A stretch of 64,000 bases of DNA, taken from positions 124,001 to 188,000 of the forward strand of contig NZ_FNPD01000001.1 in NCBI RefSeq assembly GCF_900107215.1, read 5' to 3'. Below the pieces are notes generated by a model. That model was not told the DNA's origin. It saw only the letters and a list, made by a program, of their open reading frames with translations, and ran no database searches. Both the position numbers and the translations under genes were made by a program. Position 1 is the first letter of the stretch, and every line of letters starts with the position of its first letter. The stretch comes from Acetomicrobium thermoterrenum DSM 13490 (GTDB lineage: Bacteria > Synergistota > Synergistia > Synergistales > Acetomicrobiaceae). Positions 1-64,000 of the stretch are shown piece after piece.

Positions 1-345
1 CTGGGTCTTGAGACGGCTTACAAATACGGGAGGGATTGGCTCGATGAGCTGATACTTTATCTGGAGAAAAATCGCGATTTTGCCCTCCCGATCCTGCGAA
101 AGGCGGGCATAGATGTCGTAAAGCCCGAGGGAACGTACCTGCTTTGGCTTGATTTCAGAAAATTTGGCTTAAAGCAGGAGGAGTTAATGGACTTTCTCGC
201 CAGGAAGGCGAAGTTGGCCTTAAACGACGGCTCCGCTTTCGGGTCAAACGGCGTCGGTTTTGCCAGGATGAACATAGGCTGTCCGAGAAAGACGCTTTCG
301 GAAGGCCTAAAAAGGCTGACGGAAGCTTTGTCCGAAATACGTTGA
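1..345 (+). CDS. PLP-dependent aminotransferase, C-terminal part (MalY/PatB type)
   Basis: This open frame enters from the left edge and ends at TGA 343-345, leaving 114 residues. The segments LDELILYLEKNRDF, PEGTYLLWLDF and GFARMNIGCPR match the small C-terminal domain of fold-type I aminotransferases of the MalY/PatB (cystathionine beta-lyase-like) group. In that group the late arginine, here in ARMNIGCPR, binds the substrate carboxylate. The PLP lysine lies upstream of the window, so the exact reaction cannot be decided. The next gene starts 25 bases downstream on the same strand behind a GAGGAGG site, so the two may be co-transcribed. Confidence 0.8.
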   Translation: MGLETAYKYGRDWLDELILYLEKNRDFALPILRKAGIDVVKPEGTYLLWLDFRKFGLKQEELMDFLARKAKLALNDGSAFGSNGVGFARMNIGCPRKTLSEGLKRLTEALSEIR

Positions 346-369
346 ATCCCATTGGGGTGAGGAGGAAGG

Positions 370-1698
370 ATGAAGTTGGATCTTTTGATACTCGATGGAT
401 CTGTCGTAGATCCGGAAAAGCTCGAGACATACAAGGCAAATATAGGCGTTGAAGGCGACAGCATAGTTTACGTCGGAAGCGATGCTCCCACGGATGTCAA
501 GGTTACGATCGACGCGAAGGGGCTTTACGTCTCGCCGGGTTTTATAGATACTCACGTTCACGACGAAAAGCTCGATGAAGACGACGTCGAAAGGGCTCTG
601 CTTCTTCAGGGCGTTACTACAGCTGTGGCAGGAAACTGCGGATTGGGGCCCATTTTAAGCGATGAGCTTTTGTCGAAACCTCGCTATTTGAGAATCGGTT
701 TTTTTACGGGCCATCAGACCTTGAGGCAAGAAGTGGGGCTCAACGACGTATACATGCCTGCCGATTCCAAGGCCATAAAAGAGATGGTCGAGATCCTAAA
801 GCAGGAGTTGTCCAAGGGCAGCTTTGGCCTTTCTCTCGGACTTGAATACGTTCCCGGGGCAAGTTACAGTGAGATAAGCGAGCTTGCCAAGGTGGTGGCG
901 CAATACGACAAGAAGTGGGTCTCGATACATATAAGATACGACGGCGAAAGATCGCTTGAAGGCGTTAAGGAAGCAATATCCCTCGCAAGCGAGTGCGGCG
1001 TCAGGGTGCAGATATCCCATTTGGCTAGCATGGCTTCTTTTGGATGTCTCGAAAAGGCCCTTGAGATGATAGAGGAGGCTAAGCCTCACGCCGACGTTAC
1101 CTTCGATTCCTATCCCTACAGGGCATTTTGCACTCGCATTGGATCTGCCGTCTTCGATCCTGGATTTGAGAAGCGGTGGAAAAAGGGTTTTTCCTCGCTC
1201 CAGGTTGCCTCGGGGAAAAACAGGGGCAAAAGACTGACGCAGGAACTTTACGTCAAGCTTAGAAAAGAAGAACCCGACACCCTGATCATAGCCCACGTCA
1301 TGAACGAGGAGGAAGTAAAGGTCGCTTTGAAGCACCCCGATTGTATGATAGCCTCCGACGCACTCATGGAAAATGGCCAGGGTCATCCCCGCGTCTGCGG
1401 CACCTTCCCCAGGGCCTTCAGGATTCTTTTAAAGGAAGGGCTTTCCTGGCCCGAGATCGTGCGCAAGGCGACCTATCTTCCCGCCAAGGCGTCTTGGTTT
1501 GAGGACAGAGGGGTAATCAAGCAAGGCTGCAAGGCCGATCTAGTCGTTTTTCATCCGAAAAAGATAGAGGATTGTGCCACCTTCAAAGAGCCTAACCTTC
1601 CGCCAAAGGGGATAGAATACGTGGTCTTAGGCGGTAAAATTGCGGTACAAAAGGAGACGCTTTTTGAACCCGAGGGAGAAGTGATGTTGCGGAGGTGA
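370..1698 (+). CDS. Amidohydrolase of the D-aminoacylase / N-acyl-D-amino-acid deacylase family
   Basis: The 442-residue protein has the metal-dependent amidohydrolase layout: an N-terminal beta-sandwich strand set, PGFIDTHVHDE (HxH metal ligands at residues 62 and 64), GNCG at 88-91, later histidines in SIHIRYDGE and QISHLAS, and a late catalytic Asp in ASDALMENGQGHPR followed by GTFPR. The GNCG and GHPR..GTF..R elements are typical of D-aminoacylases and related N-acyl-D-glutamate deacylases. These enzymes hydrolyse N-acyl-D-amino acids or similar amides in the cytoplasm; substrate cannot be read from sequence. ATG 370 follows GGGTGAGGAGGAAGG. The stop abuts a convergent small gene with no gap. 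Confidence 0.85.
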   Translation: MKLDLLILDGSVVDPEKLETYKANIGVEGDSIVYVGSDAPTDVKVTIDAKGLYVSPGFIDTHVHDEKLDEDDVERALLLQGVTTAVAGNCGLGPILSDELLSKPRYLRIGFFTGHQTLRQEVGLNDVYMPADSKAIKEMVEILKQELSKGSFGLSLGLEYVPGASYSEISELAKVVAQYDKKWVSIHIRYDGERSLEGVKEAISLASECGVRVQISHLASMASFGCLEKALEMIEEAKPHADVTFDSYPYRAFCTRIGSAVFDPGFEKRWKKGFSSLQVASGKNRGKRLTQELYVKLRKEEPDTLIIAHVMNEEEVKVALKHPDCMIASDALMENGQGHPRVCGTFPRAFRILLKEGLSWPEIVRKATYLPAKASWFEDRGVIKQGCKADLVVFHPKKIEDCATFKEPNLPPKGIEYVVLGGKIAVQKETLFEPEGEVMLRR

Positions 1699-1947
1699 TC
1701 AATCTCCGTTCATCAGAATCCAGGGCCCCTCTTCGTCCTTCTCTCGGGAGGGGTCGTATATCCAGAGCTTACCGGAAGAAGAGTCGAACTTCATCATTCC
1801 GTCGTCGTTTATGATTAGTTTATACCTATCGGGGTGGGCAAATAAAGCGTTTCCCAAGTTTACGGAGAATCCCACGACGATACCTATCGTGAAACTTATT
1901 ATGATGATTATTGTTATAATACCTATAGAGAGGTAGTTTTTGGCCAT
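1699..1947 (-). CDS. Small single-pass membrane protein, unknown function
   Basis: The 82-residue product starts MAKNYLSIG, followed by one very hydrophobic isoleucine-rich segment (about residues 7-29) and a polar tail of about 50 residues containing KLIINDDGMMKFD and KLWIYDPSREKDEEGPW. The topology suggests an inner-membrane anchor with a soluble C-terminal domain. I do not recognise the family. It lies just downstream of two tRNA genes on the same strand and could be read from their promoter. Its stop TGA directly abuts the stop of the amidohydrolase gene. The clean anchor-plus-tail structure and an upstream AGGGG site argue that it is a real gene. Confidence 0.6.
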   Translation of the reverse strand: MAKNYLSIGIITIIIIISFTIGIVVGFSVNLGNALFAHPDRYKLIINDDGMMKFDSSSGKLWIYDPSREKDEEGPWILMNGD

Positions 1948-1972
1948 CTTTGAAATGCCCCTAAATAAAAAA

Positions 1973-2048
1973 TGGTAGCCCCAAGGGGATTCGAACCCCT
2001 GTTGCCGGACTGAGAACCCGGAGTCCTAGACCTCTAGACGATGGGGCC
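1973..2048 (-). tRNA. tRNA-Glu (anticodon CTC)
   Basis: Read on the minus strand, the 76-base gene has acceptor stem GGCCCCA pairing with TGGGGCT (one G-T pair), a 5-bp anticodon stem CCGGG/TCCGG around loop TTCTCAG (anticodon CTC), T arm AGGGG-TTCGAAT-CCCCT, and an encoded CCA at 1973-1975. It decodes GAG. It lies 10 bases after tRNA-Gln in one transcript. Confidence 0.95.
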
Positions 2049-2058
2049 ACTTTGAATT

Positions 2059-2133
2059 TGGCTGGGGGAGGTGGACTCGAACCACCACTACATGATCCAG
2101 AGTCATGCGTCCTGCCAATTAGACGATCCCCCA
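2059..2133 (-). tRNA. tRNA-Gln (anticodon CTG)
   Basis: Read on the minus strand, the 75-base gene has acceptor stem TGGGGGA/TCCCCCA, anticodon stem CATGA/TCATG around loop CTCTGGA (anticodon CTG), T arm GGTGG-TTCGAGT-CCACC, and an encoded CCA at 2059-2061. The U1-A72 type acceptor end is usual for glutamine tRNAs. It decodes CAG. It is the first gene of a two-tRNA unit with tRNA-Glu(CTC). Confidence 0.95.
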
Positions 2134-2153
2134 ACTCCTCTTTGGCGAAAGCT

Positions 2154-2182
2154 ATGTTATCATGACTTCAGCTGCAGTGCAA
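2154..2182 (-). promoter_or_regulatory. Promoter for the tRNA-Gln/tRNA-Glu unit
   Basis: On the minus strand, TTGCAC (2177-2182) and TAACAT (2154-2159) are separated by exactly 17 bases, a good sigma-70-type pair, about 20 bases upstream of the mature 5' end of tRNA-Gln. Confidence 0.6.
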
Positions 2183-2285
2183 GGGGCTTGTTGAAAATCA
2201 TTAAGGACGGATTTTGTTTTGCGTGTTACAATTTATTCGCTCCTAATTTCAGAGAGGGCGAAAAGTAAAGCAGGAGGTGTATCAA

Positions 2286-3557
2286 TTGAAGACGGAAAGC
2301 CTGTCTTACAAAGAATTGCTCAAGAAAAGACCGTTAAATGTGCAAGCCATATATGGAGACGAACCGGTAGCGCTGGTAAGTGGAAGGGATATCATCGAGG
2401 CGGCGAGAAAAAAAGGAGCCGTTATATTGGCTGCCAACGCGAGAAACCCCCTGACAGTAAAAGGAGTATTGCAAGCTGCTAAGAAACTTAATTCTGCCGT
2501 TTTGATCGAGCTTGCCAAGTCGGAATCCACCTATTGCGGGTGCACTTATGACAACGTGCCCGATTACGCGGTAAAGTATTCGAAGGAGTTGGGGCACGGC
2601 GTGGTATTCGGTCTCCATGTGGATCATTACGCCATTAAATCCATTTCCGACGTATATAAGGCCATAGCCCATTTGAGGCAGATCGTAGAGCGAGGCTGGA
2701 CATCCGTCGCCGTTGACGCCTCTCACAATCCCGACTGGGAAAACCTGACTTTCACCCGTGACGTGGCTCAGCATATACCGGCCTACCTCGGGTTGGAAGT
2801 CGAGGTAGGAGAGATAAAAGGAGCCGGAGAACTGACGACCGTGGAAGAGGCCCTGTTTTTCGTGGGCGGTCTCAACTCATGGTGTATATTCCCCGACCTG
2901 CTTGCCATTTCAAATGGAAGCATGCATGGCACATACGACAAGACTGCCGGACAGATAGAGGGGATAGATTTAAATCGCACGAAGGAGATAGCCGATGCCG
3001 TCGCTCGCTACGGCGTTTCAATAGCCCAGCATGGCATATCGGGAACGCCTTTCGACAAGGCTTCGATGTTCTCGAAATACGGCATAAACAAGGGAAATGT
3101 AGCGACACTGTGGCAAAATATCGTTTTCGGGCTGGAGATGGAGCCCGAGACGGGCAACGCCGTCATAAAAGACGGCTCCTACGTCAAAGATCCCAACAGG
3201 GGCATTCCAGTGGAGCTCTGGAATAAAATAGTTGCCTGGGCCGACGAACAGGGCTTCAACAGGAAATCCGGAGACTACAAGAAGGCGAATAAGCCCTTCC
3301 ACGACCAAATAATGACCCTGTCGGAAGAGATACAGGAGCGGATTGTGGCCGAGACAGAGGAGTGGGCGACCAAGTTTATAAAGGCCTTTGGAAGTGAAGG
3401 CACGGCGGAGTTGGTCTTGGAGGTAGCGTCTTCCAGGGGGGATTACAATTCCACGCCTGAGCGAAAGATCTACCATTCGAGGAGCGAATTTACTCCCGAG
3501 AAGGCTCCCGATGCAAATAGGGAGAAGAAGAAAGACGATAAAGATTATTCAGATTAA
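2286..3557 (+). CDS. fba: Class II fructose-bisphosphate aldolase family protein
   Basis: The enzyme would cleave or form fructose 1,6-bisphosphate (or a related ketose bisphosphate) using zinc. The start chosen is TTG 2286, 8 bases after AGGAGG 2272-2277; a GTG at 2277 overlaps that ribosome site and is unlikely. The 423-residue product carries the expected zinc-ligand histidines in LHVDHY (about residues 110-115), SMHGTYDKTAG and IAQHGISGTPF. It is longer than the roughly 300-350 residues of canonical FbaA, with an extra charged C-terminal tail rich in KKDDKD. Glycolysis/gluconeogenesis is the natural pathway with pfkA elsewhere in the window, but another sugar-phosphate substrate is possible. 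Confidence 0.8.
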   Translation: MKTESLSYKELLKKRPLNVQAIYGDEPVALVSGRDIIEAARKKGAVILAANARNPLTVKGVLQAAKKLNSAVLIELAKSESTYCGCTYDNVPDYAVKYSKELGHGVVFGLHVDHYAIKSISDVYKAIAHLRQIVERGWTSVAVDASHNPDWENLTFTRDVAQHIPAYLGLEVEVGEIKGAGELTTVEEALFFVGGLNSWCIFPDLLAISNGSMHGTYDKTAGQIEGIDLNRTKEIADAVARYGVSIAQHGISGTPFDKASMFSKYGINKGNVATLWQNIVFGLEMEPETGNAVIKDGSYVKDPNRGIPVELWNKIVAWADEQGFNRKSGDYKKANKPFHDQIMTLSEEIQERIVAETEEWATKFIKAFGSEGTAELVLEVASSRGDYNSTPERKIYHSRSEFTPEKAPDANREKKKDDKDYSD

Positions 3558-3592
3558 AAACGACAAGAAAGAGCTTACGGACTGCGTAGGCT

Positions 3593-3622
3593 ATGGAGGG
3601 AGACTTTGTCGCCCTCCATTTT
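3593..3622 (+). terminator. Hairpin between fba and rnj (weak terminator or leader element)
   Basis: ATGGAGGG (3593-3600) and CCCTCCAT (3612-3619) form a perfect 8-bp stem around an 11-base loop, followed by only four T residues. It sits between the aldolase stop and the ribosome site of rnj. It could end fba transcripts weakly or act in the rnj 5' leader. Confidence 0.4.
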
Positions 3623-3640
3623 GACGTGGAGGTGAAATAT

Positions 3641-5401
3641 TTGGTGCAAAAAAACGTAACAAAGCGCAGAAGGCGTTCGCCGGACGAGCGCAAAGGCGCT
3701 TCTTTGAAGTTTATTCCCCTGGGAGGTGTCGGGGGAATAGGAAAGAATATTAGTGTCCTGGAATATGGCGACGATATCCTGGTAATCGATTGCGGGCTTA
3801 TGTTTCCAGACGAGGAGATGTTGGGTGTCGATTTCGTGATACCCGACCCGGCCTACCTTTTGGCCAACAAGGAAAGGATAAGGGGGATGGTAATCACCCA
3901 CGGACATGATGACCACATAGGGGCTTTACCCTACATCCTCCCGGAGCTGGACTGCCCTATTTACGCTACCAGGCTCACTCTGGGGCTTATAAGAAGCAGG
4001 ATGGAAGAGAGGGCTCCAAAATACGAGCTTAAGGCTAAGGAAATCCAGGCGGGAGACGTGATCGATCTAGGCTGTTTCAAGGTTCAGCCCTTCAGCGTAT
4101 GCCATTCCATTCCTGACGGCGTAGGCTACGCTATACACACTCCCTTGGGTGTTGTGCTTCATACAGGGGATTTCAAGCTCGACCCAACCCCAATAGACGG
4201 AAGGGCGACGGATTATGCCCTGCTTGCATCCCTAGGTACGAAGGGCGTGCTTTTAATGCTGTCGGATTCTACAAACGTGGAGCGCGACGGCTTCACCCCT
4301 TCGGAGCGAATGGTGGGAAAAACGATGGAGCAGACTTTCAGGCTTTACAAGAACAAGCGAATCATCATCTCTTCCTTTGCCAGCAATCTCCACAGGGTTC
4401 AGCAGGTCATAGAGACTGCGGTCAGGTTTAACCGAAAGGTGGCCCTAATAGGAAGGAGCATGATAGCGAACGTCGCCAGGGCGAGGGAATTGGGATATAT
4501 GGGCGTCGACGATGACGTGTTCATCCAGCCCTCGGAGATCGAAGGCTTTCCCAACAACAGGTTAGTGGTCATAACGACGGGAAGCCAGGGAGAGCCCTTT
4601 TCGGGGCTGGTGCTCATGAGCCGCGGAGACCACAGGTTCATCAAGCTAGGACCTAAGGACCTGGTGGTCATAAGCGCTCTCCCCATTCCGGGAAACGAGA
4701 GGCTCGTCCACCGAACGATAAACGATCTCTTCAAACAAGGATGCGAGGTTATATACGAGGCGGAACAGAATATACACGTCTCGGGGCATGCCTCTCGTGA
4801 AGAGCTTAAGATGATGCTGAGCCTTATAAAGCCCTCCTATTTCGTTCCCCTTCACGGCGAATACAGGCATCTCGTGAAGCACAAGCAGCTTGCCGAGGAG
4901 ATGGGGGTGCCCGCCAAAAATGCCTTCGTCATGGAGGAAGGAGATGTATTAAGCATCACAAAAAGGCAGGCCAGAATCTCGGGCAAAGTCCCGGCCGGGG
5001 CCTACATTGTGGACGGTCGCACCTACGGAGATATGAAGGGGGGGCTCCTTGGCGAGAGAAAGGGCTTGGCCGAAGAGGGAGTATTTTGCATATCGGTGGT
5101 GCTGGATTCGTCGGGCAACGTAATCGCTCCACTTTCAATTGAAAGCAGGGGTTTTCTGCATCGCGTCGATGCTGATGAACTTTACCGCCAGATAGAAGAT
5201 GCCGTGGAAAAGGCCGTGAAAGCTTTCGCCCGCGAAAAACGCGAAAGAAAGGATGAGGACCTGGCCTCTCGCATCAGAAGTGCGATAAAGGGCGTGTTGA
5301 GAAGATATTCCCTTTCTTCTCCCGTGATATTAGTCTTGATCAACGAAGTGAAGGAAAATGCAATTTTGTCGGGGCTTGCCGGAAGGGAGTATGCTAAATG
5401 A
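3641..5401 (+). CDS. rnj: Ribonuclease J
   Basis: RNase J is a cytoplasmic metallo-beta-lactamase/beta-CASP ribonuclease with 5'-3' exo- and endonuclease activity in RNA decay and maturation. Visible motifs are the zinc-binding HGHDDHIG (about residue 87), the SDSTNVERDGFTPSE beta-CASP segment, SGHAS and PLHGEYRHL. The start is TTG 3641 or GTG 3644, because GGAGG lies at 3628-3632. An upstream in-frame ATG at 3593 falls inside a hairpin and lacks a ribosome site. The product is about 586 residues with a basic N-terminus (KRRRRS). It overlaps uppP by ATGA. Confidence 0.93.
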   Translation: MVQKNVTKRRRRSPDERKGASLKFIPLGGVGGIGKNISVLEYGDDILVIDCGLMFPDEEMLGVDFVIPDPAYLLANKERIRGMVITHGHDDHIGALPYILPELDCPIYATRLTLGLIRSRMEERAPKYELKAKEIQAGDVIDLGCFKVQPFSVCHSIPDGVGYAIHTPLGVVLHTGDFKLDPTPIDGRATDYALLASLGTKGVLLMLSDSTNVERDGFTPSERMVGKTMEQTFRLYKNKRIIISSFASNLHRVQQVIETAVRFNRKVALIGRSMIANVARARELGYMGVDDDVFIQPSEIEGFPNNRLVVITTGSQGEPFSGLVLMSRGDHRFIKLGPKDLVVISALPIPGNERLVHRTINDLFKQGCEVIYEAEQNIHVSGHASREELKMMLSLIKPSYFVPLHGEYRHLVKHKQLAEEMGVPAKNAFVMEEGDVLSITKRQARISGKVPAGAYIVDGRTYGDMKGGLLGERKGLAEEGVFCISVVLDSSGNVIAPLSIESRGFLHRVDADELYRQIEDAVEKAVKAFAREKRERKDEDLASRIRSAIKGVLRRYSLSSPVILVLINEVKENAILSGLAGREYAK

Positions 5402-6192
5402 GCGCCCTTCATTCATTAGTCCTCGCTGTGCTTCAGGGCGTCACGGAGTTTTTGCCCGTCAGCAGCTCGGGACATCTGGCCCTGGCGCAGTACCTGTTCG
5501 GCCTTGAGGAACTACCTATCGTCTTTGATGTCTATCTTCATTTTGCTACTATGATGGCAACGATTGTCTATTTCTTTTTTGACATTGTCGGGCTTTTGAA
5601 AGAATGGATCCTGGGCTTGTTTTTCAGGGAACGAAGAAAAAGCGCGGGCTGGATATACGGTTGGGCAGTAATACTGGGAAGTTTCCTTACGGCCGTCGTT
5701 GCTTTCTCCCTGGAAGATGTGGCCACGAAGGCCTTTGGTCTTCCCCTGGCGGTATCCTGCGGGTTGGTTGTGACGGCCTCTCTTTTGAGGTGGGCCGGCC
5801 GCATTCCGGCGGGAAACAGAGAGGTAAGCCTATGGACGGGGCTTGCGGCGGGGCTTGCCCAGGGGCTGGCCGTAATGCCCGGGATTTCGCGGTCGGGAAG
5901 CACCATAGCAGCTTCTTTAATGACGGGCGCGAAAAGAGAGGAAGCTTTCAGGTTTTCCTTTTTGCTGTCTCTTCCCGCCATAATGGGAGCTACTTTCCTT
6001 GAAGGAATGAAGGCGTCTAAAATGGGAACCTCTCTTCCCGACGGTTGGCTTTTAGCCTGTACTGTGGCCTTTTTTTGCGGACTTTTGTCGCTTCATTTAA
6101 TGAAAAAAGTCGTGATATTCGGAAGGTGGAAATATTTTGCTCTCTACTGTCTTTTCGTTGCGGCTTTAGGGTTTGTGATCGGCATTATTTAG
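5398..6192 (+). CDS. uppP: Undecaprenyl-diphosphatase UppP (BacA)
   Basis: UppP is an integral membrane phosphatase that converts undecaprenyl diphosphate to undecaprenyl phosphate, recycling the lipid carrier for peptidoglycan and glycan assembly and conferring some bacitracin tolerance. The 264-residue protein has about eight hydrophobic segments and both family signatures: QGVTEFLPVSSSGHL near residue 14 and MPGISRSGSTIAAS near residue 160. It starts at ATG 5398 overlapping the rnj stop by four bases, so translation is probably coupled. It would supply carrier lipid for the glycan cluster downstream. Confidence 0.95.
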   Translation: MSALHSLVLAVLQGVTEFLPVSSSGHLALAQYLFGLEELPIVFDVYLHFATMMATIVYFFFDIVGLLKEWILGLFFRERRKSAGWIYGWAVILGSFLTAVVAFSLEDVATKAFGLPLAVSCGLVVTASLLRWAGRIPAGNREVSLWTGLAAGLAQGLAVMPGISRSGSTIAASLMTGAKREEAFRFSFLLSLPAIMGATFLEGMKASKMGTSLPDGWLLACTVAFFCGLLSLHLMKKVVIFGRWKYFALYCLFVAALGFVIGII

Positions 6193-6224
6193 CCTTATCC
6201 CTCGTTGTCGGAAGGAGAGAAACC

Positions 6225-6827
6225 ATGGATCGATCGGTGCCGATAGTGTTGTCTTCGAACAGCCCAAGAAGAAGGAGCTTGCTGAGCGATCTTTTGGGCT
6301 GGAATGTTTTGTTCATATCTCCAGACGTGGAGGAGAATGTCGGTGATTTTAATTCTCCCTCTCAGGCCGTAGAGCTTTTGGCCGAAAAGAAGGCCCTCTT
6401 TGGAGCAAATCTTTATCCAGAGCGTTACGTCATAGGTGCCGATACCCTGGTCTATATGGAGGGACGTATCCTGGGTAAACCCACCTCCAAAAAAGAGGCC
6501 CTGGACATGCTTTCCCTCCTCAACGGCTCTACGCATGAGGTCTATACTGGAGTGGCCGTAGCAAAAGCCGACAGGATAATTTTCGATCATGAGGTCACAA
6601 AGGTTACCTTCAGAAGGATGGACATAAAAGCCCTTTTGGCCTATCTCGACACCGAGGAAGGCATGGATAAAGCTGGCGCTTACGGAATTCAGGGCAAGGG
6701 TGCATTACTGGTGGAAAGGATCGAAGGATGTTATTTTAACGTGGTAGGCCTGCCGCTCGCTACTTTATCTAAGGTTTTGGAGCGCATGGGTTGGCCCCTC
6801 GAGGCCCAGTGGAGGTGTGTCAAGTGA
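6225..6827 (+). CDS. maf: Maf family nucleoside triphosphate pyrophosphatase
   Basis: Maf proteins hydrolyse dTTP/UTP or modified nucleotides to monophosphates as house-cleaning enzymes, and were once called septum-formation inhibitors. The 200-residue product begins with LSSNSPRRRSLL (substrate loop), then GADTLVYMEGRILGKP with the catalytic Asp, KEALDMLSLLNGSTHEVYTG, and the C-terminal KAGAYGIQGKG motif. The start is ATG 6225 behind GGAAGGAGAG; the frame is open further upstream but without a ribosome site. The stop overlaps the next gene by GTGA. Confidence 0.92.
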   Translation: MDRSVPIVLSSNSPRRRSLLSDLLGWNVLFISPDVEENVGDFNSPSQAVELLAEKKALFGANLYPERYVIGADTLVYMEGRILGKPTSKKEALDMLSLLNGSTHEVYTGVAVAKADRIIFDHEVTKVTFRRMDIKALLAYLDTEEGMDKAGAYGIQGKGALLVERIEGCYFNVVGLPLATLSKVLERMGWPLEAQWRCVK

Positions 6828-8743
6828 GTTCTTTTTTAAGGAAGCTTTCTTTCATCCTGCTTTTGTGCGCTGTTGTCGCGGGAATATTGGGCTTGCAATA
6901 CAGGTTCAGGGAAGAAATGGCAAAAAAGGACGTCGCCCTGCTCATGGAATACTCCGATGTGGAGATTATGGCCCGGCAGACGGGACTTGACTTTGAGGAT
7001 ATGCTGGATCGACTGCTCGAAAGGGGGATTTCGGCCATATCCTTTAAAGATTTGACGGGAGCGGACCTGCGGGACGGCGATTCCCCCTTTTTGTGGGGCA
7101 CGTTAAGGGATATCTTGCCTCAAAAGAGGTTCAACGGCCTGTCGGGAAAGGCGGCCCTTTTCGTCCCTCTGGAATACGACGATTGGTTTTTCAGAAAGTA
7201 TTTGCACGCTCGCTTTCCCGGCTGCAAAGTTTATGATGCACCGGGGGGGAGAGTTTATGTCCTCCAGGGGGAGCCAAAGGAGTTTTTGGAAGTGGGCGTA
7301 GTGCCGGACCCGGAGGCAATGAAGCGTCTTGCCCGACTGGATGTCCCCCTGGTTTACAGGCCCTCTCCCACCTTCGGCATAGCTTCGGAAAATGTGGCCT
7401 CGTCCCTTGACCTGCTCTTTGCCTCCCTTTGGAGGCTAAGGGGTGTCTTGCCCCAGGGAACGGTGGTCTTCGGATATCCCGATACGACTGCCGTCGTAGA
7501 AGTAATGAGACGATACGATGCCCTATTGTTGCAGCCGGAGTTCGTCCGTCAAATTGGGGGCAACACCTTAAGTTGGCAATCCTTTCCCAACATACTTCCC
7601 CTTCACAGCGTAACTACGCAGGAGGTAATAACAAGAAACCTCTCCCGTCCCGTCCTGGTGGAGCGCTTTGCCAGGGCCGCAAGGGAGCGTTCCGTGAGGG
7701 TTTTGTTGCTCAGGCCCTACGATATCGCCTCCGCCCCCTGGATTGACAGTTTCGAGGAAGATTTGCTCTCTCTGAAAGGTTTACTCCAAAGGGACGGCTT
7801 TGAGATAAAACTTGGGGAACCTTACGGCAGCTGGCAGCGAAACATGTGGTCTGTGATCGCTTTTTTGGCTGCCAATCTGCTCGTCTTCGCCCTTTTGACG
7901 TCTATGGCCGAAGAGCACTTTAAATCAAAAGGATTTTTTTTGAAAGCAGCCGCCATCATAGCAGTGCTTGCCCTTGGAGCAAATTACGCGAGCTTTCTTG
8001 CCAGGATAATGGGCGCCATGCTCGCTGCCTTTGGCGCTTCCGTCGCAACCGTAGCGGCTCTCGAGGACAAAAAGCCCTTTTACGGGTTGCTTAAGGGTAT
8101 GGCGCTTGTCCTTGCCGTAGGCCTTGCCCTTTCGTCATTTTTCGGGACACCTCATTATATGCTTCGCCTGCTGACCTTTTCGGGGGTCAAGGCGACGCTT
8201 GCCCTTCCGCCGATTTTTGTTTTGCTTTACGATATGACCAAGCGGCGCTATCCGGAAAGCCCGATAAATGTATTGAAACGGCCGCCCCTATGGGGGGAGC
8301 TTTTGCTGCTTCTTTTTCTTATTGCCGCAGCTGCTGTGTTATTAATAAGAAGCGGAAACGTCTCCTTCGTGCCAAAGTGGGAGGTGGCTTTGAGGGATGC
8401 CTTCGAACGTTACCTGGTGGCTCGGCCGAGAAACAAGGAGATATTCGTCGGCTATCCGGCCCTTTGGCTGGCCCTGCTTATTGGTGTCATGAAGTCGAAG
8501 TATTCCCTTACGAGGTTTGGACATCAGATTCACCTCTTGCTTAGGATGGCTTCTTCCCTTGCTTTCGCCTCGGCCGTAAACAGCTTTTGCCATTTTCACA
8601 CGAGGATATATTTCATCTGTTGGAGGGTGTTCAACGGCCTTTGGGTGGGGTCCCTTTTTGGGCTTGTTGTCATAGGAGTCTTTCTTTTGGCCCTAAGGAT
8701 CAAGGCCATCAGGAGGTTATTTTTTGGTGGCGAAGGTATATGA
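6824..8743 (+). CDS. DUF5693 family membrane protein
   Basis: The 639-residue protein has an N-terminal membrane anchor (about residues 8-26), an extracytoplasmic domain of some 320 residues (MEYSDVEIMARQTGLDFEDM and following), then a C-terminal half with about nine hydrophobic segments. This is the layout of the DUF5693 family, which in many Firmicutes and Synergistota lies directly before csaB, as here. Function is unproven; from context a role in export or modification of a cell-wall polymer is likely. The start is GTG 6824 (GTGA overlap with maf) after GGAGGTG; an ATG at 6791 lies inside maf and lacks a good site. Confidence 0.8.
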   Translation: MSSFLRKLSFILLLCAVVAGILGLQYRFREEMAKKDVALLMEYSDVEIMARQTGLDFEDMLDRLLERGISAISFKDLTGADLRDGDSPFLWGTLRDILPQKRFNGLSGKAALFVPLEYDDWFFRKYLHARFPGCKVYDAPGGRVYVLQGEPKEFLEVGVVPDPEAMKRLARLDVPLVYRPSPTFGIASENVASSLDLLFASLWRLRGVLPQGTVVFGYPDTTAVVEVMRRYDALLLQPEFVRQIGGNTLSWQSFPNILPLHSVTTQEVITRNLSRPVLVERFARAARERSVRVLLLRPYDIASAPWIDSFEEDLLSLKGLLQRDGFEIKLGEPYGSWQRNMWSVIAFLAANLLVFALLTSMAEEHFKSKGFFLKAAAIIAVLALGANYASFLARIMGAMLAAFGASVATVAALEDKKPFYGLLKGMALVLAVGLALSSFFGTPHYMLRLLTFSGVKATLALPPIFVLLYDMTKRRYPESPINVLKRPPLWGELLLLLFLIAAAAVLLIRSGNVSFVPKWEVALRDAFERYLVARPRNKEIFVGYPALWLALLIGVMKSKYSLTRFGHQIHLLLRMASSLAFASAVNSFCHFHTRIYFICWRVFNGLWVGSLFGLVVIGVFLLALRIKAIRRLFFGGEGI

Positions 8744-9773
8744 CGTAGTGCTTAGCGGATACTACGGTTTCGGTAATATGGGCGATGAACTCATTTGCCG
8801 AGCATTGATAGAAATGGCCCTCAAGGCGGGAATTGACAAGTCCCGCCTCTGTGTGCTCTCCGCAAATCCTAAGGAGACGTCCGAGAAATTTGATGTTGCC
8901 GCCGTTAATAGGTGGAACCTCTTTGAGGTGTTTCGTGCCTTAAGGCAGAGCAGGAGCCTGCTTCTCGGTGGAGGCGGGCTCTTTCAGGATTCTACGAGCC
9001 TTAGGTCCTCTTTTTACTACTGGGGTGTGGTCTTTCTTGCCCGAATGGCCGGAGCTCGTCCCTGGGCTTTCGGACAGTCCGTAGGGCCCTTCCGTTCTAA
9101 ATTGGCGGCAAAACTCGCAAGAAACGCCTTAAAACATTGTAGCCCCAGGTACGTCAGGGACGATAATTCGGCAGCGCTCCTTTCATCCTGGGGACTTGAA
9201 TTTTTTTTGGCGCCCGATGCCGTGTTCGCACTTTCTTTTAAAGAAGCCGTAAAAACCTCGGCCAGGGACGTTTTAGTTTTCAACGTGAGGCCCTTGCCTC
9301 AGAGAGAGGGAGGGGTAAAATTGCTGGTGCGGGAAGCGGAGCGATTTGCTAAAATGCAAGGATATAAGCTTAGGGTGGTGTGCATGGCCGAGGAAGATCT
9401 GGAGGAGTTGAAGGCTTCAGGCGTTAGCCCCGATTGCGAGGTTTTTTTGCTCAAAAAGGCCGGCGACGTAGAGCCTGCCTTTGAGGGAGCGGCAAAGGCA
9501 GTAGGGATGAGGTTGCATTTTTGCCTTCTTGCCCTGCTGAAAGGCATTCCCCTGGTCGCTTTTCCCTACGATCCGAAGGTAAGGTCCTTCGCCCTTACCT
9601 GGAATATCCCCCTTTGGGAGAGAGGCGAAAGATTTGACTCCCTATTTTTGGAGGCACGGCCGGCCGAAGGGCAAAGGGTTGCCGAGGCGAGAGAAGTGTT
9701 GCGGAAAAGTTTCAATTCGGCTTTAAAGATTGCGTTGGGAGATGAGGAGCATTGGAACGTGAACAACAGCTGA
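8724..9773 (+). CDS. csaB: Polysaccharide pyruvyl transferase CsaB
   Basis: CsaB adds a ketal pyruvate from phosphoenolpyruvate to a cell-wall polysaccharide, creating the ligand that S-layer homology (SLH) domains bind. The 349-residue protein shows the family pattern: SGYYGFGNMGDEL near the N-terminus, LLLGGGGLFQD, WAFGQSVGP, YVRDDNS and a late GMRLHFCLLALLKGIPLVAFPYDPK. TTG 8724 or GTG 8727 follow AGGAGG at 8711-8716. It overlaps the DUF5693 gene by 20 bases. The SLH porin at 28.1 kb is the expected beneficiary. Confidence 0.9.
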   Translation: MVAKVYDVVLSGYYGFGNMGDELICRALIEMALKAGIDKSRLCVLSANPKETSEKFDVAAVNRWNLFEVFRALRQSRSLLLGGGGLFQDSTSLRSSFYYWGVVFLARMAGARPWAFGQSVGPFRSKLAAKLARNALKHCSPRYVRDDNSAALLSSWGLEFFLAPDAVFALSFKEAVKTSARDVLVFNVRPLPQREGGVKLLVREAERFAKMQGYKLRVVCMAEEDLEELKASGVSPDCEVFLLKKAGDVEPAFEGAAKAVGMRLHFCLLALLKGIPLVAFPYDPKVRSFALTWNIPLWERGERFDSLFLEARPAEGQRVAEAREVLRKSFNSALKIALGDEEHWNVNNS

Positions 9774-10606
9774 AGCTGCGCCGTATAGCCCTGGATATAA
9801 GAAAGGACGTATTGCGCATGATATCCATGGCCGACTCGGGCCATTTGGGATCGGCCTTTTCCTGCGTGGACATTTTGGTTTATCTGTATTTTTATCTTAT
9901 GAATATAAACCCTGATGAGCCCGGATGGCGGGAGAGGGACAGGTTCGTCTTGAGCAAGGGGCAGGCCTGTCCCAGCCTTTATGCCGTATTGGCCAGAAGG
10001 GGGTATTTCGAGAGACAGGAGCTTTGGAACTACAGGAGATTGGGATCGTTGCTGCAGGGCCACCCCGCGTACATGACTGCCCTTGGAATTGACGCGCCGT
10101 CGGGATCTTTGGGCATGGGGATCGGGATATCCTGCGGAATGGCCCTTGCTTTGAGAAAAACTTCGCCCCAGAGCAGGATTTACTGCCTGGTAGGAGACGG
10201 CGAGCTTCAGGAGGGCTCCTGTTGGGAGGCTTTGATGACGGCTTCCCACTGGAAGCTTGATAACCTTTATGTGATCGTTGATCGAAACGGCCTTCAAATG
10301 GAAGGAAGGACGGAAGAGATAAAGGCCCTGGAACCTCTTATAGAGAAGTTCCAGGCCTTCGGATTTTTCTGCAGCGAGACCTGCGGCCATGATTATCCTT
10401 CCATCGATAGGGCCTTCGCCGAGGCATCGGACAGCAGGGGAATGCCTAAAGCCATAATCGCCCGCACCAAGTGGGGAAGGGGCGTTACTTTGGCAGAAAG
10501 AGGGGATATTCCCGTAAAGGCCAGCCTCACCAGAAACGACGTAACCTTGTTGCTCGACGAGCTCAACAAGGAGTCGGTCTCTTTGGACGGGGAGGAGCGA
10601 TCATAA
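9752..10606 (+). CDS. Transketolase, N-terminal (TPP-binding) subunit
   Basis: This is half of a split transketolase, which moves two-carbon units between sugar phosphates in the pentose phosphate pathway using thiamine diphosphate. The 284-residue protein has SGHLGSAFSCVDILVYLYF, KGQACPSLYAVLARRGYF, and the TPP/Mg motif GDGELQEGSCWEALM with DRNGLQ downstream. The start is uncertain: TTG 9752 keeps a 22-base overlap with csaB but its GAGGAG site is very close. Its stop TAA shares one base with the ATG of the second subunit, so the two are made together. Confidence 0.92.
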   Translation: MEREQQLKLRRIALDIRKDVLRMISMADSGHLGSAFSCVDILVYLYFYLMNINPDEPGWRERDRFVLSKGQACPSLYAVLARRGYFERQELWNYRRLGSLLQGHPAYMTALGIDAPSGSLGMGIGISCGMALALRKTSPQSRIYCLVGDGELQEGSCWEALMTASHWKLDNLYVIVDRNGLQMEGRTEEIKALEPLIEKFQAFGFFCSETCGHDYPSIDRAFAEASDSRGMPKAIIARTKWGRGVTLAERGDIPVKASLTRNDVTLLLDELNKESVSLDGEERS

Positions 10607-11547
10607 TGGAGAGAAGAAGCACACGCGAAGCGCTTAAAGATGCCTTGCCTGAGCTTGCCGGGCTCGACGAAGGCGTTGTGGTGATTGATGCCGATGTCGC
10701 TTCCTCCACTTACACCAAGACCTTTGCGGAGGAATTTCCCGACCGATATTACAGCGTGGGCATAGCGGAACAAAACATGGTGGAAGTCGCAAGCGGCATG
10801 GCTCTGGCGGGAATGAAGCCCTACGCCGTCGCCTTCTCTTCTTTTTTGGCCGGGAGGGCCTATGATCAGATAAGGTGCTGCGTCGCCATGCCCGATTTGA
10901 ACGTAAAACTCATAGCCACCCATGCTGGCATCACCGTGGGGGAGGACGGCGGGACCCATCAGATGCTCGAGGATTTGGCTTTGATGAGAGCCCTTCCCAA
11001 CATGACGGTAATGGTACCGGCCGATTACTGGTCGGCTCGCGATTTGATAGTCTCTTCCTTCAAATACGATAAACCTCTCTACATCAGGCTGGGGCGCATG
11101 GACGTTCCTATTTTTTATTCGCCCAAGGAGGAATTTAAGCCGGGCGGGGGAAAGATCGTCAGGGAAGGCAGGGACGTCACCGTCATCGCCTGTGGTATTA
11201 TGTTGTTTGAGGCCTTGAAGGCAGCCGAGATACTTGCCCGTCAGGGCATAGAGGCCGAGGTGATAGATTGCTATAGCGTTAAACCTTTGCCGGAAGACCT
11301 CATTCAGTCCTCGGTAAGAAGGACGGGGTGTTGTGTCGTTGCCGAGGAGCATAATCAGGTAGGAGGCCTTTACGGCGCTGTAGCGGAAAGCCTCGGAATA
11401 AATTATCCTGTTCCCCTGAGGTTCGTCGCCATAAGGGATCGCTTTGGAGAAAGCGGGGCGCCTGCGGAACTTCAGGAGTACTATTCCCTAACCCATAGGG
11501 AGATAGTTGGGGCTGTCGCTCAAGTCTGGGCAACCAGAAGGCGGTGA
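10606..11547 (+). CDS. Transketolase, C-terminal (pyrimidine-binding) subunit
   Basis: This partner of the preceding gene carries the pyrimidine-binding and C-terminal transketolase domains. Motifs include DADVASSTYTKTF, YYSVGIAEQNMVEVASGMAL (with the glutamate that activates the thiamine ring) and a C-terminal domain with DCYSVKPLP and EEHNQVGGLYGAVAE. ATG 10606 follows GGAGGAG at 10591-10597; the frame is open upstream into the first subunit, but no better start exists. The 313-residue length is normal for the split form. A DXP-synthase-like role is less likely because the N-terminal half is short. Confidence 0.92.
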   Translation: MERRSTREALKDALPELAGLDEGVVVIDADVASSTYTKTFAEEFPDRYYSVGIAEQNMVEVASGMALAGMKPYAVAFSSFLAGRAYDQIRCCVAMPDLNVKLIATHAGITVGEDGGTHQMLEDLALMRALPNMTVMVPADYWSARDLIVSSFKYDKPLYIRLGRMDVPIFYSPKEEFKPGGGKIVREGRDVTVIACGIMLFEALKAAEILARQGIEAEVIDCYSVKPLPEDLIQSSVRRTGCCVVAEEHNQVGGLYGAVAESLGINYPVPLRFVAIRDRFGESGAPAELQEYYSLTHREIVGAVAQVWATRRR

Positions 11548-11551
11548 TAGA

Positions 11552-12247
11552 ATGGACATAAGGATGGCCGGTGTGACGAAGATCTTTCACCCCGACATAG
11601 TAGCTTTGGAGGACGTGTATCTCAACGTAAAAAGGGGCGAATTCGTCTATTTCGTCGGGCACACCGGTTCGGGAAAGACCACGCTTCTGCGTATGTTAAA
11701 CAGGGAGCTTTCTCCTTCGTCGGGGCAAATCATTGTCGGAAAGTACAACTTGAGGAAGATGAGATTGGGACAGCTTCCCTTTTACAGGAGACAGGTCGGT
11801 GTGGTCTTTCAGGATTTCAAGCTTTTGCCCCATCTCAATGCAGCTGAAAACGTGGCCTTTGTCTTGGAGGCCATAGGCATGCCCGGAAGGCAGGTCGCAG
11901 AGAGGGTCAAGGCCATATTGACCAGGCTGGATCTTTGGAAGAGGCGTTTTTTGTATCCCGAGCAGATGTCGGGAGGAGAACAGCAGAGGTTGGCAATAGC
12001 CAGAGCTGTGGTGAACATGCCCTCGCTTTTGATAGCCGACGAGCCCACGGGAAATCTCGATATGGAGACGGCCGAGTCGATAATGGACATCCTTTTTTCG
12101 ATAAATGCCTCGGGGACGACCGTGCTGATGGCAACCCACAATCAATATGTTGTCGACGCCTTCAGGGCGAGGGTGATCCGGTTGAGCGGGGGGCGAATCG
12201 TAAGCGACGAGCCGAGAGGAGAGGTGGAGCTCTATGGCGACCTTTAA
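11552..12247 (+). CDS. ftsE: Cell division ATP-binding protein FtsE
   Basis: FtsE is the ABC ATPase of the FtsEX complex, which couples cytoplasmic ATP hydrolysis to control of peptidoglycan hydrolases at the division septum. The 231-residue protein has Walker A GHTGSGKTTLL (about residues 36-46), Q-loop VGVVFQDFKLLP, signature SGGEQQRLAIARA, Walker B LLIADEPTGNLD and the switch histidine in MATHNQ. It starts at ATG 11552, four bases after the transketolase stop, and overlaps ftsX by 14 bases. Confidence 0.95.
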   Translation: MDIRMAGVTKIFHPDIVALEDVYLNVKRGEFVYFVGHTGSGKTTLLRMLNRELSPSSGQIIVGKYNLRKMRLGQLPFYRRQVGVVFQDFKLLPHLNAAENVAFVLEAIGMPGRQVAERVKAILTRLDLWKRRFLYPEQMSGGEQQRLAIARAVVNMPSLLIADEPTGNLDMETAESIMDILFSINASGTTVLMATHNQYVVDAFRARVIRLSGGRIVSDEPRGEVELYGDL

Positions 12248-13118
12248 GTATATAATAAGAGACACGATGAGGTTGCTGACGCGCCATTTTGGCGTCGTTC
12301 TACTGACGCTCGTTACGGTGGTGGCGGTCTTTTTAGCCGTGGGGATGAGCATCCTGCTTTCCGTAAATGTGGCGTCCCTCGCCTCTCAGATCGAAAGCGA
12401 CCTCACCGTAGAGGCCTATCTCAAGGATCAGGAAGCGAGGTCGGCGGTCCTTGAAAAATTGAAAAACATGCCCGAAATCAAAGAGGTGCGCTACATATCT
12501 CCCGAAGAGGCCTTGAAGCGCCTGGACGCCAAGATTGGCCAGGGAGAACAGATAATATCTCTTTTAGGCGACAACCCCCTTCCACCGAGCGTCATCGCAA
12601 CGGTGGACAGGGCAGAGAACCTGTCCACCGTTGCGCGAGAGATAGAGGCCTTCCCCGAGGTGGAAGACGTAATATACGCAGGAGAGGTAGCGGAGCGGCT
12701 GGCTTCACTGGCTTATTTTTTAAACAGGTTCGCCATGGCCGTGTTCTTCGTGGCGCTGCTTACGAGCCTCGTTATCATGATGAACACCATCAGGATTGCC
12801 CTCTACTCCAGGCGAGAGGAGATAGGCGTCATGCTTTTGGTGGGTGCCACTCCAAGCTACGTATCACTTCCCTTTCTCCTGCAGGGCGTCATATTGGGGG
12901 GAGTTGGAGCGTTGATAGCCCTTTTTTTACTGCTCAGGGCCTACAGATGGCTAGTAGATGTTTTGTCAAAGGTATTGCCCTTTTTTACCATGCTCGATTC
13001 GCCCGAGATATCTCTTTGGCTTTTTTGTCTCCTTGTAGGCGGTGGGGTGGCGCTTGGGTGGCTGTGCAGCTGGACGGCTGTGTATAAATATGTCCGCAGG
13101 GCTTTAAAACCGAGATGA
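12234..13118 (+). CDS. ftsX: Cell division protein FtsX
   Basis: FtsX is the membrane partner of FtsE and relays its state to an extracytoplasmic hydrolase or hydrolase activator. The 294-residue protein has one N-terminal membrane segment (about residues 21-45), an extracytoplasmic domain (EAYLKDQEARSAVLEKLKNM onwards) and three C-terminal membrane segments with the FtsX-type EEIGVMLLVGATPSYV loop. The 14-base overlap with ftsE indicates coupled translation. The next gene encodes a coiled-coil M23 protein, the usual FtsX partner. Confidence 0.95.
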   Translation: MATFKYIIRDTMRLLTRHFGVVLLTLVTVVAVFLAVGMSILLSVNVASLASQIESDLTVEAYLKDQEARSAVLEKLKNMPEIKEVRYISPEEALKRLDAKIGQGEQIISLLGDNPLPPSVIATVDRAENLSTVAREIEAFPEVEDVIYAGEVAERLASLAYFLNRFAMAVFFVALLTSLVIMMNTIRIALYSRREEIGVMLLVGATPSYVSLPFLLQGVILGGVGALIALFLLLRAYRWLVDVLSKVLPFFTMLDSPEISLWLFCLLVGGGVALGWLCSWTAVYKYVRRALKPR

Positions 13119-13140
13119 GGAAAATTAGGAGGTGAGGGCG

Positions 13141-14331
13141 GTGAATTTTGGGAGAAAGAAACTCCCTGTTTGGTTCGTCTTTATTTTCGCCCTTTTTTTG
13201 GGCACCCTGGCTTTGACCGGTCCCTCTTTCGCCGATGATCTCGATGCCCGAATAAATCAGGAACAGCAAAAGCTCGAATACATACAGAAAAAGATCGAAC
13301 AACACAAAAAGGAAGCAGCTTCCTACGCGAAAAAGGAAAAAAGCCTCCTCGCGGAGCTTGAGGAGATAAATCAAAAGGAGGAGGTGGCCAGGCAGAAGAT
13401 AAAGGTCTTGGAGCTGAAGGAAAGAAAGCTCAACGAAAGAATAAAGGAATTAAGCAAAAAGATCGAGGAAGAAGAGGCGCTTCTGGCCAGGGCGAAAAAG
13501 GCTTTGAGCAGTCGCGTGGTTAGCCTTTATAAGTTCGGTTCGGTGAGCCAGTATAAGCTGCTTTTCTCGGCAAGAAACGTGCAGGAAGCCATGAGCATGA
13601 GCTATCTTCTTGGAAGAGTCGCAAAGGCCGACAGCGAACTTATAGGCGAAGTCAGGGAAAGGAAACGTTCCCTCGAGGAATCCAAGGCTGAGCTTCAAAG
13701 GCAAAAACAGGACCTTTTGGCCAACAAGAAGGACCTTGAGTCGGAGAGAAAAAAACTGCTTCAGGCGCAAAGCCAACAGAAAAAACTTATTTCGGACATA
13801 AGGCAGCAAAAGAGCCTTCACGAGAAGGCCACTGCCGAGCTTGCAGCTTCCCAAAGGGAGCTTCAGGAAAAGATAAAATCCCTCATCGCTGAAAAAAGGC
13901 GAAGGGCAGCAGCTTCGAGCGGCCGAACTATACTAGTCGCGCCGAAGGGCAAACTGCTCTGGCCGGTAGGGGGGAGCATAAACGACAGATACGGGACTCG
14001 GGTCCATCCTGTTTTCAAGACGAAGACGGTGCATACGGGGATTGACATCGGCGCTGCTCACGGCACGCCCGTGAAGGCCGCGGCTAGGGGAGAAGTCCTC
14101 TTTACGGGTTGGCTTAAAGGTTACGGACAGGTTATAATACTTGATCACGGCGGCGATATGACTACTGTTTACGCCCATCTTTCCGCCATAAATGTGAGGG
14201 AAGGGCAGGTCGTAAACCAGGGCGCCATAATAGGAAGGGTGGGAAATACCGGCGTAGCCACCGGCCCGCATCTTCACTTCGAGGTTCGCATAAACGCCAA
14301 TGCAGTTGATCCTCTTAGATATTTGCCATGA
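13141..14331 (+). CDS. EnvC-like coiled-coil M23 (LytM) peptidase
   Basis: The 396-residue protein has a signal peptide ending near SFADD (about residue 32), a long coiled coil (about 34-255), and a C-terminal LytM/M23 domain. Unlike E. coli EnvC, which is a degenerate activator, the zinc ligands are intact: HTGID (H298, D302) and HLHFE (H377, H379). It may therefore cut peptidoglycan cross-bridges itself, under control of FtsEX encoded just upstream. The start is GTG 13141, 8 bases after AGGAGG 13127-13132; GTG 13132 overlaps the ribosome site. Confidence 0.9.
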   Translation: MNFGRKKLPVWFVFIFALFLGTLALTGPSFADDLDARINQEQQKLEYIQKKIEQHKKEAASYAKKEKSLLAELEEINQKEEVARQKIKVLELKERKLNERIKELSKKIEEEEALLARAKKALSSRVVSLYKFGSVSQYKLLFSARNVQEAMSMSYLLGRVAKADSELIGEVRERKRSLEESKAELQRQKQDLLANKKDLESERKKLLQAQSQQKKLISDIRQQKSLHEKATAELAASQRELQEKIKSLIAEKRRRAAASSGRTILVAPKGKLLWPVGGSINDRYGTRVHPVFKTKTVHTGIDIGAAHGTPVKAAARGEVLFTGWLKGYGQVIILDHGGDMTTVYAHLSAINVREGQVVNQGAIIGRVGNTGVATGPHLHFEVRINANAVDPLRYLP

Positions 14332-14349
14332 TGCAAATGAAGGCGAGGG

Positions 14350-15570
14350 ATGGGAGTGAAAAAGTTCATTAGCAAGAAAAAGGGATTCCTATTAGGGCTG
14401 CTGCTCCTGATTCTTTTCGGCAGCTTAGGCCTTCTCGTCACTGGGGCTAGGGGTGAGTTTCAGTTCAAGGACATACTTCCCTTCGAGGCCCAATACGTAT
14501 GGATGATGAAGCAGGCCAGGTCGATCCTTGAGACCTATCATGTGAACGACCAGAATAAAAAAAGCGACGAAGAGCTTTTCTACGGCGCCATGAAAGGTAT
14601 GGTGGCAGCCTGGGGAGATCCCTACAGCAGATTTGTCGATCCCGACGAGTTAAAACAGGAAGAGATTGATATCGAGGGAGAATACGGCGGCCTGGGCATA
14701 TACATAGGAAGCAAGGACGGCAAAATCCTCGTCATAAGCCCTATAGAGGGCACCCCTGCCCACAAGGTCGGCTTAGAGCCCATGGACGAGATAGTCAAGG
14801 TCGATGACGATATCGTATTGGGCTGGAACATAAACGATGTGGTCAAGATGTTGCGCGGAGAGCCGGGCAGTAAAGTCACCATTTGGGTCAGGCGCGAAGG
14901 GCACGACGAGCTTTTAAAATTTGAGATGACCAGGGAGCTTATAAAGATAGATTCCGTGAGCCAGAAAAGGTTGACGGGCGACGTTGCCTATATCAGGATT
15001 TCCCATTTCACGCAAAAGACACCTGAAGAGATGAAAAGCGCTTTAAAGGTAGCCCTGGATACCCAGGCAAAGGGGCTTGTTTTGGATTTGAGAAACAATC
15101 CCGGCGGCTTGCTCGACGCCTGTGTGGCCGTGGCGGATTATTTCCTCGACGGCGGCGAAGTGGTGAGCATACGAGGGAGGGTCGATAGGGCCAACGAGGT
15201 CTTTAATGCCAACCCCGGTGCGCTCTTTAAAGGTCCCGTTGCTGTCTTGATAAACGAAGGAAGCGCCAGTGCCTCAGAGATAGTTGCAGGGGCATTTAAA
15301 GACAGGGACAGAGCTGTCCTCGTCGGCGAAAAGAGCTTCGGCAAGGGGTCAGTTCAGACCCTTTTCAAACTTCCCGAGGGTTCGGGCCTTTTCGTCACAA
15401 TTGCCAGGTACTACACGCCTTCGGGCGTCGTGATCGACGGGGTGGGCATCGAGCCCCACGTTAAGGTAGAAGGAAAGTATACGGGAAAGCTCGAAGACGA
15501 CGAACAGCTCAAGGAAGCGCTGAAAGAAGTCGAAGCTTTTTTAGTTAAAGCCAGAGAGGCCAAACGGTAG
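14350..15570 (+). CDS. ctpA: Carboxyl-terminal processing protease CtpA (S41 family, PDZ)
   Basis: This is a periplasmic serine protease that trims C-termini of envelope proteins and, in several bacteria, controls peptidoglycan hydrolases. The 406-residue product has an N-terminal signal anchor (about residues 12-30), the GDPYSRFVDPDE segment, a PDZ domain (about 100-185), and an S41 domain with LDLRNNPGGLLD, the catalytic Ser in INEGSASASEIVAGA and Lys in GEKSFGKGSVQ. It lies 18 bases after the M23 gene. ATG 14350 and GTG 14356 are both possible starts. Confidence 0.94.
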   Translation: MGVKKFISKKKGFLLGLLLLILFGSLGLLVTGARGEFQFKDILPFEAQYVWMMKQARSILETYHVNDQNKKSDEELFYGAMKGMVAAWGDPYSRFVDPDELKQEEIDIEGEYGGLGIYIGSKDGKILVISPIEGTPAHKVGLEPMDEIVKVDDDIVLGWNINDVVKMLRGEPGSKVTIWVRREGHDELLKFEMTRELIKIDSVSQKRLTGDVAYIRISHFTQKTPEEMKSALKVALDTQAKGLVLDLRNNPGGLLDACVAVADYFLDGGEVVSIRGRVDRANEVFNANPGALFKGPVAVLINEGSASASEIVAGAFKDRDRAVLVGEKSFGKGSVQTLFKLPEGSGLFVTIARYYTPSGVVIDGVGIEPHVKVEGKYTGKLEDDEQLKEALKEVEAFLVKAREAKR

Positions 15571-15573
15571 GAG

Positions 15574-16521
15574 ATGAACTTTTCAAAAAAACACCTTTGG
15601 ACGATAATGCTTTTCGTCATGGCGATCGGGCTGGGATTGATCTTTGCGGCCACCAGAAAAGATGTGCCATCGAAAGACCTCCGGGCAGCAATCGTCAGGG
15701 CAGAGGTAAGTGACAACTTATCTTCTGCTAGCGGTGAAAAAGTAACCATAGATCCAAATACAGCAGAGGATGGACATCTCCCAGAAAGGGGAGAGGAAAA
15801 ACAGGCCTTGACTGAGGAATTCCCAAAGGCGAAATCTTTGAAGGGTGCCTATCTTGCTATAGTCGTCGATGATTTAGGTTTTTCCTATGCCAGGGCTGAG
15901 GAGCTTGCCGGACTGAAGATTCCCCTGACTTGGGCAATAATACCCTTCCAGAGGAGCAGCAAAGCTACGGCAGAGTTGGCGAGAAACAAGGGCATCCCCT
16001 TTCTCGTACACGTCCCTATGCAGGCTTTCGGGGACATGGAAAGCCAAAAGCATCTTGTAGCACTTTCCATGGATGACGAAACGATAAGAAGAAACGTAAG
16101 GGAGGCCTTAAAGTCCCTCCCGGGCGCCATCGGCGTGAACAACCACAGGGGCTCTGCGGCGACTTCCGACATGAGGGCGATGAGAGCTCTCATGGAAGAG
16201 CTGAGACAGGATAACATGATATTTTTGGACAGCAGGACGGCTGCCTCCTCCGTAGCAGCTATCGAGGCGAGAAAGGCGGGCATTTTTGCCTTGGAAAACG
16301 GAGCCTTCATCGACCACTTGGAGGACATTAAGTTCATGTGGTCCCAGCTTGAGCGTGCGGCGGGTCAGGCGCAGAGGCGGGGTTACGCCGTCGCCATATG
16401 CCACGCCCGCCCCGTCACATTGACTTTTTTAAATCAACTGGACTCGAATCCCGACATAGGTGTAAAATTAGTGACCGTCGACGAACTCGTTCGTATTTTA
16501 TCCAAATCTCACGGCAATTAA
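15574..16521 (+). CDS. Divergent polysaccharide deacetylase (YibQ family)
   Basis: The 315-residue protein has an N-terminal membrane anchor or signal (about residues 8-26), a low-complexity linker to about residue 85, and a divergent NodB-like barrel: LAIVVDDLGFSYARAEEL, FLVHVPMQAF, GVNNHRGSAATSD, FLDSRTAASSVA, ICHARPVTL. The DD and H residues of the metal site appear retained. E. coli yibQ also neighbours envC, which supports a link to division-site peptidoglycan or glycan trimming; the substrate is unknown. It starts three bases after the ctpA stop. Confidence 0.85.
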   Translation: MNFSKKHLWTIMLFVMAIGLGLIFAATRKDVPSKDLRAAIVRAEVSDNLSSASGEKVTIDPNTAEDGHLPERGEEKQALTEEFPKAKSLKGAYLAIVVDDLGFSYARAEELAGLKIPLTWAIIPFQRSSKATAELARNKGIPFLVHVPMQAFGDMESQKHLVALSMDDETIRRNVREALKSLPGAIGVNNHRGSAATSDMRAMRALMEELRQDNMIFLDSRTAASSVAAIEARKAGIFALENGAFIDHLEDIKFMWSQLERAAGQAQRRGYAVAICHARPVTLTFLNQLDSNPDIGVKLVTVDELVRILSKSHGN

Positions 16522-16565
16522 TCGCGTTTTTAATCCCACCAAATTCAAGGAAGGGATGTGTAAAA

Positions 16566-17849
16566 ATGAAGGGCAAGGCAGAAGTAATCCTAGGAATGCA
16601 ATGGGGCGACGAAGGAAAGGGCAGGGTCGTCGACGCCATAATGTCTAAATGCGATGTGGTGGTTCGTTATCAGGGAGGAGCTAACGCAGGGCATACCGTC
16701 ATAGTAGAGGGCAAGAAATACGTCTTTCACATCCTCCCTTCGGGGATGCTCTATTCCGGAAAGACCTGTGTTGTGGGAAACGGCGTGGTTATAGACCCCG
16801 ACAGGCTTTTTGAGGAGCTTGACGAGCTTTCCTCTCAAGGCATGGACAGGGCAAGGCTGATCGTCAGCGGTTCCGCTCACGTCGTGATGCCCTATCACAA
16901 AATATTAGATCAGCTGGAAGAGAAGAGCCGAAGGGACGAAAAACGCATTGGAACGACGGGGCAGGGCATAGGCCCCTGCTACGTGGACAAGTTCAACAGG
17001 ACGGGCATCAGGGTTTACGACCTGATGCATCCCGAGACACTTCGTGAAAAGCTGGATTACATCCTCGGCTTGAAAAACCAGATAATCACAAGGATATACG
17101 ATGAAAAGCCCATATCCTTCGATTCCGTTTTCGAAAGGGCCATGGAGTGGAAGGAGCGCCTCTCCCTTTACGTCGGAGACAGCTCGCTGGTCGTGGCCAA
17201 TGCCCTGGAGGAAGGAAAAAGGGTGCTTTTCGAGGGCGCCCAGGGCACCATGCTGGACATAGATCACGGAACCTACCCCTACGTGACGAGCTCCAATCCC
17301 AGCTGTGGAGGGGTTTTTACGGGTACGGGTGTGGGGCCGAAAGGCGTGGACAGAATTATAGGAGTGGCCAAAGCCTATTGCACCAGGGTCGGCGAGGGGC
17401 CCTTCCCGTCGGAGGATTTTGAAGATAAGGGCAACTTCCTTAGAGAAAAGGGCAAAGAGTTCGGCGCCACGACGGGACGGCCCAGGAGGTGCGGCTGGCT
17501 CGACATGGTGGCCTTGAAGTACGCCATCAGGGTCAACGGCGCTACCCATTTGGCATTAACTAAGCTTGACGTTCTGTCAGGCCTCGAGGAGATAAAGGTT
17601 TGCGTCGCCTACGAACAGGAGGGCAGACGGTTCGAGGAATATCCCGCCGATACGGAGATTTTAAATTCAGTAAAGCCTGTTTATAAGGCCTTCAAGGGCT
17701 TCAGCGAAGACACTAGCAAGGCTAAAACCATGGAAGACCTTCCATTGGCAGCACGAGACTACGTTAAATTTATAGAAGAGGAGACGGGCCTTCCCGTCAT
17801 AATCCTCGGCGTCGGTCCTGACAGAAGGGAAACCATATACAACGAGTAG
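16566..17849 (+). CDS. purA: Adenylosuccinate synthetase
   Basis: PurA makes adenylosuccinate from IMP, aspartate and GTP, the first committed step to AMP. The 427-residue product matches the family from end to end: GMQWGDEGKGRVVD near the N-terminus (GTP-binding loop and catalytic Asp), GGANAGHTV with the catalytic His, GTTGQGIGPCY, FEGAQGTMLDIDHGTYP, and TTGRPRRCGWLD. ATG 16566 was chosen because full-length family members begin at this point; the frame is open 168 bases upstream into the previous gene. Confidence 0.96.
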   Translation: MKGKAEVILGMQWGDEGKGRVVDAIMSKCDVVVRYQGGANAGHTVIVEGKKYVFHILPSGMLYSGKTCVVGNGVVIDPDRLFEELDELSSQGMDRARLIVSGSAHVVMPYHKILDQLEEKSRRDEKRIGTTGQGIGPCYVDKFNRTGIRVYDLMHPETLREKLDYILGLKNQIITRIYDEKPISFDSVFERAMEWKERLSLYVGDSSLVVANALEEGKRVLFEGAQGTMLDIDHGTYPYVTSSNPSCGGVFTGTGVGPKGVDRIIGVAKAYCTRVGEGPFPSEDFEDKGNFLREKGKEFGATTGRPRRCGWLDMVALKYAIRVNGATHLALTKLDVLSGLEEIKVCVAYEQEGRRFEEYPADTEILNSVKPVYKAFKGFSEDTSKAKTMEDLPLAARDYVKFIEEETGLPVIILGVGPDRRETIYNE

Positions 17850-17867
17850 AATGAAGGTCATGTAGAC

Positions 17868-19043
17868 ATGTCCCGAGGCAAAAGATTGAAAGCGGTGTTC
17901 GTAATAAGCGACGGCATTCGCGGGCACGTTAACCAAAGCCGCGGCGTCGCTCATTTTCTGTCCCTTATTACCGGGTGCGAGGTGCGGGAACTGGAGGCAA
18001 GACCTGCGGGATTTCTTGCAAAAATTAAGGCCAAAAGGGCAATCGATAAAGATGGTAACGGAAAAGCGCTTGTGCGTTGGCTTAAGCGGACAGGAGGGCT
18101 GTCTTTCCCGGAAGCCGTAAAAGAAACCTTACTCTCCCTCAACGCGGCGGGCGAAGAGGTGCTTTTTCTTTCCGCAGGAAGCGGAGTTGCGCCCCTTTGT
18201 CTCTCTTTGGGACGGCTTTTCAAGGGCGGGTGCGCTACTATAATGACTCCCGCCGTGCTGGGGACGAGGCCCTTTGATTTTGCTGTCGTCCCGGATCACG
18301 ACTTCCCGAAGTCTTCTAAAAACGTCCTGGTCACCCTGGGAGCCCCAAACTTCGTCACCGAAGAAAAGATAAGACAGGAAGCCGAAAGGCTAAAAGAGCT
18401 TTTTCCTCCCCGTTTTGAAAAAAGGATAGGGCTTCTTTTGGGGGGAGACGACGGAAACTACCGCATCACGCCCCGCTGGATCGAAGGAGTCGTAAAGCCT
18501 GTATTCGAGCATGCCGATAAAAACGGAGCCGACCTTTACGTTACGACCTCCAGGCGCACCTCCGAAGAAAGCGAAAAGGCCCTGGAAGGCCTGGCGCAAA
18601 AACACCCCTGCGTCAGGTATCTCTGTCTGGCCTCCCGCGATCCCTACAACCCTCTTTACGGCATCTTCGGCCTTGCCACCCACCTTTTGGCCACCGAGGA
18701 CTCCGTATCCATGGTATCCGAGGCAGCGACTGCTGGCTTTCGGGTGGGCGTCCTTTTGGCGGAACGCAAAAAAAGCGTAAAAAGACTTGCCGAAGGCCTT
18801 TGCAAACATCTTGTCGACTGGAAAATTCTGTCGGCCGGGTGCCTCTTCGGCGTGCCGAAATTCGTCCTGACCATAGAGAGGTTTTGCGAGCGAGATCTCG
18901 CCTGCTTTATAAAAGACTTCGCCGACTTCGAAAGTTTCGTCGAAGGAAGTTTTTCGGGCAAACACGGCGTGCAGTTTTGCGAGGCTAAAAGGGCGGCAGA
19001 ATGGATTGCCTCATCTTGGGAAAAAGGGGAGTCGGCAAGGTGA
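17868..19043 (+). CDS. ELM1/DUF1022 family protein (glycosyltransferase-like)
   Basis: The 391-residue protein begins VFVISDGIRGHVNQSRGVAHFL, the hallmark of the family named after plant mitochondrial fission protein ELM1 and common in proteobacterial LPS loci. Other family-like pieces are GAPNFVTEEKI, LLLGGDDGNYRI, TTSRRTSEESEKAL and ATEDSVSMVSEAATAGF. The fold resembles GT-B glycosyltransferases. It opens the surface-glycan cluster and overlaps the next GT4 gene by GTGA, so a role in glycan synthesis is inferred rather than shown. Confidence 0.8.
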   Translation: MSRGKRLKAVFVISDGIRGHVNQSRGVAHFLSLITGCEVRELEARPAGFLAKIKAKRAIDKDGNGKALVRWLKRTGGLSFPEAVKETLLSLNAAGEEVLFLSAGSGVAPLCLSLGRLFKGGCATIMTPAVLGTRPFDFAVVPDHDFPKSSKNVLVTLGAPNFVTEEKIRQEAERLKELFPPRFEKRIGLLLGGDDGNYRITPRWIEGVVKPVFEHADKNGADLYVTTSRRTSEESEKALEGLAQKHPCVRYLCLASRDPYNPLYGIFGLATHLLATEDSVSMVSEAATAGFRVGVLLAERKKSVKRLAEGLCKHLVDWKILSAGCLFGVPKFVLTIERFCERDLACFIKDFADFESFVEGSFSGKHGVQFCEAKRAAEWIASSWEKGESAR

Positions 19044-20080
19044 AAAGGGAGTCGCTTAAGGTAATTCAGATGCTTCCGGAATTTCACGAAGGCGGCGTGG
19101 AACGCCACGTGTTGTGGCTTTCCGGTGCGCTGGCAAAGCAGGGTCATGAGGTCATGGTCGTAAGCAAGGGGGGAAAGCTCGAAAAGTTCCTCGACGAAGC
19201 GGTAAAGGTATGGCACCTTCCCCTTCACGCCAAAAACCCCTTTACCGCCCTTTGGTGTGCTTTACTTGTTGCCCGAAGGGCAAGAAAGGAAGGCTGGCAG
19301 ATAATTCACGCCCACTCGCGCGTTCCCTTTTGGATCGCCTGGTGGGCAAGCTCTTTTAGCGGCGTTCCCTGGGTCGCGACCACTCACGACACCTTTAAAC
19401 ATTCCTTTGTTTTGCATCCTTTAAAAAAAGCCTGTGCTGCTATAAGTGTGAGCCATTCGGTTAAAGAGCATTTGAGTTCATACCTTCCCGAAAGGACTTA
19501 TGTGATATACAATGGACTGCTGCCTACGGAGAAAAGTTGGCAGGGAAGTTTGAAAGACGATCCATTTAAGTTTCTCTTTATTGGTCGTCTTACGTCCAGA
19601 AAGGGTTTGCAAGTTGCTTTAAAGGCTTTGGCAGGTGTAGAGGAGAAGTGGGTTTTAGATGTTGTGGGCGATGGACCTAAACGGGAGGAACTTGAAAGAC
19701 TAAGCGTTGATCTGGGGATTGAGGATAAAGTCCGCTTTTGGGGCTTTCGAGAAGATACTGATGAATGGCATGCCAGATGTTCCTGCTTCTTATTCCCCTC
19801 TCTTGAAGAGGGAATGGGCATGACCTTAATGCGTGCCATCCAGATGGGCGTTCCCGTTTTGGCGTCAGATCTTCCTCCAGTGAGGGAGTTATGCCTTAAT
19901 CCTGATACTTTATTAAAGCCTGGAGACGAACAAGCTTGGAGAGAAGCACTTAAGCTTTTATTATCAGAAAGGAAATCTGTTCATGATTTCGACCGGAATA
20001 AAATACGCTCAGTTGCAGAGATGGCCGAGCTTGTCTTTGAAGTATATCGAAAATGTACATTTAAAAGTTCTGTAATTTAA
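19040..20080 (+). CDS. Family 4 glycosyltransferase (composition-mosaic gene)
   Basis: This is a GT-B fold glycosyltransferase of 346 residues. The N-terminal half has PEFHEGGVERHVLWLSGAL (acceptor domain); the C-terminal half has FLFIGRLTSRKGLQVALKAL, the nucleotide-sugar region VGDGPKREELERL and the EX7E-type motif SLEEGMGMTLMRAIQMGVPVLA. GTG 19040 (GTGA overlap with the previous stop) is preferred over ATG 19001, which lies 40 bases inside the upstream gene. Base composition changes visibly from GC-rich to AT-rich near 19.45 kb, inside the gene, which suggests recombination. Confidence 0.88.
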   Translation: MKRESLKVIQMLPEFHEGGVERHVLWLSGALAKQGHEVMVVSKGGKLEKFLDEAVKVWHLPLHAKNPFTALWCALLVARRARKEGWQIIHAHSRVPFWIAWWASSFSGVPWVATTHDTFKHSFVLHPLKKACAAISVSHSVKEHLSSYLPERTYVIYNGLLPTEKSWQGSLKDDPFKFLFIGRLTSRKGLQVALKALAGVEEKWVLDVVGDGPKREELERLSVDLGIEDKVRFWGFREDTDEWHARCSCFLFPSLEEGMGMTLMRAIQMGVPVLASDLPPVRELCLNPDTLLKPGDEQAWREALKLLLSERKSVHDFDRNKIRSVAEMAELVFEVYRKCTFKSSVI

Positions 20081-20139
20081 TTTCTTTTAATTTAGAATGA
20101 AAGACTTAAATACAAAGCTTAGGGGAGTTATGTGCGCAC

Positions 20140-21336
20140 ATGTTGATGACAGTAAAAGAATGGCCTACGTCAGTATCTGGACATGATTTTACGATACGTT
20201 TATTTAAGATTGAACCGAACGATTATCCTGAAGAGCTTTATAGTCCATGGTATGAGGACCCCCTATACAAGACTTTGGATGTAAAGAGGATATTAGTATA
20301 CGTGGGAGGTGGTGGAATTGGCGACATAGTGATGATAAACCCCTTCTTCAACACTTTAAGGCAGGCATGGCCCGAAAGCCATATCACCTGGATAGGAGGC
20401 TTTACCAACTCCGTTAAGTGTTTGTTGAAGGATAACGGACTTATAGACGACGTGCTTTATACTGTGGTAAGAAAACACAGACCTTCTGCCTTTCCCGAGT
20501 ACGCCAAGTGGTGGCGCGAGGGAAGGCGAATGGGCGAGGTGGATTTATTCATAGACACCCAACGTCAGTTCGTACCGTCTTTGCTTTTTTCTTTGTGCTT
20601 TAAATATAAACACCGCATAGGCTACTCTAGCAAATGTTTCTTCAGCGACTGGAAGTTCGAGGAACCAGACAGACACAAGGTGCACGACACCTTTCAAACT
20701 TTGATCATGGCAAGAAGGCTTGGCATCACACCTCCCGATCCGCTGCACCGCATTGTCATACCCGAAAACTTCGAGCAGATTGCCGGTGATCTGTGGGAAA
20801 AGTACGGCTTTGGCGAGGCCATTGCCATGTTTCCCTACAGCGCCAGGCCCGTAAAGGATTGGGACGGCGAATATTTCCTTTCCCTGGGCCGCATGCTGCT
20901 TAAAGAGGGCTTCAGGGTGCTTTTGTTCGGCGGTCCCCGGGATTTTGAAAACTTGAGGAACCTGGCCGATCTTATGGGCGAAGGAGCTTATGTACCTTAC
21001 CTTCTAACGGATCTTTCGATAGACCAGGAAATGTATCTTTCCATGGCTTTGCTTAAAAGGGCAGCTTTAACCCTATCGGTGGATTCGGGCGGGGCCCATT
21101 TGTCCGCCGCCTTGGGCACGAAGACATTGGTGATCAGCTTGCTATCGCGCGTTAATAAGTTTATGCCTGTAGGGAGGCAGGTTTGGAGCATTTATCCCGG
21201 GATCGAGTGTTCGCCCTGTCCCGACAGAAACATGAAGGCCTGCGGAGGAAAGCGGTGGTGTGCAAAAGGGATTACGCCGCAGATTTTATACGAGGCTGTA
21301 GCAATGTTGCTTGCAGGCGAGGAGGTGGAGCAATGA
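20140..21336 (+). CDS. Family 9 glycosyltransferase (heptosyltransferase-like)
   Basis: The 398-residue protein has the GT9 pattern: ILVYVGGGGIGDIVMINPFF at about residue 50, YSSKCFFSDW, AMFPYSARPVKDWDGEYF, VLLFGGPRDFENL and SVDSGGAHLSAALGTKTLV, then a cysteine-rich CSPCPDRNMKACGGKRWC tail common in this family. It transfers a sugar, possibly a heptose, from a nucleotide donor to a growing glycan at the inner membrane; donor not determinable. The first 190 bases are AT-rich and the rest GC-rich. The stop overlaps the next ATG by four bases. Confidence 0.88.
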   Translation: MLMTVKEWPTSVSGHDFTIRLFKIEPNDYPEELYSPWYEDPLYKTLDVKRILVYVGGGGIGDIVMINPFFNTLRQAWPESHITWIGGFTNSVKCLLKDNGLIDDVLYTVVRKHRPSAFPEYAKWWREGRRMGEVDLFIDTQRQFVPSLLFSLCFKYKHRIGYSSKCFFSDWKFEEPDRHKVHDTFQTLIMARRLGITPPDPLHRIVIPENFEQIAGDLWEKYGFGEAIAMFPYSARPVKDWDGEYFLSLGRMLLKEGFRVLLFGGPRDFENLRNLADLMGEGAYVPYLLTDLSIDQEMYLSMALLKRAALTLSVDSGGAHLSAALGTKTLVISLLSRVNKFMPVGRQVWSIYPGIECSPCPDRNMKACGGKRWCAKGITPQILYEAVAMLLAGEEVEQ

Positions 21337-22385
21337 AAAAGATCCTTCAAGCCATTGATGCGGGAGGCTGGGGTGGCGCCGAAAAGGTAGTTGTTATGAT
21401 ATCAAACGGGCTCGCAGGTATGGGCTATGACGTGGAAGTCTGGGTCAGAAAGGGCTCCCTCTTGGTAGAGCATTTGTCTTCCGAGGTCAAAGTCAGGGTT
21501 GTGCCGTTTTTTAATGATTACGAGCCAATCACACCATGGCTCTTCGCCAGAGCGCTTAAAACGCATGATATAGTTAATGTGCATTTAGGACGTGCGGCTA
21601 AGTTGAGCGGATATATTATGCCTTTTCTTTCTGCGGAATTCAAAAAGAGATTATTTTGTCATATGCATTCGTATCACAAACCGAAGCACTACAAGGGACA
21701 TAAGCAGATTATATGCGTGTCTAAAGCAGTAGAAGATTATGTCAAAAAGACTATGCCCTGGGTAGAGCGGACCTGGGTAGTTTATAACGGGATTGACATA
21801 AAAGACGCAAAAAATGTAACCCCTTTGTTTTCAAAGGATGATCTTGTATTACGAATAGGACTTTTGGCTACTTTTAAGGCTCAAAAAGGACATTCTGACT
21901 TGTTAAAGGCCTTTGCAAAAATTTGTGATTGTTTCTCAGTTGAACTGATGCTTGGCGGTGACGGTCCATTGTTGCAGGAAATGAAAAACCTTGCGGGTAG
22001 TCTTGGTATATCGGAAAAAGTTAAATTTATAGGCCATATCCCTCCTGATGAAGTATTCAACTTTTGGAGGTCTTTGGATGTAGCATGTGTTCCCTCAAAT
22101 GTTGAAGGATTTCCTTTATCTTTGCTTGAAGCAATGGCCTGTGGATTGCCAATTGTTGGGTACGAAGAACCTGGTATTAAAGAAGCTATAGGCGATATGG
22201 GTATATTGCTTCCCGTGGGAGACATTGACGGATTATCTAAGACTCTTAAGAAAGTCATTGAAGATGAAATGTTGAGGGTTAAATTGAGCGATATGAGTTT
22301 AAAGCGAAGTAAACAATTTACAAAAGAAAACATGATTAAACAGATAATTAAAGTCTACGAAGATGCTCTAAATAATAAGGTGTAG
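21333..22385 (+). CDS. Family 4 glycosyltransferase, paralogue of the 25.6-26.7 kb gene
   Basis: The 350-residue GT4 enzyme begins KILQAIDAGGWGGAEKVV and contains HMHSYHKPKHYKGHKQI, VVYNGIDI, GLLATFKAQKGHSDLLKAF, GGDGPLLQEM and the donor motif NVEGFPLSLLEAMACGLPIV. The start is ATG 21333, after GAGGAGG and overlapping the upstream stop; upstream frame is open but has no better site. It aligns along its length with the product of 25623-26681 (both have AIDxxxWGGAE, KMPW/TMPW and YNGID at equal spacing). The first 200 bases are GC-rich, the rest AT-rich. Confidence 0.9.
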   Translation: MKKILQAIDAGGWGGAEKVVVMISNGLAGMGYDVEVWVRKGSLLVEHLSSEVKVRVVPFFNDYEPITPWLFARALKTHDIVNVHLGRAAKLSGYIMPFLSAEFKKRLFCHMHSYHKPKHYKGHKQIICVSKAVEDYVKKTMPWVERTWVVYNGIDIKDAKNVTPLFSKDDLVLRIGLLATFKAQKGHSDLLKAFAKICDCFSVELMLGGDGPLLQEMKNLAGSLGISEKVKFIGHIPPDEVFNFWRSLDVACVPSNVEGFPLSLLEAMACGLPIVGYEEPGIKEAIGDMGILLPVGDIDGLSKTLKKVIEDEMLRVKLSDMSLKRSKQFTKENMIKQIIKVYEDALNNKV

Positions 22386-22408
22386 TATGTAGTATTGGAG
22401 GATTTTCA

Positions 22409-23629
22409 ATGAATATGAACAACATAAAAAACAAATGGCCTATGCACGTTTTTTTTATAAGCCAAGGTATTTCTTTGTTCGGAGTGGGTTATGCGACTTT
22501 ACCGTTGTTGATTTTACTCTTTTGGCTTATTTATAGTGTCAGGAAAAGCAAGAATATTATTACAAGGGATTTGACAAAGAACAATACGATTCAATGGATT
22601 GTTTTTTATTATTTGCTGTTTGTAGTAGCAGTTATTGTTTCTGATATTGTGATGAACGGTAATTTTACTGATCTTGATGGTCCTTTGTATAAAATGGCCT
22701 TTGGGATATATATGCTGCTCGGATATTTAATAGCCAGATCTTTCTCTTCGGAAGAAATTCAGAGCACGGCTCATTATTGGGTTGTATTTTGGTTATTAGT
22801 ATTACTCGTTTTTATAAAAATCTATTATAATGGAATATACAGATACCACCATGGAATATTTGCTTCTCCACATATTCTATTCAGTGGTTTAATAATGATA
22901 AGTTTAATAAATATGGCTCATATAATTGAAAATATTAACATCAAAAATAATATATATTTATTTTCATGTATTTTAGTTTTATTATCTTTTATTTTATCCT
23001 ATAGATATTCTACTTCAGACGTTTTGGCTTATTTATATCTAACATGTGCATTTATTATGTTGATATTATCTACAAAAAAAATAGCGATGTATTTAGTTAG
23101 CTTTCTAGTATTTGCTTTAATAATATTTTTTGCATTCAACCCTGATGTTTTCGCGCAATTTAAATCTGTTGATGTAACTCATCCGAATTGGTGGATGGAA
23201 ATCCTTAATGAACGGGAATATGTATGGAGTGCAGCTATAAGAATGATAGGCCAACATCCTATTTGGGGTGTAGGGTCAGGAAACTTCAGAACTGTATGTG
23301 GGGCAATTTTGGAGGAGATGAATAATACAACTCCCTATACGACATTTGCGCATGCTCACAATTTATTTCTTCAAAATTTTGCTGTTCATGGAGTAATCGC
23401 TGGAACAACTTTCGTCGTTTTTCTCCTGGCTATATTTAGGTCAATATTTAATTCCCCTGCTAATACAACAAACGCGACATTTAGATTGGCGACACTTGCA
23501 TTGTGGGCAATATATGTGATTTATGGCTCAGTAGACAATGCCCCTCTCTACGAGGAAATAATTCCTCTGTTCTGGGGAACTGTGGGTTTATTTCTTGGCT
23601 CAGCGGCTAAAGAAGGGGTACGTGAGTGA
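22409..23629 (+). CDS. O-antigen ligase/polymerase-like membrane protein
   Basis: The 406-residue protein has about ten hydrophobic segments and a large loop after the seventh or eighth, with WGVGSGNFRT and FAHAHNLFLQNFAVHGVIAG. That loop signature is typical of the Wzy_C (O-antigen ligase/polymerase, RfaL/WaaL) family, which polymerises or attaches glycan at the periplasmic face of the inner membrane. Ligase and polymerase cannot be told apart by sequence alone. This is the most AT-rich gene of the window, consistent with horizontal exchange. ATG 22409 follows GGAGG. Confidence 0.82.
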   Translation: MNMNNIKNKWPMHVFFISQGISLFGVGYATLPLLILLFWLIYSVRKSKNIITRDLTKNNTIQWIVFYYLLFVVAVIVSDIVMNGNFTDLDGPLYKMAFGIYMLLGYLIARSFSSEEIQSTAHYWVVFWLLVLLVFIKIYYNGIYRYHHGIFASPHILFSGLIMISLINMAHIIENINIKNNIYLFSCILVLLSFILSYRYSTSDVLAYLYLTCAFIMLILSTKKIAMYLVSFLVFALIIFFAFNPDVFAQFKSVDVTHPNWWMEILNEREYVWSAAIRMIGQHPIWGVGSGNFRTVCGAILEEMNNTTPYTTFAHAHNLFLQNFAVHGVIAGTTFVVFLLAIFRSIFNSPANTTNATFRLATLALWAIYVIYGSVDNAPLYEEIIPLFWGTVGLFLGSAAKEGVRE

Positions 23630-24630
23630 TGAAATGTCCGAAAGTCAGCGTGGTAATTCCAGCTTATAATGCTGCTGTTACTATCAGGGGGACATTAAAT
23701 AGCTTTTTTTCCCAAAGTTTTCGGGATTTTGAGATTATCGTTGTGAACGACGGATCTACTGATAGAACATATGAAATTTGTGAATTACTAAAAAAAGACT
23801 CTCATATCCCTTTGCATGTGTATATTCAGCCTAATAGAGGCGGAGCAAATGCCAGAAACAGGGGAATTGAATTATCTCAAGGCAAATATATCATATTTAT
23901 GGATGCCGATGATATAGTAGAAAAGGATTTCATTAAGAAATTGGTGAATGCAATAGAAAGTAAGTCCATTGTTGATATAGCTTGCTGTTCGTTTGATCTG
24001 TTATATGAGGATGGCGGATCTAAGCCTCGTATTATTAAAAGCGCAAAAAAGGTTTTGAGCGGTAAAGAAGCTTTAATCCACCTTTTAAGAGAAGAACTCG
24101 AAGTTTGGTCAGGGAGCGCAATGTACAGCCGATATTTGCTTACTCGTTTCAACGTCTTTTTTGACGAAGACGTAATTATGGGAGAGGATATTGACTTTCG
24201 ATGGCGTGCTTTTTACCATGCACGACAAGTAGCCCTTGTTCCTGATATACTGGTTCACTATATCCAACATAGTTCCTCAATTACACGCGCTTTGGACCCA
24301 AATCGTTTTCCTCCTTCAAGTTGGCTCGATCCCCATAAATTTTTAAGTTATTTGGAAGCCATGGGGGAAAAAGACGAGGATTTGCTGCAAACTCTCAGGG
24401 GTTACGTTATACCCCTATTTACAGTTAGGAGATTAAGAAATTATATAACCTACGATATTGAAGATCTTTTTTGGGACAGCCTAAAGATTGAAGAAATAAG
24501 AAATACATTAAAACGGGGGTTGGTATCATTCAAATACAATCCTGGGCTAGCTTTAAAATGTTTTTTATTGCTCTGCTATCCAAAAGCATTTTATGACCGT
24601 TATAAATTCAATAAAGGACAATATAGGTGA
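23629..24630 (+). CDS. Family 2 glycosyltransferase
   Basis: This is a GT-A fold enzyme of 333 residues. The N-terminal catalytic domain has VSVVIPAYNAAVTIRGTL, EIIVVNDGSTDRT, NRGGANARNRGIE and the metal-binding FMDADD, then EDIDFRWRAF; the C-terminal 110 residues are not assigned. It would transfer a sugar to the lipid-linked glycan. ATG 23629 overlaps the preceding TGA by one base; GTG 23626 is an equally possible start. Composition is AT-rich like its neighbours. Confidence 0.9.
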   Translation: MKCPKVSVVIPAYNAAVTIRGTLNSFFSQSFRDFEIIVVNDGSTDRTYEICELLKKDSHIPLHVYIQPNRGGANARNRGIELSQGKYIIFMDADDIVEKDFIKKLVNAIESKSIVDIACCSFDLLYEDGGSKPRIIKSAKKVLSGKEALIHLLREELEVWSGSAMYSRYLLTRFNVFFDEDVIMGEDIDFRWRAFYHARQVALVPDILVHYIQHSSSITRALDPNRFPPSSWLDPHKFLSYLEAMGEKDEDLLQTLRGYVIPLFTVRRLRNYITYDIEDLFWDSLKIEEIRNTLKRGLVSFKYNPGLALKCFLLLCYPKAFYDRYKFNKGQYR

Positions 24631-24636
24631 TAGATC

Positions 24637-25626
24637 TTGGTTGATTACCGTCCCCCCAAAGGCATAGGGGAAGAAAAGATGCTTTTTATACGTTATAGCG
24701 CTTTAGGTGACATTGTAAGAGCTATACCCTATGTGGCTACCATAAAGGAAACTTTCCCATCTTTACACATTACTTGGCTGTTAACACATCCCTACGAAGA
24801 TTTGATGAAGGGTCAGCCCTTCGTAGATGATGTCATTGTTTGGTACAGGGGCCTTGGCTGTAAGGGTTTTTTAAATATTATTTCAAAAATAAGAAAATCG
24901 AGCTTTACTCACTTAGTTTCACTTCAGGGTACAGATCGATCTGCCGTGATAGCTCTGCTGTCGGGCATAGAAAACAGGGCTGGGAGGCACGATTGGGCAT
25001 CGTTTGTATATAATTTACCAAGGGAGGACTTGCAGGAAATTTTAGGTCGTACAATAAAGATAGACAAATATCGCCGATATTATAAAGTTAATCAGAAGCT
25101 TAAAAGTTTGACTGATGCTTTATTAAAGAACCTTAACAGACCACGTATTGCCTGCGTGATAGGTGCAAGTAAAAAGGTCAAAAGGTGGCCTGTCTCTAAT
25201 TGGGTTGGTTTTATAACTATGATCACGTCATTTGGCGGAAGCGCTATTTTATTAGGTCACGGTAGAAATGAAGAAGCTCTAGCGCAAACAATAGAAGATT
25301 CGTTGCAAGAAAAACACAATCATAAAATCCTAAATCTCGTGAGTAAACTAAGGCTTAATGAAATGGCTGCTCTAATAGATGGTTGTGATTATGTCGTGGG
25401 TGGCGATACGGGGCCAATGCACTTGGCTTTAGCTCTGCAAAAACCAGCGATAGGACTTTTTGGTCCAACACTGCCAGAACAGGTTGGTTTAAGCGATATA
25501 AGATTTAAGCTCATTGTTGATTGTCCTTTGAAGGGTTGTCAAAAATGGGGTTGTAATAGGAGATGTCTTTCGAGCGTACGGCCTGAAAGGGTGTTTGAGA
25601 TAATAAAGGGGGATTGCGTTTGGTGA
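24637..25626 (+). CDS. Family 9 glycosyltransferase (heptosyltransferase-like)
   Basis: The 329-residue protein has MLFIRYSALGDIVRAIPYV, a match to the start of ADP-heptose:LPS heptosyltransferases, GASKKVKRWPVSNWVGFI, ILLGHGRNEEALA, and GGDTGPMHLALALQKPAIGLFGPT. TTG 24637 has AGGTGA upstream; ATG 24679, after AGGGGAAG, would start the protein exactly at the usual GT9 N-terminus and is a strong alternative. It forms a GT9-GT4 pair with the next gene, like the pair at 20.1-22.4 kb. Composition is AT-rich. Confidence 0.88.
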   Translation: MVDYRPPKGIGEEKMLFIRYSALGDIVRAIPYVATIKETFPSLHITWLLTHPYEDLMKGQPFVDDVIVWYRGLGCKGFLNIISKIRKSSFTHLVSLQGTDRSAVIALLSGIENRAGRHDWASFVYNLPREDLQEILGRTIKIDKYRRYYKVNQKLKSLTDALLKNLNRPRIACVIGASKKVKRWPVSNWVGFITMITSFGGSAILLGHGRNEEALAQTIEDSLQEKHNHKILNLVSKLRLNEMAALIDGCDYVVGGDTGPMHLALALQKPAIGLFGPTLPEQVGLSDIRFKLIVDCPLKGCQKWGCNRRCLSSVRPERVFEIIKGDCVW

Positions 25627-26681
25627 TCAAGGTGTTACACGCGATCGATGGCCGAGCCTGGGGAGGGGCAGAAAGAGTCGTTGCGATGTTGGCTTCAGGT
25701 CTTCGCGAAAGAGGAAATTCCGTCAGCATTTGGACATCCAGAAGGGGCGGTTGTGCAAATATATTTAGAGAAAAACTGGAAAACGATGTTAAAGTGAAAG
25801 AATTGCCCCTCTCGAATGATGCCGATATCATATCGATGGTACATTTCTATAGTGCTTTAAAAAAGTATGACATTGTTCATATTCACTTATCTCATTCAGC
25901 AGTCCTTTGTGCCGTCACTTTGCTCTTTATGTCAAAATATTATAGACGGAAGGTAGTATGTCATTTCCATGGTTTTATAGCAAACCCTAAACATTATCAA
26001 AAGTTCATGCATGGTATTTGCGTTTCTAATGCCGTAGAAAATTTTATTAGAGAAAAGATGCCGTGGATGCGTACGTGGTGTGTGTATAATGGCATTGACT
26101 TGGAAGAAGCTCTTGTTTCTTGCCCTCTTTTACCTTCTTCCAATAAAGTCAGAATAGGTTATTTGGCACGCATGAGCGAGGGAAAAGGCCACGAAGATCT
26201 AATAAAAGCCTTCGCAAATCTTGGAAGAAGCGAAAATGTTGAATTGTTGATCGGCGGGGATGGTAAACTTATGCCATATTTACAAAACCTTGCCAAAGAG
26301 TTGGATCTCGCTGATAAGGTAAAATTTTTGGGGTTTGTGGACCCGAAACAGGCATTTTCCTTTTGGAAATCAGTGGATATAGCGTGTTTTCCTTCGTACA
26401 CTGAGGGGTTTGGTTTGTCAGTGCTCGAGGCAATGGCTTCACATCTTCCTATAGTTGCATATGCCAATCCGGTTTATTTGGAAGTTTTTGACGGTGCTGC
26501 TGTTTTTGTCCCGATCGGAGACATCGAGAAGCTGTCCTGCTCTTTGAAAAAATTGTTGGACAATAAAGATTTGCGATCGCGATATGGAAAGCTGGCCTAT
26601 GAAAGGGCAGAGAAATTTTCAAAGGACGTCATGGTAGACCGGGTGATATCAATATATAATGAGATTTTGAGAGGAATGTAG
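25623..26681 (+). CDS. Family 4 glycosyltransferase, paralogue of the 21.3-22.4 kb gene
   Basis: The 352-residue GT4 enzyme starts IKVLHAIDGRAWGGAERVV and has CHFHGFIANPKHYQKFMHG, KMPWMRTWCVYNGIDL, GYLARMSEGKGHEDLIKAF, GGDGKLMPYLQ and TEGFGLSVLEAMASHLPIV. GTG 25623 (GTGA overlap) matches the N-terminus of its paralogue residue for residue; TTG 25620 and TTG 25614 are alternatives. The two paralogues each follow a GT9 gene, suggesting an old module duplication or repeated use of the same enzyme pair. Confidence 0.9.
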   Translation: MIKVLHAIDGRAWGGAERVVAMLASGLRERGNSVSIWTSRRGGCANIFREKLENDVKVKELPLSNDADIISMVHFYSALKKYDIVHIHLSHSAVLCAVTLLFMSKYYRRKVVCHFHGFIANPKHYQKFMHGICVSNAVENFIREKMPWMRTWCVYNGIDLEEALVSCPLLPSSNKVRIGYLARMSEGKGHEDLIKAFANLGRSENVELLIGGDGKLMPYLQNLAKELDLADKVKFLGFVDPKQAFSFWKSVDIACFPSYTEGFGLSVLEAMASHLPIVAYANPVYLEVFDGAAVFVPIGDIEKLSCSLKKLLDNKDLRSRYGKLAYERAEKFSKDVMVDRVISIYNEILRGM

Positions 26682-26682
26682 C

Positions 26683-27738
26683 ATGCGCGTGCTTCATTAT
26701 GTCGACGAAAACAGGCTATCCTGGGCGCAGGCCTGGATACAGCTGCTTGAAGCCTTAAGACAAAGGGATATAGAAAACTTCGTCCTGTGCCGCCCCGGAG
26801 GCACCTTGCAGGATATGCTCGTAAAGGTGGGTTTTACCGCCTATACCTGCAAGCCCCTCTTACCCTGGGTGCCCTCATTTTGTGTCAGCGTAAAAGACGC
26901 AATTAAAAGGATAAAACCTGACGTCATCCACACGCGCCTCTCCCAGGCTGCCCTGATAGGCGGATATTGGGGAAAAAAACTTGACATACCTGTGCTTTGC
27001 ACCGTAGATAAATATCCCAAGGCCAAGTACTACAGGTACGCTACGCACCTGGCAGCCTGCTCAAGCGATGTAGCAGGCCACATGATCTCCCTGGGCTTTG
27101 ACGAAAATAAAGTAACGGTGGTCTCAAATCCCATAGATGTCTCCCGCTACGAAAGGCCAAAAGGTTACGTGCCAAAGATGCGAAAAAAATCAGGCACTCC
27201 TGAAGAAACTTTCGTCATCTTGGCCGCCGGCAGGTTCGTCGACTGGAAAGGCTTTGACGTGTTGATCAAAGCCTGCGCTGATCTTGCCAAATTTTTCGAT
27301 TTTCGTCTCTGGCTTGCAGGCGACGGGCCCGAGAGTAAAGTGCTGCAAAACCTGGCCTCAAAGCTTGCCCTAAAAGACATTACCACCTTTTGGGGATTTC
27401 TTGAAGACATAAGGCCCTTGATGTGGGAAGCCGACCTTTTCGTGCTTCCTTCCAAGACACCTGAGCCTTTTGGCATAGTGGCCTTGGAGGCTGCGGCCAG
27501 CGGCCTGCCCCTTGTTGCTACGAAGGCAGGAGGGGTGCTTGACTTCGCCGACGAAGCCTGCGGCTGGCTCGTCAAGCCAAACGATCCAAGCGAGTTGGCC
27601 GCCGCCATAAAGGAGGCCCTGAGCTTTGAAGAAACGAGAAAGGCAAAGGGAGCTTCGGCTGCCAAAAAAGCTTTAAAATTTGACGTCAGTGAAATCGCAG
27701 GGCAATATGCGGCTTTGTACCGCAAATTAGGACTTTAG
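26683..27738 (+). CDS. Family 4 glycosyltransferase
   Basis: The 351-residue GT-B enzyme starts MRVLHYVDENRLSWAQAWIQ and has IHTRLSQAALIGGYWG, VVSNPIDVSRYE, AAGRFVDWKGFDVLIKA, LAGDGPESKVLQ and the donor-site PEPFGIVALEAAASGLPLVA. It is the last gene of the glycan cluster and returns abruptly to the GC-rich composition of the surrounding genome one base after the AT-rich gene before it. It resembles WaaG-like enzymes, but its sugar is unknown. A 365-base gene-free stretch follows. Confidence 0.9.
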   Translation: MRVLHYVDENRLSWAQAWIQLLEALRQRDIENFVLCRPGGTLQDMLVKVGFTAYTCKPLLPWVPSFCVSVKDAIKRIKPDVIHTRLSQAALIGGYWGKKLDIPVLCTVDKYPKAKYYRYATHLAACSSDVAGHMISLGFDENKVTVVSNPIDVSRYERPKGYVPKMRKKSGTPEETFVILAAGRFVDWKGFDVLIKACADLAKFFDFRLWLAGDGPESKVLQNLASKLALKDITTFWGFLEDIRPLMWEADLFVLPSKTPEPFGIVALEAAASGLPLVATKAGGVLDFADEACGWLVKPNDPSELAAAIKEALSFEETRKAKGASAAKKALKFDVSEIAGQYAALYRKLGL

Positions 27739-28103
27739 ACCTATTGTTTTATCTCAAGCCACCAGCTAGCATATATAGCGTAGCAAAGGCTAGAGGTTAG
27801 CCTGAGTCAAGATGGGGATTTCCTAAAGGCCTGCTTTTGGTCGCGTTCCCCGCAGCACCTTGACAACATAACCTTGGGTTTGCTTCTAACACCTGCGTCG
27901 ATCCCCGAAGGCACGGAAAGGAGGTGCGAAGACCCCCGGCCAAAAAGGGAGAGCGGGTGAGGAAGGCGGAAAAAGGGCAGGACGGAAGATACCTTTCGTG
28001 GGGAAAGAGAAGGAAACGAGGAAACTTCTTTAAAAGACCCCCCGAAAGCACAAAGTCCTTGCCGATCCGCAAAATATATATTAACCAAGGGGGTTAAACG
28101 AAC
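27739..28103 (+). other. Long non-coding leader/intergenic region before the SLH porin
   Basis: These 365 bases hold no convincing gene. Near the left end, AGGCTA-GAGGT-TAGCCT (27787-27803) forms a small hairpin. TTGACA occurs at 27860-27865, but no good -10 box follows at the right distance. From about 27900 to 28030 the plus strand is strikingly purine-rich, with many GGAA/GGGA tracts. CACCT (27889-27893) and AGGTG (27921-27925) can pair. An AT-rich patch (ATATATATTAA) and GGGGG lie just before ATG 28104. A long structured 5' untranslated region for an abundant envelope protein is the simplest reading. Confidence 0.5.
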
Positions 28104-29648
28104 ATGAAGAAGTTATTAGCTTTAGTAGCTGTATTTGCCCTTGTGGCATTTGCGGCTCCAGCATTTGCGGCCAATCCCTTCGTCGACGTTCCCATGAACC
28201 ACTGGGCTTACGACGCCATATCTCAGCTGGCCGCAAAGGGGATAATTCAGGGTTATCCCGATGGCACCTACAGGGGCAACCAGCCCATGACGAGGTATGA
28301 GATGTCCATGCTCGTTGCCAGGGCTCTTGCTACTATCGACATGGATAAGGCCAGCAAAGAAGACGTCGAGATGTTGAAGAAACTCGTCGTAGAGTTCAAG
28401 GACGAGCTTGATGCCTTAGGCGTAAGGGTAGATGCCCTTGACGAGCGCGTAGCTGTCCTCGAAGAAGGTGTCGGAGGATGGAGGTTCTGGGGCGAACTGC
28501 GCTTCGACGCCCGCTGGGCCGATGAAAGCGATGGTGCATACGACCAGGGATACTACACCCACAGGGGTGAGACCGAGTTCGATCTGAGCAGGTTCCGTCT
28601 CTGGATGAGCAAGCAGATCGACGACAAGACGACCTTTACCGCGCGTCTTGGCCGCAGCGGATCCAGCGGCGTGAACTGGGATCGTTACTACGCAACGATT
28701 CAGATGCCCTGGGATTCCTCGTTGATGGTTGGTAAGTGGCTCTACGACTGGGAAGGCGAAGCAGGCCTGTACATCGACGAGGATGCGTGGTTTACAGACC
28801 AAGTGTTAACCGGCTTCTACTGGAGGAAGAACCTGGCAAAGGGCGACATTACCTTCTTTGCCACCCACGATGAAAATGATGGTGTAGATTTAGAGGGCAA
28901 ACCCTTTGTTGCAGGCCAAGATAGATATAACTACGGCGCGCGCTTCAACTTCAATGTGAACGACAAGTTCCGTTTCGCCTTAAGCGGTCTGTATTTCGAC
29001 TACGATAACGACGGTACTGTGCAGGATGTCGATGCAACAGGCACTTGGGGTACAGATATATCCTATTATGACTACGGCGTTTACTGGGCAGATTTCGGCA
29101 TCACCTTCACTCCGGGATTTCAATTCAAGGGCGCTTACTTCATGCAAGATCACGATGGGCCCAATATTGCTGGCGTCACATTCGACGATTCGCCTAACGC
29201 CTACAAGGCCATCATCGATGTGTCTCAGGACACCTTGAAGTTTACAAGCCTCTGGCTCGAGTATGCCAAGCTAGATCCCAACTTCCACACTGCTTTGCAA
29301 CCGTGGAGCGCTTACGGTGCCGAGGTTACGCCGGCCTTGATGGAGTCTCCTGTGAATAACGTGTTCGAGACCGAGGTAATTTTTGCATATTTGCAGCAGA
29401 AGTGGAGCGATAAGTGGGCAACGTATCAGCGCTACGGTCAGTTTGAGCATGATCCTGAAGGCTATGCTGGGTTGGCCGGCAGCTTTGATATCACCAACTG
29501 GACCTTTGGCGTTCAGTACTGGTACACCCCGACCGTCATGTTTGAACTTGCTTACGACGACGTTGATTACGACAGAGGATGGACTGAACTTGACGGGGAC
29601 CTTAAAGACGACAGCTTGATCCGCTTCCGCACTCAGATATTCTTCTAA
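28104..29648 (+). CDS. SLH-domain outer-membrane porin (OmpM-like)
   Basis: The 514-residue protein has a signal peptide (MKKLLALVAVFALVAF..., cleavage near residue 22), one SLH domain (about 25-75: FVDVPMNHWAYDAISQLAAKG, YPDGTYRGNQPMTRYEMSM), a short coiled coil (about 85-118), and a long aromatic/Asp-rich beta-barrel ending in the C-terminal phenylalanine typical of outer-membrane proteins. OmpM-type proteins of Negativicutes and Synergistota tether the outer membrane to the cell wall through the SLH domain and act as porins. CsaB in this window would make the pyruvylated ligand. It has a strong terminator of its own, indicating a monocistronic, probably abundant mRNA. Confidence 0.92.
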   Translation: MKKLLALVAVFALVAFAAPAFAANPFVDVPMNHWAYDAISQLAAKGIIQGYPDGTYRGNQPMTRYEMSMLVARALATIDMDKASKEDVEMLKKLVVEFKDELDALGVRVDALDERVAVLEEGVGGWRFWGELRFDARWADESDGAYDQGYYTHRGETEFDLSRFRLWMSKQIDDKTTFTARLGRSGSSGVNWDRYYATIQMPWDSSLMVGKWLYDWEGEAGLYIDEDAWFTDQVLTGFYWRKNLAKGDITFFATHDENDGVDLEGKPFVAGQDRYNYGARFNFNVNDKFRFALSGLYFDYDNDGTVQDVDATGTWGTDISYYDYGVYWADFGITFTPGFQFKGAYFMQDHDGPNIAGVTFDDSPNAYKAIIDVSQDTLKFTSLWLEYAKLDPNFHTALQPWSAYGAEVTPALMESPVNNVFETEVIFAYLQQKWSDKWATYQRYGQFEHDPEGYAGLAGSFDITNWTFGVQYWYTPTVMFELAYDDVDYDRGWTELDGDLKDDSLIRFRTQIFF

Positions 29649-29674
29649 GCTCAGACTCAGTAATAAGGCCTAAA

Positions 29675-29707
29675 AAAGACCGGGCAAACTGCCCGGTCTT
29701 TTTTTTT
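29675..29707 (+). terminator. Rho-independent terminator of the SLH porin gene
   Basis: AAAGACCGGGC (29675-29685) and GCCCGGTCTTT (29691-29701) form a perfect 11-bp stem with a 5-base loop, followed by a run of T to 29707. It lies 27 bases after the porin stop. Confidence 0.93.
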
Positions 29708-29780
29708 CTCACGACGTGAGCTATAATTTTTCACGTGTCCATTCTTTTAAAGAAAATTTGTGCTTTGCGGAGGTATTGGA

Positions 29781-30539
29781 ATGAATAAAAGGATTCGTTT
29801 TTTTGGAAGTATATTGCTGGCATTTTCTGTGCTCCTTCTTTGTGAGATCGCATCTTTTGCCGCTGATTTCGACTCAATCCTTCAAAAGTGGAGCAGGACC
29901 TATACGACTCGCGGGGAGCTGGGAGATGAGCTCACCATAGTCGCTACCTACTATTCGGCCGAGTACATCGAAGCCTTGGTACAACGTGAAGCGGATAAAA
30001 ACCTCTGGACCGAAAGCGAGGTCGAAAACTACAAATACGAGCTGCTAAAAGCCCTGCAGCTTGAGGAGTACATCCCGATAATGCTTTCCTTCGACATGAA
30101 GGGCGCACCCTTGAGGATGGCTCCCTTCGATAATAAAGCAATTTTGTGGGTGGGAGGCCAGAAATTATCTCCTGCCGACTACGACAAGAGATTTAATTTC
30201 AAGCTCTCGGGCAAGCGCGAGGGGCTCGTATATTTTCCCCGCTACGACGAAAGCGGCAAATCCTATCTTGAAGGAGTTTCCACCCTGAGGCTTACGATAG
30301 ACGGAAATATAGGTCCCATAACCATGGGAAAACAGATAGATTTCTTCTGGGACGTTTCCAAGGACGATCCTTCAAAGCTCTACGAGGGCCGCGCTGCTTC
30401 GCGCCTGGAGCTCGAGAGGCTGATCAGGCGGTTGAACCAGCTGAAGGAGCAAAAAAGCAAGCTCGAGGAGCAGATAGCGGGCATAGAAAAGGAAATCGAT
30501 ATGGTCGAAGAGCGAATCGAAGAGCTTGAAAAGGAGTAG
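29781..30539 (+). CDS. Secreted protein with C-terminal coiled coil, unknown function
   Basis: The 252-residue product has a signal peptide (MNKRIRFFGSILLAFSVLLL..., cleavage near SFAAD, residue 28), a globular part with repeated aromatic/acidic segments (IVATYYSAEYIEALV, RMAPFDNKAILWVGGQKL, LTIDGNIGPITMGKQIDFFW) and a coiled coil of heptads over the last 45 residues (RLNQLKEQKSKLEEQIAGI...). I do not recognise the family. It is probably periplasmic or outer-membrane-associated. ATG 29781 lies 6 bases after GGAGGT; a TATAAT box at 29722-29727 may be its -10. pfkA follows after 5 bases. Confidence 0.7.
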   Translation: MNKRIRFFGSILLAFSVLLLCEIASFAADFDSILQKWSRTYTTRGELGDELTIVATYYSAEYIEALVQREADKNLWTESEVENYKYELLKALQLEEYIPIMLSFDMKGAPLRMAPFDNKAILWVGGQKLSPADYDKRFNFKLSGKREGLVYFPRYDESGKSYLEGVSTLRLTIDGNIGPITMGKQIDFFWDVSKDDPSKLYEGRAASRLELERLIRRLNQLKEQKSKLEEQIAGIEKEIDMVEERIEELEKE

Positions 30540-30544
30540 AGGGG

Positions 30545-31510
30545 ATGGAGCTTAAACGCATAGGAATTCTCACCAGCGGCGGCGACGCTCCGGGCATGAA
30601 CGCCGCCATAAGGGCGGCGACGAGGTGCGCGATTTACGAGGGACTTGAGGTCATAGGCATCAGGCGAGGTTTTGAGGGCTTGCTTGAAGGCGACGTCGTT
30701 CCCCTTACTAGCCGCTCCGTCGGGGGCATCATTCACAGGGGAGGCACCATCCTTCGCACCGCCCGAAGCGAGCGGTTTCAAAAGCCTGAGGGGCAGGTGG
30801 AGGCCTTAGACCGCTTAAAGGAGCTGGACCTTGACGGGCTTATCCTGATAGGCGGCGAAGGCACGTTTAAGGGTGCCTGGGCCCTTTATAAAAAAGGGTT
30901 TCCCGTCGTGGGCATTCCCGGGACCATAGACAACGACGTAGCCGGCACCGACGTGACAATTGGCTTTGATACGGCAGTAAACACCGCTTTAGACGCCGTC
31001 AGAAAGCTCAGAGACACGGCCTCAAGCCACGACAGGCTTTTTATAGTTGAGGTCATGGGCAGAAATTCCGGGTTCCTGGCTTCCATGGTGGCTCTCGCCT
31101 CGGGTGCCGAATACGTCCTCGTGCCGGAGATACCCTCTGACATTGAAAGGCTTTGCGATAAGCTTTACAACGCCAGGCGCCAGGGCAAGACCCATTCTTT
31201 GATCATCGTTGCCGAAGGCGTCATGAGCGCCCAGGATCTGGCTTTGAGGCTCAAGGATACGGCAGGCTACGAAGCGCGCGTTACCGTCTTGGGTCACATC
31301 CAGCGCGGCGGAAGTCCCACGGCCTTCGACGCCGTTTTGGCCTCGCGCATGGGAGCCTGCGCCGTAGAGGCTCTCATGGAAGGCAAAAGCGGTGTCATGA
31401 CGGCTGTGCAAAAAGACGAGATGGCGACGCCTCCTCTGTCGGTGGCCTGGGAGGAAAAAAAGCCCTTGAGCGCCGACCTTCTTTCCCTCATGGACATGCT
31501 TTCGATATGA
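30545..31510 (+). CDS. pfkA: ATP-dependent 6-phosphofructokinase
   Basis: PfkA phosphorylates fructose 6-phosphate to the 1,6-bisphosphate, the committed step of glycolysis. The 321-residue length and motifs fit the bacterial ATP-PFK group: LTSGGDAPGMNA, GTILRTARSERF, LIGGEGTFKGA (residues 101-111), PGTIDNDVAGTDVTIGFDTA, and VMGRNSGFLA. Glycine at 106 in GGEGT and glycine in PGTIDND point to ATP rather than pyrophosphate as donor; the Asp to Glu change at 105 is also seen in other ATP-type enzymes. Overlaps the next gene by ATGA. Confidence 0.95.
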   Translation: MELKRIGILTSGGDAPGMNAAIRAATRCAIYEGLEVIGIRRGFEGLLEGDVVPLTSRSVGGIIHRGGTILRTARSERFQKPEGQVEALDRLKELDLDGLILIGGEGTFKGAWALYKKGFPVVGIPGTIDNDVAGTDVTIGFDTAVNTALDAVRKLRDTASSHDRLFIVEVMGRNSGFLASMVALASGAEYVLVPEIPSDIERLCDKLYNARRQGKTHSLIIVAEGVMSAQDLALRLKDTAGYEARVTVLGHIQRGGSPTAFDAVLASRMGACAVEALMEGKSGVMTAVQKDEMATPPLSVAWEEKKPLSADLLSLMDMLSI

Positions 31511-32445
31511 TGGGCAGAAGGCTTGTTTTCGACATGTTTGGCTCAAAATTCGATTTAAAAAGACACCTGATCCTCGGCGAAGAAACTCTAAAAGAAGTAA
31601 TGTCGTTGGTTTCTTCGGGCTTTACGGGAAGGGAGCTTTCCCGTTTTTCGAAGACAGAGGATTTTCTTAAAGCTTTGAAGTTGTTGCTTTCTTCGGAAAG
31701 GCCTTTGATAATCACGGGTTTTTTCGTCGCAGAGGCAGGGGCTGCCGAGACGGACGGTCCTATGGGGGCGGCCGTTTTGGGCAGGGCCCTGAAAGCGTTG
31801 GGAAAGAGGGCCTTGATAGCTACGGACTGGCGCTGTCGGGGCGTGACGGAGGCTGCCTCTTTTGCCCTGAAAGGTCCCAAGGTCTTTATCGCTTCAAAAC
31901 CAAAGCATATCTTAAAGTTTAACCCCGACCTTTTGATCTTTATCGAAAGGCCCGGCAGGGCAAGGGACGGCCGCTACTACAATATGAGGGGCATCGACAT
32001 AACCGACGTGACCGATCCCTTGGACGACGCCCTGTCCTTGGCGGAGGATTTTTTCCTCAAAGTGAGGTCTTTAGGTATAGGCGATGGGGGAAACGAGGCG
32101 GGAATGGGAAATTTCCTTCAAAAGCTCGCCCTTTCGGCGCCGGAATTTGGCAGGTGTTTGTCCGTAGTTAAAAGCGACGGGGCGATAGCCTGCGACGTCT
32201 CGAACTGGGGATGTTACGGGCTGGTCGCTTTACTTTCCTGTCTTTTAAAAAAAGACTTGCTTCACGACGAGGGAGAGGAGCTTCACATGATGCTTGCCAT
32301 GTTAGACGCAGAAGCTCGAGACGGAAAGACCCTTGAACGAAGCCCCTTCGTCGACGGCCTGCCCTTATCTTTATCCCAGAAGGTGGTTTCCCGTCTCAGG
32401 GAGTTGATCCAAAGATATATCGCAGAAGGTCGAAGAGGAGGCTAA
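31507..32445 (+). CDS. DUF4392 protein (D-glutamate cyclase-like)
   Basis: The 312-residue cytoplasmic protein contains IITGFFVAEAGAAETDGPMGA and GIGDGGNEAGMGN, the two signatures of the DUF4392 family, whose mammalian member DGLUCY is a D-glutamate cyclase (5-oxo-D-proline hydrolase). Here the domain forms nearly the whole protein, without the mitochondrial N-terminal part. A role in D-glutamate metabolism is plausible, since peptidoglycan turnover yields D-Glu, but it is only inferred. ATG 31507 overlaps the pfkA stop, so the pair is co-translated. Confidence 0.82.
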   Translation: MMGRRLVFDMFGSKFDLKRHLILGEETLKEVMSLVSSGFTGRELSRFSKTEDFLKALKLLLSSERPLIITGFFVAEAGAAETDGPMGAAVLGRALKALGKRALIATDWRCRGVTEAASFALKGPKVFIASKPKHILKFNPDLLIFIERPGRARDGRYYNMRGIDITDVTDPLDDALSLAEDFFLKVRSLGIGDGGNEAGMGNFLQKLALSAPEFGRCLSVVKSDGAIACDVSNWGCYGLVALLSCLLKKDLLHDEGEELHMMLAMLDAEARDGKTLERSPFVDGLPLSLSQKVVSRLRELIQRYIAEGRRGG

Positions 32446-32450
32446 CCGGA

Positions 32451-32936
32451 GTGAGATCTTTTTGTGGAGGCCCCCTTTGGCCCTTTGGTCCCAGGTGTGG
32501 GAGGTGGATCACCTTAATACTTGGTTTTTTGGCAATAGCTTTTGTCGTCCTTTGGGCAATTTTCTTTTACAGGTTCGTTTTAGGAGGAAAATATGAGATG
32601 TATCACATGTGGGGGGCGGCGCCTTTTATGTTTTTTCCAGGTATGATTGTGATGGCTTTGGTGCTGGTGTTGGTGGGTTTGGGGCTTTGGTGGCTCATGT
32701 CGTCTCTTTTTTGGAACAAGTACTTTCCCACGCAAAGTCCCCCAAGCCCGCCAAGAAGAGACGAAGGAAACGAAAAAACGCCCTTTGGCTACGACGATAG
32801 GGCTCCTTTGGCCGACAAAGAAGAGCTCGAAAGGCGCTTGGATGTTTTGGAAAGGGCTTTGCTCGACGGTCGCATCTCGGAAGATACCTATCGCGAGCTC
32901 AAAAGAAAGTACGAAGAAAGGCTAAAAGGTTATTAG
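32451..32936 (+). CDS. Membrane protein with C-terminal SHOCT-like domain
   Basis: The 161-residue protein has two membrane segments (about residues 20-42 and 60-83), a proline-rich linker (TQSPPSPPRRDEG) and a C-terminal 40-residue helical hairpin, LERRLDVLERALLDGRISED followed by TYRELKRKYEERLKGY, which matches SHOCT-type short C-terminal domains. SHOCT domains are thought to promote oligomerisation; the function is unknown. GTG 32451 lies 9 bases after AGGAGG. Its stop overlaps that of the convergent MoaD-like gene by four bases. Confidence 0.72.
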   Translation: MRSFCGGPLWPFGPRCGRWITLILGFLAIAFVVLWAIFFYRFVLGGKYEMYHMWGAAPFMFFPGMIVMALVLVLVGLGLWWLMSSLFWNKYFPTQSPPSPPRRDEGNEKTPFGYDDRAPLADKEELERRLDVLERALLDGRISEDTYRELKRKYEERLKGY

Positions 32937-33202
32937 CCGCCGGCTACGGGCGGGAAGACGTCTATGACGCTGTCTTTCCCGAGCGGGGTGTCGAAGCCCT
33001 GCAGGTGGGCTATGTGGGTTCCGTTTACGAGGACCATCGCTCCCTGCACGAGACCGTCGCCTTTAAGCACCAGCCTTTCGAAATCCCTGCCGTAGGTTTT
33101 TGCAAGGTCCTTGAGAAGTTCGCCCACGGTTTCGTATCCTTCGATCTTTTTTTCCCTGCTTCCCGTAACATCACGAAGGGTGGCGTAAAATTTGACTATC
33201 AT
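32933..33202 (-). CDS. MoaD/ThiS-family ubiquitin-like sulfur carrier
   Basis: The 89-residue protein begins MIVKFYATLRDVTG and ends VIDVFPPVAGG; the beta-grasp pattern and C-terminal diglycine mark a MoaD-type sulfur carrier that is adenylated and thiocarboxylated for molybdopterin or tungstopterin synthesis, or a relative. ATG 33202 is chosen because family members start with this strand; the frame is open 54 bases further up but overlaps the DUF3343 gene. No moaE or moeB is nearby, so the partner enzyme is unknown. Confidence 0.85.
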   Translation of the reverse strand: MIVKFYATLRDVTGSREKKIEGYETVGELLKDLAKTYGRDFERLVLKGDGLVQGAMVLVNGTHIAHLQGFDTPLGKDSVIDVFPPVAGG

Positions 33203-33204
33203 CT

Positions 33205-33435
33205 TCAATCCTCCAGTCGGTGAAAGGCTTCGACTTCGATGTCTTTCGAAAGGCAAAGCTTTTTTATTTCATCTTCGGCCCGGCAGGGATATCTGCAGGC
33301 AAGTCCGCAGCTTGCCGAGAGTTTCCTCGGGACGGGAACAATTCGCACGTCGTAGCCTGCATTTTTACACTCCCTTTCGAACATCAGGGCCATATGGGTC
33401 ACGTAGAAGGTAGCTATGCAGGACAAAGTCTCCAC
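33205..33435 (-). CDS. DUF3343 protein (putative Se/S carrier-like)
   Basis: The 76-residue protein has CIATFYVTHMALMFEREC, VRIVPVPRKLSASCGLACRY and conserved cysteines, the pattern of DUF3343, annotated as a putative selenium/sulfur carrier-like family and often found beside YedF/selenium or Fe-S cysteine genes. It ends two bases before the MoaD-like start, so the two are a transcription unit. Both being possible sulfur carriers, a shared sulfur-relay role is inferred, not shown. The start at 33435 (GTG) is moderately supported. Confidence 0.75.
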   Translation of the reverse strand: METLSCIATFYVTHMALMFERECKNAGYDVRIVPVPRKLSASCGLACRYPCRAEDEIKKLCLSKDIEVEAFHRLED

Positions 33436-33595
33436 CCCTTGACTTAAGATGTCTTATCATAGGTAATTATACCTGGACTTAACTTTGCAGTCGAAGTACA
33501 ATTTCCTTATTGCAAAATTGCAAAATCGACGGAGAAGTCGAGACTGTTGTTATGGGCTTATTTTTATGCGTTCATATCTAGGAGGGTGGTTTGTA

Positions 33596-34024
33596 GTGGT
33601 TCGCAAATATTTGTCTGTGATCATGTTGGCATTAGTGTGTGTCGTCGCAGTGACGGGGGCGGCCGTGGCGGCTGAGAAGATCGCCATTATCGATCCCCAG
33701 AAGGTGCTGTTCAATCATCCGAAATTTCAGGATACGCAAAAGCAGATCCAAGCCATGATGGACAAGAAACAGCAGGAGACGAAGATGGCCATGGAAACCG
33801 TCAAGGCCGAGGAAGAGCAGAGAAGGATCTTCATGCAGAAAAGACAGGAGGCCGCCATCGAGGAACAGAAGATGATGGAGGGCTTGTTCAAGGATATAGA
33901 CATGGCCATCCGCGTAGTGGCCCAGGCGAAGGGCTTTACATTAGTGCTGGATAAAAACCAGGTCTTCTTCGGAGGCGTTGACATCACCAACGACGTGATT
34001 CTGGAGCTTAACAAGAAAAAGTAG
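33596..34024 (+). CDS. skp: Skp/OmpH-family periplasmic chaperone
   Basis: The 142-residue product has a signal peptide (about residues 1-25, ending VAAEK), then IAIIDPQKVLFNHPKFQDT and a long charged helical hairpin (KQIQAMMDKKQQETKMAMET...) with the C-terminal KGFTLVLDKNQVFFGGVDIT strand typical of Skp/OmpH. Skp holds unfolded outer-membrane proteins in the periplasm, which fits the SLH porin. GTG 33596 lies 9 bases after AGGAGGG; the longer frame from 33485 adds a non-signal N-terminus and is rejected. Its terminator is split by the IS element. Confidence 0.9.
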   Translation: MVRKYLSVIMLALVCVVAVTGAAVAAEKIAIIDPQKVLFNHPKFQDTQKQIQAMMDKKQQETKMAMETVKAEEEQRRIFMQKRQEAAIEEQKMMEGLFKDIDMAIRVVAQAKGFTLVLDKNQVFFGGVDITNDVILELNKKK

Positions 34025-34064
34025 CTTTTTCGATCGATGCAATCAAGCAAGGTCAATTAGGCTA

Positions 34065-34096
34065 AAAGGGAAAGCGAAAACGCACTGCGGGTTTTC
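34065..34096 (+). terminator. Skp terminator hairpin, left part (split by IS insertion)
   Basis: Bases 34065-34081 (AAAGGGAAAGCGAAAAC) are exactly complementary to GTTTTC (34091-34096) joined to GCTTTCCCTTT (36267-36277). With the IS and one target copy removed, a perfect 17-bp stem with a 9-base loop is restored. Confidence 0.75.
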
Positions 34097-34199
34097 TGTC
34101 ACCACCGGCATATAATTGACCCAGGATCAACGGGTTGAAAATGACCCACTCCCTAGCTAATAATCCCTCTTGAGATAGCTTCAGATCGGAGGGAAATAA

Positions 34200-35414
34200 A
34201 TGCTAAGGAGTGAGTCGATAATCATGCTACATGAGTTAAGGGCAAAAGACAAGGGTATTCGAGCGATAGCTCGAGAAACGGGCCGTTCGAGGAATACTGT
34301 GAGAAAGTACTTAAAGGCTGGTGGGATCCCAGAGAGGAAGCCGCATCGCAGGCGCAGTTCTAAGCTCGACCAATATAAGAAAACTGTAGGAGAGCTAATG
34401 GATCAAGGCGTATTCAACTGCGAAGTCATCTACGAAAGGATAAAGGCAGAAGGATATGCCGGCGGACGCACGATATTGCGGGATTACGTAAGGGATTTTA
34501 GGCCACCCAGGCAAACGCCTGCCGTGCGCCGATACGAGACGAAACCTGGAGAGCAAGCACAAGCAGACTGGGGGGAATATACGTACATCGACGAAGTAAG
34601 CGGCGAGGTGAGAAAGCTGTACCTTTTCGTGATGGTCTTGGGATACTCGAGGGCCATATACACGGAATTTGCCAACCGCTGCAATGCCAATGCCTTTAAC
34701 CGCTGTCTTATTCATGCCTTTGAATACTTCGGCGGTGTTACAGACGTACTGCTTACAGACAGGATGAAGACCGTGATCTTAGGCATAGGAGATGACAGAA
34801 AGCCTATATGGAATGCAAACTTTTCTGACCTGGCGGCAACGTTAGGGTTTACTCCAAAGGTATGTAGGCCCTATCGTCCCCAGACAAAGGGTAAAGTTGA
34901 ACGAGGCATCGAGTTCGTGAAGGGGAACTTCTTAGCAGGTAGGCGCTTTTCGGACTACGGCGACTTGAACCGGCAGGCTCTAAGCTGGTGTGATGAAAAA
35001 AACAGACGAATACATGGAACTTTGGGCGAAAGGCCCATCGACAGGTTGAAGGAAGAAAACCTAAGGCCTCTTCCTACTTTCAATAAATACCACAGGTTCT
35101 TGACGGAGGTGAGGAAGGTCCAAAGAGATGCACTCGTAAGTTACGACGGAGTGAGGTATGGCGTTCCATGGCAGTATAGCGGACACGAGGTCATGGTAAG
35201 AGAATTAAGCGGCACGATAGAGATCCTTTGCGACGAGAAAGTAATAGCTTCACATCAAAAGCGCTACACCTCAAGGAGCACGTGCTACCTTGAAGGCCAG
35301 TATCAGGGGATAAAGGAAGCAGAAGGACGCCTCTATCCCAAACCTAGGGCGACGAAGCTTGCGTCTTTGGAAGTCCAAAGGCGATCGCTTGTAGTTTACG
35401 ACGTCCTATCCTGA
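34200..35414 (+). CDS. istA: IS21-family transposase IstA
   Basis: IstA cuts and joins the IS ends. The 404-residue protein has an N-terminal helix-turn-helix (GIRAIARETGRSRNTVRKYL), then a DDE integrase core: QADWGEY (first Asp), LLTDRMKTV (second Asp) and KGKVERGIEF (Glu), followed by the basic C-terminal domain. No frameshift or stop is seen, and length fits the family. ATG 34200 is 50 bases inside the left inverted repeat. It precedes istB by 12 bases. Confidence 0.96.
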   Translation: MLRSESIIMLHELRAKDKGIRAIARETGRSRNTVRKYLKAGGIPERKPHRRRSSKLDQYKKTVGELMDQGVFNCEVIYERIKAEGYAGGRTILRDYVRDFRPPRQTPAVRRYETKPGEQAQADWGEYTYIDEVSGEVRKLYLFVMVLGYSRAIYTEFANRCNANAFNRCLIHAFEYFGGVTDVLLTDRMKTVILGIGDDRKPIWNANFSDLAATLGFTPKVCRPYRPQTKGKVERGIEFVKGNFLAGRRFSDYGDLNRQALSWCDEKNRRIHGTLGERPIDRLKEENLRPLPTFNKYHRFLTEVRKVQRDALVSYDGVRYGVPWQYSGHEVMVRELSGTIEILCDEKVIASHQKRYTSRSTCYLEGQYQGIKEAEGRLYPKPRATKLASLEVQRRSLVVYDVLS

Positions 35415-35426
35415 GGTGAATACGAA

Positions 35427-36197
35427 ATGATAGAGCTTGAAATGACAAAAACTAACTTGGAAAGCTTAGGATTGACTGCCGCTGCCAAATACCTTGACGC
35501 CTTCTTGGAGAGGGCACAAGGCGAAAACTACACCTATCTATCGTTCTTAAATGAGCTGCTCGAGGCGGAGGTAGCGGAGCGACAGAGGAGAAACATAGAG
35601 GTGCGCTCTAAGTTATCTAGACTGCCGCATAAGAAGACCTTGCAGGAATTCGACTTTAATTTCCAGCCAGGTGTAGACGAAAAACTCGTCAAGGAGCTTG
35701 CCACCATGGCCTTCGCCTACAGAGCTGAAAACGTGGTGCTTTTAGGCCCTCCCGGCGTAGGCAAAACGCACCTCGCTGTCGGCCTTTCAATGGAAGCGCT
35801 CTCTCGTGGTATCTCGGTGTACTTCACCACCCTTATGAGGATGGTAGAAGACCTAAAAAGGGCATACGAAAATCAATCTTTAATGAGGCGGATGAAGGTA
35901 TATTCATCTCCAAAGCTGCTCGTGATAGATGAAGTGGGATACTTGCCTTTGGATAGCCTTGGTTCAAGCTTGTTTTTCCAGCTTATAAGCGCACGTTACG
36001 AAAGGGGGAGCATAATACTGACCAGCAACAAGGGATTCGGTGAATGGGGAGAGCTGCTGGGCGATCCGGTACTAGCGACAGCAGTGTTGGACAGGCTATT
36101 ACATCATGCCCATATCATTAACATCAGGGGAAACAGTTACCGTCTGAAGGACAGAGCGAAGACGGGGCTGTATAAAAACCCCCAAGCCAATGTTTAG
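35427..36197 (+). CDS. istB: IS21-family ATPase helper IstB
   Basis: IstB is a DnaC-like AAA+ ATPase that assembles on target DNA and stimulates IstA. The 256-residue protein has Walker A LLGPPGVGKTHLA, Walker B KLLVIDEVGYLP, sensor ILTSNKGFGEW and the C-terminal HIINIRGNSYRLKDR segment typical of IstB. It is intact, starting at ATG 35427 after GAGGTGAA, and ends 12 bases before the right inverted repeat. Confidence 0.96.
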   Translation: MIELEMTKTNLESLGLTAAAKYLDAFLERAQGENYTYLSFLNELLEAEVAERQRRNIEVRSKLSRLPHKKTLQEFDFNFQPGVDEKLVKELATMAFAYRAENVVLLGPPGVGKTHLAVGLSMEALSRGISVYFTTLMRMVEDLKRAYENQSLMRRMKVYSSPKLLVIDEVGYLPLDSLGSSLFFQLISARYERGSIILTSNKGFGEWGELLGDPVLATAVLDRLLHHAHIINIRGNSYRLKDRAKTGLYKNPQANV

Positions 36198-36262
36198 TTG
36201 AAGGCCGGGGTGGGTCATTTTTAAACCGGCACAGATGGGTCAAATTAAAGCCGGCGTTGACA

Positions 36263-36277
36263 TTTCGCTTTCCCTTT
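36263..36277 (+). terminator. Skp terminator hairpin, right part with target duplication
   Basis: TTTC (36263-36266) is the second copy of the four-base target duplication; GCTTTCCCTTT (36267-36277) is the distal half of the right arm of the interrupted stem. It is followed by GTAGTTT rather than a long T run. Confidence 0.7.
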
Positions 36278-36336
36278 GTAGTTTAAGGGTTTTATAAAGC
36301 GCGGTTCTGGTCTAAAATAAGACGGCAGGAATAGGC

Positions 36337-37212
36337 ATGAGAGCGAAAAAGGATGATGACATGAAAAAGGACCTTTTGTTGACGGATAGATGGGTGGTCG
36401 TCGATCTCGACGGCACGATAATCAGAAACGATAAAGTCCCAACCAAGGTGGCAAGGGCGGCAAAAGTTCTTCAGGATGCAGGGTGGAGCCTGATCGTTGC
36501 CACAGGCAGGATACTGGCCGGAGCGCTACCTCACGTAAAGGCCCTGAAGACGGCCTGTCCTGCCATCGTTTACGACGGTGCGCGGGTCATGGACCCAAAG
36601 ACGGGGAAAGTCTACTTCGAAAAAAAGATACCAAGACAGATCGCCGCAGAGGTGATCGGCCTGGGGTTTGATTTGCCCTTGGAAATTCAGGTCTACGGCG
36701 ACGAGTCGGTGATTTGTCGGCCCAGCGACCTTTTGACCATAACTTATTTCAAATCCCTCGACGTGGAGTTGAAGCCCTTTCTCGTCTCCTCGCGCCTGGA
36801 TGAAGAGGTCTTCAGGGTGATATTTTTCGGCAAGCCCCTTCTGGTTTCAAAGCTGAAGTCCCTGCTGGAAGAGAGGCTAAAGGAAGCGGCAAACCTCACC
36901 CTGGCCGGAGACGACTTTTTAGACGTCCTTCCCGCAGGGGTCTCCAAAGGGGCGGCACTGGAAGCTTTAAAGGAAATATCGGGCAAAAGAGACGCTTTCA
37001 TCGTGGGCGTGGGAGATCACATGAACGACCTTGAGATGCTTAGGATGTCGGACTTTAGGGCGGCGCCGGCGGACGCCCTTTCGGAAATTCGCGAGATGGC
37101 CGACGTGATAATACCCCCTTCGTCGAAATGCGGCTTTTGCGAGCTCTGTGAACTGCTTTTAAGCGAGGGTTTCGAAGAAAATTTAAGCAGGAGGTGCAAT
37201 GCAAATGTCTGA
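36337..37212 (+). CDS. HAD-superfamily phosphatase, Cof type (subclass IIB)
   Basis: The 291-residue protein has the HAD motif [14 protein letters not shown], motif II VATGR, a cap domain, and motifs III/IV ([12 protein letters not shown] and [12 protein letters not shown]). Cof-type HADs dephosphorylate sugar phosphates, nucleotides or PLP; substrate unknown. ATG 36337 follows AGGAATAGG; ATG 36361 is another candidate start. It lies just right of the IS element, which may now affect its transcription, and overlaps the next gene by 14 bases. Confidence 0.88.
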
Positions 37213-37702
37213 ACCGGTCAAATGGGAAGTAGTCGATATGGAAATGCCCGATGATTGTAACATAATAGTTGGTCACAGTCATTTCATAAAGACCGTCGAA
37301 GACCTTTACGAGGCTTTGGCGACGGCTTCACCGACTCTTGAGTTTGGGATAGCCTTTTGCGAGGCCTCGGGGCCCTGCTTGATCAGGTGGGACGGCAACG
37401 CCAAGGATCTCACCGATGCTGCGATAAGGAACGCCCAAAAGATATCGGCGGGTCACACCTTCGTAATACTCCTTCGTAAGGGATATCCCATCAACGTGTT
37501 AAACAGGATCAAGGACGTCCAGGAGGTCTGTCGAATATACGCAGCGACGGCAAACCCTCTTCAACTGTTGGTGTTTGAGACCGACATGGGGCGTGGCGTG
37601 GCGGGCGTCGTAGACGGCTACCCCTCCAAGGGCGTGGAAGAGGAATCCCACATCGCAGAAAGAAAGGCCCTCTTGAGGGATATAATTGGCTACAAAAGAT
37701 AA
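37199..37702 (+). CDS. Adenosine-specific kinase
   Basis: The 167-residue protein matches the small adenosine-specific kinase family (PF04008) from archaea and thermophilic bacteria: [56 protein letters not shown] and a C-terminal [17 protein letters not shown]. Family knowledge is mainly structural; a role in adenosine salvage is presumed. ATG 37199 is 4 bases after AGGAGG and ATG 37205 is 10 bases after it, so either may be used. It overlaps the HAD gene by 14 bases. Confidence 0.85.
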
Positions 37703-37728
37703 TGCCCCATGTAGACGGAGGAGCGCAA

Positions 37729-37749
37729 AAAGGGGCAAGCTCCCCCTTT
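37729..37749 (+). terminator. Possible terminator hairpin after the adenosine-specific kinase gene
   Basis: AAAGGGG (37729-37735) pairs with CCCCTTT (37743-37749) around a 7-base loop. A broken T-rich stretch (AATTTTGTTTT) follows about ten bases later. It is moderate in strength and lies within a decayed reading frame. Confidence 0.4.
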
Positions 37750-38030
37750 GTACCAATTTTGTTTTCTTGGAAGGCATGAAGTAGGTTGAAGCCCTTGGGA
37801 GGGCGGGGCCTGTTGTGTTGTCGGCCTTCGGCGAAGATCTTGCCCTTTAAAAGGATGGCGAGGTGTTGCCCTATGCTTTCGCCCTGGGCTCGCAGGTATT
37901 TCTTTCCGATGCGGCGACCCACAGGCCCAGGGAGCGAAAGGTGGCCATCCTGAAACTTCAAGAGGGGAAATTTGTCCTGGACGAGGAGCTTAGTATCCCT
38001 TCACGCCTGAAGCTTGAGCCGGTCTTTTAG
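37750..38030 (+). pseudogene. Decayed gene remnant with two in-frame stops
   Basis: Codons in the frame of positions divisible by three read TNFVFLEGMK-stop-VEALGRAGPVVLSAF..LAL-stop-KDGEVLPYAFALGSQ..., continuing through ERKVAILKLQEGKFVLDEEL to TAG 38028-38030. The stops are TAG 37782 and TAA 37848. Composition, codon use and amino-acid balance stay gene-like on both sides of the stops, so this looks like the C-terminal 90-odd codons of an inactivated gene. I do not recognise the family. A 16-base imperfect inverted repeat (37876-37889 with 37925-37940) lies inside. This and the hairpin are all I see in 37703-38055. Confidence 0.4.
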
Positions 38031-38055
38031 GCCTTTTTCGGGCGACGATGCAGCG

Positions 38056-38682
38056 TCATATATCCTTTTTCCCGTGACGCGACTCCAACTCCTCCCAAAT
38101 CTCCTCAAGGGAAACGCCGGAAGAGATCAGTCCCACGAAAAGGTGATAGAGGAGGTCCGATGCCTCGTATATGATTTGTTCCCTATCGTTTTGCGTCAAA
38201 GCGATGGCAACTTCTACTCCCTCCTCCCCGATCTTTTGAGCTATCCTGGGTCGGCCCTGGGCGATCAGTCTGGCTGTGTAGCTTTCCTCGGGAGGGGCGA
38301 CCTTTCGCTTGAGAAGGTACCTCCACAGCCTACCAGGGAAGGTCACGTCTCCTTTCAGTCCCTTTAAGAGTGTGTTGAAAAAGCAGCTTCTTTGGCCCGT
38401 ATGGCAGGCAGGGCCGGCAGGATCTACCATGACAAGCAGCGCATCTCCGTCGCAGTCGAGCCTGACTTCCCGCACCTTCATTATGTTTCCGCTACTTTCC
38501 CCTTTGTGCCACAATTCGCCCCTCGAGCGGCTGAAAAGGTAAAGCTCTCTTTTTTTGAGCGTAAGCTCCAAAGCTTTTTCATCGGCGTAGGCGAGCATAA
38601 GGACTTCTCCTGTTGTGCTGTCCTGCACTATGACGGGGATGAGGCCTCTTTCGTCGAAATTTACGGTTGTCCCTTCCTTCAT
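38056..38682 (-). CDS. hisIE: Phosphoribosyl-AMP cyclohydrolase / phosphoribosyl-ATP pyrophosphatase (HisIE)
   Basis: This bifunctional enzyme does steps 2 and 3 of histidine synthesis. The 208-residue protein has the HisI domain first (LIPVIVQDSTTGEVLMLAY, LYLFSRSRGELWHKGESSG, DCDGDALLVMV, GPACHTGQRSCF with zinc cysteines) and the HisE domain after about residue 115 (LIAQGRPRIAQKIGEEGVEV, LLYHLFVGL). It is the last gene of the minus-strand his operon, four bases after hisF. Confidence 0.95.
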   Translation of the reverse strand: MKEGTTVNFDERGLIPVIVQDSTTGEVLMLAYADEKALELTLKKRELYLFSRSRGELWHKGESSGNIMKVREVRLDCDGDALLVMVDPAGPACHTGQRSCFFNTLLKGLKGDVTFPGRLWRYLLKRKVAPPEESYTARLIAQGRPRIAQKIGEEGVEVAIALTQNDREQIIYEASDLLYHLFVGLISSGVSLEEIWEELESRHGKKDI

Positions 38683-38686
38683 CGTC

Positions 38687-39448
38687 TTACCACGTCCTTC
38701 TCACGGGAAAGCCGGCTTCCGCCAGCGCGTCTTTTGCCTCTGCGATGTTGTAGACACATAAGTGAAAGACTGATGCCGCCAGCACCGCATCGGCTCCCGC
38801 CTTCAGGGCTTCGACGAAATGTTGCAGCTTTCCGGCGCCTCCTGAGGCGATGATGGGAACGCTTACGGCATTTCTTGCAGCCTCTATGAGCTTGAGGTCG
38901 TAACCTGAGTCGGTGCCGTCCCTGTCGATAGAGGTAAGCAGCACCTCTCCCGCCCCCAGGCTGCATCCTTCTTCGATCCACTCGATTGCGTCCCTGCCGG
39001 TTGGTACGATTCCCCCTCCGGCGTAGGCCTCCCACCTGCCTTCGCCTGTCATCTTGGCGTCGACGGCCAAAACGACGGCCTGGCTTCCGAGGAGGAGGGC
39101 GCATTCCCTTATCAAATTAGGGTCTTCAAGGGCTCTGGTATTAAGCGATATCTTATCGGCGCCCAGGGATATTATCTCCTTTGCCGTTTTGACGGAATCA
39201 ATCCCGCCGCCGACTGTGAAGGGGATAAATATCCTGTCTGCTACCGCGCGCACCCACTCCATTTGGGTGGTCCTCCTCTCGCTTGAAGCGGAGATGTCGA
39301 GAAATACGAGCTCGTCGGCCCCTTCTTCCATGTATTTTTCGGCCAAACTTGCCGGTTCGTCCAGCTGCCTCAGATTTTGAAAGCGAACGCCTTTGACGAC
39401 GCAGCCGCCCTTGACGTCAAGGCAGGGTATAACTCTTTTTTTAAGCAT
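38687..39448 (-). CDS. hisF: Imidazole glycerol phosphate synthase cyclase subunit HisF
   Basis: HisF closes the imidazole ring, yielding IGP and AICAR, using ammonia from HisH. The 253-residue (beta/alpha)8 barrel has RVIPCLDVKGG with the catalytic Asp, FVGG-like IPFTVGGGI, ADKISLNT, VVLAVDAK, GEVLLTSIDRDGT with the second catalytic Asp, and PIIASGGAG. It overlaps hisA by eight bases. Confidence 0.97.
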   Translation of the reverse strand: MLKKRVIPCLDVKGGCVVKGVRFQNLRQLDEPASLAEKYMEEGADELVFLDISASSERRTTQMEWVRAVADRIFIPFTVGGGIDSVKTAKEIISLGADKISLNTRALEDPNLIRECALLLGSQAVVLAVDAKMTGEGRWEAYAGGGIVPTGRDAIEWIEEGCSLGAGEVLLTSIDRDGTDSGYDLKLIEAARNAVSVPIIASGGAGKLQHFVEALKAGADAVLAASVFHLCVYNIAEAKDALAEAGFPVRRTW

Positions 39449-40148
39449 CTTCTACCTCCTCGAGCACTTTTTTAAGGTCAAGGCTGCCGTCGTAAAGGGC
39501 TTTCCCTATGACGGCTCCAAAAAGGCCTAGTTTTTTGAGGGCTTTAACGTCTTCGATGGAGCCTATTCCGCCCGCCGCAATGATCTTCATGTCCGAATTT
39601 TTGACCAAAGCATCATAAAGGGCCAAGTCGGGTCCCCTCTTAGTGCCGTCTCTTTCCGTTGCAGTCGCCAAGATGGTTTCAAAGCCCATTTCGCTCAAAT
39701 TCTTTACGGTTTCAAGGGGATTTAAGGGGACAGTCTTAAGCCAACCCGCCAGGGCGACCTTTCCCTGTTTTACGTCCAGGGCAGGGATTATTCTGGGCGC
39801 AAGGTTACATAACTTTTCCGCGTCTTTCGTCCATATGAGGCTTCCCACCATAGCCTTGTCGGCGCCCATTTCAAGCGCCTTTTGCACCTCTTGGGGACTT
39901 CTTAGCCCTCCGCCGAAATGAATGACTTGGAAGATCTCCTTTAGCTTGGGAAGGAGACCGATGTTTTTTGGGCTTCCCTCCTTTGCTCCTTCGAGGTCTA
40001 CGACGTGGATTTCCCTTGCCCCCATTTCCTTTAAAACTCTTGCCACCTGGAGGGGGTCGCCGCTTATGGTCCAGGAGCGGTCGAAATCGCCCTGATAAAG
40101 CCTTACGACCTTTCCTTCATATAAGTCTATGGCAGGATATATCTTCAT
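39441..40148 (-). CDS. hisA: Phosphoribosylformimino-AICAR-phosphate isomerase HisA
   Basis: HisA isomerises ProFAR to PRFAR. The 235-residue half-barrel protein has YPAIDLYEGKVVRLYQGDF with the catalytic Asp, VIHFGGGLRS, KAMVGSL, PALDVKQGKVALAGW with the second Asp, TATERDGT and IIAAGGIGS. It sits between hisH (four-base overlap) and hisF (eight-base overlap). Confidence 0.97.
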   Translation of the reverse strand: MKIYPAIDLYEGKVVRLYQGDFDRSWTISGDPLQVARVLKEMGAREIHVVDLEGAKEGSPKNIGLLPKLKEIFQVIHFGGGLRSPQEVQKALEMGADKAMVGSLIWTKDAEKLCNLAPRIIPALDVKQGKVALAGWLKTVPLNPLETVKNLSEMGFETILATATERDGTKRGPDLALYDALVKNSDMKIIAAGGIGSIEDVKALKKLGLFGAVIGKALYDGSLDLKKVLEEVEDA

Positions 40149-40768
40149 TTCCCTTTGCCTCCCCTTAGCGAAAGGATGGCCGACTTAAAAAGAGCCAGGC
40201 CGAGTTTGCCGCTTCTTTCGGGATGAAACTGAAAGCCCATGATCAAGCCCCATTTCACCGCGGAGACGAAGCTTTTTTCACCGAGCTTGGTGGTGGCGAT
40301 ACAGGCTTGCGACTCGAGTAGACAGTAGCCGTGGACGAAGTAGACGTCGGCGCCCTCGAAGGGCTTGGCGTCAAATTCGGCTGCCCTGTCTTTGCGCCAG
40401 CGAAGTTCGTTCCAGCCGATATGGGGCCAGGGCTTTGCCTCAAGCCTCACGACCTCACCCGGAATGAAGCCCAGCCCTGGAGTGTAGCCCTCCTCAAAAC
40501 TTCCCTTGCAGAGCATCTGCATGCCAAGGCAAATACCGAGGATGGCCCCTCCGCCATCGCGATATTCCTTTAAAAAATCCGTCCACCCAGCCTCCTTCAG
40601 GTGGTGGTAGGCAGCGGGAAATGATCCGACGCCGGGAAGGATCAAAAGGGAGAGGGGCTTTCTTTCGTCCTTTGGTTTCTTCAAGACCTCTGCCGGCATT
40701 TTTAGGGCTGCAAGGGCCCTCATGACATTTCCTATGTTTCCGGCTCCGTAATCAATTACGCCGATCAA
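40145..40768 (-). CDS. hisH: Imidazole glycerol phosphate synthase glutaminase subunit HisH
   Basis: HisH hydrolyses glutamine and channels ammonia to HisF. The 207-residue class I glutaminase has VIDYGAGNIGNVMRAL, ILPGVGSFPAAYHHL, the nucleophile in LGICLGMQML, and the His-Glu pair in FQFHPERSGKLG. It overlaps hisB and hisA by four bases each. Confidence 0.97.
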   Translation of the reverse strand: MIGVIDYGAGNIGNVMRALAALKMPAEVLKKPKDERKPLSLLILPGVGSFPAAYHHLKEAGWTDFLKEYRDGGGAILGICLGMQMLCKGSFEEGYTPGLGFIPGEVVRLEAKPWPHIGWNELRWRKDRAAEFDAKPFEGADVYFVHGYCLLESQACIATTKLGEKSFVSAVKWGLIMGFQFHPERSGKLGLALFKSAILSLRGGKGK

Positions 40769-41331
40769 ATGATCGCCCCCTTAGTGCTCGAAGGTCTTTC
40801 AGAAGACTTCAGCGCCTGCTTCAAAGCCCTTCCCACGGCCTTGAAGGTCGCCTCGGCAAGATGGTGGGAGTTGTCTACGCTTAAAGCCTGAAGGTGCAGC
40901 GTAAGGGCAGCCTCTCTGCTGAAGGCACGCCAGAACTCCGGTATGAGTTCCGTATCGAAGTTGCCGCATTTGGGAGAGGGAAAACATCCCTTCCAGGAGA
41001 GACTTCCCCTTCCGCTAGCGTCGACTGCCGCCAAAACTAGCGTTTCGTCCATGGGGACGGCTGCCCAGCCGTACCTTTCGATCTGCCTTGAAGTCCACAA
41101 TTCCTTCAAAGCCCTTCCCAATGTAATCGCCACGTCCTCCACGGTGTGGTGGTCGTCTACGTGGGTGTCTCCCCTTGCTTCTATCCTGCCGTACACACCT
41201 GCGTTGAAAAGCAGAAGTTCAAGCATATGGCCTAGGAAGCCGACGGGCACGTCTATTTCGATTCCCTCGCCTTCGAGGGCTAAAGAGACCCTTACTGTAG
41301 TTTCCTCGGTCTGGCGAAAAGCTTCATACAT
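40765..41331 (-). CDS. hisB: Imidazoleglycerol-phosphate dehydratase HisB
   Basis: HisB removes water from IGP to form imidazole acetol phosphate. The 188-residue monofunctional form has the metal-binding HVDDHHTVEDVAITLG and the C-terminal LQALSVDNSHHLAEATFKA. There is no fused histidinol phosphatase domain, and no such gene is in the window. It overlaps hisG by eight bases. Confidence 0.97.
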   Translation of the reverse strand: MYEAFRQTEETTVRVSLALEGEGIEIDVPVGFLGHMLELLLFNAGVYGRIEARGDTHVDDHHTVEDVAITLGRALKELWTSRQIERYGWAAVPMDETLVLAAVDASGRGSLSWKGCFPSPKCGNFDTELIPEFWRAFSREAALTLHLQALSVDNSHHLAEATFKAVGRALKQALKSSERPSSTKGAII

Positions 41332-41971
41332 CTTTCATCCTCCCGACAATATTTTTTATGCTTTCCGTTATGTTCAGGCACTCCCTCCAGTAGGAGGAGC
41401 TGCCGTGTTTTCTTGCTACGAGCTTCAAGGAAACGGGGCATACCTCCTCTAAGATGGTCAAATCGTTAGCCTCGAGGGTGGTTCCCGTCTGGGTTATATC
41501 GACTATGCAGTCGGCGATGTTAAGCTGTGGAGCAAGCTCCACGGAGCCGTGAAGTTTTATTATATCGACCTGAACCCCCTTGGAGGCGAAGTGCCTTTCC
41601 GCTATGTTGGGATATTTCGTGGCCACGCGAAGCCACATGAGTTCCTTTTCGTTTCCGTCGAACCTGGCCTTCAGGCTTCTTGGTCCGGCAACGACCATCC
41701 TGCATCGCCCTAAGCCGGTATCGACGAGCTCGAGGAGGTCCGCCGAGACTTCCATCAGCACGTCGCTTCCCGCCAGTGCGAGGTCTGTGGTGCCGTAGTA
41801 AACGTAAAGGGGAACGTCCATTGGCTTAGCCAGGAAGAAGCGGAAGTTCTCCTCATCTATGGCGAGCTCCCTCGAGGCGCTTTCGAGGTTTTTGGTCGGT
41901 ATTTCAGCGCGCTTTAAAACCTCGATGGCCTCCTTTTGAATCCTGCCAGTAGGTATGGCAATCTTAATCAT
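41324..41971 (-). CDS. hisG: ATP phosphoribosyltransferase, short form HisG(S)
   Basis: HisG joins ATP and PRPP in the first step of histidine synthesis. The 215-residue protein has IAIPTGRIQKEAIEVL, TDLALAGSDVLME, RVATKYPNIAERHF and the PRPP loop ADCIVDITQTGTTL. It lacks the C-terminal regulatory domain of long HisG, so it needs HisZ, encoded immediately upstream with an eight-base overlap. Confidence 0.96.
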   Translation of the reverse strand: MIKIAIPTGRIQKEAIEVLKRAEIPTKNLESASRELAIDEENFRFFLAKPMDVPLYVYYGTTDLALAGSDVLMEVSADLLELVDTGLGRCRMVVAGPRSLKARFDGNEKELMWLRVATKYPNIAERHFASKGVQVDIIKLHGSVELAPQLNIADCIVDITQTGTTLEANDLTILEEVCPVSLKLVARKHGSSSYWRECLNITESIKNIVGRMKDV

Positions 41972-43172
41972 CGTTTTCCCCTCCCAGAAAATCGTCCAAA
42001 AATGTCTCGTCTCCCGAAGACAGCTCTATAATGTTTCCCCTGTTTAAGTCCAAAAGGAGGTCGTATCCTTTGATCCTGGCGAGCTCCCTAATATCGGGAT
42101 CCTTTTCCCGCCACAGAATTTCGACGCTGTAACCGAGTAAGATGAGCTCTTCGGCGCACTTGAGGACGTAGGAGGGTGCATTTTTCTGTGCCCACAGCAG
42201 TATCTTCTGAGCTTTGCCTCTCTTTTTGTTCACGCTCAAGGCAAGCCTCTCAAGGTCGAGGGCGAAGCCCACTGCCTGTCCTAGCATGCCGCAGGCTTCG
42301 AGCAGGCGATCGTACCTCCCCCCTCCTCCCACGGATACGCCCGTCTCCTCGAAGTAAACGTCGAAGATGGGGCCGCTGTAATAGTCGAGTTCCCTTACGA
42401 GAGAGAGGTCCACGACGATGGAATTTTCGTGGCCAAGCTTTGCAAGCTCGGAGTAGATTAACTTTAAGGGCCTTATGGCCTCTTCCATTTCGTCGAGAAG
42501 CTCCGATGCTCTGTACAGCACCTCGGCGTTGCCCTTGAGCCAGGGAAGCTCCTCAAAAAAGGTCGAAAGTGGAGAGGGAGGAAGGTTTTTTGCCGCCTCC
42601 GCGTATTCGTCGAGACTTCCCCTTTCCAAGCAGTCCAAAAGGACTTTGCCGTGGGGCGATGGCAAGCTCTTAATGGCCCTTTGTATAAGGGAAACGTCAC
42701 CGAGGGTGAGGGCGATCTTGGGGCAGTTGAGCCCGTTTAAGAAGGAAAGGAGGAGAGAGATGAGCTCCACGTCGGCACCTTCTCCCTCCCATCCTATGAG
42801 CTCGGCACCCATCTGCAGCTTCTCGACGTTTTTGTCAGGAGATTTGGGCCTCCTGTATATCCGTTCTGTGTAGCAGAGTCTAAGGGGCCGTTCGTGGGGT
42901 TCGAAGTGGGAAGCGCAGTAATCCACCACGCCCAACGTCACGTCCGTTCTTACGGCGCAGGGTTCTCCGAAGAAGGAGTTAGTCACCAAAAAACGGTTGT
43001 GCAAGTTGGGGCTTATCTTGTCCGTTATGGATTCAAGCAGCTGCAGTCCCGAGGGCCAAAAGGGCCGGTAGCCGTAAGGGACAAAGGCCTCCATGAAATC
43101 CCTTCGCAGCTCTTCAACGCTCAGCGCTACGTCGCCGCCGATATTTTTGCAACCCCGCGGTGTCAATTTCAT
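41964..43172 (-). CDS. hisZ: ATP phosphoribosyltransferase regulatory subunit HisZ
   Basis: HisZ is a HisRS-like protein without synthetase activity that activates short HisG and carries histidine feedback. The 402-residue product has the class II synthetase-like core (PYGYRPFWPSGLQLLESI, FFGEPCAVRTDVTLGVV, LRLCYTERIYRR, MGAELIGWEGEGADVELISL) and VSVGGGGRYDRLLEACG. Lack of a tRNA anticodon domain and linkage to hisG favour HisZ over HisS. It is the first gene of the operon; hisD and hisC are absent here. Confidence 0.93.
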   Translation of the reverse strand: MKLTPRGCKNIGGDVALSVEELRRDFMEAFVPYGYRPFWPSGLQLLESITDKISPNLHNRFLVTNSFFGEPCAVRTDVTLGVVDYCASHFEPHERPLRLCYTERIYRRPKSPDKNVEKLQMGAELIGWEGEGADVELISLLLSFLNGLNCPKIALTLGDVSLIQRAIKSLPSPHGKVLLDCLERGSLDEYAEAAKNLPPSPLSTFFEELPWLKGNAEVLYRASELLDEMEEAIRPLKLIYSELAKLGHENSIVVDLSLVRELDYYSGPIFDVYFEETGVSVGGGGRYDRLLEACGMLGQAVGFALDLERLALSVNKKRGKAQKILLWAQKNAPSYVLKCAEELILLGYSVEILWREKDPDIRELARIKGYDLLLDLNRGNIIELSSGDETFLDDFLGGENDD

Positions 43173-43208
43173 CGATACCCCACCTTTGTAAGATAATATT
43201 TTAGCATG

Positions 43209-43238
43209 ATATTAATACGAGGAATTGCCTGTCGGCAA
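43209..43238 (-). promoter_or_regulatory. Candidate his operon promoter
   Basis: On the minus strand, TTGCCG (43233-43238) and TAATAT (43209-43214) are 18 bases apart, 37 bases before the hisZ start. The -35 half lies in a small palindrome TTGCC-GACA-GGCAA. Moderate match; TAAAAT at 43198-43203 is a competing -10. Confidence 0.4.
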
Positions 43239-43287
43239 TGATATCACGGGTTACGACATATGTAAAGAGGGATCTGTGGGTATGTAA

Positions 43288-43333
43288 TCGACTTTGTTGC
43301 GATCATCTGCTATTATTTAACATAATAGCAGAT
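43288..43333 (+). promoter_or_regulatory. radA promoter with overlapping palindromic operator
   Basis: TCGACT (43288-43293) and TATTAT (43311-43316) are 17 bases apart. The perfect inverted repeat ATCTGCTATTAT-TTAAC-ATAATAGCAGAT (43305-43333; 12-bp arms, 5-base spacer) covers the -10 and the start-site region, the classic place for a repressor. The stem could also form in DNA or RNA. The binding protein is unknown. Confidence 0.6.
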
Positions 43334-43357
43334 AGGAAATAGGACGGGAGGATTGGA

Positions 43358-44692
43358 ATGGCTAAAGTCTCCAAGATCAAAAGATACAGATGTGCCGATT
43401 GCGGCGCCATAAGCCTTACCTGGACCGGAAGATGCCAGACCTGCGGCGCCTGGGGCACGCTTTACGAGGAAAAAGAAAGCGCGAGCGGTTCTCCTAAATC
43501 GCAGGCAAGAAAGCTTCTCTTGAGCGAGGTCGGGGAGGTGAGGCGATTTTCTTCAAAGATCACAGAGCTGGACAGAGTGCTTGGTGGAGGATGGGTGGAA
43601 GGCGCCGTGGTACTTTTGAGCGGAGAGCCCGGCGTGGGCAAGTCGACCCTGCTTCTTCAAAGCGCTATAGCAATGGCAGAGGAGGGCAAAAAAGTTCTCT
43701 ATGTATCGGGGGAGGAATCTGCATCTCAGGTTGCCTCGAGGGCCAAGAGGCTGAAAGCTAAAGACGGCTTGCTGTTTCTGCTTTGCACTGACGATATCGA
43801 CGAGGCCCTGAACGCTGCGGAAGACGTGGAGTTTCTCTTCGTCGACAGCGTTCAGACGATGAGGGATAAGAACGAAAGCGGCTGGCCCGGCAGCCCCCTG
43901 CAGGTGAGGCTGACGGCCCAAAGGTGCATAGAGCTTGCCAAAAGTAGGGCAATTCCCTGCGTCCTGGTTGGGCATATAACCAAAAGCGGCCAGATAGCCG
44001 GACCGAAGCTTCTTGAGCACATGGTTGACGTCGTCATGTTTTTCGAAGGCGACAGGTCTTCCCGCTACAGGATGCTTTCGGCGGAAAAGAACAGATTTGC
44101 CAACGCCGACGAGGTGGGAATATTCGAGATGACCGAGAGGGGGCTGGTTCCAGTTTTCGACCCAGGCAGGATGTTTTGGAACGAAACTTCCCTTAAGGAG
44201 GCGGGCGTCGCCATGGGAGTGGTGCTCGAAGGATCGAGGCCGCTTGTCGCCGAATTTCAGGCCCTGACTTCCTCTACCCCCTTCATGTATCCTCGTCGAA
44301 CATCCAGGGGAATAGACTTGAATAAATTGCATCTTCTTCTGGCGGTGCTGGAAAAGAGGGCAGGCCTTATTTCGAAAAACTGCGACGTTTACGTGAATGT
44401 CGTGGGAGGACTTACGACGAAAGATCCGGGAGCAGATTTGGCCATCTGCATGTCGATCGCATCGACTTTGCTGGATCATCCCCTGCCGAAGGAATGTTGT
44501 TTTGTCGGTGAAGTGGGTTTGGCTGGGGAGGTGAGGCCCGTTGCCCGAACGGCTTTGAGGATCAAGGAAGCGGAAAGAATGGGTTTTGAAAAAATCGCTG
44601 TAAGTCGGTATGAAAAGTGCGAAAGAAGCGGTAAGATAAGGCAAATAGAGTTTGAGAGCCTGAAAGAGGCGGTGAGGATGATGTTTCCGTGA
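43358..44692 (+). CDS. radA: DNA repair protein RadA
   Basis: RadA is a RecA-like DnaB-type helicase that helps process recombination intermediates. The 444-residue protein has a four-cysteine zinc finger (CADCGAISLTWTGRCQTCGAW, split C-X2-C...C-X2-C, residues 9-28), Walker A GEPGVGKSTLL, the RadA motif KNRFANADEVG, and a C-terminal Lon-like domain (VNVVGGLTTKDPGADLAI). ATG 43358 follows GGGAGGA. The stop overlaps the next gene by GTGA. A palindrome covers its promoter. Confidence 0.96.
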   Translation: MAKVSKIKRYRCADCGAISLTWTGRCQTCGAWGTLYEEKESASGSPKSQARKLLLSEVGEVRRFSSKITELDRVLGGGWVEGAVVLLSGEPGVGKSTLLLQSAIAMAEEGKKVLYVSGEESASQVASRAKRLKAKDGLLFLLCTDDIDEALNAAEDVEFLFVDSVQTMRDKNESGWPGSPLQVRLTAQRCIELAKSRAIPCVLVGHITKSGQIAGPKLLEHMVDVVMFFEGDRSSRYRMLSAEKNRFANADEVGIFEMTERGLVPVFDPGRMFWNETSLKEAGVAMGVVLEGSRPLVAEFQALTSSTPFMYPRRTSRGIDLNKLHLLLAVLEKRAGLISKNCDVYVNVVGGLTTKDPGADLAICMSIASTLLDHPLPKECCFVGEVGLAGEVRPVARTALRIKEAERMGFEKIAVSRYEKCERSGKIRQIEFESLKEAVRMMFP

Positions 44693-45993
44693 AGCGCTTG
44701 ATATGGGTTTTTTCGATTCTTCTTCTTTTGACGGCAGGTTCGGGTTGGGCAGGGGAAAAAAGCAACGTAGTTATGGTGGTGCCCCTGGAGGGAACGGTGG
44801 GTACGGTCATGGAGACCTACATGATCGACGTGCTCCAAAAGGCCGAGGAAGAGGCCTATATGGTGGTGTTTGAGTTGGATACGCCCGGGGGCCTGGTCTC
44901 CTCCATGACGGAGATCACAAAGCAGATTACCCAGGCTCGGGTTCCCGTGGTCATGTGGGTCTATCCTAGCGGCGCCAGGGCCGCCTCGGCGGGGGCTTTT
45001 CTGGTCATGGCCTCCCACATCGCGGCGATGGCTCCAGGCACGCGCATAGGAGCGGCTCACCCGGTGCTCGCCTCCGGCGGTGACGTTGACGAGACTATGG
45101 GAGAAAAGATAACGAACGACCTGGCGGCGCAGATGCGCTCTTTGGCGAGTACGAAGGGAAGAAATACACGGGTTGCCGAACGAATGGTGACGGAAAGCCT
45201 CTCTTTGACGGCTGAGGAGGCACTGGAAGAAGGCGTCATTGATTATATCGCCTCCGATGTTGAAAGTCTTCTGGCGGCCGTCGACGGACGTGCTGTGCAG
45301 CTTGCCGACGGGGAAACGATCCTGGATTTATCGGACTACGAGATCCTTCGCGAGGAGATGCCGACCCGTCTGAAAATACTGGAATTCATCTCAAGACCCG
45401 ACATTGCCTATCTGCTTTTGGTCTTGGGGATTTATGCCATCATATTCGAGGTCCTGTCGCCGGGTGGTTTCGTGATGGGAACGGCTGGAGCCGTAATGGT
45501 GCTCCTTGGAGCCTACGGCCTGAGGATGTTGCCCCTGAACTACGCCGGAATCATCTTGCTCGTAGCCGGGATCGTGGTAATGGTAGTCGACCTTTTGGTC
45601 GGAGGCATAGGAATTTTAAGCGCCTTCGGGGCTTTGTCCCTCATCGTGGGAAGCCTCATAATATACAGGGCGCCGGGGGGTGAGCTGTTGAGGTTTTCTA
45701 TGACCTTTTTGGCTGGTGCCATAGTCGTGTTGTCAGCCTTTTTCGCAGTAGCTGCCTGGGCAGTTATGAGGGCCATGAAGCGAAGAATCGTCTCAGGCCG
45801 GGAGGAGTTGGTCGGAATGACCGGCAAGGTGGTGCAGGACTTGAACCCCGAGGGCACGATATTTTGCCACGGGGAATATTGGAAAGCCAAAAGCTTCGAC
45901 GGCAGTTCTATCGCAAAGGACGAGTGGGTGGAGGTTGAGTCGGTGGACGGTTTCGTCCTCATAGTAAGAAAGAGCGATGCAGGGAGGAATTAG
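44689..45993 (+). CDS. NfeD-family membrane serine protease
   Basis: The 434-residue protein has a signal/anchor (about residues 3-20), a ClpP-class protease domain ([28 protein letters not shown], the nucleophile Ser in [14 protein letters not shown]), four to five membrane segments (about 240-360) and a C-terminal OB-fold NfeD domain ([20 protein letters not shown]). It is the long form that cuts stomatin-type proteins in archaea, and the next gene encodes such a slipin. GTGA overlap with radA. Confidence 0.92.
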
Positions 45994-45994
45994 T

Positions 45995-46783
45995 ATGTTA
46001 AATGCTTTGTTAGAGGGGGTATTCAGCTTGGGAGCTTATTTGGGAGCGATAATCATAGTTATCTTAATTTTAGCTTCGGCCATCAAGATAATTCCCGAAT
46101 ATCAGCGAGGCGTCGTCTTTAGGCTGGGAAGGGTAATGGATCCGAAGGGGCCGGGCATCATAGTCATAATTCCCATAGTCGATAAAATGGTGAGGGTTGA
46201 CCTTCGGGTCTTTACCCTGGATGTGCCGGTGCAGGAGGTATTGACCAAAGACAACGTCCCCATTAAGGTGAACGCCGTCGTTTATTTTCGCGTAATCGAT
46301 CCTATCAGGTCCGTGGTTGCCGTAGAAAACCACGTCATGGCCACGAGTCTTCTGTCTCAGACTACCTTGAGGTCGGTCGTGGGCAGGTCGGAGCTCGACG
46401 AAGTACTTTCCGAGAGGGAGAGGATTAACGTAGAGCTCCAGCAGATCATCGATGAGAGGACTGATCCCTGGGGCATCAAAATTTCGGCCGTCGAGGTAAA
46501 GGAACTCGAATTGCCCGAGAACATGAAGCGCGCACTGGCAAGGCAAGCGGAGGCGGAAAGGGAACGGAGAGCCAAGATAATAAACGCCGAAGGCGAATAC
46601 CAGGCGGCGGCGAGGTTGTCCGAGGCTGCCAGTTTGATGGAGGTCTCTCCCATTACTCTGCAATTGCGCTACCTGCAGACATTGAAGGAGATGTCAAGCG
46701 AGAGAAACGCGACGATAATAGTCCCCTTCCCCGTGGAGTTATTGAAGGCCTTTATGGCCGTCACGAAGAGGGACGAAGAGTAG
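45995..46783 (+). CDS. SPFH/stomatin-like slipin
   Basis: The 262-residue protein has one N-terminal membrane segment (about residues 10-32), then the SPFH/band 7 domain starting [16 protein letters not shown] and a helical region [20 protein letters not shown]. Slipins form membrane microdomain scaffolds and are typically encoded with long NfeD, as here. ATG 45995, seven bases after GGGAGG, is preferred over the in-frame ATG 45977, which lies inside nfeD and overlaps no ribosome site. Confidence 0.93.
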
Positions 46784-46867
46784 TAGGGCATGATACGGGG
46801 TATCCTTCAAATTTGCAAGTTGATGTATAATTGGGCTCAAGTTTCCCGTTAGAGGAGGTCGAAGATT

Positions 46868-49339
46868 ATGCCCTACGATTTTGCTGCCATCGAAGCTAAA
46901 TGGCAAAAGCGGTGGGAAAAAGAAGGAACTTTTTACGTAAATCCCGATGATAAACGGCCGAAATTCTACTGCCTGGAGATGTTCCCCTACCCGAGCGGGG
47001 CCTTGCACATGGGGCATTTGAGAAATTACTCCATAGGCGATCTCATGGCCAGGTTTTTGACGATGAGGGGCTTAAACGTCCTTCATCCCATGGGATTTGA
47101 TGCCTTTGGCCTTCCCGCTGAAAATGCTGCCATAAAATACGGCGTTCATCCCTACGAATGGACTTGGAACAACATAGAGAGGATGACCGCTCAATTGAAG
47201 AGCATGGGGTGCAGCTACGACTGGAGAAGGCGTATAGCCACCTGTCATCCCGACTATTATCGTTGGAACCAGTGGTTTTTTCTTAAGTTCTACGAAAAAG
47301 GTTTGGCCTACAAGGCGGAAGCGCCCATAAACTGGTGCCCCAGCTGCAAGACGGTCTTGGCCAACGAACAGGTCATAGAGGGAGGACATTGCTGGAGGTG
47401 CGGCAGCGAGGTAACGAAGAGAAAGCTCAAACAGTGGTTCCTTTCGATAACTAAATATGCACAGGAGTTGCTCGACAGCCTGGAGGACCTCCCCGGCTGG
47501 CCCGAGAAGGTCAAGATAATGCAAAGGAACTGGATAGGACGCTCCGAAGGCGTAAAGCTCAAATTCGATGTCCCCGAGCTCGAGGAGACTTTGGAGACCT
47601 TCACCACAAGGATCGATACGATTTTTGGAGTAACCTATATCGCTCTCTCCCCCGAACATCCTCTTGTACCCAAGATCCTTTCTTCGTGTGCCGACAGAAA
47701 GAGACTCGAGTCCTTCGTTGAAGCTTTTGCGGCGACAAATGCCGGATCTCGAATGCAGGATACGGAAAAGGAAGGAGTCTTCACAGGCTTTTACGCCGTA
47801 AATCCCGCCAACGGAAAGGTCGTCCCCATATGGTTGGCCAATTACGTGCTGATGGAATATGGCACGGGCGCCGTCATGGGCGTTCCCGCCCATGATCAAA
47901 GGGACTTTGAATTCGCGAAGAAATACGACATAGACATAATACCCGTCGTAAAACCCGAGAAAGGAGAGCTTGGAGAGCTTGTCCGTGCCTTTGAAGAAGA
48001 CGGAGTGGCCTGTAATTCCGGTCAGTTCGATGGCCTGCCCACGTCTGAAGCTCTGAAGGCCATGTCCGACTGGGCCGAAAGGGAGGGCTTCGGGAGGAGG
48101 GAGGTTCAATACAGGCTTCGGGACTGGCTGGTGTCGCGTCAGCGTTACTGGGGCACGCCCATTCCCATCGTCTATTGCGACCATTGTGGCATCGTTCCCG
48201 TTCCCGAAGAAGACCTTCCCGTCATCCTTCCGACGGACGTTCGGATGCCCAAGGGCGGAAGCAGCCCCCTGCCAGCATTGGAGGAATGGGTCAACACTAC
48301 ATGTCCGAGGTGCGGCGGGCCGGCAAAGAGGGAGACTGACACTCTGGACACATTTTTCTGTTCCTCCTGGTATTTTCTGCGTTTTTGCTCTCCCTGGTGC
48401 GACAAAGCTCCCTTCGACGATGAAGTGCATTACTGGATGCCCGTGGACCAGTATATAGGGGGCATCGAACATGCCTGTCTCCATCTGATATATTCCCGCT
48501 TCTTCACTAAAGTTTTGGCAGATATGGGAATGATCCGTTTCAGGGAGCCCTTCGTAAACCTGCTAACCCAGGGTATGGTGATAAAAGACGGCGCCAAGAT
48601 GTCCAAATCCAAGGGCAATGTCGTGGACCCCGACGACATCATTAAACGTTACGGAGCGGATACGGCGAGGCTTTTCATACTCTTTGCCTCTCCCCCCGAC
48701 AAGGACCTGGAGTGGTCAGACCAGGGGGTGGAAGGGGTATACAGGTTTCTGTCCAGAGTTTGGCGTTACATGGAAGACAACATAGAAGACCTGAAAAAGG
48801 CCGACCCCGCCCGCTTGTCCATGGAATCCTTGCGGGAGGGAAAGAAGAGAAATCTAAAACGAAGGATACACAGGACTATAGAGCTTGTGACGAGGGACAT
48901 AGAAGTGGAAAGGCAGTTTAATACGGCTGTAGCGAGGTTCATGGAGCTTTTCAACGAGATGTATTCCTACGAACCCAAAGATGGGGCCGACTGGTCTTTG
49001 CTTCGTGAGGCCGCCGAGGTTTTGGTGGTATGTCTTTCGCCCTTCGTTCCTCACTTCTGCGAAGAGCTTTGGGAGAGGCTGGGGCATGACAGTATGGTCT
49101 TAAAACAGCCTTGGCCTGAAGTCGATGCAAGCGCTTTGGTCGAAGACGAGGTTACTATTGTCGTTCAGATTAACGGGAAGGTAAGGGAAAGGATGACCCT
49201 TCCCGCGGGTTTATCCGAGGATGATCTCGTTAAGAAGGTGTTTGAAGACGACAAGGTGCGAAAAAGGATAGAGGGTTTGCAGGTTTTAAAGACCATCGTC
49301 GTTCCCGATAAACTGGTAAACCTGGTGGTGAAAGGTTAG
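46868..49339 (+). CDS. leuS: Leucyl-tRNA synthetase
   Basis: LeuS charges tRNA-Leu. The 823-residue class I synthetase has the HIGH-type motif PYPSGALHMGHLRNY, a zinc-type insertion (CPSCKTVLANEQVIEGGHCWRC with paired cysteines), the CP1 editing domain (TTRIDTIFGVTYIALSPEH), and KMSKS within AKMSKSKGN. It starts at ATG 46868 after GAGGAGG. TATAAT at 46826-46831 is a likely -10 although no good -35 is seen. It overlaps holA by one base. Confidence 0.97.
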   Translation: MPYDFAAIEAKWQKRWEKEGTFYVNPDDKRPKFYCLEMFPYPSGALHMGHLRNYSIGDLMARFLTMRGLNVLHPMGFDAFGLPAENAAIKYGVHPYEWTWNNIERMTAQLKSMGCSYDWRRRIATCHPDYYRWNQWFFLKFYEKGLAYKAEAPINWCPSCKTVLANEQVIEGGHCWRCGSEVTKRKLKQWFLSITKYAQELLDSLEDLPGWPEKVKIMQRNWIGRSEGVKLKFDVPELEETLETFTTRIDTIFGVTYIALSPEHPLVPKILSSCADRKRLESFVEAFAATNAGSRMQDTEKEGVFTGFYAVNPANGKVVPIWLANYVLMEYGTGAVMGVPAHDQRDFEFAKKYDIDIIPVVKPEKGELGELVRAFEEDGVACNSGQFDGLPTSEALKAMSDWAEREGFGRREVQYRLRDWLVSRQRYWGTPIPIVYCDHCGIVPVPEEDLPVILPTDVRMPKGGSSPLPALEEWVNTTCPRCGGPAKRETDTLDTFFCSSWYFLRFCSPWCDKAPFDDEVHYWMPVDQYIGGIEHACLHLIYSRFFTKVLADMGMIRFREPFVNLLTQGMVIKDGAKMSKSKGNVVDPDDIIKRYGADTARLFILFASPPDKDLEWSDQGVEGVYRFLSRVWRYMEDNIEDLKKADPARLSMESLREGKKRNLKRRIHRTIELVTRDIEVERQFNTAVARFMELFNEMYSYEPKDGADWSLLREAAEVLVVCLSPFVPHFCEELWERLGHDSMVLKQPWPEVDASALVEDEVTIVVQINGKVRERMTLPAGLSEDDLVKKVFEDDKVRKRIEGLQVLKTIVVPDKLVNLVVKG

Positions 49340-50262
49340 TGCCCCATTTGGTAGCTATAGAGCTGACAGCGCCCCAGAGGCGCAATCGGGTCGAGGGTAT
49401 TTTAAGGAAATTTGAGTCCGAAGGTTACGAGAAGGCCGGGAGACTCGAGGAGCCTGGAAGCTGGAGCGAGCTTTTTGCCCTAGCTTCAACGCAGGGGCTT
49501 TTCCGGGATAGACTCCTTTACATAATCGATGAAGCCGAGAAGTTGGGTCCCTTTCCCGATAGACTGGAGGCCTTGCTCGAGAAAGAGGGGGCAAGCAATG
49601 TTATTGTGTTGCTTTACAACGGCAAATGCAACGCCTTCCCAAAGTCGCTGAAGGAAAAGGTCAGAATCGTCACAGTAGGAAGAGAGCTGAAGAACAAAGG
49701 TGAGCGCTTGCGGTGGATGGAGGAGGTTGCCCAAAGAAAGGGGCTGAGCTTGACCGGGGAAGCCCTTTACCTTTTGGACGAGTGGATTGAGGACGTCGAA
49801 GAGATAGAAAGCGAGATCGAAAAGTTTTGCCTCGCGGAACAAAAGTCGGTGACTGCCGATATGGTCAGAGAGTTGTCGAAGGACGAGGGATCGCGGACTC
49901 TCATTCGGCTGCTCGATGGTGTGTGTTTGCGGGACGGAAAGACGGTTCTGTCTTCTTTGAAAAAATTGCAGGGAAAGGCGGAGTTTTTGGTCGTTGTCAC
50001 CTCTTTATACAACAGACTGAGGTTGGCTTCGCTTTTCCTTTCCTTTGGAGGCAGAGGGCTGGATGCCGCAGGCGCCAGGTATTATCAGAGCAAGATGGCC
50101 AAGGAGGCGGCATGCCGATACCCCAAAGAAGCGATCTGGAATGCAAGCGTTTCGTTGGTATTGCTTTCGGCCGCCGAAAAGATGAGGAGAGGAAAGGGTT
50201 GGTTGGGCCTGGAGCTGGTCCTTTGCGACTTAATCCGGACCCAACCTCCTTCATCCTGTTAA
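49339..50262 (+). CDS. holA: DNA polymerase III delta subunit HolA
   Basis: HolA is the wrench subunit of the clamp loader. The 307-residue protein has the divergent AAA+ order (FRDRLLYIIDEAEKLGPFPD, ASNVIVLLYNGKCNA), LTGEALYLLDEWIEDVEEIE, RLLDGVCLRDGKTVLSSL, and the C-terminal collar region FLVVVTSLYNRLRLASLF. Unusually low in Walker A features, as normal for delta. GTG 49339 overlaps the leuS stop (TAGTG). It ends in a four-base convergent overlap with rpsT. Confidence 0.87.
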   Translation: MPHLVAIELTAPQRRNRVEGILRKFESEGYEKAGRLEEPGSWSELFALASTQGLFRDRLLYIIDEAEKLGPFPDRLEALLEKEGASNVIVLLYNGKCNAFPKSLKEKVRIVTVGRELKNKGERLRWMEEVAQRKGLSLTGEALYLLDEWIEDVEEIESEIEKFCLAEQKSVTADMVRELSKDEGSRTLIRLLDGVCLRDGKTVLSSLKKLQGKAEFLVVVTSLYNRLRLASLFLSFGGRGLDAAGARYYQSKMAKEAACRYPKEAIWNASVSLVLLSAAEKMRRGKGWLGLELVLCDLIRTQPPSSC

Positions 50263-50561
50263 ACGGTCTCTTGAGAGGGGGATTCCGCCTCGGCGGTTTT
50301 CTTGAGGTTGACGATCAGCTTGGCAAGCCTCGCCTTGCGGCGGGCAGCCGTGTTTTTGTGGATCACGCCCTTGACGACGGCTTTATCTATTACGGATTGT
50401 GCCTCATCGAAAAGCCTGACAGCCGAATTCAAGTCATTCTCTTCTACGGCTTGCATGACCTTCTTCGTCATTGTCTTGGTTTTAGTCTTCCAGGCGCGAT
50501 TGTAGATCCTGTTTCTCTCAGCGATTCGCATTCTTCTAAGTGCAGATTTCGTGCTGGGCAT
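50259..50561 (-). CDS. rpsT: 30S ribosomal protein S20
   Basis: S20 is a primary 16S rRNA-binding protein. The 100-residue product starts MPSTKSALRRMRIAERNR and contains KTMTKKVMQAVEE and KGVIHKNTAARRKARL, the family core. The GGGAGGTGA site is 13 bases before ATG 50561 and only 4 before an in-frame TTG at 50570, so the start is uncertain by three codons. The gene converges with holA, a common arrangement in many bacteria. Confidence 0.95.
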   Translation of the reverse strand: MPSTKSALRRMRIAERNRIYNRAWKTKTKTMTKKVMQAVEENDLNSAVRLFDEAQSVIDKAVVKGVIHKNTAARRKARLAKLIVNLKKTAEAESPSQETV

Positions 50562-50645
50562 CTTTCGCAATTCACCTCCCTGTCGCTGGTATTTGCGCGA
50601 TGCTCATTCTATCATGTTTTGCCCTTTAAAGGCAACATTTTGCCC

Positions 50646-50674
50646 TTGACAGGAAGACATCTTCCACGCATGTT
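50646..50674 (+). promoter_or_regulatory. Candidate promoter of the DUF445 gene
   Basis: A consensus TTGACA (50646-50651) is followed after 17 bases by CATGTT (50669-50674), a weak -10. The spacer contains the inverted repeat GGAAGA-CA-TCTTCC (50652-50665), a possible operator. Confidence 0.4.
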
Positions 50675-50712
50675 CTTTCTATGGAGTTTTCACAGCTTAA
50701 GGAGGCATAAAT

Positions 50713-51645
50713 ATGGCTCAAATCGCCGATAGCGAAAGGGAAGCTAAAGCGTTGAACTTCATCAGGAACGGGACAGCTATCTTTTTCGTAATTCTTGCTT
50801 CCGCCGGGTTTTATCTGGCAGCGGCTGGGAATTCCTACGGAGAGCTTTTTGCAGCAATTGGCGTCTCGGGCGGGGTGGGTATATTTACGAACATATTGGC
50901 GGTGAAGATGCTTTTCCGCCCCATGTATATCCCGATAATCAAGGTTCCCGTCCCGGGAAGCGGCGTCATCGCCAAAAATCGTGAAAAGATTCTAAACACC
51001 TTTGCCAACGAGGTGAGAAACAGGCTCCTTACCCCCGACGCCCTGAAGCAGGCGGCGGAGGACGAGGCCTTTTTTCAATCCGTAAGTCCGGTCCTTCAGC
51101 GGGAGATAATGCGGCTTTACTTGAGGAGGGACAACCTGAGGGCCCTGTTGGGAGTGCTCGAAAAGCCCTTGACCGATTTTTTCGACAGCCCCGGTTTCGA
51201 ACATATGGTCAGAGAGAGGCTGATCGAGGTTGAGAGATCTCATTTCGCCCTATCTCTTGCTTCTAAGGTAGGGTTGTTTCAAGTGGAAAACCTGACCAAA
51301 TGGATAGTCTCGCTGGTTAAAGAAAGGTGGAGATATTTTTTACAAGGAGAAGAGGGGTTGAAGGAACTCCAAAAGCAGGTTGCGCTCATGCTTTCTAAAG
51401 CCTCCTGGGATGAGGGAGAGGCGATTAAAATCTTCAAGGAGGCCTTCGAACGGATAGTTCATAAGGTGTTGATGAAGATAGACTTGGGAGAGCTGGCCAA
51501 AAAATCCCTAGGGGAGGTCGAGGAGGGAGACGTGGAGGTCTACCTGGAAAAGCTGGCACAGAAGTACCTCTTCTGGATAGAGATGTGGGGAGGAATTGTG
51601 GGAGCTTTCATAGGTCTTTTTATGGGGATGTGGTTCGTTCTGTAA
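50713..51645 (+). CDS. DUF445 family membrane protein
   Basis: The 310-residue protein has two N-terminal membrane segments (about residues 20-60), the DUF445 core (GVGIFTNILAVKMLFRPMYI, VPGSGVIAKNREKILNTFANEV), a long amphipathic helical middle and a C-terminal membrane hairpin (GGIVGAFIGLFMGMWFVL). The family resembles B. subtilis YheB; function is unknown. ATG 50713 follows TAAGGAGG. It stands alone between rpsT and rpmH with its own promoter-like sequences. Confidence 0.85.
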   Translation: MAQIADSEREAKALNFIRNGTAIFFVILASAGFYLAAAGNSYGELFAAIGVSGGVGIFTNILAVKMLFRPMYIPIIKVPVPGSGVIAKNREKILNTFANEVRNRLLTPDALKQAAEDEAFFQSVSPVLQREIMRLYLRRDNLRALLGVLEKPLTDFFDSPGFEHMVRERLIEVERSHFALSLASKVGLFQVENLTKWIVSLVKERWRYFLQGEEGLKELQKQVALMLSKASWDEGEAIKIFKEAFERIVHKVLMKIDLGELAKKSLGEVEEGDVEVYLEKLAQKYLFWIEMWGGIVGAFIGLFMGMWFVL

Positions 51646-51652
51646 TAAAGTG

Positions 51653-51682
51653 TTGCTAGCCGATCGCCCCATATGGTATAGT
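51653..51682 (+). promoter_or_regulatory. Promoter of the rpmH-rnpA-yidD-yidC-jag operon
   Basis: TTGCTA (51653-51658) and TATAGT (51677-51682) are 18 bases apart, about 70 bases upstream of rpmH. Good match for a housekeeping sigma factor. Confidence 0.6.
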
Positions 51683-51750
51683 ATCCTGGCTCATTTATTG
51701 GTTAAGGTTCGTCATAATTTTTTAAATGTCGAGATTGGAGGTGCTTATTC

Positions 51751-51888
51751 GTGCCTAAAAGGACATTTCAGCCGCACGTCAAACCTCGCAAGCGCAAAAT
51801 GGGCTTCCTGGCTCGTTCCAGCTCGCCCAGTGGACAGCGCATTCTCAGAAACAGGAGGCGTAGAGGACGTCAAAGGTTGGCAGTTTAG
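51751..51888 (+). CDS. rpmH: 50S ribosomal protein L34
   Basis: This short 45-residue protein begins PKRTFQPHVKPRKRKMGFLA and ends in the arginine-rich RNRRRRGRQRLAV, an unmistakable L34. GTG 51751 lies 9 bases after GGAGG. rnpA begins three bases after its stop, the near-universal rpmH-rnpA order. dnaA, often upstream in other phyla, is absent; a DUF445 gene lies there. Confidence 0.97.
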   Translation: MPKRTFQPHVKPRKRKMGFLARSSSPSGQRILRNRRRRGRQRLAV

Positions 51889-51890
51889 CC

Positions 51891-52295
51891 ATGTCCTACC
51901 GCTATCCCAGATCGGTTAGGTTGCGTCGCAGGGAGGAGTTTGACCTCCTCTTTCGAGAGGGCAAGAGAGCCCGCGGAGCATACGTGAGGATGTTGTACAT
52001 AAAAGCTCCGGAAGGCGCTGGTACCCGCATTGGCGTTGCAGTGGGGAAAAAACAGGGAAAATCGTGTGTTCGAAATAGGGGGAGGCGCTTGCTCAAGGAA
52101 GCTGCAAGACGCCTCTTGCCTTGGTTGAAGGAGGACTATTGGATTGTCCTTCAGCTTTCGTCGGCGGGTTTGACAAAGGGTGCACGGGATATCTATTTCG
52201 ATATGGCCGATTTGTGGAGACGAGAAGGCTTGATGCGGGCAGATTGGCCCGGTGCCGATTTTACCCCTTGGACGAAGGGTGAGGAGAATGAATAA
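51891..52295 (+). CDS. rnpA: Ribonuclease P protein component
   Basis: RnpA assists the RNase P RNA in tRNA 5' maturation. The 134-residue basic protein has [20 protein letters not shown] and the RNR motif region [20 protein letters not shown]. Its tail (residues 115-134) is a little longer than usual. ATG 51891 is two bases after the rpmH stop; the gene overlaps yidD by eight bases. Confidence 0.96.
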
Positions 52296-52551
52296 AACAG
52301 GATATCTCCTGGAAAAGCCCTTTAAGCGTATGCTCATTCTGTCGATAAGGCTTTATCAGATTTTTCTTTCGCCCCTGCTTGGGCGCAATTGTCGGTTTTA
52401 TCCCTCCTGTTCTCAATATGCTCTTGAGGCTATTGAGCAGTGGGGCGCAATTCGGGGAAGTTGGTTGACCGTTAAGAGATTATGTCGCTGTGGTCCCTGG
52501 CATCCGGGAGGATATGACCCGGTTCCCGGGACAGATCGAAAGACAGGGTAG
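52288..52551 (+). CDS. yidD: Membrane protein insertion efficiency factor YidD
   Basis: The 87-residue protein has an amphipathic N-terminal helix and the YidD signature [11 protein letters not shown]-like stretch ([19 protein letters not shown]), [13 protein letters not shown] and [14 protein letters not shown] with conserved cysteines. It aids YidC-mediated insertion. ATG 52288 follows GAGGAG and overlaps rnpA. yidC follows after 11 bases. Confidence 0.96.
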
Positions 52552-52562
52552 GTGAACGTATA

Positions 52563-53366
52563 GTGGGTTCTTTGTGGCAATTGGGTACTGATTTAATGTT
52601 GGGGGTTCTCAACTTCTTTTACGAGATCAGCAATTCTTACGGAATAGCCATAATTCTTTTGACTATCTTGATCAGGATTTTGCTGTACCCGCTCTCCCAT
52701 AAACAGCTTGTCAGCATGAAGAAGATGCAGCAAATTCAGCCACGTCTGAAGACCTTGCAGGAGAAGTACAAGGACGACAGACAGAAGTTAAACCAGGAGG
52801 TGATGAAGCTATATAAGGAATACGGCGTGAATCCGGCGGCGGGCTGTTTGCCCCTCCTTGTGCAGCTTCCCATCCTCATACTTCTTTTCAGGGTTATAAT
52901 GAATTATGATTTTGGAGAAGAGTTCTTCGTCGGCGTATCTTTAAAGCATTCGCTTTTAGCCCTAATGAGCCAGGCCCTTGGCGCTTCGGAGACGGCAAGG
53001 GCGGGAATAACGACCGTCTTGGGAGCAGTCGCTTCAAATCCTGCAGGCCTTTTAAACTTTGGAATATACGGAGGCACTTTGTTGCTCTGGTTGGGAGTGG
53101 GCTTTGTTACTTGGTTTCAACAGAAGATGACCACAAGTTCGGCGGCGAGCGAGCAGATGGCCTTCATGGGCTGGTTCATGCCCCTCTTTATGATGTTTAT
53201 ATGTTTGAGCCTTCCTGGAGGCGTCCTCCTATACTGGGGTGTTTCCTCGCTAATAGGAGTTGTCCAGCAGGCGTGGGTGCAGCGCAGGGCCTCGGTTGAA
53301 GGTGCCAAAAAGCCGGTGTTGTATAAGGAAAAGCCCCGTTCGGCAGAAAAACCGAAGGATCTTTAA
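52563..53366 (+). CDS. yidC: Membrane protein insertase YidC
   Basis: YidC inserts and folds inner-membrane proteins. The 267-residue product corresponds to the short Oxa1 form, without the large periplasmic domain of proteobacterial YidC: TMs at about residues 5-25, 30-50, 95-115, 155-180 and 205-235, with ISNSYGIAIILLTILIRILLY, LQEKYKDDRQKLNQEVMKLY and NPAAGCLPLLVQLPI. The conserved arginine is in LIRILLYPL. GTG 52563 has a weak GGTGAA site. jag follows after 24 bases. Confidence 0.95.
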   Translation: MGSLWQLGTDLMLGVLNFFYEISNSYGIAIILLTILIRILLYPLSHKQLVSMKKMQQIQPRLKTLQEKYKDDRQKLNQEVMKLYKEYGVNPAAGCLPLLVQLPILILLFRVIMNYDFGEEFFVGVSLKHSLLALMSQALGASETARAGITTVLGAVASNPAGLLNFGIYGGTLLLWLGVGFVTWFQQKMTTSSAASEQMAFMGWFMPLFMMFICLSLPGGVLLYWGVSSLIGVVQQAWVQRRASVEGAKKPVLYKEKPRSAEKPKDL

Positions 53367-53390
53367 GGAGAAAGGTAGGGCGATTATCCC

Positions 53391-54059
53391 TTGAGCGAAG
53401 AAAAAGGTGTTATTGTCATAGAGGCCTCTTCGCTGGAAGAGGCAAAAGTTATTGCTGCGCAGGAGTGGGGAATAAGCCCGGGAGATGTGGTAGTTAATCT
53501 GGTCGAGGAGGAAAAAAAGTTATTCGGAATCTTGGGCAAGCGCCTGAAGGTCGAGGTCAGGCCCCTTTACCCTCTGGATTTGATCAGGGCGCAAAAGATG
53601 CTGGGCGAATTGTTGAAGAAGATGGATTTAAATGTCTCTCTTTCGCTAACGGAGGATAATACGATAAATATAAGCGGCGGCGACGCAGGAATTGTGATCG
53701 GCAGGTACGGGGAGACCTTGAGGGCCCTGGAGCATCTGATCAACCTCATGCTCAATCGGAATATGGATTCGAACTTCAAAGTGCTGCTTGACAGCGACGG
53801 ATACAGGACCAGGCGGGAGGAGAGCATAAAGCGGATAGCGACGTCGGCGGCAAGAAAGGCCTTGAGCAGGAGAAAGCCAGTGGGATTGCAACCAATGTCC
53901 AGCTGGGAGCGTAAGGTGGTCCATATGGCGCTTCAATCCATGGACGAGGTGGAGACGCGCTCCGTGGGGCAGGAGCCCAGACGTAGGGTGATAGTATCTC
54001 CGAAACCGACGTCGGCCCGAAAAAAAGAGGGAGCAAGAAGGAATTTCAAGGCCGATTAG
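53391..54059 (+). CDS. jag: RNA-binding protein Jag/KhpB
   Basis: The 222-residue protein has a Jag N-terminal domain (IVIEASSLEEAKVIAAQEWG, residues 4-55), a KH domain with GIVIGRYGETLRALEHL (GxxG loop GRYG), and an R3H domain with RRKPVGLQPMSSWERKVVHMA. KhpB-type proteins bind RNA and influence cell elongation and division. TTG 53391 follows TAAGGAGAAAGG. It ends the rpmH operon; the usual trmE/mnmG follow-ons are missing. Confidence 0.94.
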   Translation: MSEEKGVIVIEASSLEEAKVIAAQEWGISPGDVVVNLVEEEKKLFGILGKRLKVEVRPLYPLDLIRAQKMLGELLKKMDLNVSLSLTEDNTINISGGDAGIVIGRYGETLRALEHLINLMLNRNMDSNFKVLLDSDGYRTRREESIKRIATSAARKALSRRKPVGLQPMSSWERKVVHMALQSMDEVETRSVGQEPRRRVIVSPKPTSARKKEGARRNFKAD

Positions 54060-54083
54060 CCGCTAAGCGAATGGCCCAAAGGC

Positions 54084-54112
54084 TTGCGACCCTCAAATTG
54101 TAGTGATAATAT
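54084..54112 (+). promoter_or_regulatory. Promoter of rpsO-pnp
   Basis: TTGCGA (54084-54089) and TAATAT (54107-54112) are exactly 17 bases apart, about 76 bases upstream of rpsO. The leader of about 68 bases could carry S15 autoregulation, though no clear structure is apparent. Confidence 0.6.
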
Positions 54113-54187
54113 GTAAATACCCTCGACTAGGTAAGTACGGGAGACGTCTTTCTTGGTCGGGGGAATTTTCAGTGAGGTGATAGTGCG

Positions 54188-54448
54188 ATGGAAGAGTGGA
54201 AGCAAAAGATCATCGAGGAGTTCAAAACTCACGACGCCGATACGGGTTCGCCCGAGGTGCAGGTGGCCATATTGACCTACAGGATTCGTTACCTTACGGA
54301 GCACCTGAAGGTACATAAAAAGGATTTTCACTCCAGAAGAGGTCTCCTGAAAATGGTCGGAAAGCGGAGGAAGCTCCTTAAGTATCTGCAGGAGAAGGAT
54401 TTTAACAGGTATAAAAGGCTTATAGAAAGGCTGGGGTTGCGCCGATAA
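54188..54448 (+). CDS. rpsO: 30S ribosomal protein S15
   Basis: S15 is a primary 16S rRNA-binding protein. The 86-residue product has the core [36 protein letters not shown] and [12 protein letters not shown] 54188 follows GTGAGGTGA. The rpsO-pnp order is conserved in most bacteria. A palindromic terminator-like hairpin lies 9 bases after its stop. Confidence 0.97.
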
Positions 54449-54456
54449 AGGGGCAT

Positions 54457-54480
54457 AAAGGCGAGGATATCCTCGCCTTT
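54457..54480 (+). terminator. Palindromic hairpin between rpsO and pnp
   Basis: AAAGGCGAGG-ATAT-CCTCGCCTTT is a perfect 24-base palindrome (10-bp stem with an ATAT loop) followed by AAATTG rather than a T run. It may be a partial terminator or an RNase processing site, as known between rpsO and pnp in E. coli. Confidence 0.6.
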
Positions 54481-54538
54481 AAATTGCTCGGGCGTTTCGT
54501 GAGCTTAACGTTTGAGACAATGGGAGGAAAACGGGAGG

Positions 54539-56764
54539 ATGAATGAAGATAAATGCTTTGAGGTAGAGATAGGGGGCAGAACCCTCGTATTTTCGACGGG
54601 GCACCTTGCGAAACAGGCTAATGGCGCCGTTTATGCCCGTTACGGGGATACGGCGGTATTGGTCACGGCCTGCATGGAAGACGAGCCCCGCGAGGATGTG
54701 GACTTCTTCCCTCTGATAGTTGATTACGAGGAGAGGTTTTATGCCGCGGGCAAAATACCCGGCGGATTCATTAAAAGGGAGGGCAAGCCGTCGGAATCAG
54801 CGATTTTGAGTGCCAGACTCGTCGACAGATCCATAAGGTCGCTCTTTCCAGAACACATGAAAAACGACGTACACGTCGTTGCTACGATCCTATCGGTGGA
54901 TCAGACGAACCCACCCGATGTGTTGGCCATAAACGCTGCGTCTGCCGCTTTGGCCATTTCCGATATTCCTTGGGACGGCCCCGTGGGTGCCGTGCGGGTA
55001 GGTTACATCGACGGCTCTTTGGTGATCAACCCGGTGGAGGAGGATATGCAAAACAGCACTCTCGATCTGGTCGTGACGGGGCATAAAGAAGGCATCACCA
55101 TGGTCGAAGGAGGTGCCGGCGAAGTTCCAGAAGAGGTATTGGTCGACGCACTGGAGCTGGCTCAGCAGGAAATAAGGCGCCTGGTGGATTTTCAGCTCAA
55201 GATGAGGGAAGAGGTCGGCAAGCCAAAATGTGAGATCCCAGCTCCCCAAGAGGTACCCGAGATAGATGAGTGCATCAAGACTGACCACTACGGTGAAATA
55301 TACGAAGCCGTCAAAATACACGCCAAAAAAGAGCGAAGCGATGCCATTAAGGCGATAAAGGAAAAGGTCTGGGAGAAGTTTAAAGATACCTATCCGGAGC
55401 AGGAAAGTTACGTCTCCAATGTTATTACCAAATACGTCAAGAAAGCGATGCGCTCTCTGATATTGGACGAAGGGCTGAGGGCCGACGGCAGGGCCATGGA
55501 CGAGCTCCGCCCCATTTCCTGTGAGGTTTCACTGTTGCCCAGGGCCCACGGATCGGCCGTCTTTACCAGGGGCGAAACCCAGGCTATGGTGGTTACAACT
55601 CTTGGAATGTTCGGGGAGGACGAACAGATTTTGGATGGCCTAAAGTTGGATGAGCCTCCTAAGCGCTTTATGTTGCACTACAACTTTCCTCCCTTTTCGG
55701 TTGGAGAGGTCCGCCCCATGCGGGGGCCCGGAAGGCGCGAGATAGGTCACGGCGCTTTGGCCGAGAGGGCAGTAAAACCTCTGATTCCTGATGAATCGCA
55801 ATTTCCCTATATTATTAGGGTAGTTTCGGACATACTCGAGTCCAACGGATCGAGCTCAATGGCCAGTGTCTGTGGCGCTTCCATGTCCCTCATGGATGCG
55901 GGCGTTCCTATAGCGAAAAGCGTGGCAGGCATAGCCATGGGCCTCATAAAGGAAGGGGATAAATACGCCATTCTGACGGATATCCAGGGACTTGAGGATC
56001 ACTACGGAGATATGGACTTCAAAGTTGCAGGGACCCGCGACGGCGTCACGGCCCTTCAGATGGACAACAAGGCGGGCGGCATTACCAGGGAGATATTGGT
56101 CCAGGCATTGGATCAGGCTAAAAGAGGAAGGCTTCAAATCCTCGATATAATGGAAAAGGCGATAGATCGCCCGAGAGACGAGCTTTCTCAATACGCCCCA
56201 CGCATATACACCATGAACATAGATTCTGACAAGATCAGGGATGTCATAGGGCCCGGAGGAAAGACCATCAGAAGTATCGTTCAGAAGACGGGTGTGAAGA
56301 TAGACATAGCGGACGACGGCGTGGTCCATATCGCAGCTTCTTCCGAATCGGCGGCAAACGAAGCCATGTCAATAATAAAGTCCTTAACGAAGGACGTCGA
56401 GACGGGAGAGGTGTACATCGGAAAGGTGACGAGGCTGACGAATTTCGGAGCCTTCATCGAGCTGCTTCCGGGCAAGGAAGGCCTGCTTCACATAAGCGAA
56501 GTCAGTACGTCCCATGTGCCCAAGATAGAGGACATATTTAAAGTCGGAGACCGCGTTTTGGTCGTCGTAAAGGAGATCGATGAGCTTGGACGTGTGAACC
56601 TGAGCAGGAAGAGGATAATGGAAAATCCCGACGATTACCCCCTCGATCCCGACATGCAGACCTTCTTGGAGGAAGAGAGGAAGAGAGATTCCTCGCTGGC
56701 GCCCAAGAAGAGGGAAAACGACAAGGGGCAGACGCGTCATCCAAGACATAAAAGGGAGCAATAG
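54539..56764 (+). CDS. pnp: Polyribonucleotide nucleotidyltransferase (PNPase)
   Basis: PNPase degrades RNA 3'-5' phosphorolytically. The 741-residue product has two RNase PH domains ([19 protein letters not shown]; second with [15 protein letters not shown] and [12 protein letters not shown]), an all-alpha linker, a KH domain ([20 protein letters not shown]) and an S1 domain ([20 protein letters not shown]). ATG 54539 is preferred to TTG 54512, because the family N-terminus aligns here; GGGAGG at 54522-54527 would serve it, although GGGAGG 54533 abuts the ATG. Confidence 0.97.
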
Positions 56765-56783
56765 AAAATTGAGGAGAGATACC

Positions 56784-57221
56784 TTGAAAGTCAAAGTACT
56801 TCGTAAGGGCAATGCCACTAAGTTCGATCTTCCCGACTACATGACGCCTTCCTCTTCGGGCGTAGATTTGAGGGCAGCGGAGGAGAAAGTGATTGAGCCG
56901 GGACGTTGGGCTTTGGTGGGCACGGGACTTTACCTTGAGATACCGGTCGGCTATGAGGCGCAGGTAAGGCCCCGTAGCGGCCTTGCCCTGAAACACGGGG
57001 TGACCGTTTTAAACGCTCCCGGAACGATAGATGCCGATTATAGAGGTGAAGTGGGCGTCATTTTAGTTAATTTAAGCGACAATCCCTTCGAGGTAAAAGT
57101 AGGAGACAGAATTGCACAGCTCGTCATCACTTTCGTGGCAAGGGCGGAATTTGAAGAAGCAGGTGGGTTGACCGCCACGGAGCGGGGTGCCGGCGGCTTT
57201 GGAAGTACCGGCTTAAAGTAA
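56784..57221 (+). CDS. dut: dUTP pyrophosphatase
   Basis: Dut hydrolyses dUTP to dUMP, keeping uracil out of DNA and supplying dTMP synthesis. The 145-residue trimeric type has all five motifs: [45 protein letters not shown] and [13 protein letters not shown] 56784 lies about 7 bases after GAGGAGA; an earlier in-frame TTG 56769 overlaps that site. trmB follows after 13 bases. Confidence 0.96.
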
Positions 57222-57234
57222 AGGGGCTGTTTGT

Positions 57235-58173
57235 ATGTCTTGGGCTTTGGACAAGGTCATACTTTCTCCCGACTCCGCGCGCCTTTTTCGTAGAGAAGAG
57301 CTTCCGCGACGGGGGACCATTTTCGCTGAGATAGGTTTTGGTAACGGCGACTTTTTGCTGAATTTGGCGTCAGCCCGGAGGGATGCTCTTTGCGTCGGGA
57401 TAGAGGTTTCGCTTACATCTCTTCTTAAGGCAGCGAGAAAGGTGCTTAGAGGAGGAATTGATAACGTCAAACTGCTCAATGGTGACGGCAGCTTCTTGCT
57501 TAGGGAATTCTTCCTGCCCGAAAGGGTGGAGGGAGTTTTCGTAAATTTTCCCTGCCCCTGGCCGAAGAAAAGGCATTCTAAGAGGCGGTTGATCAATTCT
57601 CTTTTCGCAGATAATCTCGCGGGAGCCCTCAAAATAGGGGGTTTCTTTGAGCTGGCAAGCGACGAAAAGTGGTTCGTGGATGAGGCAAGGGGCTGTCTTC
57701 TTGAAAATAAAGCCCTGGAAGTCGGAGAAATCCAACGTAACTTAGGTGGACCGATAGGGACCAAATACGAACAAAAGTGGATATCCTTAGGCAAATCGAT
57801 TTACAGACTTAGGGCAACTAAAGTAAGTTTCTTCAGGACAACTTCGATCGTCGATTGGGAGGAAGTTGCGTTGGACATCAATAAGGAAATGCCCAAGGGG
57901 TGGCAGATGGGCAAACTGGGTTTCATGACGAATAAAGCAGGGGGAGACGATCGATTCAAATGGGCTTTCAAGGACGCTTTCTTAGGCGACGACGGAACGG
58001 GACTTTTGCAGGTTATAACAGCGGATGACGGCTTTCAGCAAAAGTTTTACGTCAGAGTCATACCCCGCGAAAATTCCGTCTTGATAAAGCTCGATGATGC
58101 TTCTACCGTTTACAGGACGCCTGCCGTCAAGGGGGCCTTTAAAGCCCTCGCCGAGGAGATTGGAAAACTTTGA
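57235..58173 (+). CDS. trmB: tRNA (guanine-N7)-methyltransferase TrmB, long form
   Basis: TrmB methylates G46 of tRNAs. The 312-residue protein has the SAM-binding FAEIGFGNGDFLLNLA (residues 30-45), CVGIEVS and the signature VFVNFPCPWPKKRHSKRRL, then a TrmB-less extra domain of about 120 residues after residue 185 (RATKVSFFRTTSIVDWEEVA onward). Long TrmBs with such a C-terminal extension are known from thermophiles such as Aquifex. The usual FPDPW has Cys in place of Asp (C107). ATG 57235; TTGA overlap with rsmD. Confidence 0.9.
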   Translation: MSWALDKVILSPDSARLFRREELPRRGTIFAEIGFGNGDFLLNLASARRDALCVGIEVSLTSLLKAARKVLRGGIDNVKLLNGDGSFLLREFFLPERVEGVFVNFPCPWPKKRHSKRRLINSLFADNLAGALKIGGFFELASDEKWFVDEARGCLLENKALEVGEIQRNLGGPIGTKYEQKWISLGKSIYRLRATKVSFFRTTSIVDWEEVALDINKEMPKGWQMGKLGFMTNKAGGDDRFKWAFKDAFLGDDGTGLLQVITADDGFQQKFYVRVIPRENSVLIKLDDASTVYRTPAVKGAFKALAEEIGKL

Positions 58174-58661
58174 GAAAGACCACCGGAAAGGTCTTGCAAG
58201 CTCTCTTTAATTCCCTGGGCGATATGCGGGGGAAGGCCTTTTTGGACCTTTTTTCGGGAAGCGGACAGGTTGCCGATGAGGCTTGGAGGAGGGGTGCAAG
58301 GCCCGTCGTAGCTGTGGAAGCGGATCGCAGGCTCTGCAGCGCCTTAAGGGCAATTGCGGAGGGTAAAGAGGAATTTAAAATTTTTTGCCTCGATGTTAGG
58401 AGAGCCTTGCCCAACCTGAAGAAGAAAGAATACAGCTTTTCCGTCGCATTCGCCGATCCTCCTTATGAGCAGGGTTGGGTAGCGGAGTTGCTCTCCCTTT
58501 TTCTCAAGTATGGCGACCTCTTGGGGCGCGACTCTTTGCTCGTGATCGAACGGTCGAAGAGGGAGGAGATACCCTTTCCATTAGAAGGTTGGGAGCTGTC
58601 CAGGGAAAGGAACTATGGCGATACCGTGTTGTCCTTTTTGAAGAAAAAGGAGGATTTATAG
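58170..58661 (+). CDS. rsmD: 16S rRNA (guanine-966-N2)-methyltransferase RsmD, short form
   Basis: RsmD methylates G966 of 16S rRNA. The 163-residue protein has FLDLFSGSGQVADEAWRRGA (SAM loop), VAVEADRRLCSAL and the catalytic FADPPYEQGWV. It starts abruptly at MRKTTGKVLQALFN, where typical family members have about 20 more N-terminal residues; an in-frame TAA at 58140 rules out an upstream start in this frame. TTG 58170 overlaps the trmB stop by four bases. Confidence 0.9.
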   Translation: MRKTTGKVLQALFNSLGDMRGKAFLDLFSGSGQVADEAWRRGARPVVAVEADRRLCSALRAIAEGKEEFKIFCLDVRRALPNLKKKEYSFSVAFADPPYEQGWVAELLSLFLKYGDLLGRDSLLVIERSKREEIPFPLEGWELSRERNYGDTVLSFLKKKEDL

Positions 58662-59152
58662 TGCTCAAGGCTGTTTATCCCGGCTCTTTCGATCCTATAA
58701 CTAACGGGCACCTCTACGTGGCGGAAAGGGCTGCAGCCCTTTTTGACGAATTGGTTTTGGCCATATTGGTGAACCCCCAAAAGAAGTCCACCTTCACGGT
58801 AGAGGAAAGGAAGACCATGGCTCGTGAGGCTTTAAGCCACGTATCCAACGTGAGGGTCAAAAGTTTCGAGGGCCTTTTGGTGGATTTCATGAGGCAGGAA
58901 CGCTGCAGGGTGATCATCAGAGGATTGAGAGCGCTCTCTGATTTCGAGTACGAATTCCAGATGGCCCTTATGAACAGGGAGCTGGCGCCTGAGATCGAGA
59001 CCATATTTATCGTCACAGACGCTCAATATTCCTATCTTTCCAGCAGTGCCGTGAAGGAGGTCTTTCAGTTCGGCGGATCTGTCCAGGGCATGGTTCCGCC
59101 CGGCGTTTACAGGAGGCTGCGAGAGAGGTTTCCGCCCAAGGACCTCATATGA
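58661..59152 (+). CDS. coaD: Phosphopantetheine adenylyltransferase CoaD
   Basis: CoaD makes dephospho-CoA from 4'-phosphopantetheine and ATP. The 163-residue product has AVYPGSFDPITNGHLYV (HxGH-type site), NPQKKSTFTVEERKTM, VIIRGLRALSDFEYEFQMA and YSYLSSSAVKEV. GTG 58661 shares one base with the rsmD stop and follows AAAGGAGG; the rsmD-coaD pairing is common. Its 3' end overlaps the convergent tmcAL by eight bases. Confidence 0.96.
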   Translation: MLKAVYPGSFDPITNGHLYVAERAAALFDELVLAILVNPQKKSTFTVEERKTMAREALSHVSNVRVKSFEGLLVDFMRQERCRVIIRGLRALSDFEYEFQMALMNRELAPEIETIFIVTDAQYSYLSSSAVKEVFQFGGSVQGMVPPGVYRRLRERFPPKDLI

Positions 59153-60353
59153 TAACGGGCTTTTGGACGATCTCCCTTCTCCTTTGAGGAAAGTTGCAAA
59201 GCATTTCCCAAATTTCCGTGGCCCTGTACTCGAAGTCCATTATCGTTTCGCCGTAGGCGGAAGGTATATGCCTTGGTTTGTCTATAACGGGAAGTTTTGC
59301 CCTGTCTTTCATCTTCTTTAAAAGGCGTCTTCCTCTGTCGTCGAAACCCAGGACTCGAATATAGGGAACGGATAGTCTTTGGACCGCCACATTCGTCCAG
59401 TGGTCGTAGGAAAGTAGGATGTGGATTAAATGCCGCTGCACCCGAGCTTTGGGGTATCTTTTTGTGGCGACCTTTTCCACAAGCTCCTCCAAGTTTGAGG
59501 ATCTTTTCGCGGCTTCGATAATTCTGTTTTCGATTCCCTCCCTTATCTCGGCCGTATGGAATATTTCATCTTTAGAGGACCTGAGACAGGATGATACTAT
59601 CATCCTGAATAAAAGATCGTCATCTATGGCACATCTTCCTCTTTCGAAGGCATTTTTTAATATTGAAAAAGTGCTTTCCGGGACCTGGGCGATTATCCCG
59701 TCTAGGCCCTTCGATTTGACCGCCTTTCTTATTGCAGTAGCGCTTGCGAGGTCGGACAGTGTCTCGTCGAGATATCTTCTTCCGATTCTTTTTACGGGAA
59801 GCGGCGTCAGAGCGTAGCCTTTTTGCGCGATCCTCATTATGTAGCCTATGGCCAGAATGTTGTTGGATTGGGACAGAAGTTCGCCTGAGCCAGGTATAAT
59901 GTCCTCCATCGCGAGGGAGCGGGCCTCGACGAAGGAATTTCCGCAGTTAAGATATTGTCTCAATTTTTCCTTGAAAGATGGCGGTTCCTCGATTAATATA
60001 TCGATGACGCTTTTTAGTGAATGGAAAGACGTTTCCTCCATTCCAAAGGATATATGGGTGACCAAACCAGTGGAAGCAAGCAGGTCCACTCCTGCGGAGC
60101 AGAAGACGCCGGCGTTGTGGCAGGAAAAGGCGGAGGGCAATTCCAATATCAGGTTTGCTCCTTGCAACAGAGCCATTTTTGCGCGTACCCATTTATCGAC
60201 CATTGAGGGTTCTCCCCTCTGGACGAAATTGGAAGAAAGGGCCACAATGACGTCGCTCGCCCCCGTGATCTCGAGGGCTTTGTCTATGTGATATAAGTGT
60301 CCGTTGTGAAAGGGGTTGTATTCGGCCACTATTCCTAAAACTTTTTCTCTCAT
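59145..60353 (-). CDS. tmcAL: tRNA(Met) cytidine acetate ligase TmcAL
   Basis: TmcAL uses acetate and ATP to form N4-acetylcytidine at the wobble base of elongator tRNA-Met. The 402-residue protein has VLGIVAEYNPFHNGHLYHI (HxGH nucleotidyltransferase site, about residues 6-22), VIVALSSNFVQRGEP, LPSAFSCHNAGVFCSAGVDL, then the YlbM-type C-terminal half. It is convergent with coaD and divergent from ackA, with only 49 bases between the start codons. Use of acetate by TmcAL and its production via AckA make the neighbourhood suggestive. Confidence 0.92.
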   Translation of the reverse strand: MREKVLGIVAEYNPFHNGHLYHIDKALEITGASDVIVALSSNFVQRGEPSMVDKWVRAKMALLQGANLILELPSAFSCHNAGVFCSAGVDLLASTGLVTHISFGMEETSFHSLKSVIDILIEEPPSFKEKLRQYLNCGNSFVEARSLAMEDIIPGSGELLSQSNNILAIGYIMRIAQKGYALTPLPVKRIGRRYLDETLSDLASATAIRKAVKSKGLDGIIAQVPESTFSILKNAFERGRCAIDDDLLFRMIVSSCLRSSKDEIFHTAEIREGIENRIIEAAKRSSNLEELVEKVATKRYPKARVQRHLIHILLSYDHWTNVAVQRLSVPYIRVLGFDDRGRRLLKKMKDRAKLPVIDKPRHIPSAYGETIMDFEYRATEIWEMLCNFPQRRREIVQKPVII

Positions 60354-60402
60354 CGAATCGACCTCTTCTAAATTATAAATTATTTGAGGGGGGTTCTGTA
60401 AA

Positions 60403-61608
60403 TTGAAAATTCTGGTTCTAAACTGTGGTAGTTCTTCTTTGAAATATCAGTTGTTCGACATGCCTCAGGAGAGGGTGGCTGCCAAGGGTTTGGTCGAAAG
60501 GATTGGCATCGAAGGCTCCAGGATAAAACACACCAAGACGGATTCGAACACGACGGTAAAGGATGCAAATATACCCAATCACAAAGTCGCACTCAAGTAT
60601 GTCGTGGACCTTCTTTTGGATGGCGATGCAGGGGTAATGAAAAGCTTAAGCGAGCTTGGCGCTGCAGGACATCGCGTCGTCCACGGGGGAGAAAAGTTCG
60701 CCTCTTCGGTGGTCATAGACGATGATGTTATTCAAGCCATAGACGAATGCGTCCCCCTCGCTCCGCTGCACAACCCGGCAAACCTGACGGGGATAAAGGC
60801 GATGAAGGAGCTCCTTCCCGAACTTCCGCAGGTCGCCGTTTTCGATACGGCCTTTCATCAGACGATGCCCCAAAAGGCCTACATGTACGGCCTTCCCTAC
60901 AGATATTATACGACTTACAAGGGTCGCCGGTACGGGTTTCACGGAACGAGCCATTACTACGTTGCCCACAGGACGGCAGAGCTCATGGGAAAACCAATTG
61001 AAGAATTGAGGATCGTCACCTGCCATCTGGGGAACGGAAGCTCCATTACTGCGGTGAATGGGGGAGTATCCGTGGACACCTCTTTAGGCTTTGGGACTGT
61101 TCCCGGCATCATAATGGGCACCAGGAGCGGCGATGTGGATCCCACTCTTCTTTTGCATATAATGGAACAAGAAGGGATGAGCCCGTCCGAAATGAGCCAC
61201 GTCCTTCATAAGGAAAGCGGATTTTGGGGGTTGAGCGGTATAAGCAGCGACCTTCGCGATATAGAAGAAGCCATGGAAAAGGGGAACGAAAGGGCCACTT
61301 TGGTAATGGAAATGCTAGTTTATGGCATAGCGAAATTCGTAGGAGCCTACGCTGCAGCGATGAAGGGCTTGGATGCCGTTGCTTTTACTGCAGGCATAGG
61401 CGAAAACAGCCCCATCGTCAGGGAAAAAGTGTGCGAATACCTGAGCTTTCTAGGTCTTAAATTCGACAGGGCCGAAAATGAAGCGTTGATCAGAGGTAAG
61501 GAGGGTTATATTAGCACAAAGGATTCGCCCGTGAAGGCCCTCGTGGTGCCAACCAACGAGGAACTCGTCATCGCAAGGGATACCTTTAAGCTGATCGACA
61601 ACAGGTAA
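60403..61608 (+). CDS. ackA: Acetate kinase
   Basis: AckA interconverts acetyl phosphate plus ADP and acetate plus ATP, the energy-yielding last step of acetate fermentation. The 401-residue product has the signature ILVLNCGSSSLKYQLFD at the N-terminus, GHRVVHGGEKF, VFDTAFHQTMP, YGFHGTSHYYVAHR and TCHLGNGSSITAVNGGVSVD, then GTRSGDVDP. TTG 60403 lies 9 bases after GAGGGGGG. No pta is adjacent. A short hairpin (GGGGAT-ATCCCC, 61622-61638) follows. Confidence 0.96.
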   Translation: MKILVLNCGSSSLKYQLFDMPQERVAAKGLVERIGIEGSRIKHTKTDSNTTVKDANIPNHKVALKYVVDLLLDGDAGVMKSLSELGAAGHRVVHGGEKFASSVVIDDDVIQAIDECVPLAPLHNPANLTGIKAMKELLPELPQVAVFDTAFHQTMPQKAYMYGLPYRYYTTYKGRRYGFHGTSHYYVAHRTAELMGKPIEELRIVTCHLGNGSSITAVNGGVSVDTSLGFGTVPGIIMGTRSGDVDPTLLLHIMEQEGMSPSEMSHVLHKESGFWGLSGISSDLRDIEEAMEKGNERATLVMEMLVYGIAKFVGAYAAAMKGLDAVAFTAGIGENSPIVREKVCEYLSFLGLKFDRAENEALIRGKEGYISTKDSPVKALVVPTNEELVIARDTFKLIDNR

Positions 61609-61621
61609 AGCAATATCTTTT

Positions 61622-61638
61622 GGGGATCTCCAATCCCC
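61622..61638 (+). terminator. Small hairpin between ackA and the DUF177 gene
   Basis: GGGGAT (61622-61627) pairs with ATCCCC after a 5-base loop. No T run follows; the GGGAGG ribosome site of the next gene begins immediately, so it may act as a weak terminator or affect translation. Confidence 0.3.
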
Positions 61639-61654
61639 GGGAGGAAGGATATTT

Positions 61655-62281
61655 TTGGAGGATAAATTGGATCTGCATTGTTTTTTAAATCTCGAGGACA
61701 TAAAGAAGGGAGAAATCTTCAGCACGTCGGTATCGTTCGATGAAGCCGACAACACTATCAGTTACTGGGGGCAGGAATACCTTTTAAAATTTCCACTGAC
61801 CTTCGATGTGAAGGCTCATTGGGCAAACGAGGAATTGAGGGTTGACCTGGAAACGACCTTCAGGGTAGAGGTTCCCTGCGCCAGATGTCTTAAACCCGTA
61901 TTATTGGATATTTCCGAAGGATATGAATACATATACACCCTGAGAAAACCAAGCTTTGAACCCGACCACGAACTGACCGAGGAAGAAATGTCAATGGTGC
62001 ATATTAAATTTTGGCCTACGCATCTTGACTTGAGCCCCCAGTTATGGGAGAGTATTATCCTGTCTTTGCCCTCTGTCGCCCTTTGCGATCCCGATTGCAG
62101 GGGGCTCTGTCCTCATTGCGGCAAAGACCTGAATGTCGATTCCTGTGACTGTGCTTTCCGTGAGGTTGATCCTCGCCTGGAAGCGTTGAAGAAGGCAAAG
62201 ATTTCGCTAAGCGGTCTCGAAAGGAGGAAAGAAAGAGATGGCCATCCCAAAAAGAAAGGTGTCTCACGCAAAGACGGCTAA
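61655..62281 (+). CDS. DUF177 (YceD) family protein
   Basis: The 208-residue protein has FRVEVPCARCLKPV, a middle acidic stretch, and a C-terminal zinc-finger-like CDPDCRGLCPHCGKDL..CDC; the DUF177 family is nearly always encoded just before rpmF, as here, and E. coli/plant members affect 23S rRNA accumulation. TTG 61655 follows GGGAGGAAGG. Its last 44 bases overlap the start of rpmF, so translation is tightly linked. Confidence 0.9.
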   Translation: MEDKLDLHCFLNLEDIKKGEIFSTSVSFDEADNTISYWGQEYLLKFPLTFDVKAHWANEELRVDLETTFRVEVPCARCLKPVLLDISEGYEYIYTLRKPSFEPDHELTEEEMSMVHIKFWPTHLDLSPQLWESIILSLPSVALCDPDCRGLCPHCGKDLNVDSCDCAFREVDPRLEALKKAKISLSGLERRKERDGHPKKKGVSRKDG

Positions 62282-62435
62282 AAGATACGCCCAATGGATT
62301 AAGAGTCTAAAGGGACCCGAGCTGACTATCTGTCCCCATTGCTCTGAAGTCGTGATGACTTATAGGGCCTGTCCTGAATGCGGATACTATAGGGGGCGTT
62401 CTGTAGGAAAGCTAGCCAAAAAAGAAGAAGAGTAG
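62238..62435 (+). CDS. rpmF: 50S ribosomal protein L32
   Basis: The 65-residue protein starts MAIPKRKVSHAKTAKRYAQW and holds a zinc ribbon CPHCSEVVMTYRACPEC (C-X2-C ... C-X2-C), so it is the zinc-binding form of L32. ATG 62238 lies within the 3' end of the DUF177 gene behind AAAGGAGGAAAG. A strong terminator follows, so fapR-plsX is separately transcribed. Confidence 0.97.
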   Translation: MAIPKRKVSHAKTAKRYAQWIKSLKGPELTICPHCSEVVMTYRACPECGYYRGRSVGKLAKKEEE

Positions 62436-62453
62436 AAATCGATCGTCTAAAAT

Positions 62454-62490
62454 ACAGGGGAAAGGAATCTTTCCCCTGTTATTTTTTATT
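62454..62490 (+). terminator. Rho-independent terminator of the DUF177-rpmF unit
   Basis: ACAGGGGAAAG (62454-62464) and CTTTCCCCTGT (62469-62479) form a perfect 11-bp stem with loop GAAT, followed by TATTTTTTATT. Confidence 0.93.
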
Positions 62491-62501
62491 AAAGGGCAGT
62501 C

Positions 62502-62530
62502 TTGACCGACGCAGAAGATTGTTTTATAGT
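62502..62530 (+). promoter_or_regulatory. fapR promoter
   Basis: TTGACC (62502-62507) and TATAGT (62525-62530) are exactly 17 bases apart, a near-consensus housekeeping promoter about 50 bases before the fapR start. Confidence 0.75.
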
Positions 62531-62547
62531 ACCTTTACCACCAGTTA

Positions 62548-62564
62548 TTAAGACCAGATATTAA
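62548..62564 (+). promoter_or_regulatory. FapR operator
   Basis: TTAAGACCAGATATTAA matches the known Bacillus FapR site (TTAGTACCAGATACTAA) at 14 of 17 positions. It lies just downstream of the predicted transcription start. The adjacent upstream TATAGTACC resembles another half-site. Confidence 0.7.
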
Positions 62565-62582
62565 GTTTCGGAGGTCGATTTC

Positions 62583-63149
62583 GTGTCAACATCGGGCGAC
62601 AGGAAGCGTCGGCACCAGAGGATTTTGAAGCTTTTAAGGGAAAACCCCCTGCTCACTGACGAAGCTTTGGCTAATGCCCTGGGAGTTTCTTTGAGTACTG
62701 TCAGGCTGGACAGGGCACTTCTGGGGATCCCGGAGTTCAGGGAGAGAATGAGAAAAATGGCCGAAGAGGCGACAAGCAGGTTGAGATCCCTGAGGTACGA
62801 TGAAGTGGTGGGGGAATTGGTGGAGCTTCAGCCTAACAAACTGGCCCTGTCGGTACTTCAGACCACCGGAGATATGGCCTTTCGCGATACCGACCTGGTA
62901 GCCGATCACCACATTTATGCTCAGGCGACCTCTCTAGCGATCGCGGTAGTGGAGGCCGATTACGTGATAACCGCTTCGGCTCACATAAGATACAAGGTTC
63001 CAGCCCGTGTCGGCGATATGCTGGTGGCGAGGGCCAAGGTGGGGACCCACAAGCAGAATAAATACATAGTAAGCGTCAGAACGAAGGTCGAGGGGAAAGA
63101 AATTTTCATTGGCAGGTTCATCGTTGCAGCTCTTGAAAACTACCCCTAA
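62583..63149 (+). CDS. fapR: Fatty-acid/phospholipid regulator FapR
   Basis: FapR represses fatty-acid and phospholipid genes and is released by malonyl-CoA. The 188-residue protein has a DeoR-like helix-turn-helix (LLTDEALANALGVSLSTVRLD, split by the usual turn, about residues 22-43) and a hot-dog effector domain (KLALSVLQTTGDMAF, ADHHIYAQATSLAIAVVEA, RYKVPARVGDML). GTG 62583 follows GGAGGTCG. It precedes plsX by 55 bases, as in Firmicutes, and has a FapR-type operator in its own leader. Confidence 0.95.
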   Translation: MSTSGDRKRRHQRILKLLRENPLLTDEALANALGVSLSTVRLDRALLGIPEFRERMRKMAEEATSRLRSLRYDEVVGELVELQPNKLALSVLQTTGDMAFRDTDLVADHHIYAQATSLAIAVVEADYVITASAHIRYKVPARVGDMLVARAKVGTHKQNKYIVSVRTKVEGKEIFIGRFIVAALENYP

Positions 63150-63204
63150 AAAAGGGTAAAACATAAAAACAAGTGTAGAGAGTTCGACCGATAGGGGTGA
63201 GTGT

Positions 63205-64000
63205 TTTGATCTTGGCATTAGATGCTATGGGAGGAGATCATGCTCCCGGTGAAGTGTGTAAGGGGGCGTTGGCAGCTTGCTCCAAATACCCCGACCTCGA
63301 AGTGGTGTTGGTGGGAGACGGCAGCCAAATAGAAATGTCGATACAGGGCGCGGAGCCTTTTGTAACGAAAAGGATTCATATCGTTCATACTGATGAATTC
63401 ATTACCATGGGCGAATCCCCAACAGTGGCTTTCAGAAAGAAAAAAAAGGCCAGCATTAGGATGGTAATGGATATGGTGAAAAGCGGTGATGCTCAGGGGT
63501 GCATATCGGCGGGCAATACTGGAGCGGTCGTGGCCGGGGGCGTGTTAATTTTGGGCAGAATTGAGGGCATAGACAGGCCCGGCTTAGGAGTTCCCATACC
63601 GTTGCCCAACAGGATTACCCTTCTTATAGATGTTGGGGCAACAGTTCGCTGTAAGCCCATTAACCTCTATCAGTTCGCCATCATGGGGGATATCTACATG
63701 AAGAATACCTTGGGTGTCAAATCCCCCGTCGTCGCTTTGCTCTCCAATGGCGAAGAGGAGATAAAAGGCGATGAGGTCGTCTGCGAAGCCAGGAACATGT
63801 TGGCCGGAGGCAACATGGAGTTTATGGGATATGTGGAAGGCAAGGACATACCCTTGGGAGTGGCCGATGTGGTTGTTTGCGACGGCTTTACGGGAAACGT
63901 GTTGTTGAAGTTCATCGAAGGCGTGGGCGAAGCGTTGTATAAGTTGTTAAAAGAAGAGATGGAACAACGGGTTCTCCCTAAAGTCGGATTTCTTTTTTTA
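63205..64000 (+). CDS. plsX: Phosphate acyltransferase PlsX, N-terminal part
   Basis: PlsX makes acyl-phosphate from acyl-ACP for phospholipid synthesis. The 265 visible codons (gene runs off the right edge) have ILALDAMGGDHAPGEVCKGAL at the start, IVHTDEFITMGESPTVAFRK, CISAGNTGAVVAGGVLILG, and VVVCDGFTGNVLLKFIEGVG. TTG 63205 lies 5 bases after AGGGGTGAG; GTG 63196 is an in-frame alternative. Expected to be regulated by FapR and followed by fab genes. Confidence 0.95.

Follow-up and report, generated by a model that had tools for sequence, protein, structure and literature searches.

A CsaB-dependent SLH tether was reportedly described in Thermus thermophilus by Cava et al. in 2004. The available excerpts of two published studies present a pyruvylated polymer as the outer-membrane tether of diderm bacteria, one for Thermus, where loss of csaB loosens the outer envelope (PMC6282519), and the other for Synechocystis, where repression of slr0688 has the same effect (PMC9163127). 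Since these tethers have already been published, the one proposed here for Acetomicrobium would be of a known type. The polymerisation and ligation of pyruvylated wall polymers are described as an open question in the accessible part of PMC6030368, and DUF5693 (PF18949), a family without assigned function, is a concrete candidate for these steps. If the proposed reading is true, tethering of the outer membrane through pyruvate, as in Thermus and cyanobacteria, reaches a further diderm phylum, and DUF5693 gains a place in it. A single literature search found no publication naming the DUF5693 family, and no report of pyruvylation in Synergistetes was found in the literature text that was available.

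The window, which is the whole stretch of 64,000 nucleotides of Acetomicrobium thermoterrenum DNA analysed, contains the genes listed in Table 1. The DUF5693-CsaB pair named in the first-pass annotation is real, with matches far beyond chance. The DUF5693 frame starts with GTG (alternatively with TTG at 6791) and encodes a full-length family member, residues 35-621 matching profile positions 1-606 of 609. CsaB starts with TTG, or with GTG at 8727 behind AGGAGG, and matches PF04230 (E 5.4e-31) as well as the equivalog TIGR03609, the latter above the curated cut-off. Six of its residues (Y14, R145, R189, R263, H265 and K285) are invariant in 35/35 sequences, and they supply counterparts, assigned from motifs rather than from an alignment with P. 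alvei CsaB, for residues that the available portion of PMC10435577 gives as critical in that enzyme (Y14, R148, R207, R306/H308 and K328); F16 is present here, yet is not invariant among the 35. CsaB is thus probably the enzyme that tags a wall sugar with pyruvate.

Table 1. Features of the DUF5693-CsaB operon and of the OmpM-type porin gene (positions in the window).
Feature	Coordinates	Strand	Evidence and remarks
UppP/BacA undecaprenyl-diphosphatase	5398..6192	+	PF02673 E 5.9e-64; position conserved in 8/8 genomes
Maf-like protein	6225..6827	+	named by eye; position conserved in 8/8 genomes; stop shares 4 bases with DUF5693 start codon
DUF5693 protein	6824..8743	+	PF18949 E 6.5e-108; predicted model pLDDT 88.5, pTM 0.87; topology inferred
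CsaB ketal-pyruvyl transferase	8724..9773	+	TIGR03609 248.2 bits, cut-off 213.1; start overlaps DUF5693 end by 20 bases
Two ORFs for the N and C halves of transketolase, after CsaB in operon	9752..11547	+	named by eye; position conserved in 8/8 genomes
FtsE, FtsX, EnvC-like (cell-wall hydrolase control at division)	11552..14331	+	named by eye; positions of FtsE and FtsX conserved in 8/8 genomes, that of EnvC in 7/8
Outer-membrane porin of OmpM type, single SLH domain, putative wall tether	28104..29648	+	PF00395 match; phmmer match to OmpM1; sole SLH match of the genome
SLH domain of OmpM-type porin, HWAYDA and TRYE motifs	28176..28304	+	PF00395 match; motif reading

The survey comprised 120 Synergistota genomes and 14 controls. 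DUF5693 and CsaB were each found in 118/120 Synergistota genomes, the TIGR03609 matches being counted at E 1e-3 and exceeding the cut-off in 85/120; among the 117 genomes with both, CsaB lies directly downstream of DUF5693 in 116. This strict, phylum-wide link of DUF5693 to CsaB in Synergistota is new here. A neighbourhood comparison showed that the order UppP-Maf-DUF5693-CsaB-Tkt-FtsE-FtsX is conserved in 8/8 genomes (the count of seven for EnvC reflects that the available stretch of G028 stops short of its position), and the linkage of DUF5693 to CsaB is therefore no stronger than that to transketolase. Thus the co-occurrence in Synergistota, which the first-pass annotation suggested surveying, is weak evidence. 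The control Synechococcus, an SLH diderm, gave no DUF5693 match.

The same neighbourhood, with UppP, FtsE-FtsX and EnvC, would also suit DUF5693 as a general factor of the lipid carrier or of peptidoglycan division, with no more than the operon in common with CsaB. Against this stands the narrow occurrence of DUF5693 among the 14 controls, where matches were confined to Thermus, Deinobacterium, Thermotoga and a Bacteroides, all but one of them above the cut-off. By analogy with one weak match that was inspected, the Bacteroides match is probably to an RND pump. No match was obtained in E. coli or B. subtilis, both of which possess FtsEX and lipid-carrier recycling, and the role of a general factor is considered decidedly unlikely. 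DUF5693 probably also occurs in Firmicutes. A search for relatives beyond the survey returned only four Acetomicrobium/Synergistaceae loci from genome contigs and none from viral contigs or plasmids; the relatives it found lay within the phylum. CsaB matches were obtained in 8/14 controls, four of them above the cut-off.

A search of the whole genome for SLH domains at E 1e-3 gave a single match, the OmpM-type protein (PF00395, E 1.3e-13 at residues 25-67). By phmmer, this protein matches Veillonella parvula OmpM1 (8bys) over residues 2-189 (E 4.6e-29) and Deinococcus SlpA over residues 11-115 (E 2.3e-18). The earlier description of an SLH protein with an outer-membrane beta-barrel holds for the SLH domain, while the barrel is predicted from the OmpM1 match, which spans only the barrel start, and from the final Phe, which ends all 18 complete Synergistota OmpM copies, including that of the window. 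The gene does not adjoin the DUF5693-CsaB pair and lies about 19.5 kb from DUF5693. Between them is a glycosyltransferase cluster, recognised by eye, with a Wzy_C protein. In 54 genomes, picked non-randomly from the 118 with DUF5693, and among the SLH matches listed, operon and OmpM shared a contig in 27, at least 15 of which have them on the same strand at a distance of 16-21 kb; no significance is claimed for this spacing, because the clades are related.

All 19 genomes with 10 or fewer contigs contain SLH, and the 21 SLH-negative genomes (20 listed and one, G115, assigned by elimination) all have 30 or more contigs, by rounded contig numbers; OmpM matches were found in seven of these 21, and the OmpM search gave none in the other 14. 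The search for OmpA domains found no match in the Acetomicrobium genome. In the phylum there were 47 positive genomes, seven of them with more than one match, and four of these seven (G028, G031, G033 and G042) have frames of 331-417 residues; in view of these multiple matches, other OmpA-type tethers are conceivable elsewhere in the phylum.

The SLH domain bears on the nature of the ligand. The motifs were read in the best 20 loci, each from a different genome among the 99 with SLH; several of these sequences are near-identical. Both Y36, within the form HW[AS]Y, and TRYE (Y65) occur in 20/20 of these domains; the pattern is associated with Negativicutes, and the OmpM tyrosines have been associated with polyamine binding by Silale et al. 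in the part of that work available. The first of them is shared by Veillonella OmpM1 and, in alignments, is replaced by Lys in Deinococcus SlpA and by Ile in B. anthracis Sap. These features favour an alternative in which OmpM binds polyamine-modified peptidoglycan, as in Negativicutes, while CsaB pyruvylates some other envelope sugar. Set against it are the Trp, Gly and Arg of TRxE that contact pyruvylated sugar, also kept in 20/20 (the search pattern itself demanded the Trp), and the presence of the families of a TagO-TagA-CsaB-LCP route; on balance a polyamine ligand appears rather unlikely. Since, according to the available portion of PMC10628300, the same contact residues occur in polyamine-type OmpM, the SLH residues compared here do not separate pyruvate from polyamine ligands. 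Synergistota combine Y36 with CsaB, and Y36 is therefore questionable as a mark of polyamine binding.

The genes of a wall-polymer route are present. PF02350 (MnaA), PF03808 (TagA/WecG) and PF03816 (LCP) were each found in 61/61 genomes, and PF00953 (TagO/MraY) in 31/31, adjoining PF02350 in 28 of these; TagO and MraY belong to one Pfam family and are distinguished by neighbourhood alone. For the TagA and LCP proteins, TarA and TagU are the best equivalog models, with scores below their cut-offs. All five gene families by which membership in a pyruvylated-polymer/SLH tether was defined, MnaA, TagO, TagA, CsaB and LCP, are thus present. They are partly unspecific: of the 14 controls, 11 have PF02350, 12 have PF00953, and 7, E. 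coli and Caulobacter among these 7, have PF03808. As the MnaA, TagO-type, TagA and LCP set makes up a full wall-polymer route, the findings are best read as a pyruvylated polymer that OmpM grips, and we place moderate confidence in the outer membrane being pinned in this way. The tether postulated in the first-pass annotation accordingly gains from CsaB, OmpM and the families for the linkage unit and wall attachment, and is weakened in that the SLH residues would fit either ligand.

CsaB might instead decorate LPS O-chains or a capsule, with DUF5693 serving that polymer and OmpM gripping plain peptidoglycan, and the sugar cluster with its Wzy_C protein between operon and OmpM would agree with this. 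However, CsaB is found outside that cluster, in the company of UppP, Maf, FtsE and FtsX in all eight genomes compared, and an LCP transferase is encoded in all 61, making such a role improbable.

The preferred reading is a tether by pyruvylated wall polymer. The analysis shows the gene families and which of them adjoin, that the set of genes is present, the conservation of residues in CsaB and a predicted architecture for DUF5693, whereas we infer all enzymatic steps, the polymer with its pyruvate, and what the SLH domain binds. TagO, MnaA and TagA would make an undecaprenyl-PP-linked GlcNAc-ManNAc precursor, to whose ManNAc CsaB would add ketal pyruvate while it is lipid-linked. On the outer side of the inner membrane, DUF5693 may then act on this lipid-linked sugar, its likeliest activity being that of a polymerase or ligase, and the LCP protein would join the chain to peptidoglycan. 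Binding of the pyruvylated sugar by the OmpM SLH domain would pin the outer membrane to the wall.

The predicted architecture of DUF5693 comprises one N-terminal membrane helix, an outer beta/alpha barrel (residues ~34-334) and about nine further membrane helices. The barrel resembles 1v6t (VIA Z 12.8, rmsd 4.2, 195 aligned) and 2nly, a DUF610 protein (Z 12.6, rmsd 3.8, 198 aligned), followed by dihydropteroate synthases (Z 11-11.6); these matches to the model indicate a fold class and not a function. Conserved polar residues gather at the C-ends of the barrel strands (6/13 versus a background of 22/133, p 0.008), whereas at the N-ends none of the 15 polar residues is conserved; with strand ends defined by the analyst, this pattern is no more than suggestive. 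At E 1e-3 Foldseek matched the full-length model to nothing in PDB or among viral models. The membrane domain alone likewise had no Foldseek match at this threshold, its best VIA match (Z 5.9) was unspecific, and neither program revealed the fold of a known polymerase or ligase in it. WaaL (7tpg), at Foldseek rank 49 with E 3.6, was not counted as a likeness. Sequence search found no solved structural relative, and at E 1e-3 Pfam gives PF18949 alone, without the Wzy/WaaL family PF04932, and NCBIfam nothing.

In the membrane part, conserved R/K/D/E/H/N residues concentrate in the outer loops (13/20 versus 2/25 in inner loops, Fisher p 8e-5, with sides assigned by the analyst). The outer barrel, the ten predicted helices and these charged residues suggest an enzyme working outside the inner membrane. 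A flippase or exporter of the pyruvylated precursor would suit the number of helices, the conservation of 6/11 charged or polar residues inside them and weak sub-threshold profile matches to the C-terminal membrane part of an RND pump. Such a transporter is not very probable, since conservation hardly touches the inner loops and no transporter fold stood out in Foldseek or VIA. Of the two roles offered in the first-pass annotation, that of an assembly factor fits and that of an export factor is the less likely one, conservation being found mainly in outer loops, though inside helices as well. DUF5693 is tentatively proposed to polymerise or ligate the chain and possibly, by extension, to be the missing extracytoplasmic polymerase/ligase for pyruvylated wall polymers of SLH diderms, with an arginine/histidine-rich outer face, to which R509, R524, R536, H590 and H592 belong, and outside recognised glycosyltransferase families. 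The Wzy_C proteins, present in 60/61 genomes, could polymerise the chain instead.

Compared with known systems, the Acetomicrobium locus shares with the Thermus thermophilus tether the diderm envelope, an SLH protein and CsaB, and the control Thermus composti has matches for DUF5693, SLH, TagA and LCP. It differs in phylum and in its SLH protein, a predicted porin of the OmpM type that carries tyrosines like those of Negativicutes. In Synechocystis, with slr0688 and an SLH porin, a pyruvylated wall polysaccharide likewise holds outer-membrane SLH proteins, according to the available part of PMC9163127, whereas the cyanobacterial control Synechococcus elongatus lacks a DUF5693 match. Veillonella parvula OmpM aligns over SLH domain, stalk and porin start, with W34, Y36, G58 and TRYE in common, while the ligand proposed there is polyaminated peptidoglycan in the accessible text of PMC10628300. 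The csaB systems of P. alvei and B. anthracis, as far as covered by the available portions of PMC6801904, PMC6030368 and PMC3545897, share MnaA, TagO, TagA, CsaB and a proposed LCP ligation, but serve a monoderm S-layer, with WpaA/B as the candidates for polymerisation and ligation, two steps called open there.

The window derives from a Synergistota genome of 1.97 Mb, and its DUF5693 protein shares 96% identity with the Acetomicrobium hydrogeniformans counterpart. The DUF5693 gene begins with a GTG at 6824, within the stop codon of a Maf-like gene, and the CsaB start, preceded by AGGAGG, falls within the 3' end of DUF5693. These overlapping starts, together with the AGGAGG, suggest translational coupling along the Maf-like, DUF5693 and CsaB genes. 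Both family assignments are strong in profile searches, and the pair exists as described in the first-pass annotation. The same genome contains a second, weaker pyruvyl-transferase-like match (see table).

Coordinates of the features discussed (window positions unless a genome or locus is named; G000, the window's own genome; other G numbers, surveyed Synergistota genomes; L076, a locus examined)
Feature	Position	Strand	Remarks
DUF5693 (PF18949)	6824-8743		
CsaB ketal-pyruvyl transferase	8724-9773		
Divergent polysaccharide deacetylase (PF04748)	15574-16521		farther down the operon of the pair
OmpM-type SLH porin	28104-29648		
Protein of ~255 residues	29760-30539		after OmpM, before PfkA and a D-glutamate-cyclase-like gene
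Pyruvyl-transferase-like match	G000:C5:66532-67314		84.9 bits, far under CsaB cut-off
TagA glycosyltransferase fused C-terminal to a membrane domain of >300 residues	L076:8902-10617	-	also in G002, G005 and G007
LmeA-like phospholipid-binding protein	L076:10528-11484	+	opposite the TagA gene

Among 120 Synergistota genomes, the window's own included, DUF5693 and CsaB were each present in 118 (85 exceeding the curated CsaB cut-off), SLH in 99, and all three together in 96. Of the 117 genomes that carry both, 116 have CsaB immediately after DUF5693; G118 is the sole exception, and there the two matches are at the ends of different contigs. Three SLH-positive genomes of the 120 lack a match to DUF5693 or CsaB (G003, G083 and G100), all assemblies of at least 240 contigs. 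The 21 SLH-negative assemblies all have at least 30 contigs, and an OmpM search gave matches, mostly broken pieces, in seven of them and none in 14, while SLH was found in all 19 genomes with 10 contigs or fewer. The SLH gaps probably come for the most part from missing sequence, a reading that does not account for the 14 genomes with no OmpM match. In 8/8 genomes, the deep-branching G002 among them, the genes follow one another as UppP, Maf, DUF5693, CsaB, transketolase halves, FtsE and FtsX. All eight have RNase J ahead (some distance away in three) and seven have EnvC behind; the G028 stretch stops before the EnvC position. Co-occurrence within Synergistota was found, but it is a weak point of the argument, since such an operon would retain the pair with or without joint function.

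Gene families that a wall polymer would need are widespread: TagA/WecG, LCP and the MnaA epimerase family each occur in 61/61 Synergistota genomes, and the TagO/MraY family in 31/31, with two copies in 26. An epimerase gene directly follows one TagO/MraY-family copy in 28 of the 31, which would mark that copy as TagO-type. The best equivalogs for the TagA domain and the LCP protein are the TarA and TagU models, both under strict cut-offs. Among 14 control genomes, all four SLH diderms (Synechococcus, Thermus, Deinobacterium, Thermotoga) have an LCP match, as do B. subtilis, Corynebacterium and Lactococcus, while E. coli, Caulobacter and Bacteroides have none. Of the arguments added here for a wall polymer, this distribution is the most specific; the other families are less so, matching 7 (TagA/WecG, E. 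coli and Caulobacter included), 11 (MnaA) and 12 (TagO/MraY) of the 14 controls. The membrane domain fused to TagA at L076 has no significant Pfam match, and in three deep-branching genomes the corresponding part scores as Glycos_transf_4, so that the protein looks like a drifted TagO-TagA fusion.

An AlphaFold model of DUF5693 built from 31 Synergistota sequences (pLDDT 88.5, pTM 0.87) predicts one membrane helix, a beta/alpha barrel (~residues 34-334) and about nine further helices. The barrel best matches 1v6t and 2nly, followed by other TIM-type barrels, which indicates the fold class only; structure comparison of the membrane domain recognised no known fold. 2nly is a DUF610 protein, DUF610 being the divergent polysaccharide deacetylase family, and the PF04748 protein would share its fold family. 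In a topology inferred with the N-terminus inside, conserved R/K/D/E/H/N positions of the membrane part occupy 13/20 in outer loops, 6/11 within helices and 2/25 in inner loops (outer versus inner, Fisher p 8e-5), and three blocks are conserved: R509-S-x-N, E520-x3-R524-x9-RPRxKE and N586-x-F-C-H-x-H. The concentration of conserved residues in outer loops suggests that the active face lies on the outer side of the inner membrane, where DUF5693 may act as polymerase or ligase on a flipped lipid-linked sugar. The in-helix residues would also suit a flippase or other transporter, which we consider unlikely, if slightly less so on their account.

OmpA-domain proteins were found in 47/61 Synergistota genomes; 40 of these carry just one, usually encoded by a frame of ~240 residues that agrees with MotB in length and is probably MotB. 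The search of the window's genome gave no match, while G017, of the same species, has one in a 243-residue frame, reflecting either MotB loss or an assembly gap.

The SLH protein proposed as the tether is real; no second SLH match turned up in its genome, and it aligns with Veillonella OmpM1. Among matches listed, OmpM is on the same strand as the pair but on either side of it: three Acetomicrobium genomes have it ~16-20 kb downstream, and 12 genomes of other families 18-21 kb upstream. The protein of ~255 residues after it has no Pfam or NCBIfam match, and the order from OmpM to the D-glutamate-cyclase-like gene recurs in 4/4 other genomes whose fetched stretch spans OmpM. Further along, at 34200-36197, two ORFs resemble by eye a transposase of the IS21 type and the ATPase that assists it. 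In the best-scoring 20 Synergistota SLH domains, Trp, Gly and the TRxE Arg, which contact the pyruvylated sugar in SpaA, are invariant (the search pattern demanded W, not Y), as are Y36 and the TRYE tyrosine. According to Silale et al. (PMC10628300), Y36 is highly conserved in Negativicutes, whose presumed ligand is polyaminated peptidoglycan, and not in diderm Terrabacteria other than Firmicutes. These Synergistota domains share Y36 with Negativicutes OmpM, and either their ligand is also a polyamine or Y36 is no marker of ligand, a choice that sequence does not settle.

The observation of the first-pass annotation is confirmed, and its reading as a pyruvylated tether in a diderm partly supported: the wall-polymer gene set speaks for it, while the SLH residues are undecided and the operon weakens the co-occurrence. 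A literature search for DUF5693 found no paper. In published work, Thermus csaB mutants (PMC6282519) and Synechocystis slr0688 repression (PMC9163127) provide the basis for describing a wall polymer with pyruvate that keeps the outer membrane in place, and OmpM/SlpA-like proteins of Synergistetes are already published (PMC9388160). To these are added the Synergistota gene set, the strict pairing of DUF5693 with CsaB and the prediction that DUF5693 is active on its outer face. DUF5693 would be one uncharacterised but testable component of an otherwise known kind of tether.

Follow-up and report, generated by a model that had tools for sequence, protein, structure and literature searches.

An IS21-family element in the arm of a probable skp terminator hairpin in Acetomicrobium thermoterrenum

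In the transposase mRNA leaders of IS10, IS50, and IS200, a 5' RNA structure buries the ribosome-binding site of the transposase. In ISPpu9, weakening such a 5' structure raised translation 26-fold (PMC8450116). Insertions of IS5376, an IS21-family element, show no clear sequence specificity and are flanked by 5-bp repeats (PMC10122671). In IS21, tandem copies of the element bring together a -10 box in the left end and a -35 box in the right end, which then form a strong promoter (PMC10122671). A preference of IS21 for kinkable DNA or for DNA next to promoters has also been reported; the helper protein IstB bends the target DNA, and kinkable sites have been proposed as hot spots (PMC11208146). 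Our search of the literature on IS21 with hairpin or terminator targets found nothing to the point.

In the present study, we analysed a 64,000-nucleotide stretch of A. thermoterrenum DNA (the window), in which an IS21-family element lies downstream of skp. The locus is a clean natural example, with an empty site in the same species, of an insertion sequence (IS) that breaks the probable terminator of a gene, so that host transcription may enter the transposase gene. All parts of this locus are given on the + strand.

The split hairpin and its empty site

The gene skp (33596-34024) encodes an OmpH-like periplasmic chaperone (Pfam PF03938 OmpH, E 2.5e-15) and has orthologues in congeners. The left arm of a 17-bp stem, AAAGGGAAAGCGAAAAC (34065-34081), begins 41 bases past the skp stop codon and is followed by a loop of 9 bases (34082-34090) and by the first 6 bases of the right arm (34091-34096), which include the left TTTC copy (34093-34096). 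The remaining 11 bases of the right arm (36267-36277) lie beyond the IS and a second TTTC copy (36263-36266). When the right arm is rejoined with one TTTC, it reads GTTTTCGCTTTCCCTTT, the exact reverse complement of the left arm, and a stable hairpin with a perfect 17-bp stem is restored shortly after the stop codon. The score of the restored stem, 17, is higher than those of all 60 control positions in the window, and from base composition about 3e-5 perfect 17-bp stems are expected by chance per 64 kb. The folding energy is -35.1 kcal/mol for RNA of the restored site (z = -6.2) and -21.5 kcal/mol for that of the IS-split junction (z = -1.7). Folding also adds 8 pairs past a one-base bulge below the 17-bp stem; thus, the full hairpin is longer than was counted in the preliminary description of the locus.

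The hairpin itself is certain, and it is probably the terminator of skp. We infer the latter role rather than assert it because the T run after the stem is weak: the bases that follow in the window are GTAGTTT, a poor T run, and the T tract directly 3' of the stem is TTTGTAGTTT in the window and TTTTAG in the same-species genome described next.

That genome (G061) has no IstA match, and the flanks of its skp locus (L104) are 97-98% identical to the window. In the alignment, the left flank of the window ends at L104:865 and the right flank starts at L104:862. The 4-base overlap is a single TTTC in L104, which proves that TTTC in the window is a target-site duplication. The stem in G061, AAAGGGGAAGCGAAAAC/GTTTTCGCTTCCCCTTT, is an unbroken, perfect 17 bp. 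The preliminary description, which had claimed a hairpin disrupted by the IS and a real TTTC duplication and had called for an empty site in a related strain, is therefore upheld in these respects. The 4-bp duplication could also have been 5 bp long at first, with one T of the run lost later.

One stem pair is compensated between the two genomes, being A-T in the window and G-C in G061, and in two congeners without the IS (G001 and G004) the corresponding position after skp is occupied by other long hairpins. The compensated pair and the hairpins of the congeners indicate that a terminator-like hairpin predates the IS. Judged from these sequences, the retention of a hairpin despite sequence change fits a terminator or an mRNA-end structure. 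The simplest reading, as had been proposed, is that the element inserted recently: a relative that is 97-98% identical lacks it, the duplication is exact, both IS genes are open, and the two arms complement each other perfectly despite their separation.

Two further observations concern the surroundings. In two congeners (L014:614-1216 and, in G004, L015), a convergent ORF for a Glu/Pro-rich, membrane-anchored protein lies between skp and the downstream HAD gene; the window and G061 are without this ORF, and the gap from the hairpin to the HAD gene is only about 60 bp. Elsewhere in the window, long perfect hairpins lie at 12596-12635 (16 bp) and at 29672-29704 (15 bp, then a T tract).

The element, its copies, and its relatives

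The element is 2,166 bp long (34097-36262, TGTCACC...TTGACA), and its ends are common to related copies. It has terminal inverted repeats (TGTCA.../...TGACA) and TGACCCA repeats at both ends. The gene istA (34200-35414) encodes a transposase of 404 aa (NF033546 transpos_IS21, 290 bits, cut-off 160), which matches the IS5376 transposase in PDB 8b4h with an E value of 6.6e-75 and has the DDE residues D123, D187, and E234. Downstream of istA and in the same direction, istB (35427-36197) encodes an AAA+ helper ATPase of 256 aa (NF038214 IS21_help_AAA, 286 bits, cut-off 200; PF01695, E 2e-88) with Walker A and B motifs. Both proteins thus exceed the curated IS21 cut-offs, and both genes are open with their catalytic and Walker motifs, which confirms the original assignment to the IS21 family and the statement that both genes look intact. 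A TATAAT in the left end (34112-34117), invariant in 20 aligned leaders, and a TTGACA in the right end (36257-36262) are the -10 and -35 halves, respectively, of a putative tandem-junction promoter.

Besides the single intact copy, the host has only a 242-bp fragment. Among 183 genomes of the order, one carries an intact element, and no near-identical copy was found in the plasmid collection. The nearest full-length relatives, with 70-73% IstA identity, are in thermophilic Firmicutes. This distribution suggests that the element may have arrived horizontally.

The 242-bp fragment (L002:1501-1742, corresponding to G000:C2:70721-70962) is 97% identical to the element and lies beside an apparent relic of another IS; it points to IS21 activity in this genome at an earlier time. 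A congener (G003:C22, L004:1501-1982) has a 480-bp right-end fragment, 92% identical, near other transposase-like remains, and G004 has a relic of the left end and leader of the same IS subgroup (L007:1547-1611, 37.9 bits with the covariance model described below).

Transcription past the skp stop codon and the istA leader

The stem is broken, and our scan found no terminator-like site on the + strand inside the IS; hence, transcripts of skp may extend into istA and istB. A loss of termination after skp, with read-through into istA, would be plausible. We considered two new signals at the left junction and rejected both: a new terminator, where the junction RNA forms only a 9-bp helix and has no T run, and a hybrid promoter, where the scan paired no flank box with the left-end TATAAT.

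Read-through RNA would contain the istA leader (34147-34214), which was missed in the first reading of the locus and should blunt the effect of read-through. By folding, the leader forms two nested stems. In the inner stem, CCCTC pairs with the GGAGGG Shine-Dalgarno sequence, and in the outer stem, CACTCCCTAGC pairs with GCTAAGGAGTG in istA codons 2-4. For each of the 14 leaders scored, the pairing probability of the Shine-Dalgarno bases is 0.9-1 (z from -3.7 to -7.8). The double hairpin is common to the Thermoanaerobacterales, Caldicoprobacter, and Brevibacillus copies of this IS21 subgroup, and a covariance model trained without the Brevibacillus copies found the Brevibacillus leaders with E values of about 1e-5 to 1e-7. 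Among close relatives alone, covariation is weak, with 65 of 500 shuffles as high. A wider model-based alignment has more compensated pairs in both stems, for example C-G to T-A at column pair 8-112; this alignment is, however, fitted to the structure, and two of its members (L049 and L059) are weak matches. The covariance model gave no significant leader match in distant IS21 elements (about 25-34% identity), Rfam contained no credible match to the leader, and neither Rfam nor the literature searched yielded a comparable leader element. Shine-Dalgarno access in shortened leader RNA, computed over part of the relatives, gave mixed results.

The conserved leader is thus predicted to bury the istA ribosome-binding site in the related elements. 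Because of this, read-through from skp would be expected to yield little IstA: the transcript is predicted to reach istA and to be poorly translated. A possible internal promoter (34135-34164), which was seen in the promoter scan and is not evidently conserved, would give RNA that starts after the 5' arms and would escape the leader block. Tentatively, and leaning slightly to the side of doubt, we propose for this IS21 subgroup that the nested leader, which would cover both the istA ribosome-binding site and the first-codon GGAG, may allow the element to insert behind active host genes, and even into their terminators, without activation by read-through. In this way, the conserved leader predicts how the element stays quiet when it is read into.

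On the other side of the IS, an HAD-IIB (Cof-type) hydrolase gene (36337-37212; PF08282, E 8.9e-37) is preceded by its own promoter-like sequence (36291-36318), whose TAAAAT box is also present in G061, G001, and G004. As the HAD gene retains this sequence, a downstream effect is not expected.

Target choice and the cause of the insertion

Two causes had been suggested for the position of the element, a target preference for hairpins and a selective effect. To judge the former, 29 further insertion sites, all of related elements for which both ends are available, were scored or inspected for hairpins in comparison with local controls. Clear 5-bp duplications are present at 22 of these sites and 4-bp duplications at three (L019, L032, and L052). 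One site alone, L025, beats its controls and lies just 3' of a 13-bp terminator-like stem; no hairpin clearly above controls was found at the remaining sites, and several sites are within long open frames. The 22 sites flanked by 5-bp repeats have no visible base consensus, and the flanks bear no resemblance to the IS ends. A 9-base match upstream, GGTCAATTA, is within chance, as 7.6% of controls reach 9 bases. Perfect hairpins of at least 11 bp cover about 0.3% of the window, and a random insertion into a hairpin would thus be uncommon. Selection removes insertions into most genes, so that the relevant target space is the much smaller non-coding part.

A preference of the element or its IstB helper for hairpin- or cruciform-forming targets, by which the position would be aimed, could draw on the cut inside the 17-bp stem, on the stem beside L025, and on the bending of target DNA by IstB with its proposed kinkable hot spots (PMC11208146); a preference for promoter-adjacent or kinkable DNA could raise the odds at a palindrome. 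Palindromes (REP) are indeed targets of other IS families; however, the five families described as REP-targeting do not include IS21 (PMC1525189), and the related sites, of which only 1 of 29 adjoins a hairpin, share no target sequence. We therefore regard an aimed insertion as very unlikely. Recurrent insertion into hairpins, by which a hairpin-targeting IS is recognized, was not observed. A single hairpin insertion is no evidence for aim, and one such case should not be taken as target choice.

A benefit to the host, through loss of the skp terminator or through a new promoter at the IS end that would, for example, increase downstream expression, is slightly less probable still. The IS, skp, and the HAD gene all have the same direction, and the right end carries an outward TTGACA; however, the scan listed no promoter-like pair across the right IS boundary, and the promoter-like sequence of the HAD gene is also present in the three genomes without the IS. 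The intact element in only 1 of the 183 genomes shows no recurrence, and no gain is visible; the suggested selective effect thus gains no ground here. As the genome is a draft of 21 contigs, the IS might also have been joined here wrongly in the assembly. This is scarcely credible, because a single intact copy lies within a 300-kb contig, the 4-bp duplication is exact, and both flanks are collinear with G061.

With high probability, a complete IS21-family element transposed once into the probable skp terminator, by chance and with a nearly neutral outcome, and read-through would be damped by the leader. The course of events would have been a single transposition with a 4-bp staggered cut in the right arm of the hairpin in a non-coding gap, neither aimed at the hairpin nor selected for. 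With the hairpin broken, skp RNA would run in the sense direction into istA-istB, and the leader would damp istA translation from this RNA by burying the ribosome-binding site.

Such an event is of a kind already known, as it looks like an ordinary chance insertion of IS21 in a probable terminator. The element shares with IS5376 of Geobacillus stearothermophilus the istA-istB operon, the DDE transposase, the AAA+ helper, the multiple terminal repeats, and, as described for IS21, a -10 box in the left end and a -35 box in the right end; it differs from IS5376 in its duplication (4 bp here and 5 bp there) and in the phylum of its host. The REP-targeting elements IS1397, ISPsy8, IS621, and ISPpu9 likewise insert within a palindrome or hairpin, but they repeatedly enter one repeated family of palindromes, a preference that the element in the window does not have. 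The leader RNA is the sole part with some novelty, and its logic is known from other IS families. It resembles the leader of ISPpu9, in which the structure was tested (PMC8450116), in having a 5' RNA fold that covers the ribosome-binding site of the transposase; IS10/IS50, IS200, and ISPpu9 belong to other IS families, whereas the leader in the window is a predicted, conserved structure of an IS21 subgroup.
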